Made by a program: the position numbers and the translations under genes | Origin: a bacterium | Lineage (GTDB): Bacteria > Zhuqueibacterota > Zhuqueibacteria > Zhuqueibacterales > Geothermadaptataceae | DNA: 60,564 nucleotides | Reading direction: 5' to 3' | Assembly: GCA_024275575.1 (NCBI GenBank) | Contig: JAJRYV010000130.1 | Coordinates: forward strand, 1 to 60,564 | Notes under the pieces: generated by a model | The model's input: the letters and a program-made list of their open reading frames with translations, nothing else | Told to the model about the DNA's origin: nothing | Databases searched by the model: none | Shown here: in pieces, positions 1 through 60,564 of the stretch | Layout of the letters: the number at the start of each line of letters is the position of its first letter | Numbering within the stretch: position 1 is the first letter of the stretch

Positions 1-171
1 ACGCAAAGAAAAGATTTAAATAGTGTCCGTCCGGACGAACGTCATTCCGTCATGGTTTTAGACGAAACGAAGTTCGGTGAAGCAATTGCGCTTCTCAGCG
101 ACCACGAAGTAAAATCTATTTTTATTAGCCTCAACCAGCCATGGATTGTCGATGCAATCATTCGGGAATGA
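1..171 (+). CDS. possible C-terminal end of an unknown protein, cut by window edge
   Basis: The frame beginning at base 1 is open to a TGA at 169-171 and would encode the last 56 residues of a protein ending PWIVDAIIRE. I do not recognise a family. The first 13 bases resemble part of the CGCAAAGAAAAG repeat seen near 53.7 kb, so the upstream part may be non-coding; a shorter reading could start at the ATG at 52. The open length alone is not significant. Treat as a weak candidate. Confidence 0.2.
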   Translation, partial: TQRKDLNSVRPDERHSVMVLDETKFGEAIALLSDHEVKSIFISLNQPWIVDAIIRE

Positions 172-238
172 TAAAAAAATGAACGTCTCTGGATGAGTCT
201 GGTTATCCACTTAACTCAGCAAGCGGTAAATATGCCAG

Positions 239-310
239 CCCTTCGGAGTTTTACAGCAAACAAAACAGAATTAAGTTTTTTTAATCCCGAAGGGATGGTA
301 TGATTATAAC
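239..310. repeat. CCCTTCGG/CCGAAGGG intergenic inverted repeat
   Basis: CCCTTCGG at 239-246 is matched by its reverse complement CCGAAGGG at 287-294, followed by GATGGTATGATTATAA. The sequence lies just beyond the 3' end of the permease gene and reads like a palindromic intergenic repeat unit. No T-tract terminator is evident. Confidence 0.35.
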
Positions 311-334
311 AATCTAAAAATCAGAGCAAAACCA

Positions 335-1561
335 TCACTGCCGCAAGGCGATAACCGGATCGAGCCGTGAGGCTTTCCGCGCCGGGTAGACACCAAAAAA
401 AATACCCACGGCAAATGAAATGACCAGCGCGATGATGACCGGTGCCAGCGAGACGCTGTAGGGCAGCGGCGTCAAAGCGGCAACGATTGAAGCGATTGTG
501 AATCCGATGAGGATGCCCAGCGCCCCGCCAATGCCGGTGAGGATGAGCGCTTCCATTAAAAATTGCATGATGATATGCCCGCTGCGGGCGCCGACAGCTT
601 TGCGGATACCGATTTCCCGCGAACGCTCGGTAACGGCCACCAGCATGACATTCATGATGATGATGCCACCGACGATGAGGGTGATGCTGACGACGCCGAT
701 CAATGTGCCGAAAATACCGGCGGAAATTGCTTCCCAGATCGAAATCAACTGTTCAGAAGTATTGATGTAGAAATTATCAGACTGCGCCGGTTTCAGGTGG
801 CGCACGCTGCGCATCGTCTGGCGCACGGCTTCCTGAGCTGCGGTAAAGCTTTGCATGTCTGCGGTGCGAATTTTGATCTCCAGCGATTGCCGTGAACCGT
901 ACATTTTGAGAAAGGTTGTCACCGGAATAAAAGCGAACAGGTTTTGATTGTTACCGAGGATATTGCCCTTTTTTTCGCAGACACCGACCACGGTAAAATG
1001 TTTTGCGCCGATTTTTACGGTTTTACCGAGCGCTGTTTCTTGTGGAAAAAGTGTCTGCGCCACATCCCAGCCGAGCACACAACTGTGCCGCCGTTGCTGA
1101 ATATCGATGCGCGAGAGATGGCGGCCGAAAGCGAGTGGGAATTCTCCCAGGGCCGGGTATTCCTCGGTGCGCCCACGGATGCGGGCGTTATCGACGATGC
1201 GGGAACCGTTCGTTAGTCTGTCTCCCTTGCTGATAGTGGCATCGACGAATTCTGCGAGAGTAATTTCATCGCGAATCAATTGCAGGTCTTCGATGGTGAT
1301 TTTCGGATTTTTCAACGACTTGAGGAAGGCGTCAAAATCCGTTAAAACCTGAATGGGATTGTTGCGCTGCAGAGTGAAAACATTGCTGCCCTGTGAGGCT
1401 ATTTTCGTTTTTACAAAAACGTCCATTCCTTCGACAATCGAAACCACGGCAATGATCGACGTGATTGAAATGACGACACAGAGAATAGTGAGAAATGAGC
1501 GCATTTTATTTGCCCACAACGCTGAAAATGCGAGTACGGTATTTTCCCAGAAGTAGTGCAT
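335..1561 (-). CDS. MacB/FtsX-type ABC transporter permease
   Basis: Inner-membrane permease of a MacB-like ABC exporter (408 aa). One membrane segment lies at about residues 20-45, followed by a large periplasmic MacB_PCD domain (about 50-240) and three C-terminal FtsX membrane segments (about 285-400) with the family motifs REIGIRKAVGAR and the terminal PARKASRLDPVIALR. It is four bases downstream of the HlyD-type adaptor gene and surely co-transcribed with it. A MacB system also needs an ATPase. None is encoded next to it on this strand up to the window edge, so the ATPase is elsewhere, is further left, or has been lost. The substrate cannot be told from sequence; lipoproteins, peptides or drugs are family possibilities. 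Confidence 0.93.
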   Translation of the reverse strand: MHYFWENTVLAFSALWANKMRSFLTILCVVISITSIIAVVSIVEGMDVFVKTKIASQGSNVFTLQRNNPIQVLTDFDAFLKSLKNPKITIEDLQLIRDEITLAEFVDATISKGDRLTNGSRIVDNARIRGRTEEYPALGEFPLAFGRHLSRIDIQQRRHSCVLGWDVAQTLFPQETALGKTVKIGAKHFTVVGVCEKKGNILGNNQNLFAFIPVTTFLKMYGSRQSLEIKIRTADMQSFTAAQEAVRQTMRSVRHLKPAQSDNFYINTSEQLISIWEAISAGIFGTLIGVVSITLIVGGIIIMNVMLVAVTERSREIGIRKAVGARSGHIIMQFLMEALILTGIGGALGILIGFTIASIVAALTPLPYSVSLAPVIIALVISFAVGIFFGVYPARKASRLDPVIALRQ

Positions 1562-1565
1562 CGTT

Positions 1566-2822
1566 TTATTTTTTGTCTTTTTTGTTCACTTTAGCCAGGT
1601 CGCCATTCTGCAGCTTGCGCAGCGCGCTGAACGGGCCGGTAACGACAACATCATCTTTTTCAAGGCCGGAAAGCACCTCAAAATGGCGTTCACCGGCGAT
1701 TCCGGTTTTCACCGCTTTAAAAGTGACATGCTCATTATCGACGACGAAAACGCCCTGGTAGGGCTCGTTTTTTTTCTTGTTAACTCCCTCAGTTTCTGCA
1801 TTTTCCCGCTTTTTTGAGCCGATTTTTTTCGACCGTTTCATCAAACTCTCGTCATCGCGCAGGGTCAGCGCTTGAATGGGCACAGCGACAGCTTTTTCGC
1901 GATAACCGGTTGTGATATCGGCTTTGCAGGACAGGCCGGAGCGCACATTGGGAATGCGGTCATCGAGTTGGATGATGACTTCAAAACTGGTTGCCTGCTG
2001 CTGGCCGCCGGCGGTGAGAATCGGACTCTGGCCGACTTTTGTCACATGCCCGGTAAACGAACTGTCAGGATAAGCGTCGAGTTTGATTTCGGCCTGCTGC
2101 CCGGCTTTAACATCGATGATATCAGTCTCGTCCACTTCGACGATGGCTTCGATGATCGAAAGATTGGCGATAGTCAGCAGCACGGTCGCCGGATTATTGA
2201 AGGCGCCGACAAAGACATTTTCTCCCTCTTCGACATTTCGTTTGATGACGATGCCGTCGATATCAGCGTGTATATTCACTTTGTTCAGTTCGTGTTCGGC
2301 AGTGGAAAGACTGGCTTTCAAACGACTGATTTCCTGCTTTTTGGCATTGACGGTCATCTTTGCCACCCGGAAAGCGGTGCGTTTTTTCTGGATCGTTTCC
2401 TCAGAAGTCAATTTACGGCTATAGAGCTTTTCTGCCCTTGTTAAATCATCCTCAGCCTGAACTAAATTGGCTTTGGCAAGCTCATAATTCGCCTCCGCAG
2501 CGTTGATACTGGCGCGTATTTGCTCCACCTGCGATTCCGCAGTCGTCGGATCAATCTGGATGAGGAACTGGCCTTTTTTCACCGGATCACCCTCATCGAC
2601 GGAAAGCTTGAAAACTTTTCCCGGAATGGTGGCACTGATATCGACTGATATTTTTGGCTGGATCTTTCCCGAGGCTGAGACCAGGGCCCTCAATTCCATT
2701 TCCTCGATTGTCATCACATCGACTTTGATGCCTTTTTCCCGGCGCAGCGTGATATTTAAAATAACGATGAGTGTCAGGGCGATAACGGCAACGGCAATCC
2801 ACAGATTTCGTTTGTTTTTCAT
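1566..2822 (-). CDS. HlyD/RND-type periplasmic adaptor (membrane fusion protein)
   Basis: Periplasmic adaptor (418 aa) that would link an inner-membrane pump to an outer-membrane channel. A signal anchor is at residues 7-24, then a biotinyl-lipoyl half with GKVFKLSVDEGDPVKKGQ, a helical hairpin rich in A, E and K (about 95-190), the second lipoyl half (VNIHADIDGIVIKRNVEEGE), and beta-barrel and membrane-proximal domains. A lysine-rich insertion near residues 335-360 (SKKIGSKKRENAETEG) is unusual. It lies immediately upstream of the MacB-like permease. Between it and the YIP1 gene lies a short tandem repeat. Confidence 0.93.
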   Translation of the reverse strand: MKNKRNLWIAVAVIALTLIVILNITLRREKGIKVDVMTIEEMELRALVSASGKIQPKISVDISATIPGKVFKLSVDEGDPVKKGQFLIQIDPTTAESQVEQIRASINAAEANYELAKANLVQAEDDLTRAEKLYSRKLTSEETIQKKRTAFRVAKMTVNAKKQEISRLKASLSTAEHELNKVNIHADIDGIVIKRNVEEGENVFVGAFNNPATVLLTIANLSIIEAIVEVDETDIIDVKAGQQAEIKLDAYPDSSFTGHVTKVGQSPILTAGGQQQATSFEVIIQLDDRIPNVRSGLSCKADITTGYREKAVAVPIQALTLRDDESLMKRSKKIGSKKRENAETEGVNKKKNEPYQGVFVVDNEHVTFKAVKTGIAGERHFEVLSGLEKDDVVVTGPFSALRKLQNGDLAKVNKKDKK

Positions 2823-2839
2823 TGAATTTTCGTTTGAAG

Positions 2840-2871
2840 GTTAGAACGTTGGAAAGTTAGAACGTTGGAAA
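2840..2871. repeat. 16-bp tandem duplication
   Basis: Two perfect adjacent copies of GTTAGAACGTTGGAAA (2840-2855 and 2856-2871) lie between the YIP1 and adaptor genes. A related GTTAGAACGTT core occurs in the palindrome at 43637-43660. Confidence 0.8.
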
Positions 2872-2904
2872 GTTTGCGTGTCCATCCGTTCTAACGATTG
2901 TCTC

Positions 2905-3600
2905 TCAAAAGGCAGCTTTAATTCCGGTAATAGCCAGAATGACGATGGCCCAGGTGCCGAATGTGGCGACCAGTCCCTTTTGCACAGCAAATTTATAAGC
3001 CACGGCAAAACCGACCCCGAGAATGGCAAAATACCAAATACTCAATAAGTCGATTTGCGTCAGCAGGAAGTAGACGGCTGAGTCTCGTTCCGCATCGGGC
3101 GCTAAAAATATCAGGCTGGTGGCGCTTTCTATGGTGCCGGTCAACATGCGGAAAATCATATCGAGAATAGCGGTGACGATCATCACCGGTGCACTCCAGC
3201 AAGCAACAGAAAACAAGGTTTTATAGGTAGCGCTGCCGCCCATAAAGAGTCCACCGAGAAGCGCCATCAATCCGGCAACGATCAGCGACCAAATGGGTGT
3301 GGTGATTACCGGCATGATCGGGGTCGCAATTTTAACATAACCCACGGTTTGTTCGATTTGCGCTTCATTCATGTTGGGATTCATCGCCATTTTTTCAGCC
3401 GTGATTTGGGCAATCATCGGTGTCATTTGGTAGGTCACACCCATGGTGACAATGGTGGAGAGCAGCAGCGGTAAAAACCATGTCGGTGACTTAACAATAT
3501 CGGCAAAAGTGGCGACAGGTACGGTGAGGACCCCGATAAATCTTGCAGCAAAACTCATCGATGCCGTTTCGTGAAATTCAACATTCGTTTTTTCAGCCAT
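2905..3600 (-). CDS. YIP1-family integral membrane protein
   Basis: Polytopic membrane protein (231 aa) with about five hydrophobic segments and the layout of the bacterial Yip1 domain: a short soluble N-terminus, a paired SPTWFLPLLLSTIV helix, a Met/Glu-rich loop (MAMNPNMNEAQIEQ) and a TGIKAAF C-terminus. Bacterial YIP1 proteins are often encoded beside MacB-type efflux genes, as here, but their role is not established. It is the first gene of the minus-strand run YIP1, adaptor, permease. The start has a GGAGG-like site (complement of CCTCC at 3607-3611) at good spacing. Confidence 0.85.
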   Translation of the reverse strand: MAEKTNVEFHETASMSFAARFIGVLTVPVATFADIVKSPTWFLPLLLSTIVTMGVTYQMTPMIAQITAEKMAMNPNMNEAQIEQTVGYVKIATPIMPVITTPIWSLIVAGLMALLGGLFMGGSATYKTLFSVACWSAPVMIVTAILDMIFRMLTGTIESATSLIFLAPDAERDSAVYFLLTQIDLLSIWYFAILGVGFAVAYKFAVQKGLVATFGTWAIVILAITGIKAAF

Positions 3601-4192
3601 TATTTTCCTCCTTTAAACTGATGGAATTGAAAAAGATTTTGGCAAAACATAATCCTGATACACGCAAAAAAACGGCTTTATTCAAATAAAGATTAGCTGA
3701 ATGTAAAATTTCCCCGCTAAAAATTAATATCAACTTTTTTTGCCAAGTGCAAGAGAAAGCTACATCGGAGACCGATATATTTCGGCTTAAAATGGGTAAA
3801 CCCTCAGCATGAACTGAAGGAGATTTTGCGAAGTCACAAAGCGAGTGTCCCGAGTAGCCCCGGTGTTTTTCCGGTGTGTATCGAGGGCCGTCCTGAACGT
3901 AACAGTAAATCGAAGGGGTCGGACAGATTTACAGTAGCGGTAGGCAAAATGGAGTTAACCCAAACTGTATTTGTTCAGCGTGCGCGCGAGAAGCGTTCCC
4001 TGAGCTTTAAGGAAAGCGTGTTTTGGACAGGAGGAGGATGCTCCCGCTTCGCAAGCTCAGCGTTCGCATCGTCTGTTGAATAGTTACTATGCTAAAAGTC
4101 AACTTTTTTTCAGATACTTTTTGTATGCTTGTCGGGTACAAACTACAGATAAAACGAGCGGTCGAAGCGGATTGTTCTCCGGAGAATATTTG
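3601..4192. other. intergenic region with repeat debris
   Basis: This divergent spacer separates the YIP1 gene from porX. The left part is AT-rich leader sequence for the minus-strand operon. From about 3885 it contains fragments of common palindromic repeats (GTCCTGAACG near TCGAAGGGG) and then the longer element at 3973-4082. Short open frames here consist of repeat sequence and show no protein-like pattern. Confidence 0.5.
3973..4082. repeat. dispersed palindromic element, copy A (degenerate)
   Basis: Starts GTTCAGCGTGC and shares blocks with the copy at 33044-33190 in the same order: GAGAAG[C/T]GTTCCCTGAGCTT, then GGACA followed by AGGATGCTCCCGCTT-like sequence, then CAAGCTCAGC. The terminal inverted repeat is less well kept than in copy B. 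It is non-coding and resembles a small non-autonomous (MITE or REP-like) element. Confidence 0.6.
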
Positions 4193-4221
4193 TTGACAAA
4201 CAAGTCAAATATCGCTATAAT
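4193..4221 (+). promoter_or_regulatory. consensus sigma-70 promoter upstream of porX
   Basis: TTGACA at 4193-4198 and TATAAT at 4216-4221 are separated by exactly 17 bases, a perfect housekeeping promoter. Transcription would begin near 4228, giving porX a leader of about 235 bases. This is the E. coli-type consensus, not the TTTG/TANNTTTG type of Bacteroidetes. Confidence 0.75.
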
Positions 4222-4461
4222 GTACTCTTGCTTCCCAATGAATTTTCTTCATTACTTTGCCGCATCCGGTAATATAGAGGGATAATTTTCATCGGATATT
4301 TTATCTATGCAATTTTCCATCCGAATTATTTTTCACTCTCATCCCATCCAAATGGACGCCGATTTTACCCGTGTTAAAAACTGGTGAATGATCAAATTAT
4401 CTGGTGAAGTAATTCAGCAGGCATGAATTCTCAATAATTCTAACAGGAATTTTTCAAAACA

Positions 4462-6024
4462 ATGCAAACTGTGCGAAACTCTATTCTCTGGGTGGATGAT
4501 GAAATCGATCTTTTACGGCCGCATATCTTGTTTCTGCAGGAGAAAGGTTTTGCCGTTACTCCGGTCACCAATGCCGCAGACGCCATCAACCTTATTTCCG
4601 GGCAAAACTTCGATTTGGTTCTGCTCGATGAACAGATGGCCGGTATGGACGGCCTCACAGCTTTGCAGGAAATAAAGGACATCAACCCGGCGCTGCCAAT
4701 TGTTATGGTGACCAAGAGCGAAGAAGAAAGTTTGATGGAAGAAGCGATCGCTGCACGCATCGATGATTATCTCACCAAACCAGTCAACCCCAGTCAGATT
4801 TTGCTCATCTGCAAAAAAATTCTTGAAAAGAAACAAATTACCAGTGATAAATTTTCTCGTGATTATGCTGCAGAGTTTTCACAACTCAGCCGGCGACTTT
4901 ATGAATCACCTGATTGGCAGGACTGGGTGGATATCGCCATTAAAATGGCCAATTGGGATATCGAGCTTGACCGCCACGACGAGCTGGGCTTGCGTCAGAC
5001 GCTGGCGGATCAGCGTCGCGAGTGCAACGCCGAATTTGGCCGTTTTATCGAAAAAAAATATGTTCGCTGGCTCGCCGGCGACGAGGCACCGCCCCTTTCC
5101 GTCGATGTCGTGCGCAATTTCCTTATGCCGCATCTCGGCCGTGATAAAAATGTCGTCTTTCTCGTTATCGATAATTTACGCCTGGATCAGTGGCAGGTTA
5201 TCGAACCACTCTTATACAGCTATTTTAATATTCAAAGAGAGTATTACTGCTCTATCTTACCTACGGCCACGCCCTATTCCCGCAATGCCATTTTCGCGGG
5301 CCTTTATCCACTGCAGATTCAACAGCAGTTCCCGCAATTCTGGGCGGACAAAGATGATGAGCAAAGCCTGAATCGTTTCGAAAAAGAACTGCTCGATGCA
5401 CAATTACAGCGGGAAAAGGTCGATCTGCCGAAGGGTTCAAAATATATTAAAGTGCTCGATGCCAATGAAGCGAAAAACCTGGAAAAGAATCTTCCCTCGC
5501 TGGCAAACCTGTCCCTGTTTTCGCTCGTTGTCAATTTTGTCGATATTCTCGCCCACGGCCGCAGCGATTCCAAAATTTTGCGGGAAATCATTCCCGATGA
5601 ATCAGCCTATCGCTCGTTGACCCGTTCCTGGTTTACCCATTCTTTTGTCTTTCGTGTTTTAAAAGAACTGGCAAACCGTGGCAATACCGTCGTTTTGACC
5701 ACGGACCACGGCTCACTGCGTGGCATGCGTGGCACCAAAGTGATGGCCGATAAACACACGAGTACCAATCTGCGCTATAAATTCGGACGAAATTTGAACA
5801 CCGATAAAAAATATGCCATCGTGGTGAAAGACCCGAAGACATTCAAATTGCCGAGCTCGGGAATTAATACCAATTTTATTTTTGCCAAAGAAGATTATTA
5901 TTTCGTCTATCCGACGAATTACAATCATTATCTGAATTACTACAAAGATACTTTGCAGCACGGCGGCATTTCAATCGAAGAGATGATTTTACCCGTGATT
6001 ACACTCGAGCCTAAAAATGTCTGA
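4462..6024 (+). CDS. porX: PorX-like response regulator with PglZ domain
   Basis: Response regulator of 520 aa. The N-terminal receiver domain has the acidic pair D12-D13, phospho-acceptor D56 in DLVLLDEQM and K85 in VMVTKSEEE. A linker is followed by a C-terminal PglZ/alkaline-phosphatase-like domain with VFLVIDNLRLDQW and TTDHGSLRG metal-site segments. In Bacteroidetes PorX works with the PorY kinase to control type IX secretion genes and also has phosphodiesterase activity; that is family knowledge. Two proteins with type IX sorting tails are encoded in this window, consistent with such a system. The gene overlaps tsaE by 8 bases, so porX, tsaE and tsaB are probably one transcript from the promoter at 4193. 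Confidence 0.93.
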   Translation: MQTVRNSILWVDDEIDLLRPHILFLQEKGFAVTPVTNAADAINLISGQNFDLVLLDEQMAGMDGLTALQEIKDINPALPIVMVTKSEEESLMEEAIAARIDDYLTKPVNPSQILLICKKILEKKQITSDKFSRDYAAEFSQLSRRLYESPDWQDWVDIAIKMANWDIELDRHDELGLRQTLADQRRECNAEFGRFIEKKYVRWLAGDEAPPLSVDVVRNFLMPHLGRDKNVVFLVIDNLRLDQWQVIEPLLYSYFNIQREYYCSILPTATPYSRNAIFAGLYPLQIQQQFPQFWADKDDEQSLNRFEKELLDAQLQREKVDLPKGSKYIKVLDANEAKNLEKNLPSLANLSLFSLVVNFVDILAHGRSDSKILREIIPDESAYRSLTRSWFTHSFVFRVLKELANRGNTVVLTTDHGSLRGMRGTKVMADKHTSTNLRYKFGRNLNTDKKYAIVVKDPKTFKLPSSGINTNFIFAKEDYYFVYPTNYNHYLNYYKDTLQHGGISIEEMILPVITLEPKNV

Positions 6025-6496
6025 TACCGCGAAAATTCAAACCCTGGAATACCGCCGGGACGAAGTTTTTACCGTTGCCGATGAGAGCGAATCCTGTCGT
6101 CTGGCAGAGCGATTTGTCGCCGGTTTGCAACCAGGAGACGTCGTGGCGCTTTTTGGTGACCTTGGCACCGGAAAAACTGCCCTGGTGCGGGCGATGGCGC
6201 CACCTCTGGGGTATATGGGTTTTGTCAACAGCCCGACATTTTCGCTGTTGAATATTTATCCGGCGGCAAAGCTGGAAATCTATCATTTTGATTTTTATCG
6301 CATCAATATCGCCGAGGAAGCCCTGGACATCGGCTTTGACGAATATGTACAAAATGCGGGGATCTGTTTTATCGAATGGCCGGAAAAAATTATTGATTTA
6401 CTACCCGAGAAGCGTTGGGAAATTCATCTCGAAGTGCCTGATTATGTCAATGAACCGACCGGTCGCAGCATTCGAATACGAAAGTTTGCGCCATAA
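6017..6496 (+). CDS. tsaE: tRNA threonylcarbamoyladenosine synthesis ATPase TsaE
   Basis: Small P-loop ATPase (159 aa) of the complex that makes the t6A37 modification on ANN-decoding tRNAs. The Walker A motif GDLGTGKT is at residues 47-54, followed by NSPTFSLLNIY and HFDFYRI, both typical of the family, and the conserved EWPEKI near residue 120. Length is normal. The start codon lies inside the 3' end of porX (8-base overlap) and the stop overlaps the tsaB start by one base (TAATG), indicating translational coupling. Confidence 0.95.
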   Translation: MSDTAKIQTLEYRRDEVFTVADESESCRLAERFVAGLQPGDVVALFGDLGTGKTALVRAMAPPLGYMGFVNSPTFSLLNIYPAAKLEIYHFDFYRINIAEEALDIGFDEYVQNAGICFIEWPEKIIDLLPEKRWEIHLEVPDYVNEPTGRSIRIRKFAP

Positions 6497-7170
6497 TGCT
6501 TGTTTTGGGAATAGAAACTTCGACGACGGTTTGCGCCGTTTCACTCATCCGCGATGGACAATTGCTCGCTGAATACCGCCATCAGCAGGAGAAAAAACAT
6601 GCGGAAATTATTGCGACGCTCATCGGAAATCAAATTGCAGTCTGTGACCTGGCATTTGCCGATCTCGAAGGAATCGGTATTGCAACGGGGCCGGGCAGTT
6701 ATACCGGTTTGCGCATCGGCATGTCGTTCGCCAAAAGCCTGGCTTTTGCACACGATCTGCCCCTCGCAGGCATTCCGACGACCGCGGCGATCGCCTTTGG
6801 TTTGCCGGTGGATTTTGAACAGGTTATCGTGGCCCTGCCCTCGCGCCGTGGTGAAATTTATGCCGCGCTCTTTACACAAAAGGGCGATCGACTGCAGGCA
6901 GACAAACCGGCTACAGCACTCGAAATAGCAGCCTTGCCTGAATGGGCCGGTGAATGCAGAAAAATTGCCGGACCCGGCGGCGCAGCATTAGCTCAGACCG
7001 GATTGCAAGGATTCGAATTAGTGCCTGAACGTTTTTGGCAAATCGGCGCCCTGAACATCGCTCTGCTTGCTGAGGAAAAACTACAGGCCGGGCAAGCTGA
7101 TGATCTGGATTCGCTGGAACCGGATTATCTTAAGCCTTTTTATACGACTGCCGGAAAACAGCAGAGATAA
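6496..7170 (+). CDS. tsaB: tRNA threonylcarbamoyladenosine synthesis protein TsaB
   Basis: ASKHA-fold partner of TsaD (224 aa). It begins MLVLGIETSTTVCAVSL and has the characteristic GPGSYTGLRIG segment at about residues 67-77. TsaB scaffolds TsaD and TsaE in t6A synthesis. The second half is divergent, as usual. Coupled to tsaE by a one-base overlap. TsaD is not in the window. A gap with repeats and a probable new promoter follows before accD. Confidence 0.94.
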   Translation: MLVLGIETSTTVCAVSLIRDGQLLAEYRHQQEKKHAEIIATLIGNQIAVCDLAFADLEGIGIATGPGSYTGLRIGMSFAKSLAFAHDLPLAGIPTTAAIAFGLPVDFEQVIVALPSRRGEIYAALFTQKGDRLQADKPATALEIAALPEWAGECRKIAGPGGAALAQTGLQGFELVPERFWQIGALNIALLAEEKLQAGQADDLDSLEPDYLKPFYTTAGKQQR

Positions 7171-7222
7171 AATCGACCTGAATAAGGCACGATAGCAAAA
7201 CGCGCCCGGTGACAAGATTTTT

Positions 7223-7251
7223 TTGACAAAAAATTGCACATGACACATTAT
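7223..7251 (+). promoter_or_regulatory. possible promoter for accD
   Basis: TTGACA at 7223-7228, 17-base spacer, then CATTAT (4 of 6 matches to TATAAT) at 7246-7251. It lies 210 bases before accD and after the end of tsaB, a sensible place for a new transcript. The -10 match is only moderate. Confidence 0.4.
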
Positions 7252-7287
7252 TATAGTATATTTTATATTGGTTGTTTTGTATCTGCA

Positions 7288-7388
7288 ATGGACGCTGAGC
7301 TTGTTTGTGCTGAGCTTGCCGAGTACCGAAGTAGGATGCAGCCACCCGATGAGCAGGCAGGCCCAGCGTCAGCCTGGCAGGCTGACGC
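7288..7388. repeat. intergenic repeat debris with hairpin
   Basis: Contains CTGAGCTTG and GCTGAGCTTGCCGAG, the same core as the palindromic elements at 3973 and 33044. At 7366-7388 is a perfect hairpin GCGTCAGCC/GGCTGACGC with a 5-base loop. No T-tract follows, so it is not an obvious terminator. Confidence 0.5.
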
Positions 7389-7460
7389 AAATATGTTTTT
7401 TCCCCGCACCTGCGGAAGCAAAATCGTAAATAATACGTGATATAAATAAAGGAAAAAGTG

Positions 7461-8399
7461 ATGGCATGGTTTAGACGAAATGCCCAGGGAATTATCTCAC
7501 AGAAGAAAAAAGACATCCCCGATTTGTGGTTGAAATGCCCCGGATGTAATGAGATTATCTACAAATTGGAGCTGGAACGCAGCGCTAATGTTTGCGCCCA
7601 TTGCGGGCATCATTTTCGTATCAAAGCCGAGGGATACGTGAGGCTGCTTCTCGACGAGGGCAGCGCTGAAGAATTTAACGAGGAAATCACTTCAGTTGAT
7701 TTTTTGAAATTCCGCGCCAAGAAAAAATATAGTGATCAGATCAAAGCAGCGGTTAAAAAAACCGGCCGCAAATCAGCGCTCATCAGTACGCGCGGAACGA
7801 TGAATGAGCGCCCTGTTGTATTGTGTGTGATGGATTTTTCATTTATTGGCGGCAGCATGGGGTCTGTTGTGGGGGAGAAAATATCCCTTGCTATTAATAT
7901 CGCCATTAAAGAGAAGTCGCCGTTAATTTTGATCTCACAGTCCGGCGGCGCCCGCATGATGGAAGGTGCCGTCAGTTTAATGCAAATGGCGAAAACCTCG
8001 GCCAAATTAGCGCTGCTGGCACAGGCAGGCCTGCCGTTTATTTCAATTCTCACCGACCCCACCACCGGCGGTGTCACCGCGAGTTATGCCATGCTCGGTG
8101 ATGTCAACATTGCCGAACCCGGCGCTTTGATCGGTTTTGCCGGCCCGCGCGTCATCAAGCAAACGATCGGCGAAGATTTGCCGGATGGTTTTCAGCGCTC
8201 GGAGTTCCTGCTCAAACACGGATTTGTCGATGCGATTTTCAACCGTACGGCGCTGAAGCAAGAGATCGGTAAAATTCTCGATGTTTTCTGCCTGGATGAG
8301 ATCGATATTGCGGATTTAAACGGCCAGCCCGAAGCTGAAAAAATGAACACGGCAGAGATCTCACCAGCCGTAGAAATCGATGCCGAGAAAAAGAATTAA
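7461..8399 (+). CDS. accD: acetyl-CoA carboxylase carboxyltransferase subunit beta
   Basis: Beta subunit (312 aa) of the carboxyltransferase that moves the carboxyl group from carboxybiotin to acetyl-CoA to give malonyl-CoA. The N-terminal four-cysteine zinc ribbon is clear (CPGC then CAHC, about residues 26-48), followed by the crotonase-like domain with SQSGGARMMEG and DPTTGGVTASYAMLGD. ATG at 7461 was chosen, not the GTG three bases earlier, because AAAGGAAAA at about 7448-7456 is a suitable ribosome site and MAWFRR fits the family. The acidic C-terminal tail is variable in the family. accA is not here. surE starts six bases downstream. Confidence 0.96.
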   Translation: MAWFRRNAQGIISQKKKDIPDLWLKCPGCNEIIYKLELERSANVCAHCGHHFRIKAEGYVRLLLDEGSAEEFNEEITSVDFLKFRAKKKYSDQIKAAVKKTGRKSALISTRGTMNERPVVLCVMDFSFIGGSMGSVVGEKISLAINIAIKEKSPLILISQSGGARMMEGAVSLMQMAKTSAKLALLAQAGLPFISILTDPTTGGVTASYAMLGDVNIAEPGALIGFAGPRVIKQTIGEDLPDGFQRSEFLLKHGFVDAIFNRTALKQEIGKILDVFCLDEIDIADLNGQPEAEKMNTAEISPAVEIDAEKKN

Positions 8400-8405
8400 A
8401 CTGTT

Positions 8406-9167
8406 ATGAAACCATATGTTTTGCTCACCAATGATGACGGTATTTTCGCCCCCGGTCTTTTTGAACTGAGCCTGGCGATCAGGGATATTGCCGAGGTTGT
8501 CATCGTTGCGCCCGATAGCGAGCGCAGCGCTGCCGGGCATGCGATTACCATCGCAAACCCGTTGCGCGTCTCTGATTTTGAAAAAAACGGTGATTTTTTT
8601 GGCTACGCAGTCAACGGTACGCCGGCCGACTGTGTCAAAATCGCCTATTATGCCGTTCTCGACCGCAAGCCGGATGCCGTTATTTCCGGTATTAATCTGG
8701 GCTCAAATACCGGTATTAATGTCATCTATTCCGGCACGGTTTCCGCCGCGACCGAAGGAAATGTACTCGGCATCCCCTCATTTGCCGTCTCCCTGGCAAC
8801 CTACACCAATCCGAATTTTAAAGTAGCGGCCAATTTCGCCAAAAAATTATTGCCCGTGCTTTTGCAGAACAAACTGCCTGCCGGGACTTGCCTCAATGTC
8901 AATGTTCCCAACGTTAAAAATAAGAGTGAAATTCAGGGGGTAAAAATTACACGGCAGGGCAAATCGGAATATGAGGATTATTACGATAAACGCACTGATC
9001 CGCGCAATCATGTTTATTACTGGCTCACCGGCTCCAAAGTCGACGTCGAGCACGAGCCGGAAGTTGATGACGTAGCGATTTCCCAAAACTACATTTCCAT
9101 CACGCCTCTCCACTATGATTTAACCAATTATGATGCACTCAGCGCGATTCGCGCCTGGAAACTCTAA
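8406..9167 (+). CDS. surE: 5'/3'-nucleotidase SurE
   Basis: Metal-dependent nucleoside monophosphatase (253 aa). It opens with the metal-site motif [13 protein letters not shown], then [14 protein letters not shown], the NGTPADCVK segment and [10 protein letters not shown], all diagnostic of SurE. Length matches the family. It sits six bases after accD and 26 before guaA, so the three are likely co-transcribed. Its physiological role is housekeeping removal of nucleotide monophosphates and survival in stationary phase (family knowledge). Confidence 0.96.
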
Positions 9168-9193
9168 ACTCGACTTTTTTTGGGAAAAATTTA

Positions 9194-10744
9194 ATGCCGG
9201 ATTTGCAAAACGATTTGATTCTCATACTCGATTTTGGTTCACAATATACACAACTCATCACCCGCAAAGTGCGGGAGACCGGTGTTTACAGCGAGATTAA
9301 ACCCTGGTTCACTTCACTGGAAGAAATAAAAAAAATCAATCCGAAAGGCCTGATTTTATCCGGCGGCCCCGATAGTGTTTATGCCGTGGACGCCCCCCAT
9401 CCTGATCCCGGTATTTTTGAATTGCACATGCCGATTCTCGGGATTTGCTACGGACTGCAATTGATGGTGCAGCATTTTGACGGCAGCGTGCAGCCGGCCT
9501 CGCAGCGGGAATACGGGCGGGCTGTTCTGCAGGTTTTGGATGACAGCGACATATTCGCCGGTGTATCATCCGGCTCGCAAGTGTGGATGAGCCACGGTGA
9601 TTCCGTCTCGCAATTACCGGTCGGGTTTACCACATTCGCCTGCACCGGCAACGCGCCGCATGTGGCGATTGCGCACAGAGAGAAACATCTCTACGGTTTG
9701 CAATTTCATCCTGAAGTCGTACACACTGAACAGGGCAGCGAAGTTTTACGCAATTTCGCATTAAATATTTGCCATTGCAAAGGCGACTGGACGGCGGAAA
9801 ATTTTATCGAAAAGAGTGTTGCTGATATCCGGGAGAAAGCCGGCGATGAGCACGTGCTTTGTGCGCTTTCCGGCGGTGTCGATTCGGTGGTGGCGGCGGC
9901 TTTGGTTTTTAAAGCTATCGGGAAAAAATTGCATTGTGTTTTCGTCGATACCGGCCTGTTGCGGCGGAATGAGGCAGAGGAAGTCAGCTGCCGTTTCGGC
10001 AATTTTTTCGGGACGGGATTTACCGCAGTCGATGCTGCCGATCGCTTTGTTGGTAAATTGAACGGCATCGCCGATCCTGAAAAAAAGCGCAAAATAATCG
10101 GGGAAGAGTTCATTCGTGTTTTTGAGGAACAGGCCCGGAAATTGCCGCAGGTTCAATTTCTCGTGCAGGGCACGCTCTATCCCGATGTCATCGAAAGCGT
10201 TTCGCCGACCGGCGGCCCCTCGGTGACGATCAAATCGCACCACAATGTCGGCGGTTTGCCGGGGAAAATGCATCTTCGATTGATCGAGCCACTTCGTGAT
10301 CTGTTCAAAGATGAAGTACGGCAGGTCGGAAAAGCCCTCGGTTTGCCCGCTGAGATCATCGGGCGGCATCCTTTTCCCGGGCCGGGGCTGGCAGTACGCA
10401 TCCTCGGTGAAATCACCCCGGAACGTGTGGCAATTTTACAAAAGGCTGATGCTATTTACATCGAAGAACTACGACGTTCTGGCTGGTATGACAAAATCTG
10501 GCAGGCCTTTGCCATACTGCTGCCGGTGCACACCGTCGGTGTGATGGGCGACATGCGCACTTATGAAAACGCCGTAGCGATCCGTGCCGTCACCAGCACC
10601 GATGGCATGACGGCCGATTGGGGGAAATTGCCCTATGATTTGCTCGGCAGGATTTCCACTCGCATCATCAACGAGGTTAAAGGGATCAATCGCGTGGTTT
10701 ACGATATCAGTTCGAAACCCCCGGCAACGATCGAATGGGAATAG
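9194..10744 (+). CDS. guaA: GMP synthase (glutamine-hydrolysing)
   Basis: Converts XMP to GMP using glutamine and ATP (516 aa). The glutaminase domain occupies residues 1-200, with the nucleophile C85 in [11 protein letters not shown] and the His-Glu pair in [10 protein letters not shown]. The ATP-pyrophosphatase domain carries the P-loop LSGGVDSVV. The C-terminal dimerisation domain has [14 protein letters not shown] and ends KPPATIEWE, the canonical terminus. Complete and normal in length. A 72-base gap separates it from glmS. Confidence 0.98.
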
Positions 10745-10816
10745 GAGATAGTTGTTGTACGGGCGCTATCCGTAATTTTTAAACAAAATTATTGATTAAA
10801 TAAGGAAGCAACACCA

Positions 10817-12658
10817 ATGTGTGGAATTATCGGATATATCGGCGAGAAAAAAGTCATCCCGGTCATCATCAACGGATTGCGGCGCATGGAGTACCGCGGC
10901 TATGATTCATCGGGCATTGCAGCCGTGGCCGCAGATGGCATCAGATTGTCCAAAAAACCGGGTAAACTGGTGGAGCTGGAAAACGTGGTCAATGGCGCCA
11001 ACGATAGTAGCATCGAAGGCAGCGTGGGAATCGGCCATACACGCTGGGCGACCCACGGCGAGCCCAATGAAATCAACGCCCATCCACATGTCAGTTTCAA
11101 AAAGAAAATAGCGATTATTCATAACGGCATCATTGAAAACTATATTGCAATCCGTGAAGAGCTGAGCAAAAAGGGTTATGTCTTTTACACGGAAACAGAT
11201 ACGGAGGCGCTGGCTAATCTCATCGAGGAGCATTACGGAGATGAGACGGCGCTGGAGGAAGCGGTGCGCCTGGCTTTGCTCAGCGTAAACGGTACTTACG
11301 GTATCGCAGTGATTTCCGCCCGTGAACCGGAAAAAATCGTCACCGCACGTCAGGGAAGCCCCATCGTTCTCGGTTATGGCGACGGCTAAAATATCGTTGC
11401 TTCCGACGCCGCTGCTATTCTCGACCACACCAAACACGTCGCTTATCTCGATGACGGCGAATTGGCGATTCTGACGCGGGAGAGTGTCGTCATCAAAACG
11501 ATCAACAACGAAGCAGTGAATAAGGAAGTTGAAGAGATTTCTTACGATCTCGAACGTATTTCCAAAGGTGGCTATGATCATTACATGCTCAAGGAAATCA
11601 TGCAGCAGCCGCAAACGATCACTGACGCCATGCGTGGGCGGCTTCTCGCTGAGGAAGGCGATGCGCGGCTGGGCGGTCTGGCTGCGGAGTTGCAATCGCT
11701 GGCGTATGCCCGCCGGATTCTCATTACGGCCTGCGGTACCTCGTGGCATGCAGCGCTCATCGGCGAATATCTGTTTGAAGAATTTGTGCGTATTCCGGTT
11801 GAAGTGGAATATGCCTCCGAATTTCGCTACCGCGATCCGGTACTTTCAAATGATTGCTCGGTTTTTGTCATCAGCCAGTCGGGAGAAACCGCTGATACAC
11901 TCGCTGCGTTGCGCGAGGCCAAACGCAAAGGCGTCAAAGGTTTCGGCATATGCAACGTCGTCGGTTCGACTATTGCCCGGGAAACCGATGCCGGCGTTTA
12001 TCTGCATGCCGGGCCGGAGATCGGCGTCGCTTCCACCAAAGCCTTTACTTCGCAGGTGACCGTACTGACGCTGATCACCCTGTTGCTGGCGCGCATGCGC
12101 AGCATGTCGGCCTCAAAAGGCAAAGAAATCGTCGATGAATTGCAAGCCCTGCCGGAAAAGATGCGCACGATTTTCGCCAGCATTGCTGAAATTGAAAAAA
12201 TTGCCGGCAAATATTATGAAGCGAGCAATTTTCTCTATCTTGGCCGCGGCTATAATTTCCCTGTCGCCCTCGAAGGCGCTTTGAAATTGAAAGAAATTTC
12301 CTATATTCACGCCGAGGGATACCCGGCCGCGGAAATGAAACATGGCCCCATCGCACTCATCGATGAAAATATGCCGGTGGTTTTTATCGCCACCAAGGAT
12401 TCGTCTTACGATAAAATAATCAGCAATATCGAAGAGGTGAGAGCGCGCAAAGGCCGGGTCATCGCCATCGCCACCGAAGGTGATAACGAGATCAAAAACC
12501 GTGCGGATCATGTGATTTACGTGCCGCCGACGCTGGAATTTTTGGCGCCAATTTTAACGATTATTCCGCTGCAATTATTGGCTTATTATATCGCTATTTT
12601 GCGCGGCTGCGATGTCGATCAACCGCGCAATCTTGCCAAGAGCGTGACGGTAGAATAG
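10817..12658 (+). pseudogene. glmS: glutamine-fructose-6-phosphate aminotransferase, interrupted by in-frame TAA
   Basis: Both halves of GlmS are present in one frame. The glutaminase begins MCGIIGYIG with catalytic Cys2, and the two SIS domains carry ACGTSWHAAL, SQSGETADTL and EISYIHAEGYPAAEMKHGP. A TAA at 11387-11389 (codon 191) replaces the Glu expected in the conserved G-[DE]-G-E-N-[IFV]-[VI]-A-S-D stretch: the frame reads GYGDG, stop, NIVASDAAA. A single GAA to TAA change explains it, and the full frame of 613 positions matches normal GlmS length. TAA is an ordinary stop for neighbouring genes, so code reassignment is unlikely. GlmS makes glucosamine-6-phosphate for the cell wall and is usually essential, so a consensus error, a second gene copy or readthrough must be considered. 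Confidence 0.92.
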
Positions 12659-12712
12659 AAGCTATTCTGTTTAAAAATGTTTAAAATCAATAACTTAATT
12701 GGTGTACACGCG

Positions 12713-14623
12713 ATGAAAAAAAGAGTGATTACCGGCATCATTCTGCTCGTTTTTACAATACAGTTTACTCCGGCAACACTGTTGTCACAGGATGATCGAC
12801 CCGTTCTCAGCATTCGGCCTGAAGTCGACGCCGTGTTTAACCAGGGCGTCATTCTCTACAACAACGGTAATTTTCGTGGTGCAAAAAAGCAATTTGAAAG
12901 TATTCTCGGCAAAGACCGTTGGCACCAACGCTTGACTTCCACGCTGATTATGTATGCAAAAACGCTAGTGCATCTCGGTTACCCTGACCTCGCCGAAGAA
13001 AGTATCCGGCAATTGCTGCGCTATTTCCCCCAAAGTCGATATGTTGAGAATGCCCGCTATCAAATGGGATTGGTGCATTTTCTGCGCAAGGATTATTATG
13101 CTGCTGCCAAACAATTTCTTCGCGCGATGGATTTCGCTGCCTCTACTGCTTTGCAGCGCCAGGGGCAACAAAATGCCCGCATCATTATCAACGATTATTT
13201 GAACTTGAAAGAGATTAAAAAACTGCGGGGGGAAACCGCCGGCTCACAGGCCCTGGCGTTGGTGATCTCTGCCGAGGCGTTGCAGTATTTTCAACAGGGC
13301 AAGAAGGAAGCAGGCCGGGCGCTAGTGCAGAATTTTATCGCACAAAACCCTGAGGCTTCGCGCTCCAAAGACATTCAAGATATTCTCAGCGGGCAGATCA
13401 AACGGCGTACCGGGGTTCAGAAAATCGGTGTCATCCTGCCGCTTTCCGGGCAATTTGCCGAACAGGGGAAAGGTCTATTGCGTGGGCTGAAATATGCACA
13501 GATAAAACACGAAGCACGTTATCCCGCCGCGCCGCTGGTAGAGATTATCATCCGTGATTCGGAAAGCAATATCATCAAAGCGATTCGCCAGATTCAGGAA
13601 CTGGAATCCGACCCGGATATTCTCTGTATCGTGGGGGAAATGGAGAATTTCATCACCGCCGGCATGGCCGGTATTGCAGAATCCAAAGGATTGCCCATGA
13701 TCGCCCCGGTGGCAACCGATAACGGCATCGCGGATATCGGTTCTTATATTTTTCAGGCCAATCCCAGCCTGGGAACGCAGGCGCGGGCGCTGGCGCGTTA
13801 TGCCATCGACAGTCTTGGGCACCGCACCTTCGTCACCGTTGCACCGCAGGATGATTACGGCCACCAGATGGTAGACGCGTTTAGCGAAGAGGTCGACCGG
13901 CTTGGCGCGGAGATCATCACGCAGCGTTGGTATTACGGTATTCCCGAAAAGCTCCGCGGTCAGTTCAAGGAAATTCGGGAAATCGCTTTTCGCAGGGTGT
14001 TGGAAGATAGCTTGCGCCGGGTTCTGCCGGGTTATTCCACATTGGATAAAGACAGCCTGTGGCAGGAATACAATAATTTTGTCATGCTGGAAAACAAGAT
14101 CAAAGATAATATTGTTGATGCCAGTGGTTTTTTCCGGGTTGAGAATATCAATGCAGCTTTTTTCCCGGTTTATGATGAAGATATCGAATATGTCGCACGC
14201 CAGTTTAAGTATTTCAATATCAACGCACAGATTCTCGGCAGTGAAAACTGGTATTCGGCCAAATCGAGTAAAAACAAAAAACTGGCAGATTATGTGAACA
14301 ATACTATTTTTGCCAGCTCGTATTTTTATGACACGGAAAAACTCGCCTACCGTTTGTTCAGAAATGAGTTTCGCAAAACGATGGGGGCGACGCCGGAAAA
14401 GATGGAATTGTTCGGCTATGATACCGGCCTGATCATTTTTAACGTTATGGCGAAAGGTGTAAAATCACGACAAGCGATGCGCAACGAAATCGCCGCAATT
14501 CACAATTTGCAGGGCCGTAAGGGGCTGATCAGCCTTGATGGTATGACCCGCGTTAACAGCAAGGTGAATATTTTACAGTTTCAAGGTAAAAAGATCATCC
14601 GGCTGGCGAACGATACGGAATAA
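12713..14623 (+). CDS. TPR plus periplasmic-binding-protein domain, secreted
   Basis: A 636-residue exported protein. A signal peptide (MKKRVITGIILLVF...) is followed by TPR-like helical repeats (about residues 40-210: FNQGVILYNNGNFRGAKKQFESI and similar) and a type I periplasmic-binding fold resembling branched-chain amino acid receptors (from about 240: KIGVILPLSGQFAEQGKGLL; DILCIVGEMENF; GLPMIAPVATDNGIAD). The TPR-plus-binding-fold arrangement recalls LpoA-type activators of penicillin-binding proteins, but also generic substrate-binding lipoproteins, so the role is uncertain. I prefer the ATG at 12713 to the in-frame ATG at 12677 because it begins a clean signal peptide. It follows glmS closely, an envelope-precursor gene. 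Confidence 0.8.
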   Translation: MKKRVITGIILLVFTIQFTPATLLSQDDRPVLSIRPEVDAVFNQGVILYNNGNFRGAKKQFESILGKDRWHQRLTSTLIMYAKTLVHLGYPDLAEESIRQLLRYFPQSRYVENARYQMGLVHFLRKDYYAAAKQFLRAMDFAASTALQRQGQQNARIIINDYLNLKEIKKLRGETAGSQALALVISAEALQYFQQGKKEAGRALVQNFIAQNPEASRSKDIQDILSGQIKRRTGVQKIGVILPLSGQFAEQGKGLLRGLKYAQIKHEARYPAAPLVEIIIRDSESNIIKAIRQIQELESDPDILCIVGEMENFITAGMAGIAESKGLPMIAPVATDNGIADIGSYIFQANPSLGTQARALARYAIDSLGHRTFVTVAPQDDYGHQMVDAFSEEVDRLGAEIITQRWYYGIPEKLRGQFKEIREIAFRRVLEDSLRRVLPGYSTLDKDSLWQEYNNFVMLENKIKDNIVDASGFFRVENINAAFFPVYDEDIEYVARQFKYFNINAQILGSENWYSAKSSKNKKLADYVNNTIFASSYFYDTEKLAYRLFRNEFRKTMGATPEKMELFGYDTGLIIFNVMAKGVKSRQAMRNEIAAIHNLQGRKGLISLDGMTRVNSKVNILQFQGKKIIRLANDTE

Positions 14624-14839
14624 AACCGTATGTTGTAAAGCTCAAGCGGACGCTGAGCATGCCGAAGCGGGAGCGGCGCCACTGCGGAAGACTGTTCAGC
14701 TCCAATATGCTCATCGGAAATTTAAGCCCATGTGCTGCCCCATCAAGGAATCCGCCGGCGGGATTCTACGGTTGACGAGCAGGAAGAAGACCCCGCTTGG
14801 CGGATGTGGCTGAACTATTACGCCAAATCGAATTCGAAA
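14624..14839. other. spacer/leader between binding-protein gene and larE
   Basis: Starts with repeat debris (GACGCTGAGCATGCCGAAGCGGGAGC, related to the CTGAGC-TGCCGAA family) at about 14650-14675. The frame of larE is open upstream to 14732, but that extension has no family similarity and runs through the terminator hairpin, so it is treated as leader. Confidence 0.5.
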
Positions 14840-14870
14840 ATGCTCGCCGCTCCGGTGAGCATTGTTTTTT
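14840..14870 (+). terminator. intrinsic terminator just upstream of larE
   Basis: ATGCTCGCC (14840-14848) pairs with GGTGAGCAT (14854-14862) around the loop GCTCC, with one G-U pair, and is followed by TGTTTTTTT. It is a textbook Rho-independent terminator on the plus strand. It lies only about 27 bases before the larE start, so it either ends the upstream transcript or acts as an attenuator in a larE leader. Confidence 0.8.
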
Positions 14871-14896
14871 TCAACACATACAGACAGGTTTTCAGA

Positions 14897-15730
14897 ATGG
14901 AAAGCATTCAGGAAAAATTGAAAATTCTCAGGGCTCAAATAAAAAAATGTGACAGTGCAGTGATCGGATTCTCGGGGGGAGTCGACAGCACCTTGCTGAC
15001 GCAGATTGCATTTGAAGAGCTTGGCGACAGGGTCCTCGCAGTCATCGGATCATCTGCGACATTGCCGCAAAAAGAGCAGGCCGAAGCTGTTGCATTGGCA
15101 CAGAAGATCGGTGTGAATTACCGCGTTATCCCCACGGCGGAAACCGACGATCTCAAATTTAAATCCAATCCGGTCGACCGCTGCTATTATTGTAAAACCG
15201 AGCTATTCTGCAAACTGCAGGAGATTGCACACAACGGATCTTATGCCTGTGTTTTCGACGGCACCAACCACGATGATCTCAGCGACTTCCGTCCGGGGTT
15301 GCGCGCTAATGCAGAACAGCACGTCGTTTCACCGTTGAAAAATGCCGGTTTCTCCAAAGATGATATTCGTGCTGTAGCAAAATTCATCGGTCTGCCCAAT
15401 TGGGATAAACCGGCGACGCCCTGCTTGTCATCGCGTTTTCCTTATGGCCGGCCCATTGAAAAAAAGTCGTTATTACAGGTCGAACAGGCAGAGGCATTTC
15501 TGCATGAACTGGGTTTTCACGAATGTCGGGTGCGGCATTTTGATAAAACAGCAAAAATTGAAGTGCCATCGCACAAGCTCCCTGGCCTGGTTACTCCGCA
15601 AAATCAACAGCGCATCATCGAAAAGCTGCAAGCGCTCGGTTATGTTTATGTCACCGTGGATCTTGCCGGTTTTACATCAGGCAGTATGAACAAGGTTTTG
15701 CCGCGTCGCAACGGCCAGACCGGGAGTTGA
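14897..15730 (+). CDS. larE: ATP-dependent sacrificial sulfur transferase LarE
   Basis: PP-loop enzyme (277 aa) of nickel-pincer nucleotide cofactor synthesis, which adds sulfur to the pyridinium precursor. It has the PP-loop SGGVDST at about residue 26, the family motif DRCYYCKTELF, and PATPCLSSRFPYG, whose Cys corresponds to the sulfur-donating Cys of LarE from Lactobacillus. The start MESIQEKL at 14897 gives the usual length; the frame is open further upstream but that part contains a terminator. larB, larC and larA are not in the window, so the cofactor user is unknown. A bidirectional terminator follows. Confidence 0.94.
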   Translation: MESIQEKLKILRAQIKKCDSAVIGFSGGVDSTLLTQIAFEELGDRVLAVIGSSATLPQKEQAEAVALAQKIGVNYRVIPTAETDDLKFKSNPVDRCYYCKTELFCKLQEIAHNGSYACVFDGTNHDDLSDFRPGLRANAEQHVVSPLKNAGFSKDDIRAVAKFIGLPNWDKPATPCLSSRFPYGRPIEKKSLLQVEQAEAFLHELGFHECRVRHFDKTAKIEVPSHKLPGLVTPQNQQRIIEKLQALGYVYVTVDLAGFTSGSMNKVLPRRNGQTGS

Positions 15731-15784
15731 TTCGTCTTGTTGGGAAAAATATGCAGAGAGGATTTAAAAAAAGGAACACTGGAT

Positions 15785-15814
15785 AAAAAAAGCGCTTGAA
15801 GAAGCGCTTTTTTT
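15785..15814. terminator. bidirectional intrinsic terminator
   Basis: A7-GCGCTT, loop GAAG, AAGCGC-T7: a perfect stem flanked by A and T runs, so it can end transcription from both sides. It sits between convergent larE and the small barrel gene. Confidence 0.92.
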
Positions 15815-15829
15815 ATGAGAAAAAATCGA

Positions 15830-16360
15830 TTATTTGCCCAGCAGGTAAGAAATACCGGCAAGAATGTTAAACTGCTCTATATCACCGAGGTGATAGGAGA
15901 CTTCGCCGGTAAACGACATTTTATCATTGAGGGGATAATTGGCGCCGCCACCGATTTTAATACCCAGCTCAGTCGATGACGATTCTGTGGTGCCAAATCC
16001 GGCAATATTGTAGTCAAGTTCAGATTTCACCATATGCAGAGCAAGGCCGGCGGAGGCAAAGGGTTGAATGGCACTCTCGCCCATATCGAAAAAATAGCGG
16101 CCGGTTACACCAAAAGCCAGATCACGCAGAGAGACAGGATCGACGGTTTTTTTCCAGTACAAAATACTGCCTTCAAGGGTGAATTTATTAAAAGTCCCCA
16201 AATCTGCAAAACCCTCGAACCCGATGGTGCTTTCGATGGTGCCTTCAGGATCGACGAGCCCCAATCGTAAGCCTGCGCCCTTTAGACCGATGTCAGTCTG
16301 TGCGAATGCGCTGCCGACCAGCAGAAACAGAGCCATTAAAACAAGAACGAATTTTTTCAT
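15830..16360 (-). CDS. small outer-membrane beta-barrel protein
   Basis: A 176-residue protein with a clear signal peptide (MKKFVLVLMALFLLVGSAFA, cleaved before QTDIG). The rest alternates polar and hydrophobic residues in about eight strands (GLRLGLV, FTLEGSILYW, DLAFGVTGRYF, IQPFASAGLALHM, IKIGGGANY, SFTGEVSYHL) and ends GISYLLGK, with an OmpX/OmpW-like porin-fold layout. The start at 16360 was preferred to the in-frame ATG five codons upstream because it gives the classic signal peptide and has GGAGG nearby (complement near 16369-16373). Specific function unknown. Confidence 0.8.
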   Translation of the reverse strand: MKKFVLVLMALFLLVGSAFAQTDIGLKGAGLRLGLVDPEGTIESTIGFEGFADLGTFNKFTLEGSILYWKKTVDPVSLRDLAFGVTGRYFFDMGESAIQPFASAGLALHMVKSELDYNIAGFGTTESSSTELGIKIGGGANYPLNDKMSFTGEVSYHLGDIEQFNILAGISYLLGK

Positions 16361-16605
16361 GTGAATTTCCTCCAATAATGCAATTACTTTGGGTGAGTTT
16401 GGTAAACATAACGTTACTTAGAATATTAAATTTATACAAGTTAAATTTGTAGTTGCTGATTGCGATGGTTGCTTTTGTATAAGTTATGCTAATTGATCGC
16501 CTGCTTGAGTATCGGTAAATTTTTGCATCTGTTATGAAAATAAATAATAAAAACAATAATCTCAGATTCTATTTAGGAATAAAACATCTTATTATTCCAT
16601 ACTTT
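16361..16605. other. AT-rich intergenic stretch
   Basis: Promoter side of the minus-strand barrel gene. AT-rich, with ATAACGTTAC near 16407-16417, a weak partial match to the LacI-type operator half-site at 36763. No gene or strong promoter identified. Confidence 0.4.
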
Positions 16606-16750
16606 TTACCGAATGCCGATGGCGTCGCGGAGCTGTAAGGTTTCTGATAATTTTGGCTTCAGCTTCAATTGAAAATACATAGACACCATTACCTGGTATA
16701 TGCATTTTGTAATGCAGTGAATTTCCAGTCTTCAGCTCTGAGACTGCATA
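16606..16750 (-). pseudogene. remnant of a pirin-family C-terminal domain
   Basis: Minus strand, one frame reads LKTGNSLHYKMHIPGNGVYV then FSIEAEAK, which matches the end of pirin-like cupins (LKxGxxxxYKxxxxGNGVYVFVIEGE). After a frame change it continues LRDAIGIR, the equivalent of the pirin KRDAIGI motif, and then hits a stop; the last stretch of the domain is missing. The 5' part of a gene is absent. The region between the barrel gene and the CDGSH gene is otherwise AT-rich with no gene. Confidence 0.6.
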
Positions 16751-16878
16751 TTAAAACTGTGCGCTCGCCGCAGCTTTGCGTGAGATGTTTTTTAAAGATT
16801 TATCTTTTTGATGATTATAATCTCTTATCGATGCAGCAGTTCAACAGTTGAAAAAATCTGCTGCCAGGCATATAGCGC

Positions 16879-17067
16879 TCACCCCTGAAAATCAATTCTG
16901 GCGTGGGCGCCGTCACATAAGGGTTGGTTTTCCGACGCACCGCAGCGGCAAAGGGCGGCTTTTTCACCTTGCAGAATGATTTTGCCGTCGGCATCTTTGA
17001 TGATGAGACTGCCCTTGCAAATTGCCGGGCCGTTTTTTAAAATATTGATTTCAAATGTTGTGCTCAT
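16879..17067 (-). CDS. CDGSH iron-sulfur domain protein (probably 3' half of a fused gene)
   Basis: Sixty-two residues from MSTTFEINILKNG with the complete CDGSH motif: C40, C42, C51 and H55 in CRCGASENQPLCDGAH, the three-Cys one-His ligand set of a redox-active 2Fe-2S cluster. Its start overlaps the stop of the upstream Fer4_19 frame by four bases (ATGA). However, its own frame is open upstream for 21 codons and reads MPSGALSYE, which is exactly the normal continuation (CPSGALSYE) of the upstream Fer4_19 domain. The two are therefore probably one fused protein of about 149 aa split by a one-base deletion. Internal initiation could still make this half. Confidence 0.88.
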   Translation of the reverse strand: MSTTFEINILKNGPAICKGSLIIKDADGKIILQGEKAALCRCGASENQPLCDGAHARIDFQG

Positions 17068-17327
17068 TTCATTTTCCTTTTTTGGGTGGTTTGCGGTCGC
17101 CGTCTCATAAGAAAGTGCGCCGGAGGGCATTGGTTTATCGTCTCAATCAGGGAATTTCGGTCAGATTGCTGCAGATCGATCCACGCTCGTTTTTGCGGAT
17201 TAAAAACGAGCGGCAGTCCTTTAACGCAATTTGCCGAATGGACACAAAGCGTCGGGTGCCAGATCACAGTCAGATTATCTTTCACGTATTTTTTGCTTTT
17301 TGCAGCAGACACACGATTAACTCCCAA
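17064..17327 (-). CDS. Fer4_19 (divergent 4Fe-4S mono-cluster, YjdI-like) domain, frameshifted at its end
   Basis: Eighty-seven residues with the Fer4_19 pattern: LTVIWHPTLCVHSANCVKGL, VFNPQKRAWI and INQCPP, giving Cys 28, 34 and 67. Family members end in CPSGALxY; here the frame reads CPPAHFL and a basic tail until a TGA, while the +1 frame restores PSGALSYE and runs into the CDGSH domain. The sequence TGCCCTCCGG is one C short of TGC-CCN-TCC-GG, so a single-base deletion at about 17125-17128 accounts for everything. Fused Fer4_19-CDGSH proteins are a known architecture. Function of the family is not established. Confidence 0.82.
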   Translation of the reverse strand: MGVNRVSAAKSKKYVKDNLTVIWHPTLCVHSANCVKGLPLVFNPQKRAWIDLQQSDRNSLIETINQCPPAHFLMRRRPQTTQKRKMK

Positions 17328-17705
17328 ATTGTGATTTATTCATCTGTGCAGTAATGTATCTTGTTAGCCTAACGAGATTTTTTACCGGTTCATTCCCGAA
17401 AATGTTTAACATTTATTGTTCTCATCGGGACGCTCTGTCGTAGAAGATGATGGGGCAAAAGTTATGGGCATGGGCGTTGCTTTTTTTAATCTGCCTTTTT
17501 TATAAAGTTTTCCGCACTATCACTTTATCGACCCTAATTTAAAATGTTGGCTCTCATCTTAAAAAAATAGGTTGGTCCCGGATGACCTCTCATTCTTCTT
17601 CCCGGAAATGACTTCCGTTTACATCAACGCTTTTTATTCTGCATTATTCATGAATTTATAATATTTAAATCTGCATTCGTTTGATAAACAATTTGTTAAC
17701 GCCGG
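17328..17705. other. intergenic stretch without recognised gene
   Basis: AT-rich spacer upstream of the Fer4_19 gene. I see no protein-like frame or strong promoter pair in it. Confidence 0.4.
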
Positions 17706-17800
17706 AATGCTGCCCCTTTATGGGCTGCAACGTGCATTGCATAAAAGCAATGCACGCCGAAGGCAAACAACAAAGTTTATGAAAAGAACAGGTTAGAAAG
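17706..17800. repeat. dispersed repeat, copy 1
   Basis: Contains a perfect hairpin GTGCATTGC-ATAAAA-GCAATGCAC (about 17731-17754) and the block GGCAAACAACAAAGTTTATGAA, then AGAACAGGTTAGAAAGG. An inverted second copy is at about 59003-59090. Only these two copies were seen in the window. Confidence 0.7.
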
Positions 17801-17878
17801 GAGGTGACCCGGCACTGATTGACCAAAAGCCCAAAGACGGGCTTTGGTTGGGCTAGCATGATTTCGCACAATTTATGA
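17797..17878 (+). other. strong Shine-Dalgarno sequence followed by hairpin and possible micro-ORF
   Basis: AAAGGAGGTGA at 17797-17807 is an extended complement of the 16S rRNA 3' end. No annotated gene starts after it. Two short frames follow: CTG at 17815 (13 codons) and TTG at 17819, encoding a 19-residue peptide containing SPKTGFGWASMISHNL and ending at 17878. The same bases form hairpins CCAAAG/CTTTGG or AGCCCAA/TTGGGCT. Start codons are poor and spacing for TTG is long, so coding status is doubtful. Confidence 0.3.
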
Positions 17879-18038
17879 CTCACCCGGCACGTTCCGCTCC
17901 CGTCATTTCAGGTTTTCCGCGAAATTTTGGGATAAACTCATCGCACATGCTCCACTATTGCGAGAAGGACTCTCCGTTTTTTAAAATTCCTAAAACACTG
18001 AACGTTCGTAATGCTCTAATTGGGGCAGGAGATGCTTT

Positions 18039-20642
18039 ATGAAACGAATTATTACCTTCGTGCTTCTATTCTCATTTTGTATTTTCAACTCACTGTCGGG
18101 GCAGCATGCAGCCAACTCTCCTTTTGAAGCAGATGGCCAGCTATCGCAATCCGAAAAGAATTCCCGACCGGTTTTTATCGCAAAAGCTGTTAATCCCGGA
18201 GCTCATATCGCAACCATCGCCGACGCGGCCGCATTTCTGCTGACAGAGCAGGAACCCAACGGCGGCTTCCCGTGGTCAGTCGGTGATCCGACGACTTATT
18301 CCAATGTCCAAGGGCCTTCGGGACGCGGTATGTTGGCCGGTTATTGGTCCTCCGGTGATGTTACCTATTTAAATTCGGCTCTTGACTGCGGGAACTACCT
18401 GGTGCCGAATTATCCTCGCACTTACACCGACGGTGATCCTCGTTTCGCCACCCACGACGCCCTTTTTCTGGAAGAATTATCCCTGGTTAGCGGCGATCCG
18501 GCCTATGCTGATTTTATCCAGACGAATTTTTGGGATAAACTTTCCGCCGGAACCTATGGTGAAAATAATGATATGAACGGGCTCGATTTCGGAATGTACG
18601 TCGTCAACGCACGCAAAGCCCAGGGTATCGTCGATTTATCACCGTGGGACCTCTCTGCAACCGCTGTGGCTGCGCATGTCGCCGGTGAATTTTCTATTCG
18701 GGATGATATCCTGACCGCGATTCTCGCAGGTCTCGATTCAACCACGGCGAGTACGACGATTTATAATATCACCGGACTAGCCGGTGGAGTGTGGGCTGCA
18801 GCAGCTTGCGGCGCAGATTTCGATCCGACCATGGGCACCTGGGCTGCCGCCAATTCGACTGCAGACCTGGTTGATTCACTGCTCGCATACCGTACGTCAA
18901 ACGGTGGCTGGGTCTGGAGCACCGGCGCTGACTTGAGCGATTCCACCAATGCCGATGTGCAAACCACTGCTTTCGGTATCATGGCGCTGAAAGCTTTCGA
19001 TCATTCAGGTTATGCCGGCGATATTGCCAATGCAACCGCTTTTATCTACAGTCTGCAACAGTCCAACGGCCAGTTTCTCGCCTACATTGGCGCCTCAACA
19101 ACCGTAGGCGGCGGGGTGGAAGTGCACGCTGAAGCCATGCAGGCCCTTGGTTCAAATGACGATTCACTGATCCCCGGCTCGGCGGTTTCCCTTGCACAAA
19201 TCATTTCTATTGCGATGAATGAAATCAATCACGTTTTGCAAAACGGTGATCTCTCGACCCAGGCCACACTCGAACTCAATGCCGCTATTGCTGATTTGCA
19301 GCAGGCTCTTGCCTTGGTCGATAACGGCGATATCATGAATTCAACCACGGCAGTGCAGAGCGCTTTTCAGCATGCGACAAATGCCTGGGGTGAAGGCGCG
19401 GATTTGACCGATCTGATGGATGCGCTCATCGGACCTTGTCACGACCTTGCCGCGGCAACATTGGCCGATGCTCAGGCTTATTACGGCATGAGTTATGAGA
19501 TCGACAGAGCCATCGAATATGCGACCGGACATTTGAACGACGGTAATGTGGATCGTGATACTGGCGAGTTGGATAAGGCCATCAAACATTATTTAACCAG
19601 CTATTATTCATCCGAATTTGCCATCGAACAGGGTTCCGGCACAGCGAAATCTGCTGCCGTATCGATCGCCGGTGTAGCTTCGAATCCCTCGGTTGAAATC
19701 GTTGAGCTGAGCGTTGTTCCCGCACAGTCGGAAGCGTTGGTAAGCTGGCGTACAGTCTCTGAAGAAGGCGTCGACGGATTTTATTTGTTACGCGCCGAGC
19801 AAAGTTTTTCCGAAGCGTTTGCCGCCGAATCGACCTTTCCGGCGCCGGAAAAGTTTGCACAAATCGGTGATTTGATTTCGGGTGCGGGCAGTAGCAGAAA
19901 TCTGCTGCAATACAGCTTCAGCGACAAACAACTTGCATCGAACACCTTCTACTACTACCAGATTCAAGCGGTTTACACCGATGGCAGCCAGCAAAAGATC
20001 GGTTCATATAATACTGGCCCCGTTTCCATGGTCAGCCCATCGACAACCGGTGAGCAGGTCGTTTTACAGGCCTTTAGCGCTGAGAATGTCAGCGATGGTG
20101 TACAGCTTGCATGGGACGTAACCAACGCCGAAGAAACACAGGGTTATCATGTCTACCGCTTCGATGCTAATGCAGGTTTATACGTGCAAATCAATTCATC
20201 GCTGTTGACCAGCTTGGTTTATACTGATGCAACGGTGGAAATTGGTGAAACCTATCGTTATAAACTGGTCGATGTCAATTCCTATGGGATGTCGACTTTC
20301 CACGCAGCGCTCACCGTCACAGTTTCTTCTGTCACCGGTGTTGCTGCAGATGCAAATCTGCCTATGGAATTTGTTCTGGAACAGAATTATCCCAACCCGT
20401 TCAATCCTTCGACGACCATCAAGTTTAGCTTGCCGGAAGCGGGACAGGTACGTTTGACGATTTTTAATGTCAACGGTCAGATCGTCGATGAGTTGATAAA
20501 CGACACCATGCCTGCCGGAACGCATGCGGTGCAATGGAATGCTCTCGACCAAAGCGGTTCCCGTGTTTCCAGTGGACTGTACCTGTACAGACTGCAATCG
20601 GGCTCCAAGATCATGCAGAAAAAACTTGTTTTGATGAAATAA
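18039..20642 (+). CDS. secreted toroid-like protein with type IX sorting domain
   Basis: An 867-residue exported protein. The signal peptide is MKRIITFVLLFSFCIFNSLSG. Residues about 55-365 contain repeated helical segments with G-G-[FWQ] turns (EPNGGFPWSV, TSNGGWVWSTG, QQSNGQFLAY) like the alpha/alpha toroid of prenyltransferases, terpene cyclases and polysaccharide lyases. A helical Ala/Leu-rich stretch follows (about 385-550), then two fibronectin-III-like modules (about 560-780). The last 85 residues are a type A type IX sorting domain (NYPNPFNPSTTIKFSLPE, ending MQKKLVLMK). It would be exported by Sec, then cross the outer membrane by type IX secretion. Catalytic residues could not be assigned, so enzyme function is open. 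A GGAG site lies about 10 bases before the ATG. Confidence 0.85.
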   Translation: MKRIITFVLLFSFCIFNSLSGQHAANSPFEADGQLSQSEKNSRPVFIAKAVNPGAHIATIADAAAFLLTEQEPNGGFPWSVGDPTTYSNVQGPSGRGMLAGYWSSGDVTYLNSALDCGNYLVPNYPRTYTDGDPRFATHDALFLEELSLVSGDPAYADFIQTNFWDKLSAGTYGENNDMNGLDFGMYVVNARKAQGIVDLSPWDLSATAVAAHVAGEFSIRDDILTAILAGLDSTTASTTIYNITGLAGGVWAAAACGADFDPTMGTWAAANSTADLVDSLLAYRTSNGGWVWSTGADLSDSTNADVQTTAFGIMALKAFDHSGYAGDIANATAFIYSLQQSNGQFLAYIGASTTVGGGVEVHAEAMQALGSNDDSLIPGSAVSLAQIISIAMNEINHVLQNGDLSTQATLELNAAIADLQQALALVDNGDIMNSTTAVQSAFQHATNAWGEGADLTDLMDALIGPCHDLAAATLADAQAYYGMSYEIDRAIEYATGHLNDGNVDRDTGELDKAIKHYLTSYYSSEFAIEQGSGTAKSAAVSIAGVASNPSVEIVELSVVPAQSEALVSWRTVSEEGVDGFYLLRAEQSFSEAFAAESTFPAPEKFAQIGDLISGAGSSRNLLQYSFSDKQLASNTFYYYQIQAVYTDGSQQKIGSYNTGPVSMVSPSTTGEQVVLQAFSAENVSDGVQLAWDVTNAEETQGYHVYRFDANAGLYVQINSSLLTSLVYTDATVEIGETYRYKLVDVNSYGMSTFHAALTVTVSSVTGVAADANLPMEFVLEQNYPNPFNPSTTIKFSLPEAGQVRLTIFNVNGQIVDELINDTMPAGTHAVQWNALDQSGSRVSSGLYLYRLQSGSKIMQKKLVLMK

Positions 20643-20648
20643 TCGGGC

Positions 20649-20682
20649 AGACCTTTCAGGGTGCCAAAAACCTGAAAGGTCT
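20649..20682. repeat. palindromic repeat AGACCTTTCAGG
   Basis: AGACCTTTCAGG (20649-20660) and its exact reverse complement (20671-20682) enclose a 10-base loop. Same structural type as the palindrome at 38574-38608. Placed six bases after a stop codon, it may aid 3'-end formation. Confidence 0.75.
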
Positions 20683-20702
20683 TGTCTCTTATGACAGGGG
20701 GT

Positions 20703-20745
20703 AACAAAAACTCACAGCCACGGTTTCGCCGGGGCTGTTTTTGTT
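20703..20745. terminator. bidirectional terminator
   Basis: AGCC-a-CGG, loop TTTCG, CCG-g-GGCT, extended outside by AACAAAAAC pairing with GTTTTTGTT. The GC-rich core and T-rich 3' side fit an intrinsic terminator for the type IX cargo gene. Confidence 0.75.
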
Positions 20746-21227
20746 TCGGCCTTACAGCGGCTTTTCCCAATGGCGGAAATTTGTGATTTTGAACGAGAAT
20801 CTTCAATCCGTCAAACTGAACGAGTTCTGTTCACAATTAACTTGGAATATCGGAAAAAAATGATAAATTTATTGATTGGGTGGCGTACAGATAATCCAGC
20901 ACAATGAAACTGGAGAGATTCAAGATTATCTTTTCAGGAGTGTGGATACCGGTAGCGACGGACGAGTTCTACAAATTAACTTAATTTAATAACATCATGG
21001 TGAACTGCCTTTTTAGGGAATTTTTTATTTTACGATCATTTTCTAACAAAACCAAATCAGAACTTTATATCGGTCTTCAACCTGAGTGAACAAACCAAAT
21101 CAATTGAAAGACCTGATGCGTATCACAGAGAACTCACGCTGCGCCAATCTTTCCCCTCAAAGAAAAAATAAAATTTACAAGGAATCATGGTTTGAAGGCA
21201 GTTCCATGAAGGGCAAAAGGAAATATT
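20746..21227. other. intergenic stretch without recognised gene
   Basis: AT-rich. Two similar segments occur, GAGTTCTGTTCACAATTAACTT near 20820 and GAGTTCTACAAATTAACTT near 20965, possibly an old duplication. GGCAAAAGGAAAT just before 21228 supplies a ribosome site for the next gene. No other feature supported. Confidence 0.4.
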
Positions 21228-22409
21228 ATGATTTTTAAGGTGGAGAATAAACTCCCTCATGTCAATCAATTACTCAATGTGTTTTTTGCGTTTATTTTAT
21301 TCAGCATTTTTCAAAATATGGCTGTATCCCCGGATATCCATCGAATTACCGTCATTTTCGTATTAGCATTTTTTACATTGTACGCATGGTGGCGCCAGAA
21401 TGATGTTTATTTAAGTTCAAATTATAAGAATGCAAAATATCTGATTTATGCAGGAATCAGGATTGTCCTGGTGGTATTGCTCGTTAATCTGCAGCGAGAT
21501 TTGTTGTCATATAATACTACGGCCATTCTGCCTTTTGTGATCATTGGCGGATTGATTTGCCTCAGTTCAATCTGGCAATTTAGGGCTATCATGCTACCAA
21601 CATATGGTAAAATTCGTGTTTTTCTGCGACGAGAAATTTGGACCGATACGCTTTTTCTGGGCGCCCTGGTTCTTCTTTTTCTACCGGTCTATTTAAACAT
21701 CTGGCCATTTTCAATGACATTCAGTTTTGGGGTTTATCTCGCTGTTTTGTTCGTTGTTCGCATTGTGGCGCGGGCATTTACGCGATGGAAAGAAGCCGCA
21801 CCGCCTCATCGGGGTGGAAAAGGCAGAAGTGAATACAATCGTAGCTCACAGACAAGACGGAGCACTGGCCGCAGTTCTATACAAGAACCACGAAGCAGCC
21901 GCCCAACCCGGCCGGGCACGAGAAGTGAACCAACGGGTCGCCCGCCAAAACGATCGTCTCAGGATGCAGAATCCCAGGCGAGGAAACGAACACAAAGCAA
22001 GCCTAAGCCGGGGCAGTCTCCTGCTCGATCGACGACGCGTGTAGTGCAAAAAACTGAAAAATCAGCTGAAAGACGGCCTGAATCCCGCCGGCAGCAAAAT
22101 ACATCGGATAAAAAGACGACAAAACCTGCACGGGCAGCCAGAGATAATTCGGTGGGTGTCCAATCTCCCGTTGTCATTGAAATGCCTGCCGAACGACCGG
22201 TTGAAATTGAAACAAAAATCGATAAACCGTTGAATGAAGAGCAGAAAAACAGGTCTGGCAGCTTTGGCAAAAGAAATGCTAAGCCGAAACGGCCCAAATT
22301 TGCCAAAATTGCCGGCGAAGAACCCGATAACCTGCACGGGGACATCATCAGTTCAGAAGGAGAAACCGAAATTACATTTGGACGCGCACCAAAGAAAAAA
22401 AGTCGCTAA
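21228..22409 (+). CDS. membrane protein with long basic disordered tail
   Basis: A 393-residue protein I cannot place in a family. Residues 1-185 hold about six hydrophobic segments (HVNQLLNVFFAFILFSIF, ITVIFVLAFFTLYAWW, LIYAGIRIVLVVLLVNL, AILPFVIIGGLICLSSIW, TLFLGALVLLFLPVYLNIW, FGVYLAVLFVVRIVAR). Residues 190-393 are low-complexity and very rich in Arg, Lys, Ser, Pro and Gln, ending GRAPKKKSR, and are probably cytoplasmic and disordered. Such a tail could bind nucleic acid, ribosomes or anionic lipid; that is inference. The frame is complete, with a good ribosome site, and is followed by a structured region. Confidence 0.75.
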   Translation: MIFKVENKLPHVNQLLNVFFAFILFSIFQNMAVSPDIHRITVIFVLAFFTLYAWWRQNDVYLSSNYKNAKYLIYAGIRIVLVVLLVNLQRDLLSYNTTAILPFVIIGGLICLSSIWQFRAIMLPTYGKIRVFLRREIWTDTLFLGALVLLFLPVYLNIWPFSMTFSFGVYLAVLFVVRIVARAFTRWKEAAPPHRGGKGRSEYNRSSQTRRSTGRSSIQEPRSSRPTRPGTRSEPTGRPPKRSSQDAESQARKRTQSKPKPGQSPARSTTRVVQKTEKSAERRPESRRQQNTSDKKTTKPARAARDNSVGVQSPVVIEMPAERPVEIETKIDKPLNEEQKNRSGSFGKRNAKPKRPKFAKIAGEEPDNLHGDIISSEGETEITFGRAPKKKSR

Positions 22410-22430
22410 AATTTAACAATCTGTTATTTA

Positions 22431-22545
22431 ACCCTTGTAATAATCGCCAAATTGTTGTTACATTCAGATAAGTCTGAATTTGAGAACAATGCGGAACCCT
22501 GATGCGTTGTAGATATGGGAGATTATTACAGGGGTTTTTGTTTTT
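22431..22545 (+). ncRNA. candidate structured RNA (three-way junction) with U-rich tail
   Basis: ACCCTTGTAATAATC (22431-22445) pairs with GATTATTACAGGGGT (22521-22535) over 15 positions with one G-U pair. Inside are hairpin 1, ATTCAGA/TCTGAAT (22462-22468 with 22473-22479), and hairpin 2, ACAATGC/GCGTTGT (22486-22492 with 22504-22510, one G-U). AACAAT (22485-22490) can alternatively pair with ATTGTT (22451-22456), excluding hairpin 2. The outer stem is followed by TTTTTGTTTTT. It could be an elaborate terminator of the membrane-protein gene, a separate small RNA, or a leader element of the next gene. No known riboswitch motif was recognised. Confidence 0.45.
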
Positions 22546-22617
22546 AGGGCAGACTGTTTCATCGTTGTTTATGCTAATTTTACGTATGCGTTATTTATTT
22601 TTGCGGGGTTGTCAGCC

Positions 22618-23103
22618 ATGGCAAGGCAAAAAGAACAACGATTGATCGAGATTTTGTTGAAAAAGGTGCGGGTGAGTTACGGCGATGATCCATTTCTCAT
22701 CATTGCTAAAAATCGCTTGTCCGTCATCCTGGGCGCGTCGGATGATTTCGCAGAAAGCAAAATTTGGTCATTCAGTCATTTCCAGCCGGATGATTATACG
22801 ATCCGGATCGATCGGACACTACTCGATGAATTCTGGCGCGAGATGTTTCCAGGATGCCCGCATCATTTAAAATACCGCTATGCCTGTTGGCGGGAAATCT
22901 GGCATTTTTGGATATACCAGAGATTCGCGACAGTCAAATGCGTTTTACAACAACAAATCCCGAATTATATTTCTACTTTCGCAGATCAACCCAAGGCAAA
23001 ACAAAATTATTGCGCACACTATCTCGCCGGGATGGCAACCGGGTTGATTCAAATCCAGCCGAAACAGCCTACCTACCGCCATGCTGGCAATGTGCTTGTC
23101 TGA
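22618..23103 (+). CDS. hypothetical protein
   Basis: A 161-residue soluble protein starting MARQKEQRLIEILLKKVRVSYG. It contains predicted helices and a Trp-rich middle (WREIWHFWIYQRFATVKCVL), four Cys in scattered positions and no signal peptide. I do not recognise a family. The ATG at 22618 was preferred to the TTG nine bases upstream. No clear ribosome site is visible for either start. A real gene is likely from its length and composition, but not certain. Confidence 0.55.
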   Translation: MARQKEQRLIEILLKKVRVSYGDDPFLIIAKNRLSVILGASDDFAESKIWSFSHFQPDDYTIRIDRTLLDEFWREMFPGCPHHLKYRYACWREIWHFWIYQRFATVKCVLQQQIPNYISTFADQPKAKQNYCAHYLAGMATGLIQIQPKQPTYRHAGNVLV

Positions 23104-23181
23104 ACCAAAATTAAACCGAATTTTAGCGTGCATAAACGGGGCACAATAAATAAAGGATAACGATAGCCGGCACTGAGGTAT

Positions 23182-24087
23182 TTAAAATAACTCCAACTGT
23201 TGCGGATTTTCCGGTTTGCGAATATTGACTAAATCGGGGTATGTTTTAAGGAGAGATTCGGGGATATCCAACTTTTCATTTTTCAACAAATAAATAAATT
23301 CAAATGCGTTGCGCACGGCCTGCCCCTTGAAATGATTATTAAAAACAACATAGACCGGGCCTGCTTCCGTTGCGTTTTTTTTAACGGCGGCAAGAAAAGT
23401 CTGTAGTTCTTCTCCTGCATAGGTGTAATTATAACGATCATCCCGTCCGGCATTTTCGTTAAACCACATTGCCGTATTGCGTCCGTGAAAGCGATAATAA
23501 CCTGTATCCGAGGTCATTATTTCGGTAAAGCCGAGACTTTGCCCCACTATAGGTTGATCGATATTGGCAAATCCGCAATTCATTTCCTGCAGCATATCAA
23601 ATGTCTGGTGCACGTTCCATGAATCATGGCGCAATTCGACGACGAGCGGATACATTTTAAACAGGCTTAAAATGCGAAACAGCCAGGAACGTTCTTCCAG
23701 ATTGTTGTGGAATGATTGTGGAAACTGAATCAGAATAGCGCCCAACTGCCCCGAGTCCAAAAGAACGTCGAAGGCATTTTGCACGGCTTCAATATCTTTA
23801 TTGGTGTAAGTGTTGCGTTCGAGTACAAATTTTTGCCACAATTTGGCGGTGAAACGAAATTTTTCATTTCCAGCCACACGGGTTACCCATGATTTTGCCG
23901 TATCAGCCGTTGGTGGATGATAGTAGGATGAATTGATTTCGATCAGATTAAAATACTGTGCGGTAAATGCCAATTGATCAAATTTTCTGCCTGACTTTGG
24001 CGGATAAAAGGTGCCGCGCCAGTCCGGGTAGGACCAGCCCGCCGGGCCGATATAAATTTTTTCACAACCCTTGTTTTGAGTACTCAT
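23182..24087 (-). CDS. DUF72 (YecE-like) family protein
   Basis: A 301-residue TIM-barrel protein of the DUF72 family. It has the family opening IYIGPAGWSYPDWRGTFYP, the NLIEINSSYY segment, the FTAKLWQKFV strand, ILIQFPQSF, VVELRHDSWN and GYYRFHGR, and ends in the short hydrophobic-acidic tail QQLELF. DUF72 proteins have no established biochemical role; a nuclease-like fold has been proposed. ATG at 24087 was chosen over the in-frame TTG one codon earlier. It stands alone, with convergent neighbours. Confidence 0.9.
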   Translation of the reverse strand: MSTQNKGCEKIYIGPAGWSYPDWRGTFYPPKSGRKFDQLAFTAQYFNLIEINSSYYHPPTADTAKSWVTRVAGNEKFRFTAKLWQKFVLERNTYTNKDIEAVQNAFDVLLDSGQLGAILIQFPQSFHNNLEERSWLFRILSLFKMYPLVVELRHDSWNVHQTFDMLQEMNCGFANIDQPIVGQSLGFTEIMTSDTGYYRFHGRNTAMWFNENAGRDDRYNYTYAGEELQTFLAAVKKNATEAGPVYVVFNNHFKGQAVRNAFEFIYLLKNEKLDIPESLLKTYPDLVNIRKPENPQQLELF

Positions 24088-24204
24088 CAAATAATCCGGT
24101 TTGGTTTTTCAGCATCTCAACAAACATTGATATCGCCTTCAAACTGTGAAATAAATCTACAAAATTATCGTTGATCGACAAGATTTAATTTGCTGTGGTC
24201 AATA

Positions 24205-24242
24205 AATAAAAAAAAGCCATCGCAAAATTCGGGATGGCTTTT
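24205..24242 (-). terminator. intrinsic terminator of the small membrane-protein gene
   Basis: On the minus strand AAGCCATC, an 11-base loop, GATGGCTT, then a run of about eight T. It lies 19 bases after the stop of the 91-residue protein. Confidence 0.88.
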
Positions 24243-24260
24243 GAGGAGAACGGGATTCTG

Positions 24261-24536
24261 TCAGGCATTTTTTACCAGCAAATAAATGCCAAAGATGATC
24301 AGTAAAATGGGGAGAAACTGTACGAAGACCCAAAAAGGTGCGATCAGCAATCCGGCGAGACCGGCAAAAATTCCCAACGGAATGGCGAAGAGGAAGAAAA
24401 ACAGGCAAACGAGAAAAATGCCGATGATTTGAAAGGGCAATGCGATGGCGAAAATAGTGACGTTAAAAATCACCGCTAAAATTTTCAGGGCGATCCAGAC
24501 GAACAGAAAAAGAACGAATAAACCGAGCAGTTCCAT
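24261..24536 (-). CDS. small hydrophobic membrane protein
   Basis: Ninety-one residues that are almost entirely hydrophobic, with about three membrane segments (LGLFVLFLFVWIALKILAVI; ALPFQIIGIFLVCLFFFLF; FVQFLPILLIIFGIYLLV). It carries a central GIFAGLAGLL glycine motif and ends VKNA. I do not recognise a family. A GGAGAAA ribosome site precedes the ATG and a strong terminator follows, which supports a real monocistronic gene. Confidence 0.7.
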   Translation of the reverse strand: MELLGLFVLFLFVWIALKILAVIFNVTIFAIALPFQIIGIFLVCLFFFLFAIPLGIFAGLAGLLIAPFWVFVQFLPILLIIFGIYLLVKNA

Positions 24537-24590
24537 GATTTCTCCTGGTTTTAAGTTTTTTTTTGCTACGCCGGCTGCCGCTAAAAAGTT

Positions 24591-25646
24591 TCAGCAACAA
24601 GCTGGCCCTGTCGATTCTCCATCATTTTTCCCGGGCCCATTACTGCAATCGAAAGGTCCGTAATGCACGCTGGTATCGCCGATAATGGTAAAATGATCGC
24701 CAAACCGGGTCTCTTGCAGCATGGCGGCGGTATTACTGCAGACCGGGTAGCCTTTCCCGGTTTCAAAAAGATGGTGATCATCGAGTGAAAAACTGTGCGG
24801 CATTTCAGCAATCGTGCCTTTGTAAATAGCCACTTGCCCGTAGTCCTCACAAATATCTTCAAGCTGAGTCAATTTAAATGCGCGCACGGTCTGCGAATAA
24901 AAATCGATCATGCCGACTTTTTGCTGCAGCTCGTTGTTGTTCAGTTCGATGCGCCGTGATGAAACGATTCGTGGGTCGATGAAGCCGATTTTTTGCATCA
25001 GGCGACGAAAATCTTCGGTGTAAAGCGCACCGCTCAAACATTCAGCATACAAAACAGGATCATCGCGCAGGTTCTCTGGAATGCGCCGTCCGCAGAAGAC
25101 ATCGGAAAAATAGAGCTCGCCGCCGGGTTTGAGTACGCGAAATATCTCCGCAAAGACCTGTTCCTTGTTCGGCGAAAGATTGATCACGCAGTTCGATATG
25201 ATGATGTCGATAGAATCAGAAGCGATACCCAGTTCATCCAGTTTTTCGATGTATCCTTTTCTAAAGCTCACATTTGGCTGCGAAAAACTAAATCGTTGCA
25301 TCTGGCTATCGACGTGGCGCTGCGCAATTTCGAGTTGTTCGTCGGTCATGTCGATGCCGATGACGAAACCGTTTTGCCCGGCCAGTTTTGCAGCGAGATA
25401 GACATCCCTGCCGCTGCCGCAGCCCAGATCGATGATGGTTTTGCCGCCGATGTTTTCGGGAATTGGCGAGCCACATCCATAAAATTTTCGCAAAATTTCA
25501 TCATCGATTTCAGCGAGAATTTCTTTGTGATGTTGTGGAATCGATTCGCTGCTGCAACAGGCACTGGTCTGTAAATCCTGACTCGAATCCAGCTTTTTTC
25601 CGTAATATTCCTGCACTTCTAAAAATGTTTTTGATTCGGAAACCAT
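24591..25646 (-). CDS. arsM: arsenite methyltransferase of the arsenosugar cluster (ArsM-like)
   Basis: SAM-dependent methyltransferase (351 aa) that would methylate As(III) thiol complexes. SAM motif I is IIDLGCGSGRDVYLAAKLAG, and ISNCVINLSPNK gives the conserved Cys region. Further family Cys occur in TSACCSSES and near the C-terminus. The extended C-terminal half (YKGTIAEMPHSFSLDDHH through the GPACC end) is typical of ArsM linked to ArsS. The start at 25646 gives MVSESKTFLEVQEYYG; the longer open frame overlaps arsS and reads unlike the family. It is the last gene of a three-gene minus-strand run. Confidence 0.92.
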   Translation of the reverse strand: MVSESKTFLEVQEYYGKKLDSSQDLQTSACCSSESIPQHHKEILAEIDDEILRKFYGCGSPIPENIGGKTIIDLGCGSGRDVYLAAKLAGQNGFVIGIDMTDEQLEIAQRHVDSQMQRFSFSQPNVSFRKGYIEKLDELGIASDSIDIIISNCVINLSPNKEQVFAEIFRVLKPGGELYFSDVFCGRRIPENLRDDPVLYAECLSGALYTEDFRRLMQKIGFIDPRIVSSRRIELNNNELQQKVGMIDFYSQTVRAFKLTQLEDICEDYGQVAIYKGTIAEMPHSFSLDDHHLFETGKGYPVCSNTAAMLQETRFGDHFTIIGDTSVHYGPFDCSNGPGKNDGESTGPACC

Positions 25647-25680
25647 AATATTTCTCTTCCTTTTTCGTGTCTGAAAATGA

Positions 25681-26715
25681 TTACGTGATTTCACCGCCAC
25701 AACTGCTGCCCGCTCCTGCAGTGCAGCCGAAGCAATGGGAGGCGAATTCAATTTGCCGCGTCATCAAATCATCATAATTAAAATTAAATACCGTGCTCAG
25801 TTTGCCGTTCTTCACCTGCATATCGAGCATCTGGTTAAAATCGCAGTCGAAAATGCGGCCGTCATAACTAACGCTCAGCAGGCTGCGGCACATGATGCCC
25901 TCCGCCGCCTCTGGGTTGAAAGCATTGACCAGCTTGTCGAGATATTCTTCGTAATTTCCCAGCCTTTGCAATTGCTGCCTGAAGCGATGAATCGGCATGT
26001 TGGTGATGATGAATAAATGATTAAAATGAATGCCGTATTTTTGCAGCAGCTCTTTTTTAAAATCTTTTTCAAGGCAATCCTGCCCGGCCGGCAAAAAGGC
26101 CCCGGCAGGATTGTAAACCAGGTTGAGTTGCAGGCCGTTGTTTTCTTTGCCATATCCCTGTTCGTTCAACAATTTCAGGCTTTCAATACTCTTGCTGAAA
26201 ACACCCCGGCCACGCTGTTTGTCCGTGAAATATTCCTGATAATAGGGCAGAGAAGAGACGACCTCGACCTGATGCTCTGCATAAAACTCCGGTAAATAGG
26301 CTTTGCTTTCCCCGGTCACCGGGTTGCCGTCCAGGGTTACCGTCAGATTGTGCCGCGACATCACGTGTTTTCCCAGCTTGCGAGCTTCCAGAACAAGGTA
26401 ATCAAAATGCGGATTCAATTCGGGCGCACCACCGGTGATATCGATATTTTTAATCTGCTCAAATTCGGCGAGAATTTCCAGACAGCGGTTGATCGTGCGT
26501 AAATCCATATGCTCTTTGCGTTTTGGCGAAGCATCCACATGACAATGAAGGCAAGCCTGATTGCACAGCCTGGTTACATTGAGCTGCAATGTTTCGATCG
26601 TTTTCGGGCTTACCGTAATTTTCCGATCTGCCAAGGTTTTGCTGAAATTATATTTCAGCTCTTCTTCGAAGGGGCCAACGGTTGTACTGCTGATATTTAA
26701 AACACGACGACTCAT
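25681..26715 (-). CDS. arsS: arsenosugar biosynthesis radical SAM protein ArsS
   Basis: Radical SAM enzyme (344 aa) with the cluster motif CNQACLHC (CxxxCxxC) at about residues 51-58 followed by DASPKRKE, and the conserved DITGGAPELNP. The C-terminal part has CDFNQML and Cys-rich CFGCTAGAGSSCGGE, likely extra cluster ligands. ArsS-type proteins are proposed to attach an adenosyl-derived group to methylated arsenic on the way to arsenosugars. It lies between the peroxidase-like gene and arsM, a conserved order. Whether the host makes arsenosugars is inference. Confidence 0.93.
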   Translation of the reverse strand: MSRRVLNISSTTVGPFEEELKYNFSKTLADRKITVSPKTIETLQLNVTRLCNQACLHCHVDASPKRKEHMDLRTINRCLEILAEFEQIKNIDITGGAPELNPHFDYLVLEARKLGKHVMSRHNLTVTLDGNPVTGESKAYLPEFYAEHQVEVVSSLPYYQEYFTDKQRGRGVFSKSIESLKLLNEQGYGKENNGLQLNLVYNPAGAFLPAGQDCLEKDFKKELLQKYGIHFNHLFIITNMPIHRFRQQLQRLGNYEEYLDKLVNAFNPEAAEGIMCRSLLSVSYDGRIFDCDFNQMLDMQVKNGKLSTVFNFNYDDLMTRQIEFASHCFGCTAGAGSSCGGEIT

Positions 26716-26738
26716 TCATTTCTCCTTGTCTGTAATGA

Positions 26739-27071
26739 TTATGCGCCAACTTTATCGAGAACATTGTTCATCTGCACGCCGTGAACCAGTGTGATGCCGG
26801 CGTCCATCGCGGCCGCGACGTGGATGGCTTCAGTCATTTGTTCCGGGTTGGCCCCGGCTTCGAGGCAACCGGTGGTGTAGGCATCGATGCAATAGGGACA
26901 TCGTTTCGCATGCGCCACCGCGAGTGCGATGAGTGCTTTCTCGCGTTTGGATAAGGCACCGTCTTTACCGACAACTTCGTTGTAATAGGCAAAAAATTTA
27001 TCCATTAGTTTTTTGCTGAACCGACCGACGTCCGCAAATTTTTTAAGATCATCAGATTCATAATAATGCAT
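26739..27071 (-). CDS. arsenosugar-associated peroxidase-like protein (CMD/AhpD fold)
   Basis: A 110-residue carboxymuconolactone decarboxylase-family protein with the AhpD-like redox motif KRCPYCIDAYTTGCLEAG: CxxC plus a third Cys, and the following His region AIHVAAAMDAGITLVHG. Members beside ArsS are annotated as arsenosugar biosynthesis-associated peroxidase-like; some homologues are reported to carry selenocysteine, but here all are Cys codons. It is the first gene of the minus-strand run, 23 bases upstream of arsS. No ArsR-type regulator gene is adjacent. Confidence 0.88.
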   Translation of the reverse strand: MHYYESDDLKKFADVGRFSKKLMDKFFAYYNEVVGKDGALSKREKALIALAVAHAKRCPYCIDAYTTGCLEAGANPEQMTEAIHVAAAMDAGITLVHGVQMNNVLDKVGA

Positions 27072-27178
27072 GCCGTCTTCCTCCGTTAAAGTTATGATAA
27101 AACAGTGTTCTGTGATCTACTTTAACAATTGCGTATCACTAATGCAAATGCTTCTCCGCAATATCTGTAAATTTATTC

Positions 27179-27261
27179 ACCCGCATCATAACAGTTTGTT
27201 ACGGGGGAATAATCCCTGCAAAAGAAAAAAACTGAAGTTTTGTTTTCATGCGGGTTTTTTT
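27179..27261 (+). other. terminator-like structure without an upstream plus-strand gene
   Basis: ACCCGCAT (27179-27186) pairs with ATGCGGGT (27248-27255), followed by a run of seven T. The loop contains small hairpins (GGGA/TCCC near 27204 and AAAACT/AGTTTT near 27230). It has the right polarity to end a plus-strand transcript, but the upstream gene is on the minus strand. A small RNA starting in 27075-27170 is possible; no promoter was identified. Confidence 0.35.
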
Positions 27262-27362
27262 ATTCTGGAAAAGTTTATATTTCAAATGAGATAACACAAA
27301 ACTGGAATGCAAACCGGAATTATCTCATATAGAGTTTATACGAGATTTTAGGAAAACAAAAG

Positions 27363-27660
27363 ATGGAAACTCAGTTGCAGTATTTGGGCGAAGAAAGATA
27401 AAAATATCACGGCGCAGCTGTACCGCCATTACTTTTGAAAATTGGCAGGGCATCGATGCCGCGTTTGATGATCGTGTCAATTCCTGTATTTATACACATG
27501 GGAACAATCCGAATGTGAGCCGGGCCGAAGAGAAAATCGCATATCTCGCCGGAGGCGAACGTGCCCGATTGTTTGGTGCGGGAATGGCGGTGATTTCCGC
27601 AGCAGTTCTGCATTGCTTCAACCCCGGCGGTCATGGGGTTACGGTTAAAAATAACAATCA
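27363..27660 (+). pseudogene. remnant of a PLP-dependent Cys/Met metabolism enzyme (gamma-lyase/gamma-synthase family)
   Basis: Plus-strand fragment of the N-terminal quarter of the family. ATG at 27363 reads METQLQYLGEER, stop, KYHGAAVPP; then, after a frame change near 27430, ITFENWQGIDAAFDDRV, CIYTHGNNPNVSRAEEKIAY and FGAGMAVISAAVLH. These match the YTRGxNPTVxxxEEKIAxLEGG and GSGMAAISA segments of cystathionine gamma-synthase and methionine gamma-lyase. The PLP-lysine region and everything after are missing. Two lesions plus truncation make it a clear dead fragment. It is abutted by the tail of the convergent GH38-like gene. Confidence 0.75.
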
Positions 27661-27678
27661 TCCTTTTATCCATTGCAG

Positions 27679-30471
27679 TCAATCCAATTTCTGTAAAACA
27701 AGCTCAATGGTCATTATTTTCTTTTTACCGATTTGCAAAGGGATGCTGCAACCTTCGAGGTCCAGCTTTGTTTCTCTCTCTTCGTTGAGATTGCAGTGCC
27801 AGGCCTGTTGTACCGGCCGGTAAAATTCGAGTTTCCCGGTAATTTCAGCCGCAGTGGGATTGAAAATCCGTACCATCCATGATTGTGGCCTGTCCTCTGC
27901 CTGTTTGAAAGCCGAAAGCTGTAAATTATCACCCTCGAGGCGTAGGAAGCTGAGTTCTTTCGGCAGAATTCCACTATGCGCGCCGGCCTGCGCTATCTCT
28001 AACGGCAGGTTAAAATCTTCCGCCTCGCGATAGACGCCGTTTTGCCAATGACCCGTGTGTGGGAAAATCGCATAAGACCACTGCATTTCCCCGGGGCATT
28101 GCGCCAGTTTCATTTCAGGATGCACTTCATAACGCCCGATCACCGGGCAATTGCGGTAGACAAAGGCGCGAAACAGGGTAATCGCCAGCGGCCGGTCAGG
28201 GCTGTCCATGGCTTCGTATTCGCGAATGCCGGTATTGAGAATGGCCAGCCCGGTTTTACCGTCGGACATGTCGACAAATCGGTGCATCGGGTATGTGGGG
28301 TTTTCCCGGCCGAAATACGGACTTCCCTTTTTAACATGAATATCGCGGGAGATGACATCAAAACTCACTTCAGCCTCTGTCTGATCACAGTTGAGATGTG
28401 TCGGGAAGAGCACGCGCATACGGTGGTTGCGGCATGTATTGTTAAGTCGGGTTGTCACTTCTAACCGTCGTGCTCCCTTGCGCAAGGTAAAATCACTTTG
28501 CACCGTTATTTTTCGTTTTTCTGCCGAGCGTCGAACATCATTGCGAAATTCGCTGCGGTCTTGTGCATGCATCGGCTGGTCGAGATCGACCGGAATCATC
28601 ATTTCGTATTGCAGCCGCAATGTCGCCAGCAATGGCCCGGCTTCGGTAATCGATACCGAACAGGCGCAACCGAGGGAGGTGATAATCTCATTGCCGTCCG
28701 GTTTTTTGTGGATCCATGAATGCCCGCTTTCGCCGCTGTCTTCAAAATAATGTAGCCCGACAAAGGTATGGCCGTTCACTTTACAGGTCAAATCCAGCGT
28801 CCCGTTAGGGTTAAAATGAGCGCGCAAATATTCATTTTCCAGCGTATCCGGCGCCGTGAGAAGCGAACCCGGCTGTGGTGCAAAATTTTCTCGCCGCACG
28901 AGGTGATAAATTTTATAGCCAAGAGCCGGAATTGCATCGCTTTCAAAATGGCAATGGAAACGCTGCGAGCGCAATTCGAGGGAGATATCCTGCAAATTGC
29001 GCACGAGAGTGCCGAAAGGAAATTCACTTTTGATCTGCAGGGATTTACTTTCCCCATCCGGTGTTTCGATGCCGAAGGCAGAACAATCCATTCCTTGTGG
29101 CAGATCGATGAAGCAGGAGATCACCCCCTGCCGCGGGAATGGGGTGGAATTAAAAATCGTGAGCACACTGTCGTTTTCGTCGAGATCGCTGTTGTCGATT
29201 TGAATCTGTACCTGCTGCATGCCGCGCCGTTTGACGCCCTGGGAAATGAGGTGAATCTGGTCGGCACGGTAAAGCGAGTCCTTCTCCATTTGATCGATGC
29301 CGCCACCGGTGATGGTATCGTGCGGATGATTTTTCAACAACAAAATCCAGGCGCGTTCGATAGCGCTGCGATAATATTGTCCGCCGGCCAAAGCACCGAT
29401 AGCGCTCCACGGCTCGGCGCAGCGCTGAATATCGAGCTCGGCACGGTGATTGGCGATCTTCAATCGTGCGCGTGCACTGATCACATCACCGTATAAATGC
29501 GTCCATTTTCCTACAGCGCCGGGGTTGCGGCTCTCGCCGTAAATTCGCTCCACCTCGCCGATTTCCTGCCGCATGGCTGTCATAAAATCATGCAAATTCG
29601 AGAGCTTAATCTCATGCCCAGGGCAAGCTTTTTGGCAAAGTTTAACCAGCTCGCTTTCCCGCGAGTCGGGGTTGGAAGCATCAAATCCTTGCATACAGGC
29701 GATGTGGCGGGTAGAGAAATGGGCGGATTCATCGCCGATCAGGCTTCGTATTTGTGCAGGGATTTTTTCCACATGCCATTGTTTTTTCTCCGCATCGAGT
29801 ACATAATAATGCTCCCGCGGCTGCTTGTCGCTGGCCAAACGAAAAGGCGCTGCACCACGATTCCAGCGATATCGCCAGTCATCGTTTTCCATGCCGTAGC
29901 GGACCTGGCGGTAGATGTAAAAATAATAGCTGAAGCGGCTCAAACAGCCAAATCGCATGCCGAGCAACCTGGATTCATCGGGGCCTTCGAAGATAAATTC
30001 ACTCTTTTTTGTGTTGATACCGCGATAGAATATGATAGTGTCGATACCGAAGCCGTTATAAATCTGCGGCATTTGTGAGGTCTGCCCATAACTGAAAGGT
30101 GTGTAGCCAACTTTTGAAATTTTGCCCAACTCTCCAGCCTTGCGATGCCCGATGAGTAAATTGCGCACCAGCGATTCACCGTTGACGAGAAATTCTTCCG
30201 GCAACGAATACCACGGCCCGATGATGAGCCGGCCGCTTTTTACGTGTTTTTCGATGCGTTTTTTGTTCCCGGGGCGCAATTCGAGATAATCGAGAATGCT
30301 CAGCACCTGCGAATCGAATGTGAAAGACTGGAATTCAGGATCGTTATCGAGCAGGTCGAGTAAGTCGTCCATAAAATCGAGCAAAAGCAGCCGGGTTTCT
30401 TCAAAGGCATAGCCCCACTCGCGGTCCCAGTGTGAATTGCTGATGATGTGAATTATTTTTTTTTCAGTCAA
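27679..30471 (-). CDS. GH38-like (alpha-mannosidase family) protein lacking the usual nucleophile
   Basis: A 930-residue cytoplasmic-type protein with GH38 layout: N-terminal metal-site motif SNSHWDREW (H14, D16), middle domain with NHPHDTITGGGIDQ (H384), and C-terminal beta-sandwich domains. In characterised GH38 enzymes the catalytic Asp, which is also a zinc ligand, lies in a D-x-FGxSxQMP segment. Here that segment is GYTPFSYGQTSQMPQ, with Phe126 (codon at 30094-30096) in the Asp position. The other three zinc ligands are kept. No signal peptide. It is the last gene of the LacI-controlled minus-strand run, so a role on a mannose- or heptose-like glycoside is inferred, but standard retaining hydrolysis is doubtful. 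Confidence 0.88.
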   Translation of the reverse strand: MTEKKIIHIISNSHWDREWGYAFEETRLLLLDFMDDLLDLLDNDPEFQSFTFDSQVLSILDYLELRPGNKKRIEKHVKSGRLIIGPWYSLPEEFLVNGESLVRNLLIGHRKAGELGKISKVGYTPFSYGQTSQMPQIYNGFGIDTIIFYRGINTKKSEFIFEGPDESRLLGMRFGCLSRFSYYFYIYRQVRYGMENDDWRYRWNRGAAPFRLASDKQPREHYYVLDAEKKQWHVEKIPAQIRSLIGDESAHFSTRHIACMQGFDASNPDSRESELVKLCQKACPGHEIKLSNLHDFMTAMRQEIGEVERIYGESRNPGAVGKWTHLYGDVISARARLKIANHRAELDIQRCAEPWSAIGALAGGQYYRSAIERAWILLLKNHPHDTITGGGIDQMEKDSLYRADQIHLISQGVKRRGMQQVQIQIDNSDLDENDSVLTIFNSTPFPRQGVISCFIDLPQGMDCSAFGIETPDGESKSLQIKSEFPFGTLVRNLQDISLELRSQRFHCHFESDAIPALGYKIYHLVRRENFAPQPGSLLTAPDTLENEYLRAHFNPNGTLDLTCKVNGHTFVGLHYFEDSGESGHSWIHKKPDGNEIITSLGCACSVSITEAGPLLATLRLQYEMMIPVDLDQPMHAQDRSEFRNDVRRSAEKRKITVQSDFTLRKGARRLEVTTRLNNTCRNHRMRVLFPTHLNCDQTEAEVSFDVISRDIHVKKGSPYFGRENPTYPMHRFVDMSDGKTGLAILNTGIREYEAMDSPDRPLAITLFRAFVYRNCPVIGRYEVHPEMKLAQCPGEMQWSYAIFPHTGHWQNGVYREAEDFNLPLEIAQAGAHSGILPKELSFLRLEGDNLQLSAFKQAEDRPQSWMVRIFNPTAAEITGKLEFYRPVQQAWHCNLNEERETKLDLEGCSIPLQIGKKKIMTIELVLQKLD

Positions 30472-30547
30472 AGCTGGTCCTTGATATTTAAGATGAATTT
30501 ATGAGAACTGTTCGGCTCTATTCGCCTGGCGAGCATAAGAAACGTAC

Positions 30548-30570
30548 ACTATGCTTCGGCAAGCTCAGTA
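30548..30570. repeat. short copy of the CTTCGGCAAGCTCAG repeat core
   Basis: ATGCTTCGGCAAGCTCAGTAACC carries the same 14-base core as the elements at 33044-33190. It supplies the stop codon and last codon of the HAD gene, so the repeat has landed at, and slightly altered, the 3' end. Confidence 0.6.
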
Positions 30571-31470
30571 ACCTGCGGCAATCGTCTCCAGCAGCAGTGA
30601 TACATCGTGATACGGATTGCGCACGATCACATGTGCACCTGCTGCGATGAGTCGCTTTTCTTTCTGCGCGAGAGTAAAATGCCCGAGATGTTCGTAGTAA
30701 CTTTCATCCCGGCTGACGATACCAACCGCGACGCCACCCGCGTGGAATGTATGCAAAATTTCCGGGAATCCATCACCGAAAGTCAGTAGCTCATTTCCCT
30801 GCAAAGCATGTTCAGTGAGCAAATTCGCGATTACTTTTTCTTTAGCGTCTTCTTCGGGATTCAGACGCCCGGCGCCGGCGATGCGATCGGTGGCAAAAAA
30901 TGAGGAAAAGCCGAGAAATTCTACACTTTCAGTGACAGCTTCCTGGTCTGTGCCGCTGGCGAGATAAACACCCTTTTCCAGCTTGCTGTTCAAGCGCCGC
31001 ACCAGGTCCCGGGCGCCGGTGATGCGCAGATCTTTCGCTGAAAACCCTTTCCGGCGAGCTGTGACCATGGCCACCAGGGCAGCATTATAGGCATTTTTGA
31101 AAACCATCGGATCGAGTTGCGGGCCTGAATATCCATTCGCCTCAATCATCGTGCGCAAACGCTTCATTTGCAGATAGGTTGGAATGCCGATGGTTTGCTC
31201 GATATCTTCGATAACCATTTTTTCAGCAATTTCATGGTGCAGGTGCGGTGAACTCAGGGCGATGAGAAAAGCGATGTTACTCGTCATCATGACATTGGGC
31301 CAGCCGAGGCGTTCATCTGAAAGCGTGCCGTCGAGGTCGAAAAGGGCGACTTTTATATTGCGTGCATCGAACGGGCGGACGATGATGATATTACCGCCGG
31401 AGTTTTCCACGCTTACTGGTGAATCCAGAAGTCCGTTCCGGCCGGGGAAATCTTTTAAAAATTGGGCCAT
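30565..31470 (-). CDS. HAD-superfamily phosphatase (phosphoglycolate/beta-PGM type)
   Basis: A 301-residue HAD hydrolase. Motif I is VALFDLDGTLSDE at about residues 42-54, motif II is VYLASGTD, and motifs III/IV are in KEKVIANLL and LTFGDGFPEI. A helical cap lies between motifs I and II. The start at 31470 (MAQFLKDFPGRNG) was chosen because an AAGAGAA site precedes it; the longer open frame runs into the kinase gene. The C-terminal stop lies in a repeat core (TTCGGCAAGCTCAG at about 30554-30567). It probably dephosphorylates a sugar-phosphate intermediate in this locus; the substrate is unknown. Confidence 0.87.
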   Translation of the reverse strand: MAQFLKDFPGRNGLLDSPVSVENSGGNIIIVRPFDARNIKVALFDLDGTLSDERLGWPNVMMTSNIAFLIALSSPHLHHEIAEKMVIEDIEQTIGIPTYLQMKRLRTMIEANGYSGPQLDPMVFKNAYNAALVAMVTARRKGFSAKDLRITGARDLVRRLNSKLEKGVYLASGTDQEAVTESVEFLGFSSFFATDRIAGAGRLNPEEDAKEKVIANLLTEHALQGNELLTFGDGFPEILHTFHAGGVAVGIVSRDESYYEHLGHFTLAQKEKRLIAAGAHVIVRNPYHDVSLLLETIAAGY

Positions 31471-31501
31471 TATTTCTCTTGTTATCAATTTAAGGTTAGG
31501 G

Positions 31502-32506
31502 TCATTCAGGCAGTAATTGTAGAATCTCTTGTGGGGTTGCTGCACCGCATTGATAGAGTTTCCGTACTGAAACGGCAGCAGCAAGTGTTCCCAATTTTGC
31601 CGCCGTCACTGGTGCGGCTCCGGCTGCCAATGCTGCAGTCAGACCTGCCAACAAGGTATCGCCGGCCCCGACGGTATCGACCGGGCCGCTGATTTTCTCT
31701 GCCGGAACTTCCTGAACCGATCCGCCATCGCCAATTAACACGCCTGCTGCTCCACAGGTGACGAAGATCATTTCCCGCCAGCGCTGTGTGAGCTGTTTTG
31801 TTGCCGCCATGGCCTGATCGTAGGAAATTTCACTGTCCACAGGCAGCTCAAACCCACACAGGATGCAGGCCTCTCGATCATTGATTTTCCGCATGGTGCC
31901 ATGAAAATCGTCACCGAAATCCCGGCTGTCTGTAATAAAGGTGACTTGTGGGTTTTTTTCGACCAACGCCACCAGTTGGCGGCGAAAATCCCGTGTGTGA
32001 ATACCGCGCACGAGCTGTTGGTTGATGATTACGGCGTCGAGCTCCGGCAGCTTTTTTTGCAAACTTTGCAGCAAGCCGGTCGCCACTGCCGTTTGCAAGT
32101 GATTAAAATTGCCGAAATCGATACGGTTGCGTTCCTTGCCGGCAACAATTCGTTTTATATAAACGCAGGTCTGCCATTCTTTTTTCTGATATTGCAAACC
32201 TTCGCACTGAATCGAAAGCTGCTGCAAAATACGGCAAGTTTCCTGCGCAAAAAGATCCTGACCGAGCACGCCAAAAGCATGAACTTCACCGACGCCGAGG
32301 GTTGCAAGATTTGCCGCCACGTTGCCGGCGCCGCCGGGTGAATAGCGATGCTCACGCACAGGCTGTGTCGGCAAACCGGTTTCCACCGAAATCTCCGCTG
32401 CCAACGTGTCGATTTCCCAATAAGCATCGAGACAGAAATCGCCAAGGACCGCAATTTTGACCTTTTTAATGCGCTTAAAAACTTTGCACATTTCTTTTTT
32501 ATTCAT
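31502..32506 (-). CDS. PfkB-family carbohydrate kinase, RfaE/HldE domain I-like
   Basis: A 334-residue ribokinase-fold kinase. It has the N-terminal GDFCLDAYWEID, the glycine motif YSPGGAGNVAANLATLG, and the C-terminal catalytic motif DTVGAGDTLLAGL, whose Asp is the general base. Nearest in style to D-glycero-D-manno-heptose-7-phosphate kinase (HldE domain I), but the ISPEAPVPVV signature is replaced by ISVETGLPTQPV, so the substrate may differ. It overlaps the nucleotidyltransferase gene by four bases, keeping the two HldE halves as coupled separate genes within a catabolic-looking operon. Confidence 0.88.
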   Translation of the reverse strand: MNKKEMCKVFKRIKKVKIAVLGDFCLDAYWEIDTLAAEISVETGLPTQPVREHRYSPGGAGNVAANLATLGVGEVHAFGVLGQDLFAQETCRILQQLSIQCEGLQYQKKEWQTCVYIKRIVAGKERNRIDFGNFNHLQTAVATGLLQSLQKKLPELDAVIINQQLVRGIHTRDFRRQLVALVEKNPQVTFITDSRDFGDDFHGTMRKINDREACILCGFELPVDSEISYDQAMAATKQLTQRWREMIFVTCGAAGVLIGDGGSVQEVPAEKISGPVDTVGAGDTLLAGLTAALAAGAAPVTAAKLGTLAAAVSVRKLYQCGAATPQEILQLLPE

Positions 32507-32982
32507 TTGTCCATCATTTTTGAGATGATGCGTGTTGTTGATTTGCCCGCCACAAATTCGATTGTTCTGACCTCTCCTCCGGCCGCCGCCACCTCCGGCG
32601 CCCCAACGATGGTATCAAAGGTGTAGTCCCCACCTTTAACCAACACATCCGGCATCAGCGTCGTGATCAGGTTGTAGGGCGTATCTTCATCGAATAAGAC
32701 GATGAGATCGATGGCCCACAATCCTGCGGCAACGATGGCGCGGTCATTCTCCGATTGAATCGGCCGCCCCGGACCTTTCAATCGCTGCACCGAAGCATCG
32801 GTATTTAAACCGAGAATCATGTGTTCACCCATTTGCCGCGCTTCCGTCAGATATAAAACATGTCCGGGATGCAGAATATCGAAGCAGCCGTTGGTGAAAA
32901 CGACTTTTTCACCGGCGCGCTTCCAGGCGGAGCGGATTTCGATTGCTTGTTGCAGATCAACTATTTTTTCTCTCAGGTTCAT
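32503..32982 (-). CDS. RfaE/HldE domain II-like nucleotidyltransferase
   Basis: A 159-residue cytidylyltransferase-fold enzyme. It has TNGCFDILHPGHVLYL, with the HxGH nucleotide-binding motif, GLNTDASVQRLKGPGRPI, DVLVKGGDYT and the end VAGKSTTRIISKM, corresponding to the ISTT/KSTT signature. Characterised relatives transfer AMP to D-glycero-beta-D-manno-heptose 1-phosphate. Length matches stand-alone RfaE2. Translationally coupled (4-base overlap) to the PfkB kinase downstream. It could serve ADP-heptose synthesis for lipopolysaccharide or a nucleotide-activated step of this sugar locus. Confidence 0.9.
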   Translation of the reverse strand: MNLREKIVDLQQAIEIRSAWKRAGEKVVFTNGCFDILHPGHVLYLTEARQMGEHMILGLNTDASVQRLKGPGRPIQSENDRAIVAAGLWAIDLIVLFDEDTPYNLITTLMPDVLVKGGDYTFDTIVGAPEVAAAGGEVRTIEFVAGKSTTRIISKMMDK

Positions 32983-33043
32983 GAGTTATCCTTGCTTTTT
33001 ATTGTAACTTTTTCAAAAATATCCTTTTGGCGACGAAACCATG

Positions 33044-33190
33044 TATCCCGTTCAGCGTGCTTCAGAGAAGTGTTCCCTGAGCTTGCCGAAACGATGTCTT
33101 GAGTTTATCGGAGGGGACGCACTTCGGACAAGAGAGAAGATGCTTCCGCTTCGGCAAGCTCAGCATCCGTATTGTGCGCTGAACGAGATA
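33044..33190. repeat. dispersed palindromic element, copy B (intact)
   Basis: A 147-bp element with terminal inverted repeats of 14 bases, 13 matching (TATCCCGTTCAGCG at 33044-33057; CGCTGAACGAGATA at 33177-33190), and an internal perfect inverted pair CTGAGCTTGCCGAA (33077-33090) and TTCGGCAAGCTCAG (33150-33163). It is non-coding and sits between the DapA-type and nucleotidyltransferase genes. A degenerate copy lies at 3973-4082 and core fragments at 7290, 14650 and 30550. Confidence 0.75.
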
Positions 33191-33198
33191 CAAAACAA

Positions 33199-34119
33199 CT
33201 ACAGGATGAGATTTCCCTCCGCTGTTATATAATTTCGGGTGATATAATCGAGGCTGGTGCGCACTTCTTCCGTGAAACCGGTCGTGCCACAGCGGGAATG
33301 GGTAGAGATAGCTACACCACGTTTGGCTAACAAGTATTTTGAACTCACCGGGTGGGCGCATCGCTGGATCATCTCAAGCGTACAGAATTTTTGATGCAGG
33401 CTTTCAGCAAGCGGATCATGCTCGTGTACCATACGAATAATCGCAGCCGCCATATCCGTGAGCCAGATAGATGCGATATTCATCGAACCCGGCACACCGG
33501 CGCGGCAGGCTCGTAATAGAAATGGCGCGTTGGCCTGCAATAGTGCAAAAGGGGTATTGCGTGTCACCGCATGCAGTGCCATGATTTTTTTCAAATCACA
33601 ACTGGTTTCTTTATAGGCGACAAAACGGCCGCTTTGCGCCAGTTTTTTAACGAGTGAGATTCCCAGGTGATATATGCGTGGTTCCGGGCATTCATAAATA
33701 CCACAGGGCAGGGAGACGGCTTCAGCCACAGCGAAATAGTATTTTTCCATTTCGGCGTCTGAGTTTAAAAATTCAGGTACCAGCAACATTAAAGCATCGA
33801 CGCCGGTATCTTCAACGCGCAAGGCAAAATCGATATGCGCCTTTAGTGAAGCACCCAGGTTCGCCGTGGCCACCACTTTCGTGCGGCCGGCGACAATTTT
33901 TACTGTCTCGGAAACGAGTTGCAAGCGTTCTTCATTTGTCAGAAAATACATCTCACCGGACAAGCAGTTGGGGTACAAACCGCCGATATTAAATTGCAGA
34001 TACCATTCGATCATCTGCTGCAGGACGGCAAAATCGATTTTGAGATTTTTATCAAACGGTGTGACCATCGTCGGCCAGGTTCCGTTATATTCCCGGGTCG
34101 TTGCAGTATTTTCTCTCAC
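33199..34119 (-). CDS. DapA/NanA-family lyase (dihydrodipicolinate synthase-like)
   Basis: A 306-residue class I aldolase-type TIM barrel. The Schiff-base Lys is K170 in FVAYKETS and the catalytic Tyr is Y142 in PCGIYECPEP. The usual G-x-TGE substrate loop is altered to NCLSGE. In this superfamily such enzymes cleave or form 2-oxo acids (sialic acid, KDG, 4-hydroxy-tetrahydrodipicolinate). Its place next to an SSS symporter and LacI regulator points to catabolic cleavage of a sugar-derived oxo acid, which is inference. A basic lysine-biosynthesis role is less likely given context. Confidence 0.9.
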   Translation of the reverse strand: MRENTATTREYNGTWPTMVTPFDKNLKIDFAVLQQMIEWYLQFNIGGLYPNCLSGEMYFLTNEERLQLVSETVKIVAGRTKVVATANLGASLKAHIDFALRVEDTGVDALMLLVPEFLNSDAEMEKYYFAVAEAVSLPCGIYECPEPRIYHLGISLVKKLAQSGRFVAYKETSCDLKKIMALHAVTRNTPFALLQANAPFLLRACRAGVPGSMNIASIWLTDMAAAIIRMVHEHDPLAESLHQKFCTLEMIQRCAHPVSSKYLLAKRGVAISTHSRCGTTGFTEEVRTSLDYITRNYITAEGNLIL

Positions 34120-34161
34120 GGAAAATTTCCTTATAATTCACTCTGCTTTAATAAAACCGGC

Positions 34162-35709
34162 TTAACTCCAGATCGTCAGATTTTCCAGATGATCTTTTGC
34201 CAGACGCCATTTAGTACCGAATAAATAACCAACGATAAACATGATCAGATTGCCGAAAATGCCGGTGTAATAAAGATCGAATGGCGCTTGCAACACCGCC
34301 GGCAGCATATCATTTTTTGCCAGGATCGTCCAACCGGTAAACGCTACGGTGCAGATGATACCGAACCACACCGAACGGGCGTCGCCTTTGGTGGTGAGAA
34401 ACCCCAGCAGGTACATACCCAGCAGGCCACCGCCGAACAGTGAAATTAAAATCGTCGCCGTATCTTGCATCGTGCGTGTCTCCGATTTCGATAAAATGAT
34501 GGCACCACAGATCATGAAAGCAGCAGCAGTGGCAGCCACCAGCCAGGCTACTTTCAAATAATGACGGTCGTCGCGGTTTTTCGCAAAAAATTTGCGGTAA
34601 AAATCCGTTACCGAAACGGTGGAGATAGCGTTGATGCTGGAATCGAGACTGGACATTGCCGCTGCGAGCGCTGCTGCGATCACCAGCCCGGTAATTCCCG
34701 GCGGCAGATAATGCATGATGAAAAACGGAAATATCTGTTCCGCTTTGCGTACGCCGGAGAGAATTTCAACGCTTTCGATCGTCGGAAAAACCTTGAACAA
34801 GACGTACATCGCAGTGCCGAGAAACATGTAAAAAGTCCAGATTGGCAAGCTCGTCGATACACTGATCCACATAGCTTTACGCGCCTCTTTTGTACTTTTT
34901 GAGGCGGCAAAGCGCTGCACCGTATTCTGATTGCTGCTATATTCGGTGAGCCAGTTCACCAGGCCGAGCACCAGCATCATGGAAATAGTTTTTTCCTGCA
35001 ATGAAAAACCCCAGGGAGAGGGCACCAGTTGTCCATTCTGCAATTCAGCCAAACCAAATTTGCCGTCAGCCAGGGCGACGGAAAATATTTGCCCGATACC
35101 GCCCGGTAAAAGATCGATAATAACAATTAAACTGACGATGCCACCGAGCATGAGCACAATCGTCTGAATAACGTCTGTCCAGATGACGGCGTCGATACCG
35201 CCGAGCACGGTGTAAACCGCCACAAAACCACCGGCGACAAGAATGCTCAAAAGGGGATCGATGCCAAGCATTTCGTGCAGCACCAGTGAAATAAGGTAAA
35301 GAATAATGCTCACGCGCACGAGTTGCGAGGAAACAAAAGCGATGGCGCCGTAAACACGAATCGACGGACCGAAGCGATCTTCGAGATATTCATAGGCGGA
35401 GGTGATTTTCTTGCGCCGGAAAAAAGGCAAAAAGATGCGCGCGGCGATAAAAATGCTCAGTGGCAGCATCAGATTGGGGATAAAGCGCAGCCAGGCTGTT
35501 TTAAAAGCATCAGCGGGGTAAGCGAGAAAAGTGATGGAGCTGATGGAGGTGCCCACAAGACTTAATCCGATCACCCAGCCAGTATAGGACCGCCCGCCGA
35601 CGAAATACTCTTCCGTGCTGGTATTCTTTTTTGAAAACCAGAAACCCAGCGCCAGCATGCCACCCATGTAAATGACCAGCGTGACGATATCAAGCCAATG
35701 TAAATTCAC
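34162..35709 (-). CDS. sodium:solute symporter (SSS family)
   Basis: A 515-residue transporter with about 13-14 membrane segments. It has the SSS signatures WFSKKNTSTEEYFVGGRSYT at the N-terminus and the conserved GLVIAAALAAAMSSLDSSINA region of the Na+ site. It would import a sugar or organic acid with sodium. It is the second gene of the LacI-led run, 22 bases downstream of the regulator, and so is probably induced by its own substrate. SSS members of this type commonly carry sialic acid, glucose or other sugars; the exact substrate is not predictable. Confidence 0.95.
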   Translation of the reverse strand: MNLHWLDIVTLVIYMGGMLALGFWFSKKNTSTEEYFVGGRSYTGWVIGLSLVGTSISSITFLAYPADAFKTAWLRFIPNLMLPLSIFIAARIFLPFFRRKKITSAYEYLEDRFGPSIRVYGAIAFVSSQLVRVSIILYLISLVLHEMLGIDPLLSILVAGGFVAVYTVLGGIDAVIWTDVIQTIVLMLGGIVSLIVIIDLLPGGIGQIFSVALADGKFGLAELQNGQLVPSPWGFSLQEKTISMMLVLGLVNWLTEYSSNQNTVQRFAASKSTKEARKAMWISVSTSLPIWTFYMFLGTAMYVLFKVFPTIESVEILSGVRKAEQIFPFFIMHYLPPGITGLVIAAALAAAMSSLDSSINAISTVSVTDFYRKFFAKNRDDRHYLKVAWLVAATAAAFMICGAIILSKSETRTMQDTATILISLFGGGLLGMYLLGFLTTKGDARSVWFGIICTVAFTGWTILAKNDMLPAVLQAPFDLYYTGIFGNLIMFIVGYLFGTKWRLAKDHLENLTIWS

Positions 35710-35731
35710 CTTTTAGTCGCTCCTTCATGAT

Positions 35732-36730
35732 TTACGTCGATTGACGCAGCACCAGTTGAGGTTTTAACTCAATTTGCCGTTTTTCCAGTGGTACCGCTTT
35801 TTTCTCTATTTTATCGATAAGAATTTTTGCAGCTATTTCACCGAGTTCATAGTTTTGCTGTTTGACCGTCGTCAGGGGGGGGAATAAATATTCGGAAAAA
35901 ACAAGATCGTCGTAACCGATAACCGCAACATCCCGGGGAATTGTTATACCATTTTCCAGCAAAGCTTTGCGCACCCCGAGGGCCAAAGTATCATTCCAGA
36001 CCGCAAAAGCGCGCGGCAACGTTTTATTTTGTATCGCCTGAAGTGTGAGTTGATAACAATGTTCTACCGAATCGTCGACGTGCGTGATCGTTAATGTTGC
36101 TTCCGTCAGACCGAAATCACGAACCGCCTTGCGGCTGCCGGTGATGCGTTCCCGGCCCGTCGTTGTCTGCGGCCGGGCACAGAGATAGACGATGGACCGG
36201 TAGCCCTGCTGCAACAGATGCTGCATTGCGATGTAACTGCCGTGTACATTGTCGTTTTTAACGTAATCACAATCGAGGGCGCTGGAGAAACGGTTGAGAA
36301 AAATGAAAGGCACCGTGAGTTTTTGCAGTTCTGTGATGTACGCCTCCCCTTTTTGCAGGGGAAACATCAGCAAACCATCGACACGTTTGGAGCGAATTTG
36401 GCGCAGAAATTCGAGCTCGGCCTCAGCGCTGTTTTGGGTATTGCAGAAAAGCGTTGTATAACCGGCAGAAAAACAGACAGCGTGGATGGCATCGAGCTTT
36501 TCCGCTGTGAGCAAATCGGACACACCGGGCATAAGAATGGCGATGACATTTGTGCGCCGGGTGACGAGACTTTTCGCCAGTTCGTTGGGCACATATCCGC
36601 GGCGCCGGGCAATTTGTAAAATGCGTTGTTTGGTTTCAGCTTTGATATCCGGTTTGTCGTTCAGCGCCCGTGAAACGGTGATGGCGGAAACACCGGCTTC
36701 TGCCGCAATGTCTTTGATCGTTACGCTCAA
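35732..36730 (-). CDS. LacI-family transcriptional regulator
   Basis: A 332-residue repressor. The N-terminal HTH is VTIKDIAAEAGVSAITVSRALND with hinge helix VPNELAKSLVTRR, followed by a periplasmic-binding-like effector domain that starts NVIAILMPGVSD and ends ELKPQLVLRQST. Translation starts at TTG (36728-36730), preceded by AAAAGGAGC at proper spacing. Its promoter overlaps a large palindrome made of two GGTAACGTTACC boxes, so the gene is very probably autoregulated. It is the first gene of the run that continues through the symporter, lyase, nucleotidyltransferase, kinase, phosphatase and GH38-like genes. Confidence 0.95.
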   Translation of the reverse strand: MSVTIKDIAAEAGVSAITVSRALNDKPDIKAETKQRILQIARRRGYVPNELAKSLVTRRTNVIAILMPGVSDLLTAEKLDAIHAVCFSAGYTTLFCNTQNSAEAELEFLRQIRSKRVDGLLMFPLQKGEAYITELQKLTVPFIFLNRFSSALDCDYVKNDNVHGSYIAMQHLLQQGYRSIVYLCARPQTTTGRERITGSRKAVRDFGLTEATLTITHVDDSVEHCYQLTLQAIQNKTLPRAFAVWNDTLALGVRKALLENGITIPRDVAVIGYDDLVFSEYLFPPLTTVKQQNYELGEIAAKILIDKIEKKAVPLEKRQIELKPQLVLRQST

Positions 36731-36757
36731 AAATTCAGCTCCTTTTGGACATATTTA

Positions 36758-36791
36758 ATCATGGTAACGTTACCGGTAACGTTACCATGAT
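36758..36791. promoter_or_regulatory. 34-bp perfect palindromic LacI-type operator, two tandem boxes
   Basis: Two adjacent copies of GGTAACGTTACC (36763-36774 and 36775-36786), each itself a palindrome with the central CG typical of LacI-family sites, are embedded in a 34-bp perfect inverted repeat flanked by ATCAT/ATGAT. It overlaps the -10 box of the minus-strand promoter and covers the expected start of transcription, a repressor position. Confidence 0.9.
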
Positions 36792-36815
36792 AACCATTCT
36801 AAAGAAATATGTCAA
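36787..36815 (-). promoter_or_regulatory. promoter of the LacI-led carbohydrate operon
   Basis: On the minus strand TTGACA (36810-36815), 17-base spacer, TATCAT (36787-36792). One mismatch in the -10 box. Start of transcription is expected near 36780, inside the operator. Confidence 0.85.
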
Positions 36816-37377
36816 GATTATTTCATTTTGAGAGTATTGATTTTTCACACAAATTGACTTCGTACCTGAATATAAACCACATTTTTCTAACTTGAGGCAT
36901 CCTGCCGCGGGGCACCGGACGGATACTGCTGCAAGATAAGAGATTTATATACAGGATTACCACACCGTGCCGGAACTCCATCAAGGCGTTGCTGCTTAAA
37001 TGGAATTTCATAATAAAGAACGGCCTCACCCGGCTTTGAATTATAAAATGCCGGCGATGATTTATTTTGAAAATAACAATTAAATTCCTTTCCTTGTCAT
37101 TTAGCGAAAGATATACGCCGTTGTGGGCAAAGTATAGATTCCTCTGCGGCATGCCAAAAAAACGGTACGGTTTTGACTTTAATTCTCACTACACATGCTA
37201 TTCGCCAGGACAATTCAAGGAAAAAGAAAACGACAATTGTAGAAAATCAACACCTTTTAAACAATACCGAAAGGGATACGGACTGTGGGGGCCAGCTCAA
37301 TTCGCATTTCGAATATGACTGTGACGTTCTCTTTTTAACAAATTACAATATACATTCAGAATCGAAAGGTTGGAACC
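36816..37377. other. intergenic stretch between divergent operons
   Basis: About 560 bases, AT-rich. A 109-codon minus-strand frame (36823-37152) has no recognisable similarity, no ribosome site and biased composition; I do not call it. GAAAGG at about 37366-37371 may serve ygeY. No clear plus-strand promoter pair was found. Confidence 0.4.
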
Positions 37378-38559
37378 ATGAGTGACATGCTGAAAAAAGC
37401 CCAGATAATGGAAAAGGAGCTGGTAAAATTCCTTAGCGATATCGTTGCCATTCCCTCGTTCAGCGGCAGGGAAGGGGCGGTCATTCAGCGTATAAAACAG
37501 GAAATGGAAAACATCGGTTACGATGGAGTGCGCGTCGATGCGCTGGGAAATCTCATCGGGCGTATCGGCAATGGGCCGCGAGTTTTAGTCATCGATGGCC
37601 ACTGCGACGTGGTGGATGTGGGGGAGCGCAGCTTGTGGAAGACCGAACCCTTTGGGCCGGTTGTGCGCGACGGCAAACTTTACGGTCGCGGTTGTGTCGA
37701 TCAAAAAGGCGGACTTTCCTGCGCGGTTCAGGCTGGAAAACTAATCAAGGAAGCCGGCATTCCAGAAGACGTCACTTTGTTGGTCATCGCCTCCATTCTC
37801 GAAGAAGATATCGAAGGGCTGGCCTGGAAATACATGGTGGAAGAAGACGGTCTGAAACCGGACGCCGTGCTCATCACCGAACCAACGGATCTCAATCTCT
37901 ATCGCGGCCACCGCGGGCGGCTGGAAATGAAAATTCGTACCGAGGGGCTCTCGTGCCACGGCTCAGCGCCGGAGCGCGGGGTGAATGCGATTTACAAAAT
38001 GGCGCCTATCATCGCGGAAATCGAGCAGCTCAACAAACGTATTAAAGACGATGCTTTTCTCGGCAAAGGCAGCGTCACCATTTCCAATATCCGCTCCGGT
38101 TCGCCTTCATTATGCGCTGTGGCTGATTCCTGCGAAATCCATCTCGACAGACGTTTGACGGCCGGTGAAACCATCGAGAGCGCGCTTGCAGAAGTGCAGG
38201 CCTTGCCGGCATTTCAAAAGGCCGGCGCAAAAGCCTGGGTGTCGGAAAATGAATACACCGGCTGGACTGGCAATAAATATTCGATGCAGGCTTATATGCC
38301 GACATGGGTTTTGCAAGAAGATCACCCGCTGTTGCAGACCGCTGTTCAAAGTTACAAAAACTTGTTTGCCGGCGCGCCGAAAGTCGATAAATGGACTTTC
38401 TCCACCAACGGCGTCGGCAGCGCAGGCATGTACAATATCCCGACATTTGGTTTCGGGCCGGGCAACGAGGTGCAGGCGCACGCGCCGAACGAAAACATGC
38501 CGGTGGAACATTTGGCCAAAGCCGTGGCGTTTTATGCGGAGTTTGTGCTTAATTTTTAA
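37378..38559 (+). CDS. ygeY: YgeY-type M20-family hydrolase
   Basis: A 393-residue M20 metallohydrolase. Zinc-site motifs are IDGHCDVVDVG (His, Asp), GRGCVDQKGGLS (Asp) and SILEEDIEG (Glu-Glu), with LITEPTDLNLYRGHRG before the dimerisation domain and NGVGSAGMYNIPTFGFGPG near the end. It matches the YgeY subgroup described as selenium-metabolism-linked hydrolases, found with YgeW and molybdenum-hydroxylase genes in anaerobic purine or ureide breakdown clusters. It is followed by ygeW and xdhC on the same strand, supporting that context. The ATG at 37378 has a reasonable GAAAGG site. Confidence 0.92.
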   Translation: MSDMLKKAQIMEKELVKFLSDIVAIPSFSGREGAVIQRIKQEMENIGYDGVRVDALGNLIGRIGNGPRVLVIDGHCDVVDVGERSLWKTEPFGPVVRDGKLYGRGCVDQKGGLSCAVQAGKLIKEAGIPEDVTLLVIASILEEDIEGLAWKYMVEEDGLKPDAVLITEPTDLNLYRGHRGRLEMKIRTEGLSCHGSAPERGVNAIYKMAPIIAEIEQLNKRIKDDAFLGKGSVTISNIRSGSPSLCAVADSCEIHLDRRLTAGETIESALAEVQALPAFQKAGAKAWVSENEYTGWTGNKYSMQAYMPTWVLQEDHPLLQTAVQSYKNLFAGAPKVDKWTFSTNGVGSAGMYNIPTFGFGPGNEVQAHAPNENMPVEHLAKAVAFYAEFVLNF

Positions 38560-38573
38560 AATTGATAAGCCTG

Positions 38574-38608
38574 GAGACCTGCCAGGTTTTTAAAGCCTGG
38601 CAGGTCTC
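38574..38608. repeat. palindromic repeat GAGACCTGCCAGG
   Basis: Perfect 13-base inverted repeat (38574-38586 and 38596-38608) with a 9-base loop, between ygeY and ygeW. A half copy, AACCTGCCAGGTTTTAAA, is at 46561-46578. It looks like a REP-type element, with a possible effect on differential expression within the operon. Confidence 0.8.
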
Positions 38609-38643
38609 TTCAGAAGTATTCAGATAAAAACAACGAGGATAAC

Positions 38644-39627
38644 ATGAGAGCAATATTAAAAGGCAAAGATTATATCTCGACGCAAGATTGGACTGTCGAG
38701 GAACTGGAGCTGGCATTGGACACCGCCGACGAATTAAAAATGATGTTCAAAAAAGAGATTCCCCATCCCTATCTGCCCAACAAGACCATTTTTCTTTTAT
38801 TTTTTGATAAATCCACCCGCACGCGAAATTCCTTCGAAGCAGGCATCACCCAGCTCGGCGGGCATGCCCATTTTATCGATTCTTCCACCTCGCAGATTTC
38901 CCACGGCGAGAGCCCGAAGGATACCGGAATTATTCTCTCATCTTACGGTCACGGCATCGCCATTCGCCACGATCTGGTTCCGGGCGAGGGCAATACTTAC
39001 ATGCGGGAAATCGCCAAACACACTGACCGGCCGGTGATCAACATGCAATGCGATATCGATCATCCCTGCCAGACTTTGGCCGATTTGATGACTATTCGCG
39101 AGAAATTCGGCAAAGACAATATGCGCGGCCGCAAAATCGCTATTTCCTGGGCTTATGCACCGTCTTATGCCAAACCCATGTCGGTGCCGCAGGGTTTGGC
39201 GCTGCTGATGCCGCGTTTCGGCATGGATGTGGTTCTGGCGCATCCGCCGGAATACAAACTCATGGACAGCGTCATGGAAACCGCGCAGGAAAACGCCCGC
39301 AAAGCCGGTGTGAAGTTTGAAGTTGTCGATGATATGGATGCCGCATTTGAAGACGCGGACATCGTTTATCCCAAAAGCTGGGGCATTGAGTCGCTTTTTC
39401 ACGTTCCCGAAGAAGCGCTGGAAATCTCGAAAAAATACAAGGACTGGATTTGCGACGAACGGCGCATGGGCTTGACGAAAAAAGACTCGATTTACATGCA
39501 TTGTCTTCCCGCCGACCGCGGCTATGAGGTCACCGACGCGGTGATTGACGGGCCTCATTCCATCATCTATCAGGAAGCGGAGAACCGCCTGCACACCTGC
39601 AAAGCGCTGATGGCGTTGACAATGTAA
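38644..39627 (+). CDS. ygeW: YgeW-type knotted carbamoyltransferase
   Basis: A 327-residue member of the aspartate/ornithine carbamoyltransferase superfamily. It has the carbamoyl-phosphate motif FDKSTRTRNSFEAG, the HPCQTLADL loop and the HCLPADRGYEVTD motif. The overall sequence matches the YgeW knotted subgroup, whose natural second substrate is not settled. Physiologically such enzymes may run in reverse to yield carbamoyl phosphate and then ATP from ureide nitrogen. Preceded by an AACGAGGAT ribosome site. Co-located with ygeY and xdhC. Confidence 0.94.
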   Translation: MRAILKGKDYISTQDWTVEELELALDTADELKMMFKKEIPHPYLPNKTIFLLFFDKSTRTRNSFEAGITQLGGHAHFIDSSTSQISHGESPKDTGIILSSYGHGIAIRHDLVPGEGNTYMREIAKHTDRPVINMQCDIDHPCQTLADLMTIREKFGKDNMRGRKIAISWAYAPSYAKPMSVPQGLALLMPRFGMDVVLAHPPEYKLMDSVMETAQENARKAGVKFEVVDDMDAAFEDADIVYPKSWGIESLFHVPEEALEISKKYKDWICDERRMGLTKKDSIYMHCLPADRGYEVTDAVIDGPHSIIYQEAENRLHTCKALMALTM

Positions 39628-39687
39628 AAATTGGTTCATCACAATTTGTGTGGATCAAATAAATAAAAAATACCGGGACTTCATTAT

Positions 39688-40659
39688 ATGCAGGATAAAA
39701 AATTCTGGCAATTCGTTTGTGATCAACTTGGGAAAAGCGATCGGGTGGCTATAGCGATCATCGTCGAGACGAAAGGCAGCAGTCCGCGCAAAACCGGCAC
39801 CAAAATGGTAATTGCCAGCAATACGACATTATTCGGCAGCATCGGTGGCGGCGGCATGGAGCATTTGGTCATTCAGGAGGCCGTGCAAATGTTGCAGAGC
39901 AATCGACCGGCTGGAAAAATCGTACAATTTACCCACAGCGATGGCCCCGGGATTAACAAATCGGGCATGGTTTGCGCCGGCCGGCAGAAAGTGCTCATTC
40001 GTGTTTTTCGAAGAACAGAACGCGCACATTTGCAGGAGATCGCGAAACTGGCCGGAATGGGTAACAAGTTTAGCATCGAAATCGGCGCGAATGATTTTGA
40101 CTATAAACTTGTCTCTGCTGAAGGAAGCGGCAGTCCGGTTTTCACCTGGCAGGATGAGCAGAACTGGCGCTACAGCGAAATTGCGGCGCCGGAATTTGTC
40201 GTGTATCTCATCGGCGGCGGCCACGTGGGTTATGCCATTTCACGGACATTGGCGCCGCTGGATTTTCGCGTCATCTTGCTCGATAACCGCCCGGATTACG
40301 AAAAGTTTACCGAAAATGAATGGGTTGAGGAAAAAACGGTTGTCGATTATGCGAAAGTGGGTGAGATCATCCTTGAAGGCGAGTTTGTTTTTGCTCTTAT
40401 TTTGACCTCGAGTCACAAAGATGATTTTGCGGTATTGCAGCAGTTGGTGACTAAAAACCTGGGCTATGTGGGATTTCTCGCCAGTGCATCAAAAGCAAAG
40501 GGCTTTTTCAATCGGCTGCGAAAACAGGGCATAAGCGATGAAAAAATTGCGCAGATTTCAGCGCCCATGGGTTTACTGCAGAAATCCTATCTGCCGGAGG
40601 AGATTGCCGTCAGTATTGCTGCCGAGCTTTTGCAGGTGAAAAATCAAATACTGGTTTAG
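39688..40659 (+). CDS. xdhC: XdhC-family molybdenum hydroxylase maturation factor
   Basis: A 323-residue XdhC/CoxI protein. The N-terminal domain has VETKGSSPRKTGTKMVI and SIGGGGMEHLVI with MVCAGRQKVLI; the C-terminal Rossmann domain has YLIGGGHVGYAIS and FALILTSSHKDDFAVL. XdhC proteins bind and sulfurate or protect the molybdenum cofactor before insertion into xanthine dehydrogenase-type enzymes. No structural xdh gene is in the window, so its client lies elsewhere. Its stop codon lies at the start of a dispersed repeat. Confidence 0.92.
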   Translation: MQDKKFWQFVCDQLGKSDRVAIAIIVETKGSSPRKTGTKMVIASNTTLFGSIGGGGMEHLVIQEAVQMLQSNRPAGKIVQFTHSDGPGINKSGMVCAGRQKVLIRVFRRTERAHLQEIAKLAGMGNKFSIEIGANDFDYKLVSAEGSGSPVFTWQDEQNWRYSEIAAPEFVVYLIGGGHVGYAISRTLAPLDFRVILLDNRPDYEKFTENEWVEEKTVVDYAKVGEIILEGEFVFALILTSSHKDDFAVLQQLVTKNLGYVGFLASASKAKGFFNRLRKQGISDEKIAQISAPMGLLQKSYLPEEIAVSIAAELLQVKNQILV

Positions 40660-40703
40660 CCTTTATTATTCTTGCGGAGACGCAGTGGTGCAGAGAAAAA
40701 CAG
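40659..40703. repeat. dispersed GACGCAG repeat, copy 1
   Basis: CCTTTATTATTCTTGCGGAG followed by ACGCAGTGGTGCAGAGAAAA matches the sequence at 53685-53730 at most positions. Non-coding; fills the gap between convergent xdhC and the aldo/keto reductase gene. Confidence 0.75.
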
Positions 40704-40711
40704 ATAAAAAT

Positions 40712-41623
40712 TTACGGCACCCAGTGACCTTTTGTGGCAACCCAGAGGCGAAACCATTGTTGCTGGCTGAGCTCGATTGAGCAAGCCCCGGCAGCGCTGC
40801 GGATGCGTTCGATCTTGCCGCTTCCGATGATGGGCTGGATTTTTGCCGGATGTTTGAGCAGGAAAGCCAGCGCCACCTGGTCGATGCCGGCCTCGCCGAT
40901 TTCACGGGCAATATTCTGGCATTCGCTGCGCACACGCACAGCCCTTTCGCCGACACCGGTAAATATTCTGCCGCCGGCAAGAGGCGACCATGCCTGCGGT
41001 ATAATGCGGTATTGCTGACATTGGTCCAGCGTGCCGTCGTGCATGACTTCAAACTCCAGGGCGGAAATCTCGATCTGGTTCGCCTCGAGATTGAATTCCA
41101 GCCGTGATTGCAACAGGTCAAATTGCCACGGGTGGAAGTTTGATACACCAAAATGCAAAACCTTGCCCTGGTTTTTTAATTTAGTAAAAGCCGCTGCAAC
41201 TGCATCGGCATCCATTAGCGGGTCCGGGCGGTGAATGAGCAGAAGATCGATACGGTCAGTGCCAAAGTTTTTCAGGCTGTTCTCGGCTGTTTTGATGATC
41301 ACCTGTTCACAGGTATTGTAATGCCCGATTTCATTGTCTGGTTTTGCCTCACACATCGCTTCGATGCCGCATTTTGTCACGATCTGAATTTTATCACGCA
41401 AACCGGGAGCAAGCGCCAGGGCTTTTCCAAAAGCTCTTTCACAGCGATAACCGCCATAAATGCTGGCGTGATCGGTGGTGGTTATGCCCAATTCCAGGGC
41501 TTGTTCCACGAACGCTATAATCTGTTGCGGTGAACATTCCCATTGCAATAGATGCCAGAAACCGATTGCGATGCGTGACATTGAGGGACTGTCGCCGGTC
41601 ATTTTAATTTGCGGGACTTGCAT
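40712..41623 (-). CDS. aldo/keto reductase (YdhF-like)
   Basis: A 303-residue TIM-barrel NADP-dependent oxidoreductase. It shows the catalytic set: Asp and Tyr in TTDHASIYGGY, Lys in IVTKCGI, and LLLIHRPDPLMD for the His region. The LHFGVSNFHPWQ strand and the C-terminal cofactor loop PIIGSGKIERIRSA are also present. It is closest in style to E. coli YdhF. The start at 41623 (MQVPQIKM) was chosen from family length; the open frame extends 38 codons upstream without similarity. Substrate unknown. Confidence 0.92.
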   Translation of the reverse strand: MQVPQIKMTGDSPSMSRIAIGFWHLLQWECSPQQIIAFVEQALELGITTTDHASIYGGYRCERAFGKALALAPGLRDKIQIVTKCGIEAMCEAKPDNEIGHYNTCEQVIIKTAENSLKNFGTDRIDLLLIHRPDPLMDADAVAAAFTKLKNQGKVLHFGVSNFHPWQFDLLQSRLEFNLEANQIEISALEFEVMHDGTLDQCQQYRIIPQAWSPLAGGRIFTGVGERAVRVRSECQNIAREIGEAGIDQVALAFLLKHPAKIQPIIGSGKIERIRSAAGACSIELSQQQWFRLWVATKGHWVP

Positions 41624-41740
41624 ATGCAGCCTTTCCAGATGGCAATTTGATAATTTTGAAAATCGAAATTCAGAGAATTTAGAAATACTGTGGAAAATGT
41701 CCACCTTTTTTATCGCTGGAATAAAAAATATGCGCAATAA

Positions 41741-42533
41741 CTATTGCGGCAACAGGTTAAGTTGGTGAAATATTCGCCGCATGATAGCTTTGGGGGCCTT
41801 GGCATCTTTGGCTTTGTATATTGCAATATTGGTGGCGAAAAAATACACTTCATTTTGTTTTTCCAGATAACCGATATACCAGCCGATCTGTGGCTTACTG
41901 TCGCCCCCCCAGCCGGTTTTAGCCCGTAAAATGTAATCATCGCCTTGTTCAACAATGAGCATGGCTTTGACTTTTTCGATGTTTTCCGCGGCAAAAGGCA
42001 ATTCGCCACGATAGAAATGTTTTAAAAAATCGATTTGCTGCAATGCTGAAATGCGAATTTCTCCATCGAGCCAGAATGCATCGATTTTTCCGCTGATGTT
42101 CTTGTTGCCGTAATTGCTTTTGCGAACGAATTGCTGCATTTTTTCAACACCGATGCGCCGTGCCATTTCCTGATAAAACCACACCGCGGAAACCTGCATG
42201 GCGCTGCGCAGATTGTGATCATGGTTCCATTGTTTTATCGATCGTTCGATGCCATCCCATTTCAGCGCCGTATTGGTATCGGCGATTGCACCTGTTTCCA
42301 GGGCGATAAGGGCATTGAGAATTTTGAAAGTTGAGGCCGGCAGAAAAGGTTGTGCGGCGCGTGTTTTGTTGAAAATGCGCGTTTTGCCGGAATTTAATTC
42401 CTGCAATAAAAAGGTTCCTTCAACACCGAATTCAGCGAAAAACGCTTTGAACGGTATACCGGAGCGCTCATAATGGCTACAGCGGGTGAGCATAAGTCCT
42501 GCAATTAAAAAAGTGATGATTAGTTTTTTTCAT
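41741..42533 (-). CDS. class D (OXA-type) beta-lactamase, lipoprotein leader out of frame
   Basis: The mature enzyme frame (stop side at 41741, first in-frame ATG at 42491-42493) has every class D motif: S54-T-F-K57, S102-A-V, Y128-G-N, W141xxG and K192-T-G. Its family acylates and hydrolyses penicillins. Upstream, the same frame reads KKLIITFLIAGLMLTRC, a lipoprotein signal peptide with a lipobox-like Cys, but is preceded by TGA. The good ATG with ribosome site GAGAGATGG at 42531-42533 is followed by seven A; with six A it would give MKKLIITFLIAGL in frame. So a one-base insertion in the A run separates start from leader. Slippage or sequence error could restore export; otherwise the product starts at an internal ATG without its leader. 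Confidence 0.85.
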
Positions 42534-42581
42534 TCCATCTCTCATGAATTTTTCATTAAAATTTAATTGGTATTTAAGTTT

Positions 42582-42844
42582 TTATGCAGCTTTGAACTTG
42601 TAATTTTTTGAAAATGGGAGCCCCTGCCAGTAGTAAATGCGGTCACATCACTCGTAACAGAAAAATTCATTAAAATAATGGATGATCTTGGGCTCCAGCC
42701 GTGCGATGATCATTTGTTTATCAACGGGTTTAATGAGTCCGTTGCAGGCTGTACAACGGTGAAATGGAACGATCTCTCCATGCATATCAAATTGTTGAGC
42801 GCTTCATAAAAATGAAAGCGGGCGCTGTGTTCCCTCTCATTCAT
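42582..42844 (-). pseudogene. remnant of a Mut7-C RNase-domain protein with internal deletion
   Basis: Minus strand. The start (ATG at 42842-42844) reads MNEREHSARFHFYEALNNL, like the ubiquitin-like N-terminus of Mut7-C proteins (xxRFYxELNDFL). A different frame then reads QFDMHGEIVPFHRCTACNG, LIKPVDKQMIIARLEPKI and NEFFCYE, stop (TGA), CDRIYYWQGLPFSKNYK, matching the C-terminal zinc region RCxxCNxxLxPVxK...EFxxCxxCxRIYWxGSH. The whole PIN-like middle is missing. Frame change, deletion and internal TGA indicate a dead gene. It starts four bases beyond the sirtuin stop. Confidence 0.7.
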
Positions 42845-42848
42845 CGGA

Positions 42849-43610
42849 TCATCGTAAACCCATTTTAACGGCTGCAGGCAGAAAATTAGCCACATCGCCA
42901 TCGAGACGCAACCTGACTTGCGGCAGGCCGTCGTGGTCTGTCGCGCCGCGGTTGATGATGATGTACGGCACATTTCTTTGCGCAGCAAGCCGCGGTAAAC
43001 TCGCTGCCGGCTGCACCGACAAGGTCGATCCCAGGGCGATAACACAGTCGCATAGCAGTGCGGCGTTGTTGGCTTTTTGCAAATCATCCTGCCGCAGGCT
43101 CTGTCCAAAACTGATGGTCGCCGGTTTTAGAAAACCACCACATTTGGCGCAAACCGGCGGTTCGTTTGTTTTTTTAAAAAACTCGAAATGTGCGTCCGGC
43201 CCGGTAAATTCATGACAGGCCATGCATTCCACCAGCCGGTCGGTGCCGTGAATTTCCACCAGTTTTTCACGGGAATTGCCGGCGAACACATGCAGGCCGT
43301 CGACATTTTGCGTTACCAGCATGAGCAACTTGCCGGCATTTTCAATTTCCGCGATGGTGTGGTGAATGGAGTTGGGCTGCACGGTTTTGTAGTTTTCCCA
43401 GCTTTCGAGTTTAAAATCCCAGTATTCGACGCGGGCGTCATGGGAGTTCATAAAGTCATCGAAATAAACAGGTTGCCGTGTTTTCCACACCCCTTGGGGG
43501 CCGCGGTAATCCGGTATGCCGCTATTGGTGGAAATACCGGCGCCGGTGAAAAAAAGAATTTTTTCTGCATTGCGCAGGTAGTCGTTTAATGCTTTAATCT
43601 GATCAGCCAT
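42849..43610 (-). CDS. SIR2-family NAD-dependent protein deacylase
   Basis: A 253-residue sirtuin. It has the NAD-binding FFTGAGISTNSGIPDYRGPQG, VTQNVDGLH, catalytic His in LVEIHGTDR, two zinc CxxC pairs (CMAC and CAKC), and IALGSTLSVQPAA. It removes acetyl or other acyl groups from lysines, producing nicotinamide and O-acyl-ADP-ribose. The start at 43610 (MADQIKALN) was chosen; the upstream open part comes from a palindromic repeat. No obvious partner genes. Confidence 0.94.
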   Translation of the reverse strand: MADQIKALNDYLRNAEKILFFTGAGISTNSGIPDYRGPQGVWKTRQPVYFDDFMNSHDARVEYWDFKLESWENYKTVQPNSIHHTIAEIENAGKLLMLVTQNVDGLHVFAGNSREKLVEIHGTDRLVECMACHEFTGPDAHFEFFKKTNEPPVCAKCGGFLKPATISFGQSLRQDDLQKANNAALLCDCVIALGSTLSVQPAASLPRLAAQRNVPYIIINRGATDHDGLPQVRLRLDGDVANFLPAAVKMGLR

Positions 43611-43636
43611 GGGGAAAAATGTTTGAATGTGTGAAT

Positions 43637-43660
43637 GTATGAACGTTAGAACGTTCATAC
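43637..43660. repeat. perfect palindrome GTATGAACGTT-AG-AACGTTCATAC
   Basis: Eleven-base arms around AG, within a longer GTTTGAATGTGTGAATGT tract upstream of the sirtuin gene. The AGAACGTT core also appears in the tandem repeat at 2840-2871. Confidence 0.75.
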
Positions 43661-43913
43661 GTTTGGATACCTTTTTCTTGCAAAATGCTATTTAAATAAT
43701 AAATTAGCACATCAGGGGCAAGACGCAAGAGATTATTCAATTTGAATTTTAGCGTGCCGGAACCGGGTTTAATCTCATGCTTTTATTTTGCTATGCACAA
43801 AAATATCAAAAAGGAGATAATCTCGTACATTTTGTTATCGAATTCAATTTTTCCTGTCGCTGTTTCATTCACATTTTCACAAACAAATTTAATTCGAACA
43901 AACAGGCTCACAC

Positions 43914-46280
43914 GTGCGATTTATTATCACTTTAATATTTTTATTTAGCTGCCTGCCACAATTGCAATCCCAACAAAAATCCCGTGTCATTTCCGGCGTC
44001 GTCTTCGATGCTGTTACCGGCGCGCCCGTTGCCGCGGTGAATATTTTCACACAGAAACAGAAAATCGGCACCGCCAGCGAGCTTTCGGGGCGTTTCCTGT
44101 TGCGCATCGCTGATGCAAGGGATGTGCTGCTGGTGCATCACATCGGTTATTTTCAGCAAAAAATCGTTTTGCCGGCTGGTCAGGATTTCCGTGATCTGCG
44201 CCTTCTGCTGAAGCCGAAAACCCTGCTCATGCCGGAGGTCGGCGTGCAGGCGGAACGGGTGGCAAATGAACCGCAGACCTTCAGGCTCAGCGGTCGTTTT
44301 TTGAAAGAAATTCCTGATTTTGCCGGAGAAAGTCTGGCCGCGGTCAAAACCTTTCCCGGCGTCTCCTCCAATAATGAAATGTCCAACCAGTTCAGCGTAC
44401 AGGGCGGCGGCCCCGATGAAAATCTCATCCTGCTGGAAGATATCATCATCAGCCGTTCGCAACGCATCCGCTCCAGCAGCCATGAAAATATCAGTCCCAT
44501 CAATCGTATGCTGTTGCAGGATTTACAGTTTACCGCCGGCGCCTATCCTGCACCCTTTGGTGATCGGTTGAGCTCGGTTCTGGTTACCCGCTACCGCACC
44601 TCGGCAGCGAAAAAACTCAGCGGTGAAGCGGAAATCGGTTTTCTCAATATCAGCGGCATGCTCGCCGGTCAGCCGGATTCCAGTTTCTACTGGGCTGTTG
44701 CCGGACGCTACGCAGACCGCATGATGGTGTTGGGCACGCTGCAAACTGAAGGTGAGCTTTTACCGCGTGCTTTCGATGCGCAGGCGGTGATCAGTTACCG
44801 CCCTTCGTCCAAAAGCGAATTGCTTTTGCTGGCGATCCACGGGGAAAATCAATTTGCCTCGAAACCGGAGTCGTTTATCTCGCAGGCCAATGTCGGTCTG
44901 TTTCTGTTCAATACTTACATCACGGACTATAGCGGTTACGAGGATTTTTCCCGCAAACGCTCCATCGTTTCGGCGATTTTTCGCCGGCAGATTTCGCCGC
45001 GCTGGCATTTAAAACAAAGCCTGTCGCTGATCAAATCGACGGAAAGGGAAGATGTCAATAAAACGTTTGCCACCTCGGTTTTTTTAGTGCTGCCGACTCT
45101 TGGTTATGCCGAAGAACCGAAACAGATCAACGATGGACGCATACGCCGCCTCGATATTTTGCAGCAAAACAGCCTGCAAACACGGACGCAATTAATCTGG
45201 CAAATGCATGACAGCCTCGCTGTGCAAGGTGGTGTAGAATTTAGCCGCGACCGCTACCGGGATGATCTCGATGAGCTCGAACAGGAAAGTGCCGCCCGTT
45301 TCCCCGGCATATTGGCGATCTCCGGTTACCGCTATGCTTTCTCCTCGAGTTCGGAGATCAAAACGCGCACACTTGCCGGTTTTACCAACCTGCGTCTGAC
45401 AACCGGCATCGTGAATATCGAAACAGGGTTGCGCCTGAGCCATTATCAACCAGCAGGGGAATTGCTCATCAAACCGCGCCTCGGTGTGACTATTTCGCCT
45501 TCGAGCCTGACGAAAGTACGACTGGCATATGGGCAATTCTCCCAGCCTCCGGCCTATCTCGAAAGGCGAACCACAGGTAATCGTATTTTACAGAATGTGC
45601 CGGCCCAGCGGGCAAGCCATTTGGTCGCCGGGGTGCAGCATTTTTCCCGCAGTGGCGCTGAATATCAGTTGCAGGTGTTTTATAAAAAGCTACCCAATAT
45701 GATTCCTTACAAAACCGATGATCTATTTGTACGTTACGAACCTGAACTTAAAGCGAATGCGAGAATTTACGGTGCCAGCGCTTACTGGAAGGGACAGGTG
45801 ACGCAGGATATGACGAGCTGGTTTAGCTATACTTATCTCTTCGGCGAGCAGGATATCAGCGGCGAGGGCAGGTCGCGTTTGCCGTTCGACCAGCGGCATG
45901 CGTTCTCCTGCGTTATTCAGGATAATATGCCGCGTTTTCCGAACTCAAAAGTACATCTGCGTTTTTTATTCGGCAGCGGTTATCCTTATACATTTGAGGG
46001 GATTTTATATAATCCGCTTACCGGGCGGAAAGAGAAAATGAGCGGCAAGCGCAATGCCTTGCGCCTGCCGTTTTACCGCCGTATTGATATGGGTTACAGT
46101 TATGATTTCGAACTGCCGCAGCAGCGCAGCCTACGCCTGAGTTTTGACTTGTTCAATATTTTTGACTTTCGCAACATCCTCGGTTACGGTCTGATCTCCA
46201 ACAGCCTCGGTCATACGGAAATTTTCCGTTATAATTTGAGCCGGCGATTTTACAGTGCCAAGGTGAATATTGTGTTTTGA
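43914..46280 (+). CDS. TonB-dependent outer-membrane receptor
   Basis: A 788-residue receptor starting at GTG (43914). The signal peptide (FIITLIFLFSCLPQLQS) is followed by a carboxypeptidase-regulatory-like domain (about residues 25-105: SGVVFDAVTGAPVAAVNIF), a plug (about 130-225, with SVQGGGPDENLILLEDI), and a 22-strand-type barrel ending RRFYSAKVNIVF with a terminal Phe. The N-terminal domain is the usual one in FCB-group receptors. No SusD partner is encoded beside it, so this is not a SusCD pair; the ligand is unknown. Confidence 0.92.
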   Translation: MRFIITLIFLFSCLPQLQSQQKSRVISGVVFDAVTGAPVAAVNIFTQKQKIGTASELSGRFLLRIADARDVLLVHHIGYFQQKIVLPAGQDFRDLRLLLKPKTLLMPEVGVQAERVANEPQTFRLSGRFLKEIPDFAGESLAAVKTFPGVSSNNEMSNQFSVQGGGPDENLILLEDIIISRSQRIRSSSHENISPINRMLLQDLQFTAGAYPAPFGDRLSSVLVTRYRTSAAKKLSGEAEIGFLNISGMLAGQPDSSFYWAVAGRYADRMMVLGTLQTEGELLPRAFDAQAVISYRPSSKSELLLLAIHGENQFASKPESFISQANVGLFLFNTYITDYSGYEDFSRKRSIVSAIFRRQISPRWHLKQSLSLIKSTEREDVNKTFATSVFLVLPTLGYAEEPKQINDGRIRRLDILQQNSLQTRTQLIWQMHDSLAVQGGVEFSRDRYRDDLDELEQESAARFPGILAISGYRYAFSSSSEIKTRTLAGFTNLRLTTGIVNIETGLRLSHYQPAGELLIKPRLGVTISPSSLTKVRLAYGQFSQPPAYLERRTTGNRILQNVPAQRASHLVAGVQHFSRSGAEYQLQVFYKKLPNMIPYKTDDLFVRYEPELKANARIYGASAYWKGQVTQDMTSWFSYTYLFGEQDISGEGRSRLPFDQRHAFSCVIQDNMPRFPNSKVHLRFLFGSGYPYTFEGILYNPLTGRKEKMSGKRNALRLPFYRRIDMGYSYDFELPQQRSLRLSFDLFNIFDFRNILGYGLISNSLGHTEIFRYNLSRRFYSAKVNIVF

Positions 46281-46583
46281 TGGGGAAATTCCCACCGGTT
46301 TCATGCTGCCGGACTATCAGTGCAATGTTATCTGAAAGCGTTTGAATAAGAATGCTTTCAGATTGAAAAACCCCGCAGGGACGACCGAACAAAACCCGGT
46401 GATCGATCGCTGGAAAACATATTTGATGATCAACGATCATGTGCTCTTTTTTCAATCGTCCCTGGCAGGGTGTGATATTGTGTGGATTTGTTACCCATCG
46501 ATAAATCGGTGAGCTCGTTTAGCCTCACTCTCGATAGATAGAGCAAAAGCGTGTAGATAAACCTGCCAGGTTTTAAATTTTTC
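46281..46583. other. intergenic region with hairpins
   Basis: Contains a perfect 10-base hairpin ATCTGAAAGC/GCTTTCAGAT (46330-46339 and 46354-46363), a separated pair CAGGGACGA (about 46376) and TCGTCCCTG (about 46456), and a half copy of the CCTGCCAGG repeat at 46563. No gene is seen. Confidence 0.5.
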
Positions 46584-48710
46584 CTATCTCAAAAGCAGCA
46601 TTTTCTTCACAGCAGAGAATTTGCCGGTTTCGAGGCGATACATGTACATGCCGGAAGGCAGGATATTGCCATCGTTATCGCGGCCATTCCATATCAACGT
46701 ATAATTGCCGGCGGCCTGGGTCGCATCGACAAGGGAGCGAACTTCCGCACCCAGTAAAGAGAAGATGCGCAGGGTCACACGGCTTTTTGCCGCTAAGTTA
46801 TAGGCGATTGTCGTTTCGGGGTTAAACGGATTGGGGTAGTTTTGCTGCAGGGCAAAACCAGAGGGTATGATGTTTTCCAAAGTTTCCACTGCAGTGGACA
46901 TCACCTGGTTGCGAAAAACACCTTCACCTGTTGAGCCTGCAAAGGCCTGACCATTCGCTTTTATCAGCAGCGCTTTGACAGGAACACTTTCCAATCCATC
47001 ATTTATCAGTGTCCAGTTATCGCCATTATCCCTGGAAAATACGATGCCGCTCGTCGTGGCAGCCATGAGGTCACCGGAACCAGACAGCGTCATTGTGTAA
47101 ATAAATAGCGATGGCAGGTCCTGATTGATTTCCTGCCAGTTTTCTCCATCATCAGTCGATCGGAAGATGCCGCCCCCCCAGGTCGCGGCGAAGATGTTGC
47201 CGCCGGCGTCGATCACCATTGATTTAACTAATAATTTTGTCAGTCCGTTATTGACTTCAGTCCAGGCCGTATCATTTTCAGCTATTCTGAAAATGCCGCC
47301 ATTCCATGTTCCGGTAAAAACAACATCGTTAGAATTTACCACAAGCGCACGGACATTTTTATTGGTTAAGCCGTTTGTTGTCATCGCCTGCCAGTTGTCG
47401 CCATCATTTTCAGAGCGATAGACGCCTTTGCTTAAGACACCTGCAAAAACCGAGTTTTCCGTAGCCGCAAGCGCCATGATAGAACCGGACGCCAAACCAT
47501 TCTTTACTTTTGTCCACGTACTGCCTTTGTCTTCAGAACGGAAAATACCTTCTGAGCCGGATACTCCGGCAAATACAAAACCTTTGGAATCGAGAGTCAT
47601 TGCGGGGATGGAAAATGCGGTCAAACCGGTATTTACATCTTGCCAGGTGGCGCCGTCATCCTGAGTGCGGGAAATGCCGTTACTTTCTGTACCCGCGAGA
47701 ATGGTTCCATCCTCAAAACCGACGAGAGCGCTCACCCGCGAAACTTTGAAACCCTCGACCTGATAGGTCCAACTGGCTCCGCCATCAACAGAACGAAAGA
47801 TACCGGCGTCCGTTGCTAAAAACTCATGACCCGCCTGGTTGATTGCCATTCTCCAGGTTCTCGGTGAGTTTACGCCGTTGTCTAATATTGTCCAGCTTCC
47901 ATCCGCGGCCTCATATTTATAGGCGCCATGCAGGGCTGTGGCATAGAGTTCATCGTTGCTTGAGACGTAAACTGAGGTGATAAACCCAAGAGTCAGGGTA
48001 TTGTTCTTAAGCTCGACCCAGGTCGTATCGCCACTTGCCAGCTTAAAGACACCGCGGCCGGTCCCGGCAAACACATCACCGGCGCTGTTCGTTTGCAGTG
48101 ATGTACACGGCCGGTTATTAAAGCCGTCTGAAAGAGGCGCCCACAGACTATCTCCAGCCGCGAGGCGAAAGACGCCGGTTGTGAAAGTGCCGGCATACAG
48201 GTCGCCATCCTTGTTGATGGTTACGGCGAATATTCTTAAATCCGTCAATCCGTTGCTCAGTTTATCCCAGTTGTCGCCATTATCTTCAGAATAAAAAACA
48301 CCTTCGCCATCGGTGCCGAGATAAATTTCACCCGTGGGTTTGATTGCAATGGATTGGACGTTCTGGCGCGTTAAACCGTTTACAACTCGCTGCCAGTTAT
48401 CCCCATTGTCTGTTGAGCGATAAATACCGAGGTTTGTCGCCCCCGCAAAAAGTTCATCTGCAGCGTTTGTGGCAATGCTGGTGACAAAATTCAAACTGCC
48501 TCCATTGCCGGCTTTTTCCCAGCTATCGCCATTATCGCGGGAGCGATAAATTCCGGATAAACTGGCGACAAAAATATCACCAGCAGAATTAATGCCGATC
48601 GTTCTGGCGCCGCCGCCCAAAGGGCCGTTGGTTGCTTCCCAGTTCTGTGCTTGTAAATTTGCAAAACAGATTGCCAATACCCAGAGAATTGCTATCACTA
48701 ACTTTTTCAT
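46584..48710 (-). CDS. secreted BNR-type beta-propeller protein with type IX sorting domain
   Basis: A 708-residue exported protein. The signal peptide MKKLVIAILWVLAICFANLQA precedes about fourteen blades of roughly 40 residues, each with an S-x-D-x-G-x-x-W motif (SRDNGDSWE, STDNGDNWQ, SEDNGDNWD, SEDKGSTWT). The last 80 residues are a type A type IX sorting domain (NYPNPFNPETTIAYNL, ending SAVKKMLLLR). The blade motif is shared by sialidase-like Asp boxes and photosystem-assembly-like propellers; no catalytic residues are evident, so an adhesive or structural surface role is the modest guess. The low divergence between blades suggests recent internal duplication. Confidence 0.9.
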   Translation of the reverse strand: MKKLVIAILWVLAICFANLQAQNWEATNGPLGGGARTIGINSAGDIFVASLSGIYRSRDNGDSWEKAGNGGSLNFVTSIATNAADELFAGATNLGIYRSTDNGDNWQRVVNGLTRQNVQSIAIKPTGEIYLGTDGEGVFYSEDNGDNWDKLSNGLTDLRIFAVTINKDGDLYAGTFTTGVFRLAAGDSLWAPLSDGFNNRPCTSLQTNSAGDVFAGTGRGVFKLASGDTTWVELKNNTLTLGFITSVYVSSNDELYATALHGAYKYEAADGSWTILDNGVNSPRTWRMAINQAGHEFLATDAGIFRSVDGGASWTYQVEGFKVSRVSALVGFEDGTILAGTESNGISRTQDDGATWQDVNTGLTAFSIPAMTLDSKGFVFAGVSGSEGIFRSEDKGSTWTKVKNGLASGSIMALAATENSVFAGVLSKGVYRSENDGDNWQAMTTNGLTNKNVRALVVNSNDVVFTGTWNGGIFRIAENDTAWTEVNNGLTKLLVKSMVIDAGGNIFAATWGGGIFRSTDDGENWQEINQDLPSLFIYTMTLSGSGDLMAATTSGIVFSRDNGDNWTLINDGLESVPVKALLIKANGQAFAGSTGEGVFRNQVMSTAVETLENIIPSGFALQQNYPNPFNPETTIAYNLAAKSRVTLRIFSLLGAEVRSLVDATQAAGNYTLIWNGRDNDGNILPSGMYMYRLETGKFSAVKKMLLLR

Positions 48711-48842
48711 GACCTGACTCCTGTTGTGAAGTGTTTTGATTAATTGTTGAAAACAAAATAAGCAAAATGGGTAGGTCTTGCTTCCTTTGAGGGGACAAAC
48801 TTTTCCTGTGACGGGACAATTGGGGGGGATTGAGGGGGCAAT

Positions 48843-49226
48843 TTACATGTGAATAATATTTCCGCCATATTTGGCGATCGCAGAATCACAAGTCAGCAAA
48901 TGCAGGGGTTCAACCATGCTTTGCGCAATCAGGATACGATCAAATGGATCGCGGTGAATGTCTTCCAATTCTGCTAATTTGAGTGCATGCTCCGGTTTTA
49001 TGGACAGCATTTCAAAACCACTATCGGCAATAGTTTGAATCATGTCCTGCGGCTTTGCTTGTACCTTCAATTTCCCGATCGATATCTTGATGATAATTTC
49101 CCAAATATTAGCAGTGCTGGCATAAACTTCATCGGCGGTTAAAATAATCTGATACGCCTGGTCTGGTAACTTTTCACTTTTCTCAAGACACCAGAGAAGG
49201 AGGTGCGTATCCAGCAGCACCCTCAT
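48843..49226 (-). CDS. PIN-domain toxin (VapC-like)
   Basis: A 127-residue PIN-domain RNase. It starts MRVLLDTHLLLWCLE with the first acidic residue D6, and has the further acidic residues in DIHRDPFDRILIAQS and a final TCDSAIAKYG. In this family these acids bind Mg2+ for cleavage of specific RNAs, often tRNA. Its ATG overlaps the antitoxin stop by four bases, the usual antitoxin-first coupled arrangement. Confidence 0.93.
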   Translation of the reverse strand: MRVLLDTHLLLWCLEKSEKLPDQAYQIILTADEVYASTANIWEIIIKISIGKLKVQAKPQDMIQTIADSGFEMLSIKPEHALKLAELEDIHRDPFDRILIAQSMVEPLHLLTCDSAIAKYGGNIIHM

Positions 49227-49462
49227 CTGCCACGTCCTTCGAAGGCGTCAAGAATTTCTGCCGGCAAGGGAGCGTCAAAATCTTTGCTGATATAGATTTT
49301 CCCTTTCAGTGCACCGAATTTGATTTGTTTTTTGCCATCTATGGGCACAAGTTTCATTTTCGGTTTGCCCGCTTTGGCCACAATAATTTCTTCTCCGGCG
49401 GCCACCTCTTCTGCAAGACGGGAGAGATGGGTTTTGGCTTCATGAATATTGATAGATCGCAT
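49223..49462 (-). CDS. Phd/YefM-type antitoxin
   Basis: A 79-residue antitoxin: MRSINIHEAKTHLSRLAEEVAAGEEIIVAKAGKP is the Phd/YefM DNA-binding dimer fold, and the C-terminal part (ISKDFDAPLPAEILDAFEG) would wrap the PIN toxin. It is translationally coupled to the toxin gene. A 20-bp palindrome just upstream is a likely autoregulatory site. Confidence 0.92.
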   Translation of the reverse strand: MRSINIHEAKTHLSRLAEEVAAGEEIIVAKAGKPKMKLVPIDGKKQIKFGALKGKIYISKDFDAPLPAEILDAFEGRGR

Positions 49463-49483
49463 TTTGACCTCTAAAATTTAATT

Positions 49484-49503
49484 TTAAACTAAACTTAGTT
49501 TAA
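49484..49503. promoter_or_regulatory. probable operator of the toxin-antitoxin pair
   Basis: TTAAACTAA-AC-TTAGTTTAA: nine-base perfect arms with a 2-base spacer, 21 bases upstream of the antitoxin ATG. Antitoxins of this class normally bind palindromes over their own promoter. Confidence 0.65.
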
Positions 49504-49537
49504 TTGATGTAAGATGCAAGCCTTTTTTATTTCTCTG

Positions 49538-52500
49538 CTAACCAATCTCAGACGGAAGCTTGCCAAACTGCTCTTTAAAAGCTCGGGAAAAATAGGGCAG
49601 GCTGTTGAACCCGACCTGAAAGGCAATTTCAGAAACGTTGCCGGCTTTCTTTTCCAGCAACTGTTTCGCCCGTTGCAGGCGCACCGAACGAATAAAATCG
49701 GTGGGCGTTTCTCCGGTGATGGCTTTAATTTTACGGTGTAGCTGGCGCCGCCCGATATGCAAAGCCGAACTCAGGCTTTCGACGCCAAAATCTTCTTCAC
49801 CGAGATTTTCTTCGAGAATATTCATCATCCGGGTTAAAAAGGCTTCTTCAACAGAAGTTGCGGCAATTTCGCGGGGTTTGAGCAAACCTTCTTTCTGAAA
49901 ACGTTTTTGCAGCCTGCGCCGCAACTGGATGAGATTGCGAACGCGGACATGCAGTTCTTTGGAGTTAAAAGGTTTGGTCAGATAATCATCAGCGCCTGTT
50001 TCCAGGCCGGATATTTTATCCTGTTCCCCAGCTTTTGCCGTCAGAAGAATCACCGGAATATGTGAGGTTTTTTCATTCATTTTCAACGCCTCACAGAGCC
50101 GGTAGCCATCGAGCTTCGGCATCATCACATCGCTGATGACCATGTCCGGTATGATCTCCATAGCAGTCTCCACACCTTCGGCGCCATTTTTGGCTTCCAC
50201 AACCCGGTATTCGGCTTCGAGGTGGCTGCGGATGTAGCTGCGCACATCAAGGTGGTCATCGACGATGAGAATGATCGGCACATCATCTTCGGAAGGTTTT
50301 TCCACGGGCGGAGCTGTTAGCGGCTGCTGCTCGATGGGCACGGCTGTATCTTGCTTTTCACCTGCGGCAGGTTGTGCTGCGGCAAGGATTTCTTCCTGCC
50401 TAAAAGACGTAGACCCGGTGGGCAGTTTTACCACAAACTGTGTGCCTTTGCCGGCTTCGCTGCTGACATATATTTCTCCGTGATGCAATTCCACCAACTC
50501 TTTGGTTAAAGCAAGCCCGATACCGGCTCCTTCCTGCTCGCGGGTCGCACTGGCATTGACTTGATAAAACCGTTCGAAAATATTCCCGAGCTTGTCTGCC
50601 TGAATCCCGATTCCGCTATCTTTTACGCTGATTTCAACAAAACCGGAATCGGGATTATTTGCCACGGTGACGTGAATCGCGCCGTTTTGTGAGGTGAATT
50701 TAAAGGCGTTTGAGAGCAAGTTATAAAATATTTTTTCCACTAGATCACGGTCAAAATACAATAAATCTTGCGGGTTTTCGGTGACTTTATAGTGCAAATC
50801 GATTTGTTTTTGTTCAGCGAGTGAGGCAAATGACATGACGACGCCTTTGAGGAACGCCGGCAAATCACCACGGGCTGCCCGCACTTTCAATTTTCCCGAT
50901 TCCAGTCGCGACAGGTCTAAAAGCTGGTTGATGAGCTGTAAAATTCGGCGAGCATGGCGCTGCATCAACCCGAGATTTTTCATCTCTGTACCTGTTTTCG
51001 CCCCGGCTAACATATCTTCCAAAGGGCCGAGAATAAGCGTTAACGGCGTGCGGAACTCGTGAGATATATTGGCAAAAAAACGCGATTTCATATTATTCAG
51101 TTCCTGCAATTTCTCAGCCTGTCCGCGGATAACACGGGTACGCTCTTGCACCAGGGTCTCCAGTTTTCTGGTTTTCTGCTGCAAACGATGCACGCGGATT
51201 TTCACAATGAATCCGATTGCCGCAACGGATAAGAATGTATAAAACAAATAAGCCCACCAGCTTTGATACCACGGCGACAAAATTATAAAAGAGATTTTTC
51301 CTTCCCGGCTTTCATGCCCGTAAATATTTTTCGCCCGAACACGAAAGGTGTATTGGCCGGCAGGAAGACCGGTATAATCCTTTTTGGTTTCGGAAGTCCA
51401 GGGCAGAAAATCCTGATCGTAGCCACCCAACTTGATTTGATATCGGTTGGCAGAAGTTGCATCATAACTGGAAGCCGCATATTCGAAACGCAGCGAATTA
51501 TTCTGGAATGGCAAAACCGATACAATCGCAGGAGCAGTTTCATTCGGAAAATATAAACCGCCCCAGATGAGCGAATCGCCGGGAATGGCGCTGAGCCGGC
51601 GCACGTGGGCGGGAAAATCTTTTGTAGCGGCAGAGGTGAAGCTGGCGTCAAAGCGGTAAATTTCTTCATCGCGCCCCACCAGCCAGACAGCGCCATTTTT
51701 TTCCGGGAAAATATCCATAACAAAATTGACGTCGACTAATCGCTGAAACGGTGTATTCTCCCAGATATAGCGACCGTTTGTAAAAATACCGCGATAGAAG
51801 CGGCTCTTTTTTGCCCCGGCCATGACCCAGATAACGCCACTTTCATCCTGTGCCAGGCGGTTGATGGTCAGCGTGGAATCCGCAAGAAAAATGCCCAGAG
51901 TTGAATCAGGTATGAATTTTTGCCGCGCCATGTTAAAGGAATAAAGCCCATGATAAGTGCCGATTTTCACTTCGCCATCGATGGCATAGGCATAAGCCAT
52001 GCCTTGCGGCAGTCCGTGTTCTCTGACGTATTTTTGCACGGTGGAATTGAGCGGAGATTGTTTATCGACTTTCACCTGCACCAATCCCTGAAAAGCCGTT
52101 CCCAGCCATAAATTTCCATCGCGGCTTGCAGCGATGGTGCGGATATCTTCTGAAATGCCTTCAATTTTCCCGGTCATACGCCAGGCGCCGTTTTTTCGCT
52201 CCAGAACAGTCAGGCCGTTGCGGGCGCCGGCAAAAAGAAGGTCGCGCCCCTGCGGTTGAAAAAAGCAATAAGTCGCAACCGGCAACGCCGCGATGACGGC
52301 GACCTTGTTTTTTTTAACGCTGTAAATAGCCCGGGCAGCGCCCACGATCAATAAATCATTAGTGGAATGCAGCGACCAGACCTGCCCGGCGATACCCGCA
52401 ACCGGTTTGAAAAGTTGTCGAGCTGTGTTATCCTGCATCTGTCCGGAAACCCCGTTCGCTTCCGTGAGATGAAATAAACCACGATTGCTGCCGACAAACA

Positions 52501-53584
52501 GCGTTCCCTGATGCCTGGTCATGGTGTGGGGTGTGCCTTCGATGCCAAGCCGTTGATCAAAAAGAGAAAAAGGCGAAGAGATTTCAACCCGGGAAATACC
52601 GTTGTTTAGGGATAACCACAGGGCGCCCTGGCGGTCTTCAAAGACAAAATGGATTTTGTTGTCTGGTAAGCCGCGACGCTTGTCAAGCTGCTGCCGGATT
52701 CTGCCCTGCCCATCAAGAACCACCAAACCACCGCGGGTTGTGGCCAGCGCCCACCTGGTTTCCGGGCCGGAGAGCTTGACGCCATGATATAATTGGTTCC
52801 GACTAAAAAAGCCATCCACTTCGGTTTTGAAACGCTGCAGGTGTCGGCCGTCATAAACATAAATGCCTTCGGTTCTGGCGCCCAGGAATACTTTCGATTT
52901 ATCATCAAAGGGCAGGATGACATACAGGATCGTATTTGCAAAGCGTTCGCCGCCCGGAATCAATTGCAGCGAGTCGTTGATCAAAGTTTGCAGCCCGACG
53001 CCTTTTTCCACAACAAAAACCGTGTCCCGCACAGCAGCGAGATAACCAAAGGAGGTTTTCGTTTCCCAGGTTTTAATCCCGGAACCATTCCAGCGAAAAA
53101 TACGCCGTCCGGTGCGGAAATAAACGCCGTGGGTGGTGGCGCAGGTCTCCCAAACCATTTTAACCTTATTCGCATTTTCAGGGAGATGGCGGGTGAGCGA
53201 AATATATGCAAGGAGGCCGCTTGAATCGGGCTGCAGATAGCCAAACTCACCGCGGCCGCCAAGAAACAGCGTTCCCTGTCGGTCGATAGCCAGCGAAGCG
53301 ACGGTGAGGTTCTCGAATAATTCATGCCGACGCCAAGTTACGCCATCGTATTCCAGCAGCCCGGCTGTATTAGCGATGAAAATTATACCGCGGGCGTCCT
53401 GGGTGACCACCCAGTTTTGCGGGTGTGAATCGTATTCTTTTGGAGAGAAATTATGCAGGAATGGCAAACCGGCCTCGGGTTGAGAAACAGGTTGTGCTGA
53501 GAATACAGGCGCGGCAAGACAGCTTAGCAGAATCCAGGCAATAAAAAGAGCGTACTTTACAGATATCGATCGAAGATTATTCAT
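49538..53584 (-). CDS. hybrid two-component sensor/regulator (HTCS) with periplasmic propeller and AraC output
   Basis: A 1348-residue protein. After a signal sequence come two-component-type propeller repeats (to about residue 660; for example GLPDNKIHFVFEDRQGALWL), a Y_Y_Y domain (about 680-750), one membrane helix (WWAYLFYTFLSVAAIGFIV), a dimerisation/His domain (NISHEFRTPLTLILGP), an ATPase domain (NLLSNAFKF, DSGIGI), a receiver domain (phospho-Asp in DMVISDVMMP, Lys in LLTAKAG) and a C-terminal AraC-type helix-turn-helix (IAFQVGFNSLPYFSRAFK). It senses a periplasmic ligand and directly controls transcription, as in Bacteroides glycan loci. The nearby targets are not evident. The start at 53584 (MNNLRSISVKYALF) gives a clean signal peptide; an ATG ten codons upstream is possible. 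Confidence 0.95.
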   Translation of the reverse strand: MNNLRSISVKYALFIAWILLSCLAAPVFSAQPVSQPEAGLPFLHNFSPKEYDSHPQNWVVTQDARGIIFIANTAGLLEYDGVTWRRHELFENLTVASLAIDRQGTLFLGGRGEFGYLQPDSSGLLAYISLTRHLPENANKVKMVWETCATTHGVYFRTGRRIFRWNGSGIKTWETKTSFGYLAAVRDTVFVVEKGVGLQTLINDSLQLIPGGERFANTILYVILPFDDKSKVFLGARTEGIYVYDGRHLQRFKTEVDGFFSRNQLYHGVKLSGPETRWALATTRGGLVVLDGQGRIRQQLDKRRGLPDNKIHFVFEDRQGALWLSLNNGISRVEISSPFSLFDQRLGIEGTPHTMTRHQGTLFVGSNRGLFHLTEANGVSGQMQDNTARQLFKPVAGIAGQVWSLHSTNDLLIVGAARAIYSVKKNKVAVIAALPVATYCFFQPQGRDLLFAGARNGLTVLERKNGAWRMTGKIEGISEDIRTIAASRDGNLWLGTAFQGLVQVKVDKQSPLNSTVQKYVREHGLPQGMAYAYAIDGEVKIGTYHGLYSFNMARQKFIPDSTLGIFLADSTLTINRLAQDESGVIWVMAGAKKSRFYRGIFTNGRYIWENTPFQRLVDVNFVMDIFPEKNGAVWLVGRDEEIYRFDASFTSAATKDFPAHVRRLSAIPGDSLIWGGLYFPNETAPAIVSVLPFQNNSLRFEYAASSYDATSANRYQIKLGGYDQDFLPWTSETKKDYTGLPAGQYTFRVRAKNIYGHESREGKISFIILSPWYQSWWAYLFYTFLSVAAIGFIVKIRVHRLQQKTRKLETLVQERTRVIRGQAEKLQELNNMKSRFFANISHEFRTPLTLILGPLEDMLAGAKTGTEMKNLGLMQRHARRILQLINQLLDLSRLESGKLKVRAARGDLPAFLKGVVMSFASLAEQKQIDLHYKVTENPQDLLYFDRDLVEKIFYNLLSNAFKFTSQNGAIHVTVANNPDSGFVEISVKDSGIGIQADKLGNIFERFYQVNASATREQEGAGIGLALTKELVELHHGEIYVSSEAGKGTQFVVKLPTGSTSFRQEEILAAAQPAAGEKQDTAVPIEQQPLTAPPVEKPSEDDVPIILIVDDHLDVRSYIRSHLEAEYRVVEAKNGAEGVETAMEIIPDMVISDVMMPKLDGYRLCEALKMNEKTSHIPVILLTAKAGEQDKISGLETGADDYLTKPFNSKELHVRVRNLIQLRRRLQKRFQKEGLLKPREIAATSVEEAFLTRMMNILEENLGEEDFGVESLSSALHIGRRQLHRKIKAITGETPTDFIRSVRLQRAKQLLEKKAGNVSEIAFQVGFNSLPYFSRAFKEQFGKLPSEIG

Positions 53585-54146
53585 AGCAAAATTTTCCAAC
53601 AGCAGTTCAAACATACGGACAGATCATTTTCCGGACAGGGAGATATTAATCGTTAAAATATAAAAAATAAATTTAAATTATTAAGCCTTTATTATTCTCG
53701 CTGAGTCGCAGCGGCGCAAAGAAAAGCAGCATAACAACCTTAATAAACATTACCCTGCGTCTCCGCGACTTTGCGTGTGCTCTTAATTTTCTTTTTCAGG
53801 TTCCGGATTATTTGGGTTAGGTTTTGAAAGGCACTTTCCAAAAATCTATGATCGATTTATTCAAAATCAGTTGAATTTATGTTCACAATTGAGTTTCTTT
53901 TAAATCGAGAGGCCTCTTTGTGTTTAGCCTTTCGCGAACGCTATGATGAAGATAAAAACAATAATCCATTTTGATCTTAACCACCTTTATATCTGTTTTT
54001 TTTAGTTCTGGAATTGCTTTTTTCAAATGGAAGTATCAACCGGACGGCTCGCATGCGTTTTAAAATATCTCGATATTTTATCCCTTACCGTAGCGGTTGG
54101 GATACCGTTTAAAATCTGTTCATTTCAGGCAAAAAAGAATTTAAAA
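53585..54146. other. divergent intergenic region
   Basis: AT-rich leader of the HTCS gene, then the dispersed repeat at 53685-53780 and further AT-rich sequence. The frame of the next gene is open from 54027, but that extension lacks a signal peptide and was not included. Confidence 0.4.
53685..53780. repeat. dispersed GACGCAG repeat, copy 2, with inverted arm
   Basis: CCTTTATTATTCTCGCTGAG then TCGCAGCGGCGCAAAGAAAA resembles 40659-40703. Further on, GCGTCTCCGCGACTTTGCGTG (53757-53777) is an approximate reverse complement of the first arm, so the unit is an inverted repeat of about 95 bp. The first bases of the window (ACGCAAAGAAAAG) may be the end of another copy. Confidence 0.65.
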
Positions 54147-54782
54147 ATGAAATCATCCGCTACAATTCTTTTCATGTTTTTTATTTTTCCCTGTGGGCTT
54201 TTTAGTCAGGAGCTCGGGCTTTCATTCTCTAAATTCCGCAGCGATCACAATGAAATCGAAAGCCCGCTGGGATTTGCGATTTACCTATCAAAAGCCTTCC
54301 TGCGTTCCGATGTAAGGCTTCAAACGGAATATTCCTATTATCGAAATGAGCGGGAATATTATGGCTATTTGGTTAGCGGTTTTTCGCCCCACCCAACAAC
54401 TGAAAAGGAAAAAATCAGAAGTATTTCATACATGCATTCCTTTGAGGTATCAATTCGCCCGGCGATATTGAAAACGAAACATATCCTGGCCAGTTTGGGT
54501 TTTGGCGTAAGTTATAATATCTTTGACGGTAAAAGAGAATCTCTCGCAACAGGCAGGAAATCAGATTTATTTGCCGGGAACAAATTCGGGACATCTGTGG
54601 CGGTGTTTTTTGAAAAAGGGAAGATACTCAATTCCCCCTTTAATTTGTTCCTGACGGGTAAATTTATGCACTTTTGGCCCTCAGTGCAACCGACTGATAT
54701 CGCAGCGCCTTTCGGCCGGGAAATAAACTCGACAATAATTGAAATTGGCATTTCTTATTCGTTTAAAGCAGGGGGAAAATAA
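54147..54782 (+). CDS. outer-membrane beta-barrel protein, unknown
   Basis: A 211-residue exported protein. The signal peptide MKSSATILFMFFIFPCGLFS is followed by amphipathic strands (ELGLSFSKFRS, VRLQTEYSYYRNE, SYMHSFEVSIRPAIL, ILASLGFGVSYNIF, FGTSVAVFFEKG, FNLFLTGKFMHFW) and the last strand STIIEIGISYSFKAGGK. It fits an eight-strand barrel. ATG at 54147 is the signal-peptide start. No specific family recognised. Confidence 0.75.
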   Translation: MKSSATILFMFFIFPCGLFSQELGLSFSKFRSDHNEIESPLGFAIYLSKAFLRSDVRLQTEYSYYRNEREYYGYLVSGFSPHPTTEKEKIRSISYMHSFEVSIRPAILKTKHILASLGFGVSYNIFDGKRESLATGRKSDLFAGNKFGTSVAVFFEKGKILNSPFNLFLTGKFMHFWPSVQPTDIAAPFGREINSTIIEIGISYSFKAGGK

Positions 54783-54881
54783 TTGACTAAAAAATATTAA
54801 AATCTAAAAAAACGGGGGAAGTTCAGATGCTGGTCATCCTTGTATAAGGCAGTTTTCAAATCATTAAAATCAGGAAATGCG

Positions 54882-55916
54882 ATGAATAACAAAGTGACGT
54901 TGTTCTTATTAACCGGTCTGTTTTTGTTCTCGTTCTTGCAATGTACAAATCAAAGCGCATCTGAGGCCATAGTTCCTATCGATCAATTCACCGGGCGCTG
55001 GGCATTATTTCTCGATGGCGGCGCCGGCTGGCTCGAAGTACGGCAGGAAGAAAACTACCTCGATGCTGATATTCTGTGGTACGGCGGCAGCGTTGTGCCG
55101 GTGGATAATGTCTTCCGGCGTGGCAATACGCTCATCGTCACGCGCAACCGGCGCATCGTGCGCCGGGAAGATGCACAGGGCAAACCTGTGCGCACGCAAT
55201 ATCTCACCGGTTGGCTGGAGTTGACACTGAAAAATGGAACCATGACCGGCAAACAGTTTTCACCCAAAAAAGACGGCACAGGTGTGGAGACGAGTCGATT
55301 TACCGGTAAAAGAATTCCCGATTTACCACCACCGCCTGATTTGTTGGGGATACAGTTTGGTGAACCGGTATCGCTTTTTAACGGCAAAGACCTCAGCGGC
55401 TGGCAACTGACGGATGCGCAGCGCACCAATGGTTTTAAAGTGGAAAATGGCGCCCTGGTGAATCACGTGCCGCAAATCGAAGGGCAGCCGCGTATTCATT
55501 ACGGCAATCTGCGGACGGTGGCCGAATTCGAAGATTTCAATTTAAAGTTGCAGGTCAATGTGCCGAAGGGCAGCAATAGCGGTATTTATCTGCGCGGCAT
55601 TTACGAAGTGCAAGTGCTCGACAGCTATGGGGAAGTGCCGGATTCGCACCACATGGGTGCAATTTACAGCCGCATTACGCCGAAAGTGTCTGCGGAAAAA
55701 CCGGCCGGGCAGTGGCAGAATTTGGATATCACACTTTGCGATCGTCATGTCACGGTCGTGCTTAACGGCAAAAGAATTATCGACAATCAGCCGCTTGCAG
55801 GCATCACCGGCGGTGCGTTGACTGCCGATGAATTTTCGCCCGGCCCGATTTATTTTCAGGGCGATCACGGTGATGTGGCATACCGAAATATCATTTTAAC
55901 GCCAATCGTGAAATAG
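54882..55916 (+). CDS. DUF1080 (3-keto-disaccharide hydrolase-like) lipoprotein
   Basis: A 344-residue lipoprotein with signal MNNKVTLFLLTGLFLFSFLQC, where the lipobox Cys is residue 21. Residues about 30-130 form an extra beta-rich domain (GRWALFLDGGAGWLEVRQEE). The DUF1080 jelly-roll follows (from about 165: VSLFNGKDLSGWQLTD, FEDFNLKLQVNV, NSGIYLRGIYEVQVLDSYG, GPIYFQGDHGDVAYRNI). DUF1080 proteins are concanavalin-like; some hydrolyse 3-keto-glycosides. The start at 54882 has an AGGAAA site and gives the lipoprotein signal. It converges on the M1-like/barrel gene. Confidence 0.9.
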   Translation: MNNKVTLFLLTGLFLFSFLQCTNQSASEAIVPIDQFTGRWALFLDGGAGWLEVRQEENYLDADILWYGGSVVPVDNVFRRGNTLIVTRNRRIVRREDAQGKPVRTQYLTGWLELTLKNGTMTGKQFSPKKDGTGVETSRFTGKRIPDLPPPPDLLGIQFGEPVSLFNGKDLSGWQLTDAQRTNGFKVENGALVNHVPQIEGQPRIHYGNLRTVAEFEDFNLKLQVNVPKGSNSGIYLRGIYEVQVLDSYGEVPDSHHMGAIYSRITPKVSAEKPAGQWQNLDITLCDRHVTVVLNGKRIIDNQPLAGITGGALTADEFSPGPIYFQGDHGDVAYRNIILTPIVK

Positions 55917-55941
55917 CTCATGTATCCAGTTAAGCACTAAA

Positions 55942-58917
55942 TCAAAATTTCTTGCCAAAGGCCATAAACCAGCGGAAAGCTGATTTTTCTTCTCCCGGTA
56001 GAGGGTTGCTCACCCAGAGAGGAAAGTACATTCGCAGGCTTAATTCCTCGAAAAGCGGCAGGTTACCGCCAAAAAACAGTGATTTAAAATCAAGAAAACG
56101 AAAGCCGATGCCGCCGTCAGCGCGACGCAGGTGACTGCCGGTGCGGGTGTTCCACAGCAGACCTTCGTCATAAAAAGCAAAACAGCGCGTACCGAAGAAT
56201 TCATGATTCGAACTTAGCTCGAAATTATAGCTGACATATTTTTCCAGCGGCATCGGCCGGCCGGCGTAACCGTAAAGCCGGGCACCTCCCTCGACGAAAC
56301 GGCGGCCGAAATCCTGCCAGTTACCGCTGGTTTTCAGGGTATTGTGGCGAAAGCGATCGACCGGAGAAGCAAGAGCGATATCGAATTTTTCCTGCAACGG
56401 CAGATTATCTTTACCCATAGCCAGCCCGCTGTTGAAATTGATCATCGTCGTAAATCCGAACCGGCTAAAACTCCCCTCGATACGCCCGTATATTTTGGAA
56501 AATGATACCTCGCCCGGCTGCATGGCCGTGGACAGGTTCAGCGAACCTTCGGAGGAGAAATATGGCCAAAACCTGGTAAAATCACCTTTTGCATAGAGCT
56601 GAAATACCTCAAGATTTTGCCATTCGATGACTTTGCCGGAACGCTGGTTGTTTTCCACTTCGCGGGAGAGATAATCCAGGTCAAACACACCGGCATAATT
56701 GGCGCCGAACTGAAGACTTTGTCCGCTTGTGGCGATGATGCCTTTTGAAAAGTTGAATTTCAATTGTGCATCGAGCTCAAACCGGCCTTCGTTACGGCGC
56801 GCCAAAAGCGAGTAACGGTGCATCATGTTGTCACGCTGGATGGGGTGGGAGTAGCTTATTTTTCCATCGAGTGAGTTGGAGAGAAATCCGTATTCCAGCG
56901 CCAGCGAAAGGTTATTGAAAATGGAGCGATAACTGCCGTTTGTCTGCAACCCCAGTTTTAAACCGTCCTGCGCATTGTAACCGATCAACGGCCGCCAGAG
57001 AATGAGATAGGTATCTCCGGGCATGTAGTACATTTTTAAAAGCGGCAAATCCGGCCTGATTTCGATTTTCGGTTTGCCGTTGTTTAGCTGATTGTTGTCG
57101 AGAATAGCATCGGTAGGGTCGACTTTTACCTTTTTCGGTTTTTCATCGGTAACGAAGACGACGCTGCCGCGTTGCGAAAAACCATCGAACCGTTTGGTGA
57201 TTTTTTTGCCGCTGCCGAGATCGATCTCCACCTCGACCGGCATAACGCCGTCGCCTTTGCGCTCTATCTCAACCTCGGTCACCCATTTTTTATCCGCCCG
57301 CCGGTATTTTTTGACCTTGCTTTTTTTGTAATCGATCGTCGGCGTGCCATAGAGCCATTGCTCGAAAAACCAGCCCAGATCCTGCCCGGTCACCTGTTCG
57401 CAAACGCGGCGCAAATCGATCTCCTGAATATGTTGAAATGCATAGCGGCGCGCAAACTCCCGCAAGCACAAGCGCATCGCTGAATCGCCGATGACGTATT
57501 CCAGCATTTCATAAAACTGATCGGCTTTAAGATAGGTATTGAAAATGTAGCTAATGGGGTCGGAATAATGGTGGATCGATTGGGAGATCGCTTCGTTCTG
57601 ACCCGAACTCATATAAAGCCGGGTAAAATCTTTCGCCAGTTGATCCATCGACGGCAGGGGATACCGCCTTTCGATGAAATTCTGATCTTTTTGCGCTTCT
57701 TTGATGTCGTAACCCTGTTTTCCCCATTTTTGCTCATTGAATTTTTTGCCGAGATAAAAAGTCAGGCCTTTCGACATCCAGCCTTCTTTGATGCTGTTTA
57801 CAGATACACGCGCTGGTACGATGGCTTCGGTCAGGGTCGCAGCGAGTTCGAAATGATCGCTGCCACTGCAGATGAGTCCAGGCTGTGAAACGCCGTGTCG
57901 ATTAACGATGCTAAAGCGATCTTGCGGATATTTCCCCAGCCAGTTTTCATGAAAAATCATCGCCGAATCGAGATTCCGGCTGATGGTTTTGATCCAGCGC
58001 CGGCTTTTGGAGAATTGGTCAAACAAATCGACTGTTTTCCCCTGATGGCGCTGTTGATAATAAATGAAATCAGGTGAGGCCAGCCAGATGAAATTATGGC
58101 TTCGGGCCGATTTAAAGCGTACGCTTCGCGGGCCTTTTTCCAATGCCTGTGTGAGATAAGATTTACGCAATGAATCGTGCCGGGCGATGAAAGCGGAATC
58201 GACCACTGAGGTGTCGCCCTGGAAAAGGGCCCAGCCGGGATCGCCCTCCACCGCCTCGCCGGAGGTGATGATTGCGTAATGCCAGGGCACGGTGATGGTG
58301 ACGTCAAAATCGGCGAATTCAGTGAATACGTCGCTGCTCTCCATCATGAAATGGAAAGGTTCCGCCTGCCAGCCGCTGCTGTCGTAGACGGCGATGAGTG
58401 GCAACCAGGCATTGCGTTGGAGATAAATTTTGTTCTGCTTGCGCTGACGCAAGGCACGCTTCAGACTTTGCTCAAAACTGATGGCCACTTTCATCGTATC
58501 ACCGGAAAAAAGCGGTGCGGGAAGGCGCAGTTCGAGAATGGTATCGGTGAAATGAAATGCCTGCAGCGGAAATTTTCTCTCTTGCCCGATGGTGAGAAAC
58601 TGCACGCTGTTGATGGTCAACGCTTCTTTTGCCCGTTGGTCGAATCGCATATTGCCGTTGTTGAATCGGGCCATTTCACGCACAGCCGTATTTTTTTTAT
58701 TCAAAAATGCATTCGCCGGCACTTGCAGGAATATTTTTTTCAGTGTGTCCGGTGAATTGTTTTTGTAGATCAACTCCATGTAACTCAACAGTTTTTTTGC
58801 ACTGGTATCAACTTGTGTTTCGATCTGGTAATGCACACCCTGTTGCCAGCGTGATGCAGTCTGTGCACCGAATAAAGTACTTGTAAAAATAAAACTGAAA
58901 CATAACCATTTTCGCAT
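55942..58917 (-). CDS. inactive M1-peptidase-like protein fused to an outer-membrane barrel
   Basis: A 991-residue exported protein (signal MRKWLCFSFIFTSTLFG). Residues about 20-540 resemble the bacterial M1 peptidase pattern: an N-terminal beta domain with MELIYKNNSPDTLKKIFLQ, a middle domain and helical part. At the place of HExxH the sequence is TEAIV (T363, V367) and the downstream zinc Glu motif [WD]-L-DEG is GWMSKG (K383), so all three zinc ligands are gone. From about residue 630 the protein turns into many amphipathic strands (YNAQDGLKLGLQTNGSY, LSLALEYGFLS, SLRMYFPLWVSNP) ending SAFRWFMAFGKKF, a probable outer-membrane barrel. It may be a surface-anchored binding or scaffold protein. 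The ATG at 58917 has AGAGGAAA upstream. Confidence 0.85.
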   Translation of the reverse strand: MRKWLCFSFIFTSTLFGAQTASRWQQGVHYQIETQVDTSAKKLLSYMELIYKNNSPDTLKKIFLQVPANAFLNKKNTAVREMARFNNGNMRFDQRAKEALTINSVQFLTIGQERKFPLQAFHFTDTILELRLPAPLFSGDTMKVAISFEQSLKRALRQRKQNKIYLQRNAWLPLIAVYDSSGWQAEPFHFMMESSDVFTEFADFDVTITVPWHYAIITSGEAVEGDPGWALFQGDTSVVDSAFIARHDSLRKSYLTQALEKGPRSVRFKSARSHNFIWLASPDFIYYQQRHQGKTVDLFDQFSKSRRWIKTISRNLDSAMIFHENWLGKYPQDRFSIVNRHGVSQPGLICSGSDHFELAATLTEAIVPARVSVNSIKEGWMSKGLTFYLGKKFNEQKWGKQGYDIKEAQKDQNFIERRYPLPSMDQLAKDFTRLYMSSGQNEAISQSIHHYSDPISYIFNTYLKADQFYEMLEYVIGDSAMRLCLREFARRYAFQHIQEIDLRRVCEQVTGQDLGWFFEQWLYGTPTIDYKKSKVKKYRRADKKWVTEVEIERKGDGVMPVEVEIDLGSGKKITKRFDGFSQRGSVVFVTDEKPKKVKVDPTDAILDNNQLNNGKPKIEIRPDLPLLKMYYMPGDTYLILWRPLIGYNAQDGLKLGLQTNGSYRSIFNNLSLALEYGFLSNSLDGKISYSHPIQRDNMMHRYSLLARRNEGRFELDAQLKFNFSKGIIATSGQSLQFGANYAGVFDLDYLSREVENNQRSGKVIEWQNLEVFQLYAKGDFTRFWPYFSSEGSLNLSTAMQPGEVSFSKIYGRIEGSFSRFGFTTMINFNSGLAMGKDNLPLQEKFDIALASPVDRFRHNTLKTSGNWQDFGRRFVEGGARLYGYAGRPMPLEKYVSYNFELSSNHEFFGTRCFAFYDEGLLWNTRTGSHLRRADGGIGFRFLDFKSLFFGGNLPLFEELSLRMYFPLWVSNPLPGEEKSAFRWFMAFGKKF

Positions 58918-59199
58918 GCTTTTTTCCTCTTCTTTTTCTCCCATCGAATTGCAAAATAATTATTTTTGTACGGTGAAATTTGTTTTTTGTTTAAGCAACA
59001 TTTCAACGCTTTAGCCTGCTCTATTCATAAACTTTGTTGTTTGCCCTCGGAGTGCATTGCATAAAGGCATTTTACTCCGTGTTTTCACACAGTCTGTCCC
59101 GCTCTGGGAACACACGCTCCACAGGTTCCGGCCTGCGGTGAATGAGTGCTGCGCCGGCAAGCTTATCGTCCGGCGCTGATGACTCCGGGAGGCTGCGCC
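58918..59199. other. intergenic region with repeat copy 2
   Basis: Leader of the M1-like/barrel gene, then an inverted copy of the repeat at 17706-17800 (about 59003-59090) and GC-rich sequence of unclear origin next to the IS66 remnant. Confidence 0.4.
59003..59090. repeat. dispersed repeat, copy 2 (inverted relative to copy 1)
   Basis: TTCATAAACTTTGTTGTTTGCC at about 59024-59045 is the exact complement of the core in copy 1. It is flanked by AGCCTGCTCTA on one side and CTCGGAGTGCATTGCATAAA on the other, both with near matches in copy 1. The hairpin here is less perfect. Confidence 0.7.
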
Positions 59200-59486
59200 A
59201 CTTTATCAGGCCGCCCCAGCCTGGAAACAGGGACGGAGACAGGCGTTATGCTCAGGCTCGACAGTTGTCCACCGCGGCGTGCTGCGAAGTGCGCCGGGAA
59301 AAAGCCCGGCCGCTGCCGGATGCGTTTGAAATCTGGATGAAGGTCCAACTCATGGCCCCGGATTTTCGCCCGAAAAATAAAATCGCCGGGACGACAGGTT
59401 ATACACCCACTCACCGGTCCGAACTTACGCGCTATCTCGATAATGGTCGGTACGAAATCGATGACAATCTGATTGAGAATTTACCC
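59200..59486 (+). pseudogene. IS66-family transposase remnant (C-terminal part of DDE domain)
   Basis: The frame reads VRREKARPLPDAFEIWM and RYLDNGRYEIDDNLIEN. These match the end of IS66 transposases, where RRExARPLLDAFxxWL is followed by YALNxWxxLxRYLDDGRLEIDNNxxENAIRP. The catalytic Glu region is partly present; the rest of the transposase, the terminal repeats and accessory genes are missing. After IEN the match ends abruptly at about 59484, where an unrelated remnant begins on the other strand. Confidence 0.75.
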
Positions 59487-59594
59487 TGTATATGTTCCAT
59501 CGACCACCACAATTTATGAGCCGCCAACATCGAGTCCGATGATTGAACCATCTATCTGTTTCTCCCGTGAAAAATTTGATGAAATCAGACCTGT
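59481..59594 (-). pseudogene. N-terminal fragment of an ASKHA sugar kinase (ROK-like)
   Basis: The minus-strand frame reads KQIDGSIIGLDVGGS, stop, IVVVDGTYTG, stop. IIGLDVGGSKIVVVDG would be a normal phosphate-1 motif of ROK or related kinases, with TAA in place of AAA. Everything after is missing because the IS66 remnant begins. Short, so only tentative. Confidence 0.4.
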
Positions 59595-59775
59595 TTAATT
59601 TGTAAATTCGCTGTTGAAAACTCGCAGTGTTTTGCCACTGTGATTCCCTGCAACTTCGTTTATGGGATGCGGCAAGCAATCCATCGAGGGAAACGCCGGT
59701 ATGTTAAGGACAAAAAAGTACAATTTGTCGGCAAATCAAATGTCTATTTTAGAAAAACGTAAAACAGGAGTGACC

Positions 59776-60564
59776 ATGAAATCGATTCATCTCACGGAGA
59801 CAGAAGTCAGAGATCTTTTTTCTTTGACTCAGAAATTATTACAGTTTGATACGGTCAATCCGCCCGGAAATGAGAAATTATGTGCTCACTTTATTGGTGA
59901 TTTTCTCAGGGCGCTTGAATTCGAAGTGAATTATTATGAGTTTGAGGCAAACCGTACCAGCCTGATTGCGCGTCTGGCAGGAAAAGGACAGGGAAAGCCA
60001 CTCACCTTTAGTGGGCATATCGACACAGTGCCTCTTGGCAAAAAGCAATGGCAATATCTTCCGTTTGAAGGTGAAATAATCGACGATAAAATCTATGGGC
60101 GCGGCAGTTCGGATATGAAAGCCGCTCTTGCAGCGATGCTCATCACCGCAGGCAAGGTTGCGCGGGAGAAAAGCCGCAATTCCGATTTTTGGCTGGTCAT
60201 CACAGCGGGGGAAGAATGTGGTTGCATCGGGGCTGAGTTTCTTGCAACCCTTGATGGCATTCTGCCTCAAGGCGGGGCGATACTCATCGGGGAACCGACG
60301 GGCAATTTCCCTTTTCTCGGCCACAAGGGCACGTTGTGGCTCGAAATTATTTTCTCCGGTCGTAACGCTCATGGATCAATGCCGCATCTCGGGGATAATG
60401 CAATTTATAAAGCAACTGATGCGATCCAGAAATTGCGTCAGTTTCAATTTACAGAACAGCATCCCCTTTTGGGAAAACCGACATTAAATATCGGGACGAT
60501 GCAGGGCGGTTTAAATATCAATTCCGTGCCTGACCGGGCGTGTTTTACGGTTGATATCCGTACA
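59776..60564 (+). CDS. M20-family metallopeptidase/deacylase, N-terminal part
   Basis: 263 codons open to the window edge, starting ATG with CAGGAG six bases upstream. It is an ArgE/DapE/succinyl-diaminopimelate desuccinylase-type M20 enzyme. Zinc motifs are FSGHIDTVPLG, YGRGSSDMKAALAAM and TAGEECGCIGAEF, followed by LIGEPTGNFPFLGHKGTLWLE, which leads into the dimerisation domain (GRNAHGSMPHLGDNAIYKA). The C-terminal third is beyond the window. Distinct from ygeY at 37378. Substrate cannot be assigned. Confidence 0.92.
   Translation, partial: MKSIHLTETEVRDLFSLTQKLLQFDTVNPPGNEKLCAHFIGDFLRALEFEVNYYEFEANRTSLIARLAGKGQGKPLTFSGHIDTVPLGKKQWQYLPFEGEIIDDKIYGRGSSDMKAALAAMLITAGKVAREKSRNSDFWLVITAGEECGCIGAEFLATLDGILPQGGAILIGEPTGNFPFLGHKGTLWLEIIFSGRNAHGSMPHLGDNAIYKATDAIQKLRQFQFTEQHPLLGKPTLNIGTMQGGLNINSVPDRACFTVDIRT

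Follow-up and report, generated by a model that had tools for sequence, protein, structure and literature searches.

The window, by which we mean the whole stretch of DNA analyzed (60,564 nucleotides), contains a same-strand run of genes that begins with a LacI-type regulator and ends with the gene for a GH38-like protein:

35732..36730, minus strand: LacI-type regulator
34162..35709, minus strand: sodium/solute symporter
33199..34119, minus strand: DHDPS-family aldolase/lyase, below all NCBIfam cut-offs
32503..32982, minus strand: RfaE-II gene, placed by the order of the run
31502..32506, minus strand: PfkB kinase, RfaE1-like, below the NCBIfam cut-off
30565..31584, minus strand: HAD-family gene directly upstream of the GH38-like gene; its start is probably near 31470, and the TTG used here overlaps the kinase gene
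27679..30471, minus strand: GH38-like gene of 930 amino acids with a TTG start; Phe126 is the residue at the nucleophile site

This run is preserved in the sister genome (locus L112), and the other loci have differing neighbors. Elsewhere in the window, at 24591..26715 on the minus strand, Pfam identifies a radical SAM protein with DUF3641 beside a methyltransferase, a pair that we take to resemble arsenosugar synthesis genes.

A GH38-like protein without the catalytic aspartate

All four GH38 domains (PF01074, PF09261, PF07748, PF17677) are found above the Pfam cut-offs in the 930-residue protein; GH38 models alone are returned, with no membership of GH65, GH94, GH112, GH130, GH149 or GH161. 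In a phmmer search of the PDB, Enterococcus and Streptococcus GH38 enzymes align with E values of about 1e-95 to 1e-100, and among solved structures the closest in sequence are the Enterococcus faecalis and Streptococcus pyogenes GH38 enzymes. The same entries rank top when the predicted model (mean pLDDT 79.5, pTM 0.84) is compared by Foldseek (5kbp, TM 0.84/0.88). The window's genome has no second match to the GH38 N-terminal domain. In the S. pyogenes enzyme SpGH38, according to its published description (PMC2815779), zinc is bound by H13, D15, D125 and H351, D125 is the nucleophile and D232 the acid/base; R149 favors the ionized form of D125, and Y192 hydrogen-bonds to it. The corresponding features of the GH38-like gene are the following:

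30430..30432, minus strand: His14, zinc ligand kept (SpGH38 H13)
30424..30426, minus strand: Asp16, zinc ligand kept (SpGH38 D15)
30094..30096, minus strand: codon 126, TTC (Phe), at the GH38 nucleophile and zinc-ligand Asp site, from the sequence and the PDB alignment
29935..29937, minus strand: Arg179, clade-specific, in place of the Tyr that hydrogen-bonds to the nucleophile (SpGH38 Y192; matched by motif)
29776..29940, minus strand: low-confidence stretch of the model, residues 178-232, spanning the clade-specific insert
29680..29682, minus strand: Asp264, candidate general acid/base kept (SpGH38 D232)
29320..29322, minus strand: His384, zinc ligand kept (SpGH38 H351)

An earlier note on this DNA had read Phe126 at the Asp site, and the open reading frame, the codon (within GYTPFSYGQTSQMPQ, read from the DNA) and the PDB alignment, in which F126 lies against the Asp of GYFPDTFG in the Enterococcus and Streptococcus enzymes, all agree. 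Its claim that H14, D16 and H384 persist as zinc ligands is likewise borne out by their match to SpGH38, while the motif it quoted, D-x-FGxSxQMP, is loose: the D-type sequences here mostly read GY-x-P-D-[ST]-F-G. We call the protein GH38-like rather than GH38 because its GH38 membership, judged by sequence, fails at the nucleophile Asp.

Relatives lacking the aspartate form one clade

Relatives were taken from 99 genomes around the window's genome and from a genome collection (the best 80 of 591 confirmed loci). Among the 114 homologs scoring above 300 bits, which come from overlapping collections with some genes counted twice, the site is occupied by F in 69, D in 28, T in 11, S in 2 and C in 1, and is unreadable in 3. 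A sequencing error or a lone mutation is ruled out, because close and distant relatives carry the same loss. A tree of 105 rows, built after removal of the motif and the insert, separates the 27 D rows almost fully from the 78 others, in which site 126 is F (68), T (7), S (2) or C (1) and never D or E. The best tree that constrains these 78 rows together lies 41 log units above the free quick tree (p-AU 0.84), and by this test the non-Asp rows are a clade of one origin. The divergent clade anticipated in the earlier note is therefore real and large, and what its 78 rows share is a non-Asp site rather than Phe alone.

By record title, the clade is hosted by Hydrogenedentota, Calditrichota, Latescibacterota, Omnitrophota, Ignavibacteria, Bacteroidales, Planctomycetes, Lentisphaerae, Kiritimatiellales, Verrucomicrobia, Sumerlaeota, Armatimonadota, Spirochaetes and Firmicutes, the last being our own grouping of Clostridia, Paenibacillus and kin. 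Cultured hosts include Ruminiclostridium cellobioparum subsp. termitidis, Paenibacillus mangrovi and Faecalicatena orotica.

Several sequences depart from the two main types. L105 keeps both Asp and Tyr and has a 35-residue stretch, and L089 combines Ser, Lys and the full insert; these possible intermediates group together on the quick tree, and L142 resembles L089. Two D-type GH38 proteins of about 1050-1085 amino acids (L026 and L028) have Glu in place of the acid/base Asp (GYEQ) and a long C-terminal extension.

Residues retained, lost and gained

Where readable in the clade, the zinc ligands and the acid/base are H14 in 81/81, D16 in 82/82, H384 in 83/83 and D264 in 83/83 sequences; D264 is present in all 78 clade rows of the tree, and Asp385 is also invariant. 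The surroundings of the lost Asp have changed. Position 179 is Arg in 77 of the 78 rows and Lys in one, while all 27 D rows, read by eye, have the Tyr of a Y-x-x motif at the equivalent place; this equivalence rests on the motif, as the alignment column holds Tyr in 11 and a gap in 16 of the 27. Position 150, the counterpart of SpGH38 R149, is basic throughout the clade rows (R 55, K 14, H 9). The residue that follows the acid/base is His in 24/27 D rows and in 4/78 clade rows. A second set, drawn from genomes of G093's phylum, shows the same pairing: every readable non-Asp sequence has R or K at the 179 equivalent (by eye), and Tyr is found in all five Asp sequences readable at both sites, the sixth being gapped.

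A scan of all columns yields clade-specific basic gains at positions 173, 179, 188, 211, 416 and 918, among them R173 (94% of clade rows), R/K at 179 (100%), R188 (77%) and H/R/K at 211 (94%). The gains at 173, 179, 188 and 211 are predicted to cluster near the active site, with residues 178-232 modeled at low confidence. Between positions 175 and 246, all 78 clade rows have 69-76 residues; of the 27 D rows, 26 have 25-35 and the other has 59, so that the clade insert is about 45 residues longer than the D-type stretch. At a cut-off of 60% for one residue, R179, N181, R188, W203 and F210 are conserved in the insert, position 211 is basic but varies among H, R and K, and there is no conserved D, E or H. 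A replacement nucleophile within the insert is rejected on this ground. Nor, when the alignment is searched for a nucleophile elsewhere, as the earlier note had proposed, does any carboxylate clearly substitute; the sole acidic gain in the scan, E345, lies outside the insert and remains as a candidate.

With SpGH38 (2WYH/2WYI) and E. faecalis GH38 (3LVT/5KBP), the protein shares the GH38 Pfam domains, the three zinc ligands, the acid/base Asp and, by its predicted model, the whole fold (TM 0.81-0.84 by query); it differs in Phe126, in Arg179 for the Tyr192 equivalent, in the loss of His at position 265 and in the insert of about 45 residues. A lost nucleophile with metal, acid and pocket kept and Arg in place of Tyr is, as a sequence pattern, the signature of a putative anion site.

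The missing nucleophile would suit a noncatalytic binding protein, and, by the titles of PDB entries, D204A nucleophile mutants of dGMII were crystallized with bound substrates. We nevertheless consider a pseudoenzyme very improbable: the zinc ligands, the acid/base and Asp385 are invariant over many phyla, and the conservation of a new residue set (R179 and the insert) points to catalysis. The earlier note had offered three options: a different mechanism, a different substrate, or binding with no cleavage. The evidence leans to the first, and the last is the least likely because the remaining catalytic and zinc site is practically invariant.

The mechanism could also be that of an inverting hydrolase, in which water would be activated by the zinc or by a carboxylate acquired in the clade, E345 for instance, and the association with HAD genes (below) would be incidental. 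E345 is Glu in 67/78 clade rows (86%), compared with 22% of D rows that are acidic there, and the zinc still has three ligands; in the inverting GH47 and GH92 alpha-mannosidases, a metal holds O2/O3 and the nucleophilic water. We regard this reading as unlikely, in view of the lack of a conserved D, E or H in the insert, the basic character of the gains beside the lost Asp, which makes them ill-suited as a general base, and the HAD neighbors.

HAD-family partner genes

A HAD gene of clusters c1, c5 or c26 lies within four genes of the GH38-like gene in 31 of 84 clade loci, compared with 0 of 21 D-type loci, and is immediately adjacent in 25 of the 84, a count that leaves out two clade-like fragments with no readable site. 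The figure of 31/84 is a lower bound because many contigs end close to the clade gene. In the genome-contig set alone, the association is found in 26/61 clade and 0/21 D-type loci (Fisher p 9e-5). Across the 99-genome set, HADs of these clusters are present in 21/23 clade genomes and 2/76 others (p 4e-17, a value that counts related genomes as separate and includes G044, in which the site residue is unread). Cluster c26 was scored with a 350-bit cut chosen post hoc, with the scores already seen; with c1 and c5 only, p is 2e-8.

In 40 genomes of the phylum of G093, presence of the c1 HAD shows no tie to the clade: 9 of 18 clade genomes have it and 12 of 22 others, where the 18 are those with a readable residue, leaving out G115 (a strong match) and G129 (a fragment short of the site). 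HAD and GH38-like genes are adjacent in several genomes of this phylum, and HADs also stand beside unrelated genes there; the neighbors of lone HADs give no clue. The argument therefore rests on adjacency, and the HAD is a frequent but not obligatory partner of the GH38-like gene, since the presence tie vanishes in this phylum even though adjacency occurs.

When HAD folds are compared, phosphatases and putative beta-phosphoglucomutases rank together, and the predicted fold leaves undecided whether the partner is a beta-phosphoglucomutase. A PDB sequence search with the c1 and window HADs gives no match, and one with c5 a single weak match. Arg49, which we take to be a beta-phosphoglucomutase residue, is not kept in these HADs by our own reading of the sequences.

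Other neighbors and the possible substrate

According to one study (PMC10948575), HldE nucleotidyltransferases adenylate beta-mannose 1-phosphate and not the alpha anomer. Given this preference, we count the RfaE-II gene near the GH38-like gene in the window in favor of a phosphorolytic reaction that yields a beta-sugar 1-phosphate (below). The link is given little weight because, among the neighborhoods examined, it is confined to the window's genus. Moreover, this RfaE-II is the only one above the cut-off in the genome, so it may merely serve lipopolysaccharide and its proximity may be coincidental.

Rather than holding phosphate, the gained basic residues could serve to bind an anionic substrate. 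The protein would then act on an anionic or N-acetylated sugar, either as a hydrolase or with the substrate assisting catalysis: the basic residues would bind a carboxylate, phosphate or sulfate of the substrate, or a 2-acetamido group would be the nucleophile. Consistent with this, NanE, PGM/GlmM-like and GH94 genes occur in an operon of the Ignavibacteria type, a DHDPS-family gene lies upstream, a BNR_2 gene lies downstream in the sister genome, and the best NCBIfam relative of the protein is mannosylglycerate hydrolase, scoring under that model's cut-off. We consider it distinctly unlikely, as these neighbors are lineage-specific and the loss of the nucleophile is unexplained unless catalysis is substrate-assisted. 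Other sugar chemistry, by an epimerase, a lyase on oxidized glycosides or a transferase, is suggested by a GFO_IDH_MocA gene adjacent in one locus and by URO-D-family genes nearby in several hosts; this single GFO_IDH_MocA among the neighbors scanned and the lack of a shared cofactor gene make it improbable.

Other features of the clade loci may be recorded. URO-D or MtaA-like genes recur by clade genes in L075, L079, L122 and L126. In L079, a 795-residue protein (10479-12863) with a weak GH38N match alone adjoins the clade gene. Two clade paralogs stand near each other in one operon in L117/L118 and in L071/L073; between those of L117/L118 lies a gene that clusters with a GSU2086-family protein.

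A proposed phosphorolytic mechanism

We tentatively favor inverting phosphorolysis of an alpha-manno-configured glycoside as the reaction of the GH38-like clade. The protein would be a catalytically competent GH38-fold enzyme with an anion-binding pocket in place of the Asp nucleophile. Inorganic phosphate would occupy the former position of the Asp carboxylate, held by Arg179 and Arg150 with the assistance of Arg173, Arg188 and the basic residue at 211, while zinc would bind O2/O3 of the sugar. Protonation of the leaving group by Asp264 and attack of the phosphate on the beta face would complete the reaction in one inverting step, and such an attack would give a beta-manno-configured sugar 1-phosphate (the sugar could be mannose, manno-heptose or another), which the adjacent HAD enzyme could rearrange or dephosphorylate. 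Phosphate as the nucleophile is, by analogy with GH130, the simplest use of the putative anion site, and it would explain HAD partners that act on sugar phosphates. Counted against phosphorolysis are the gain of E345, which could be a base, the absence, in the phylum of G093, of a tie between clade and c1 HAD, and the HAD partner itself, whose fold is equally phosphatase-like and which lacks Arg49.

Precedents are found in other families. GH65 phosphorylases have as their partner a HAD mutase, beta-phosphoglucomutase. They convert an alpha-glycoside to a beta-sugar 1-phosphate (PMC8950772), as proposed here; they act on glucosides, while the GH38-like protein has no GH65 Pfam match and its HAD neighbors are no more than candidate mutases. 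GH130 mannoside phosphorylases carry three basic residues that hold phosphate as the nucleophile in a single inverting displacement, similar to the mechanism proposed here, and carboxylates replace these residues in the hydrolases (PMC4599007); this family offers a precedent in reverse for phosphate replacing a carboxylate nucleophile. GH130 differs in its unrelated five-bladed propeller fold (PMC8950772) and in cleaving beta-mannosides, whereas the GH38-like enzyme would cleave an alpha-manno linkage. In its available text, that 2022 review (PMC8950772) lists inverting phosphorylase families that exclude GH38, which is never named there. Our search, confined to open-access literature, which leaves subscription papers mostly and preprints wholly outside, found no paper on nucleophile-less GH38-like proteins or a GH38 phosphorylase.

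Implications

Domain models label the members of this clade GH38 alpha-mannosidases, yet the established mechanism of the family is impossible for them. It is possible, though we hold this more loosely than phosphorolysis itself, that this GH38-fold clade of many phyla represents a new phosphorylase family, one that cleaves alpha-manno-glycosides with inversion, yields beta-manno sugar 1-phosphates and arose by a carboxylate-for-phosphate swap, and that the RfaE-type kinase/adenylyltransferase set may take up the product in the window's genus. If its members are inverting hydrolases, they would represent a switch from retention to inversion inside one fold. If they are phosphorylases, GH38 would show how a retaining hydrolase can become an inverting phosphorylase by exchange of its nucleophile for phosphate, and the clade would offer biocatalysts for beta-mannose 1-phosphate.
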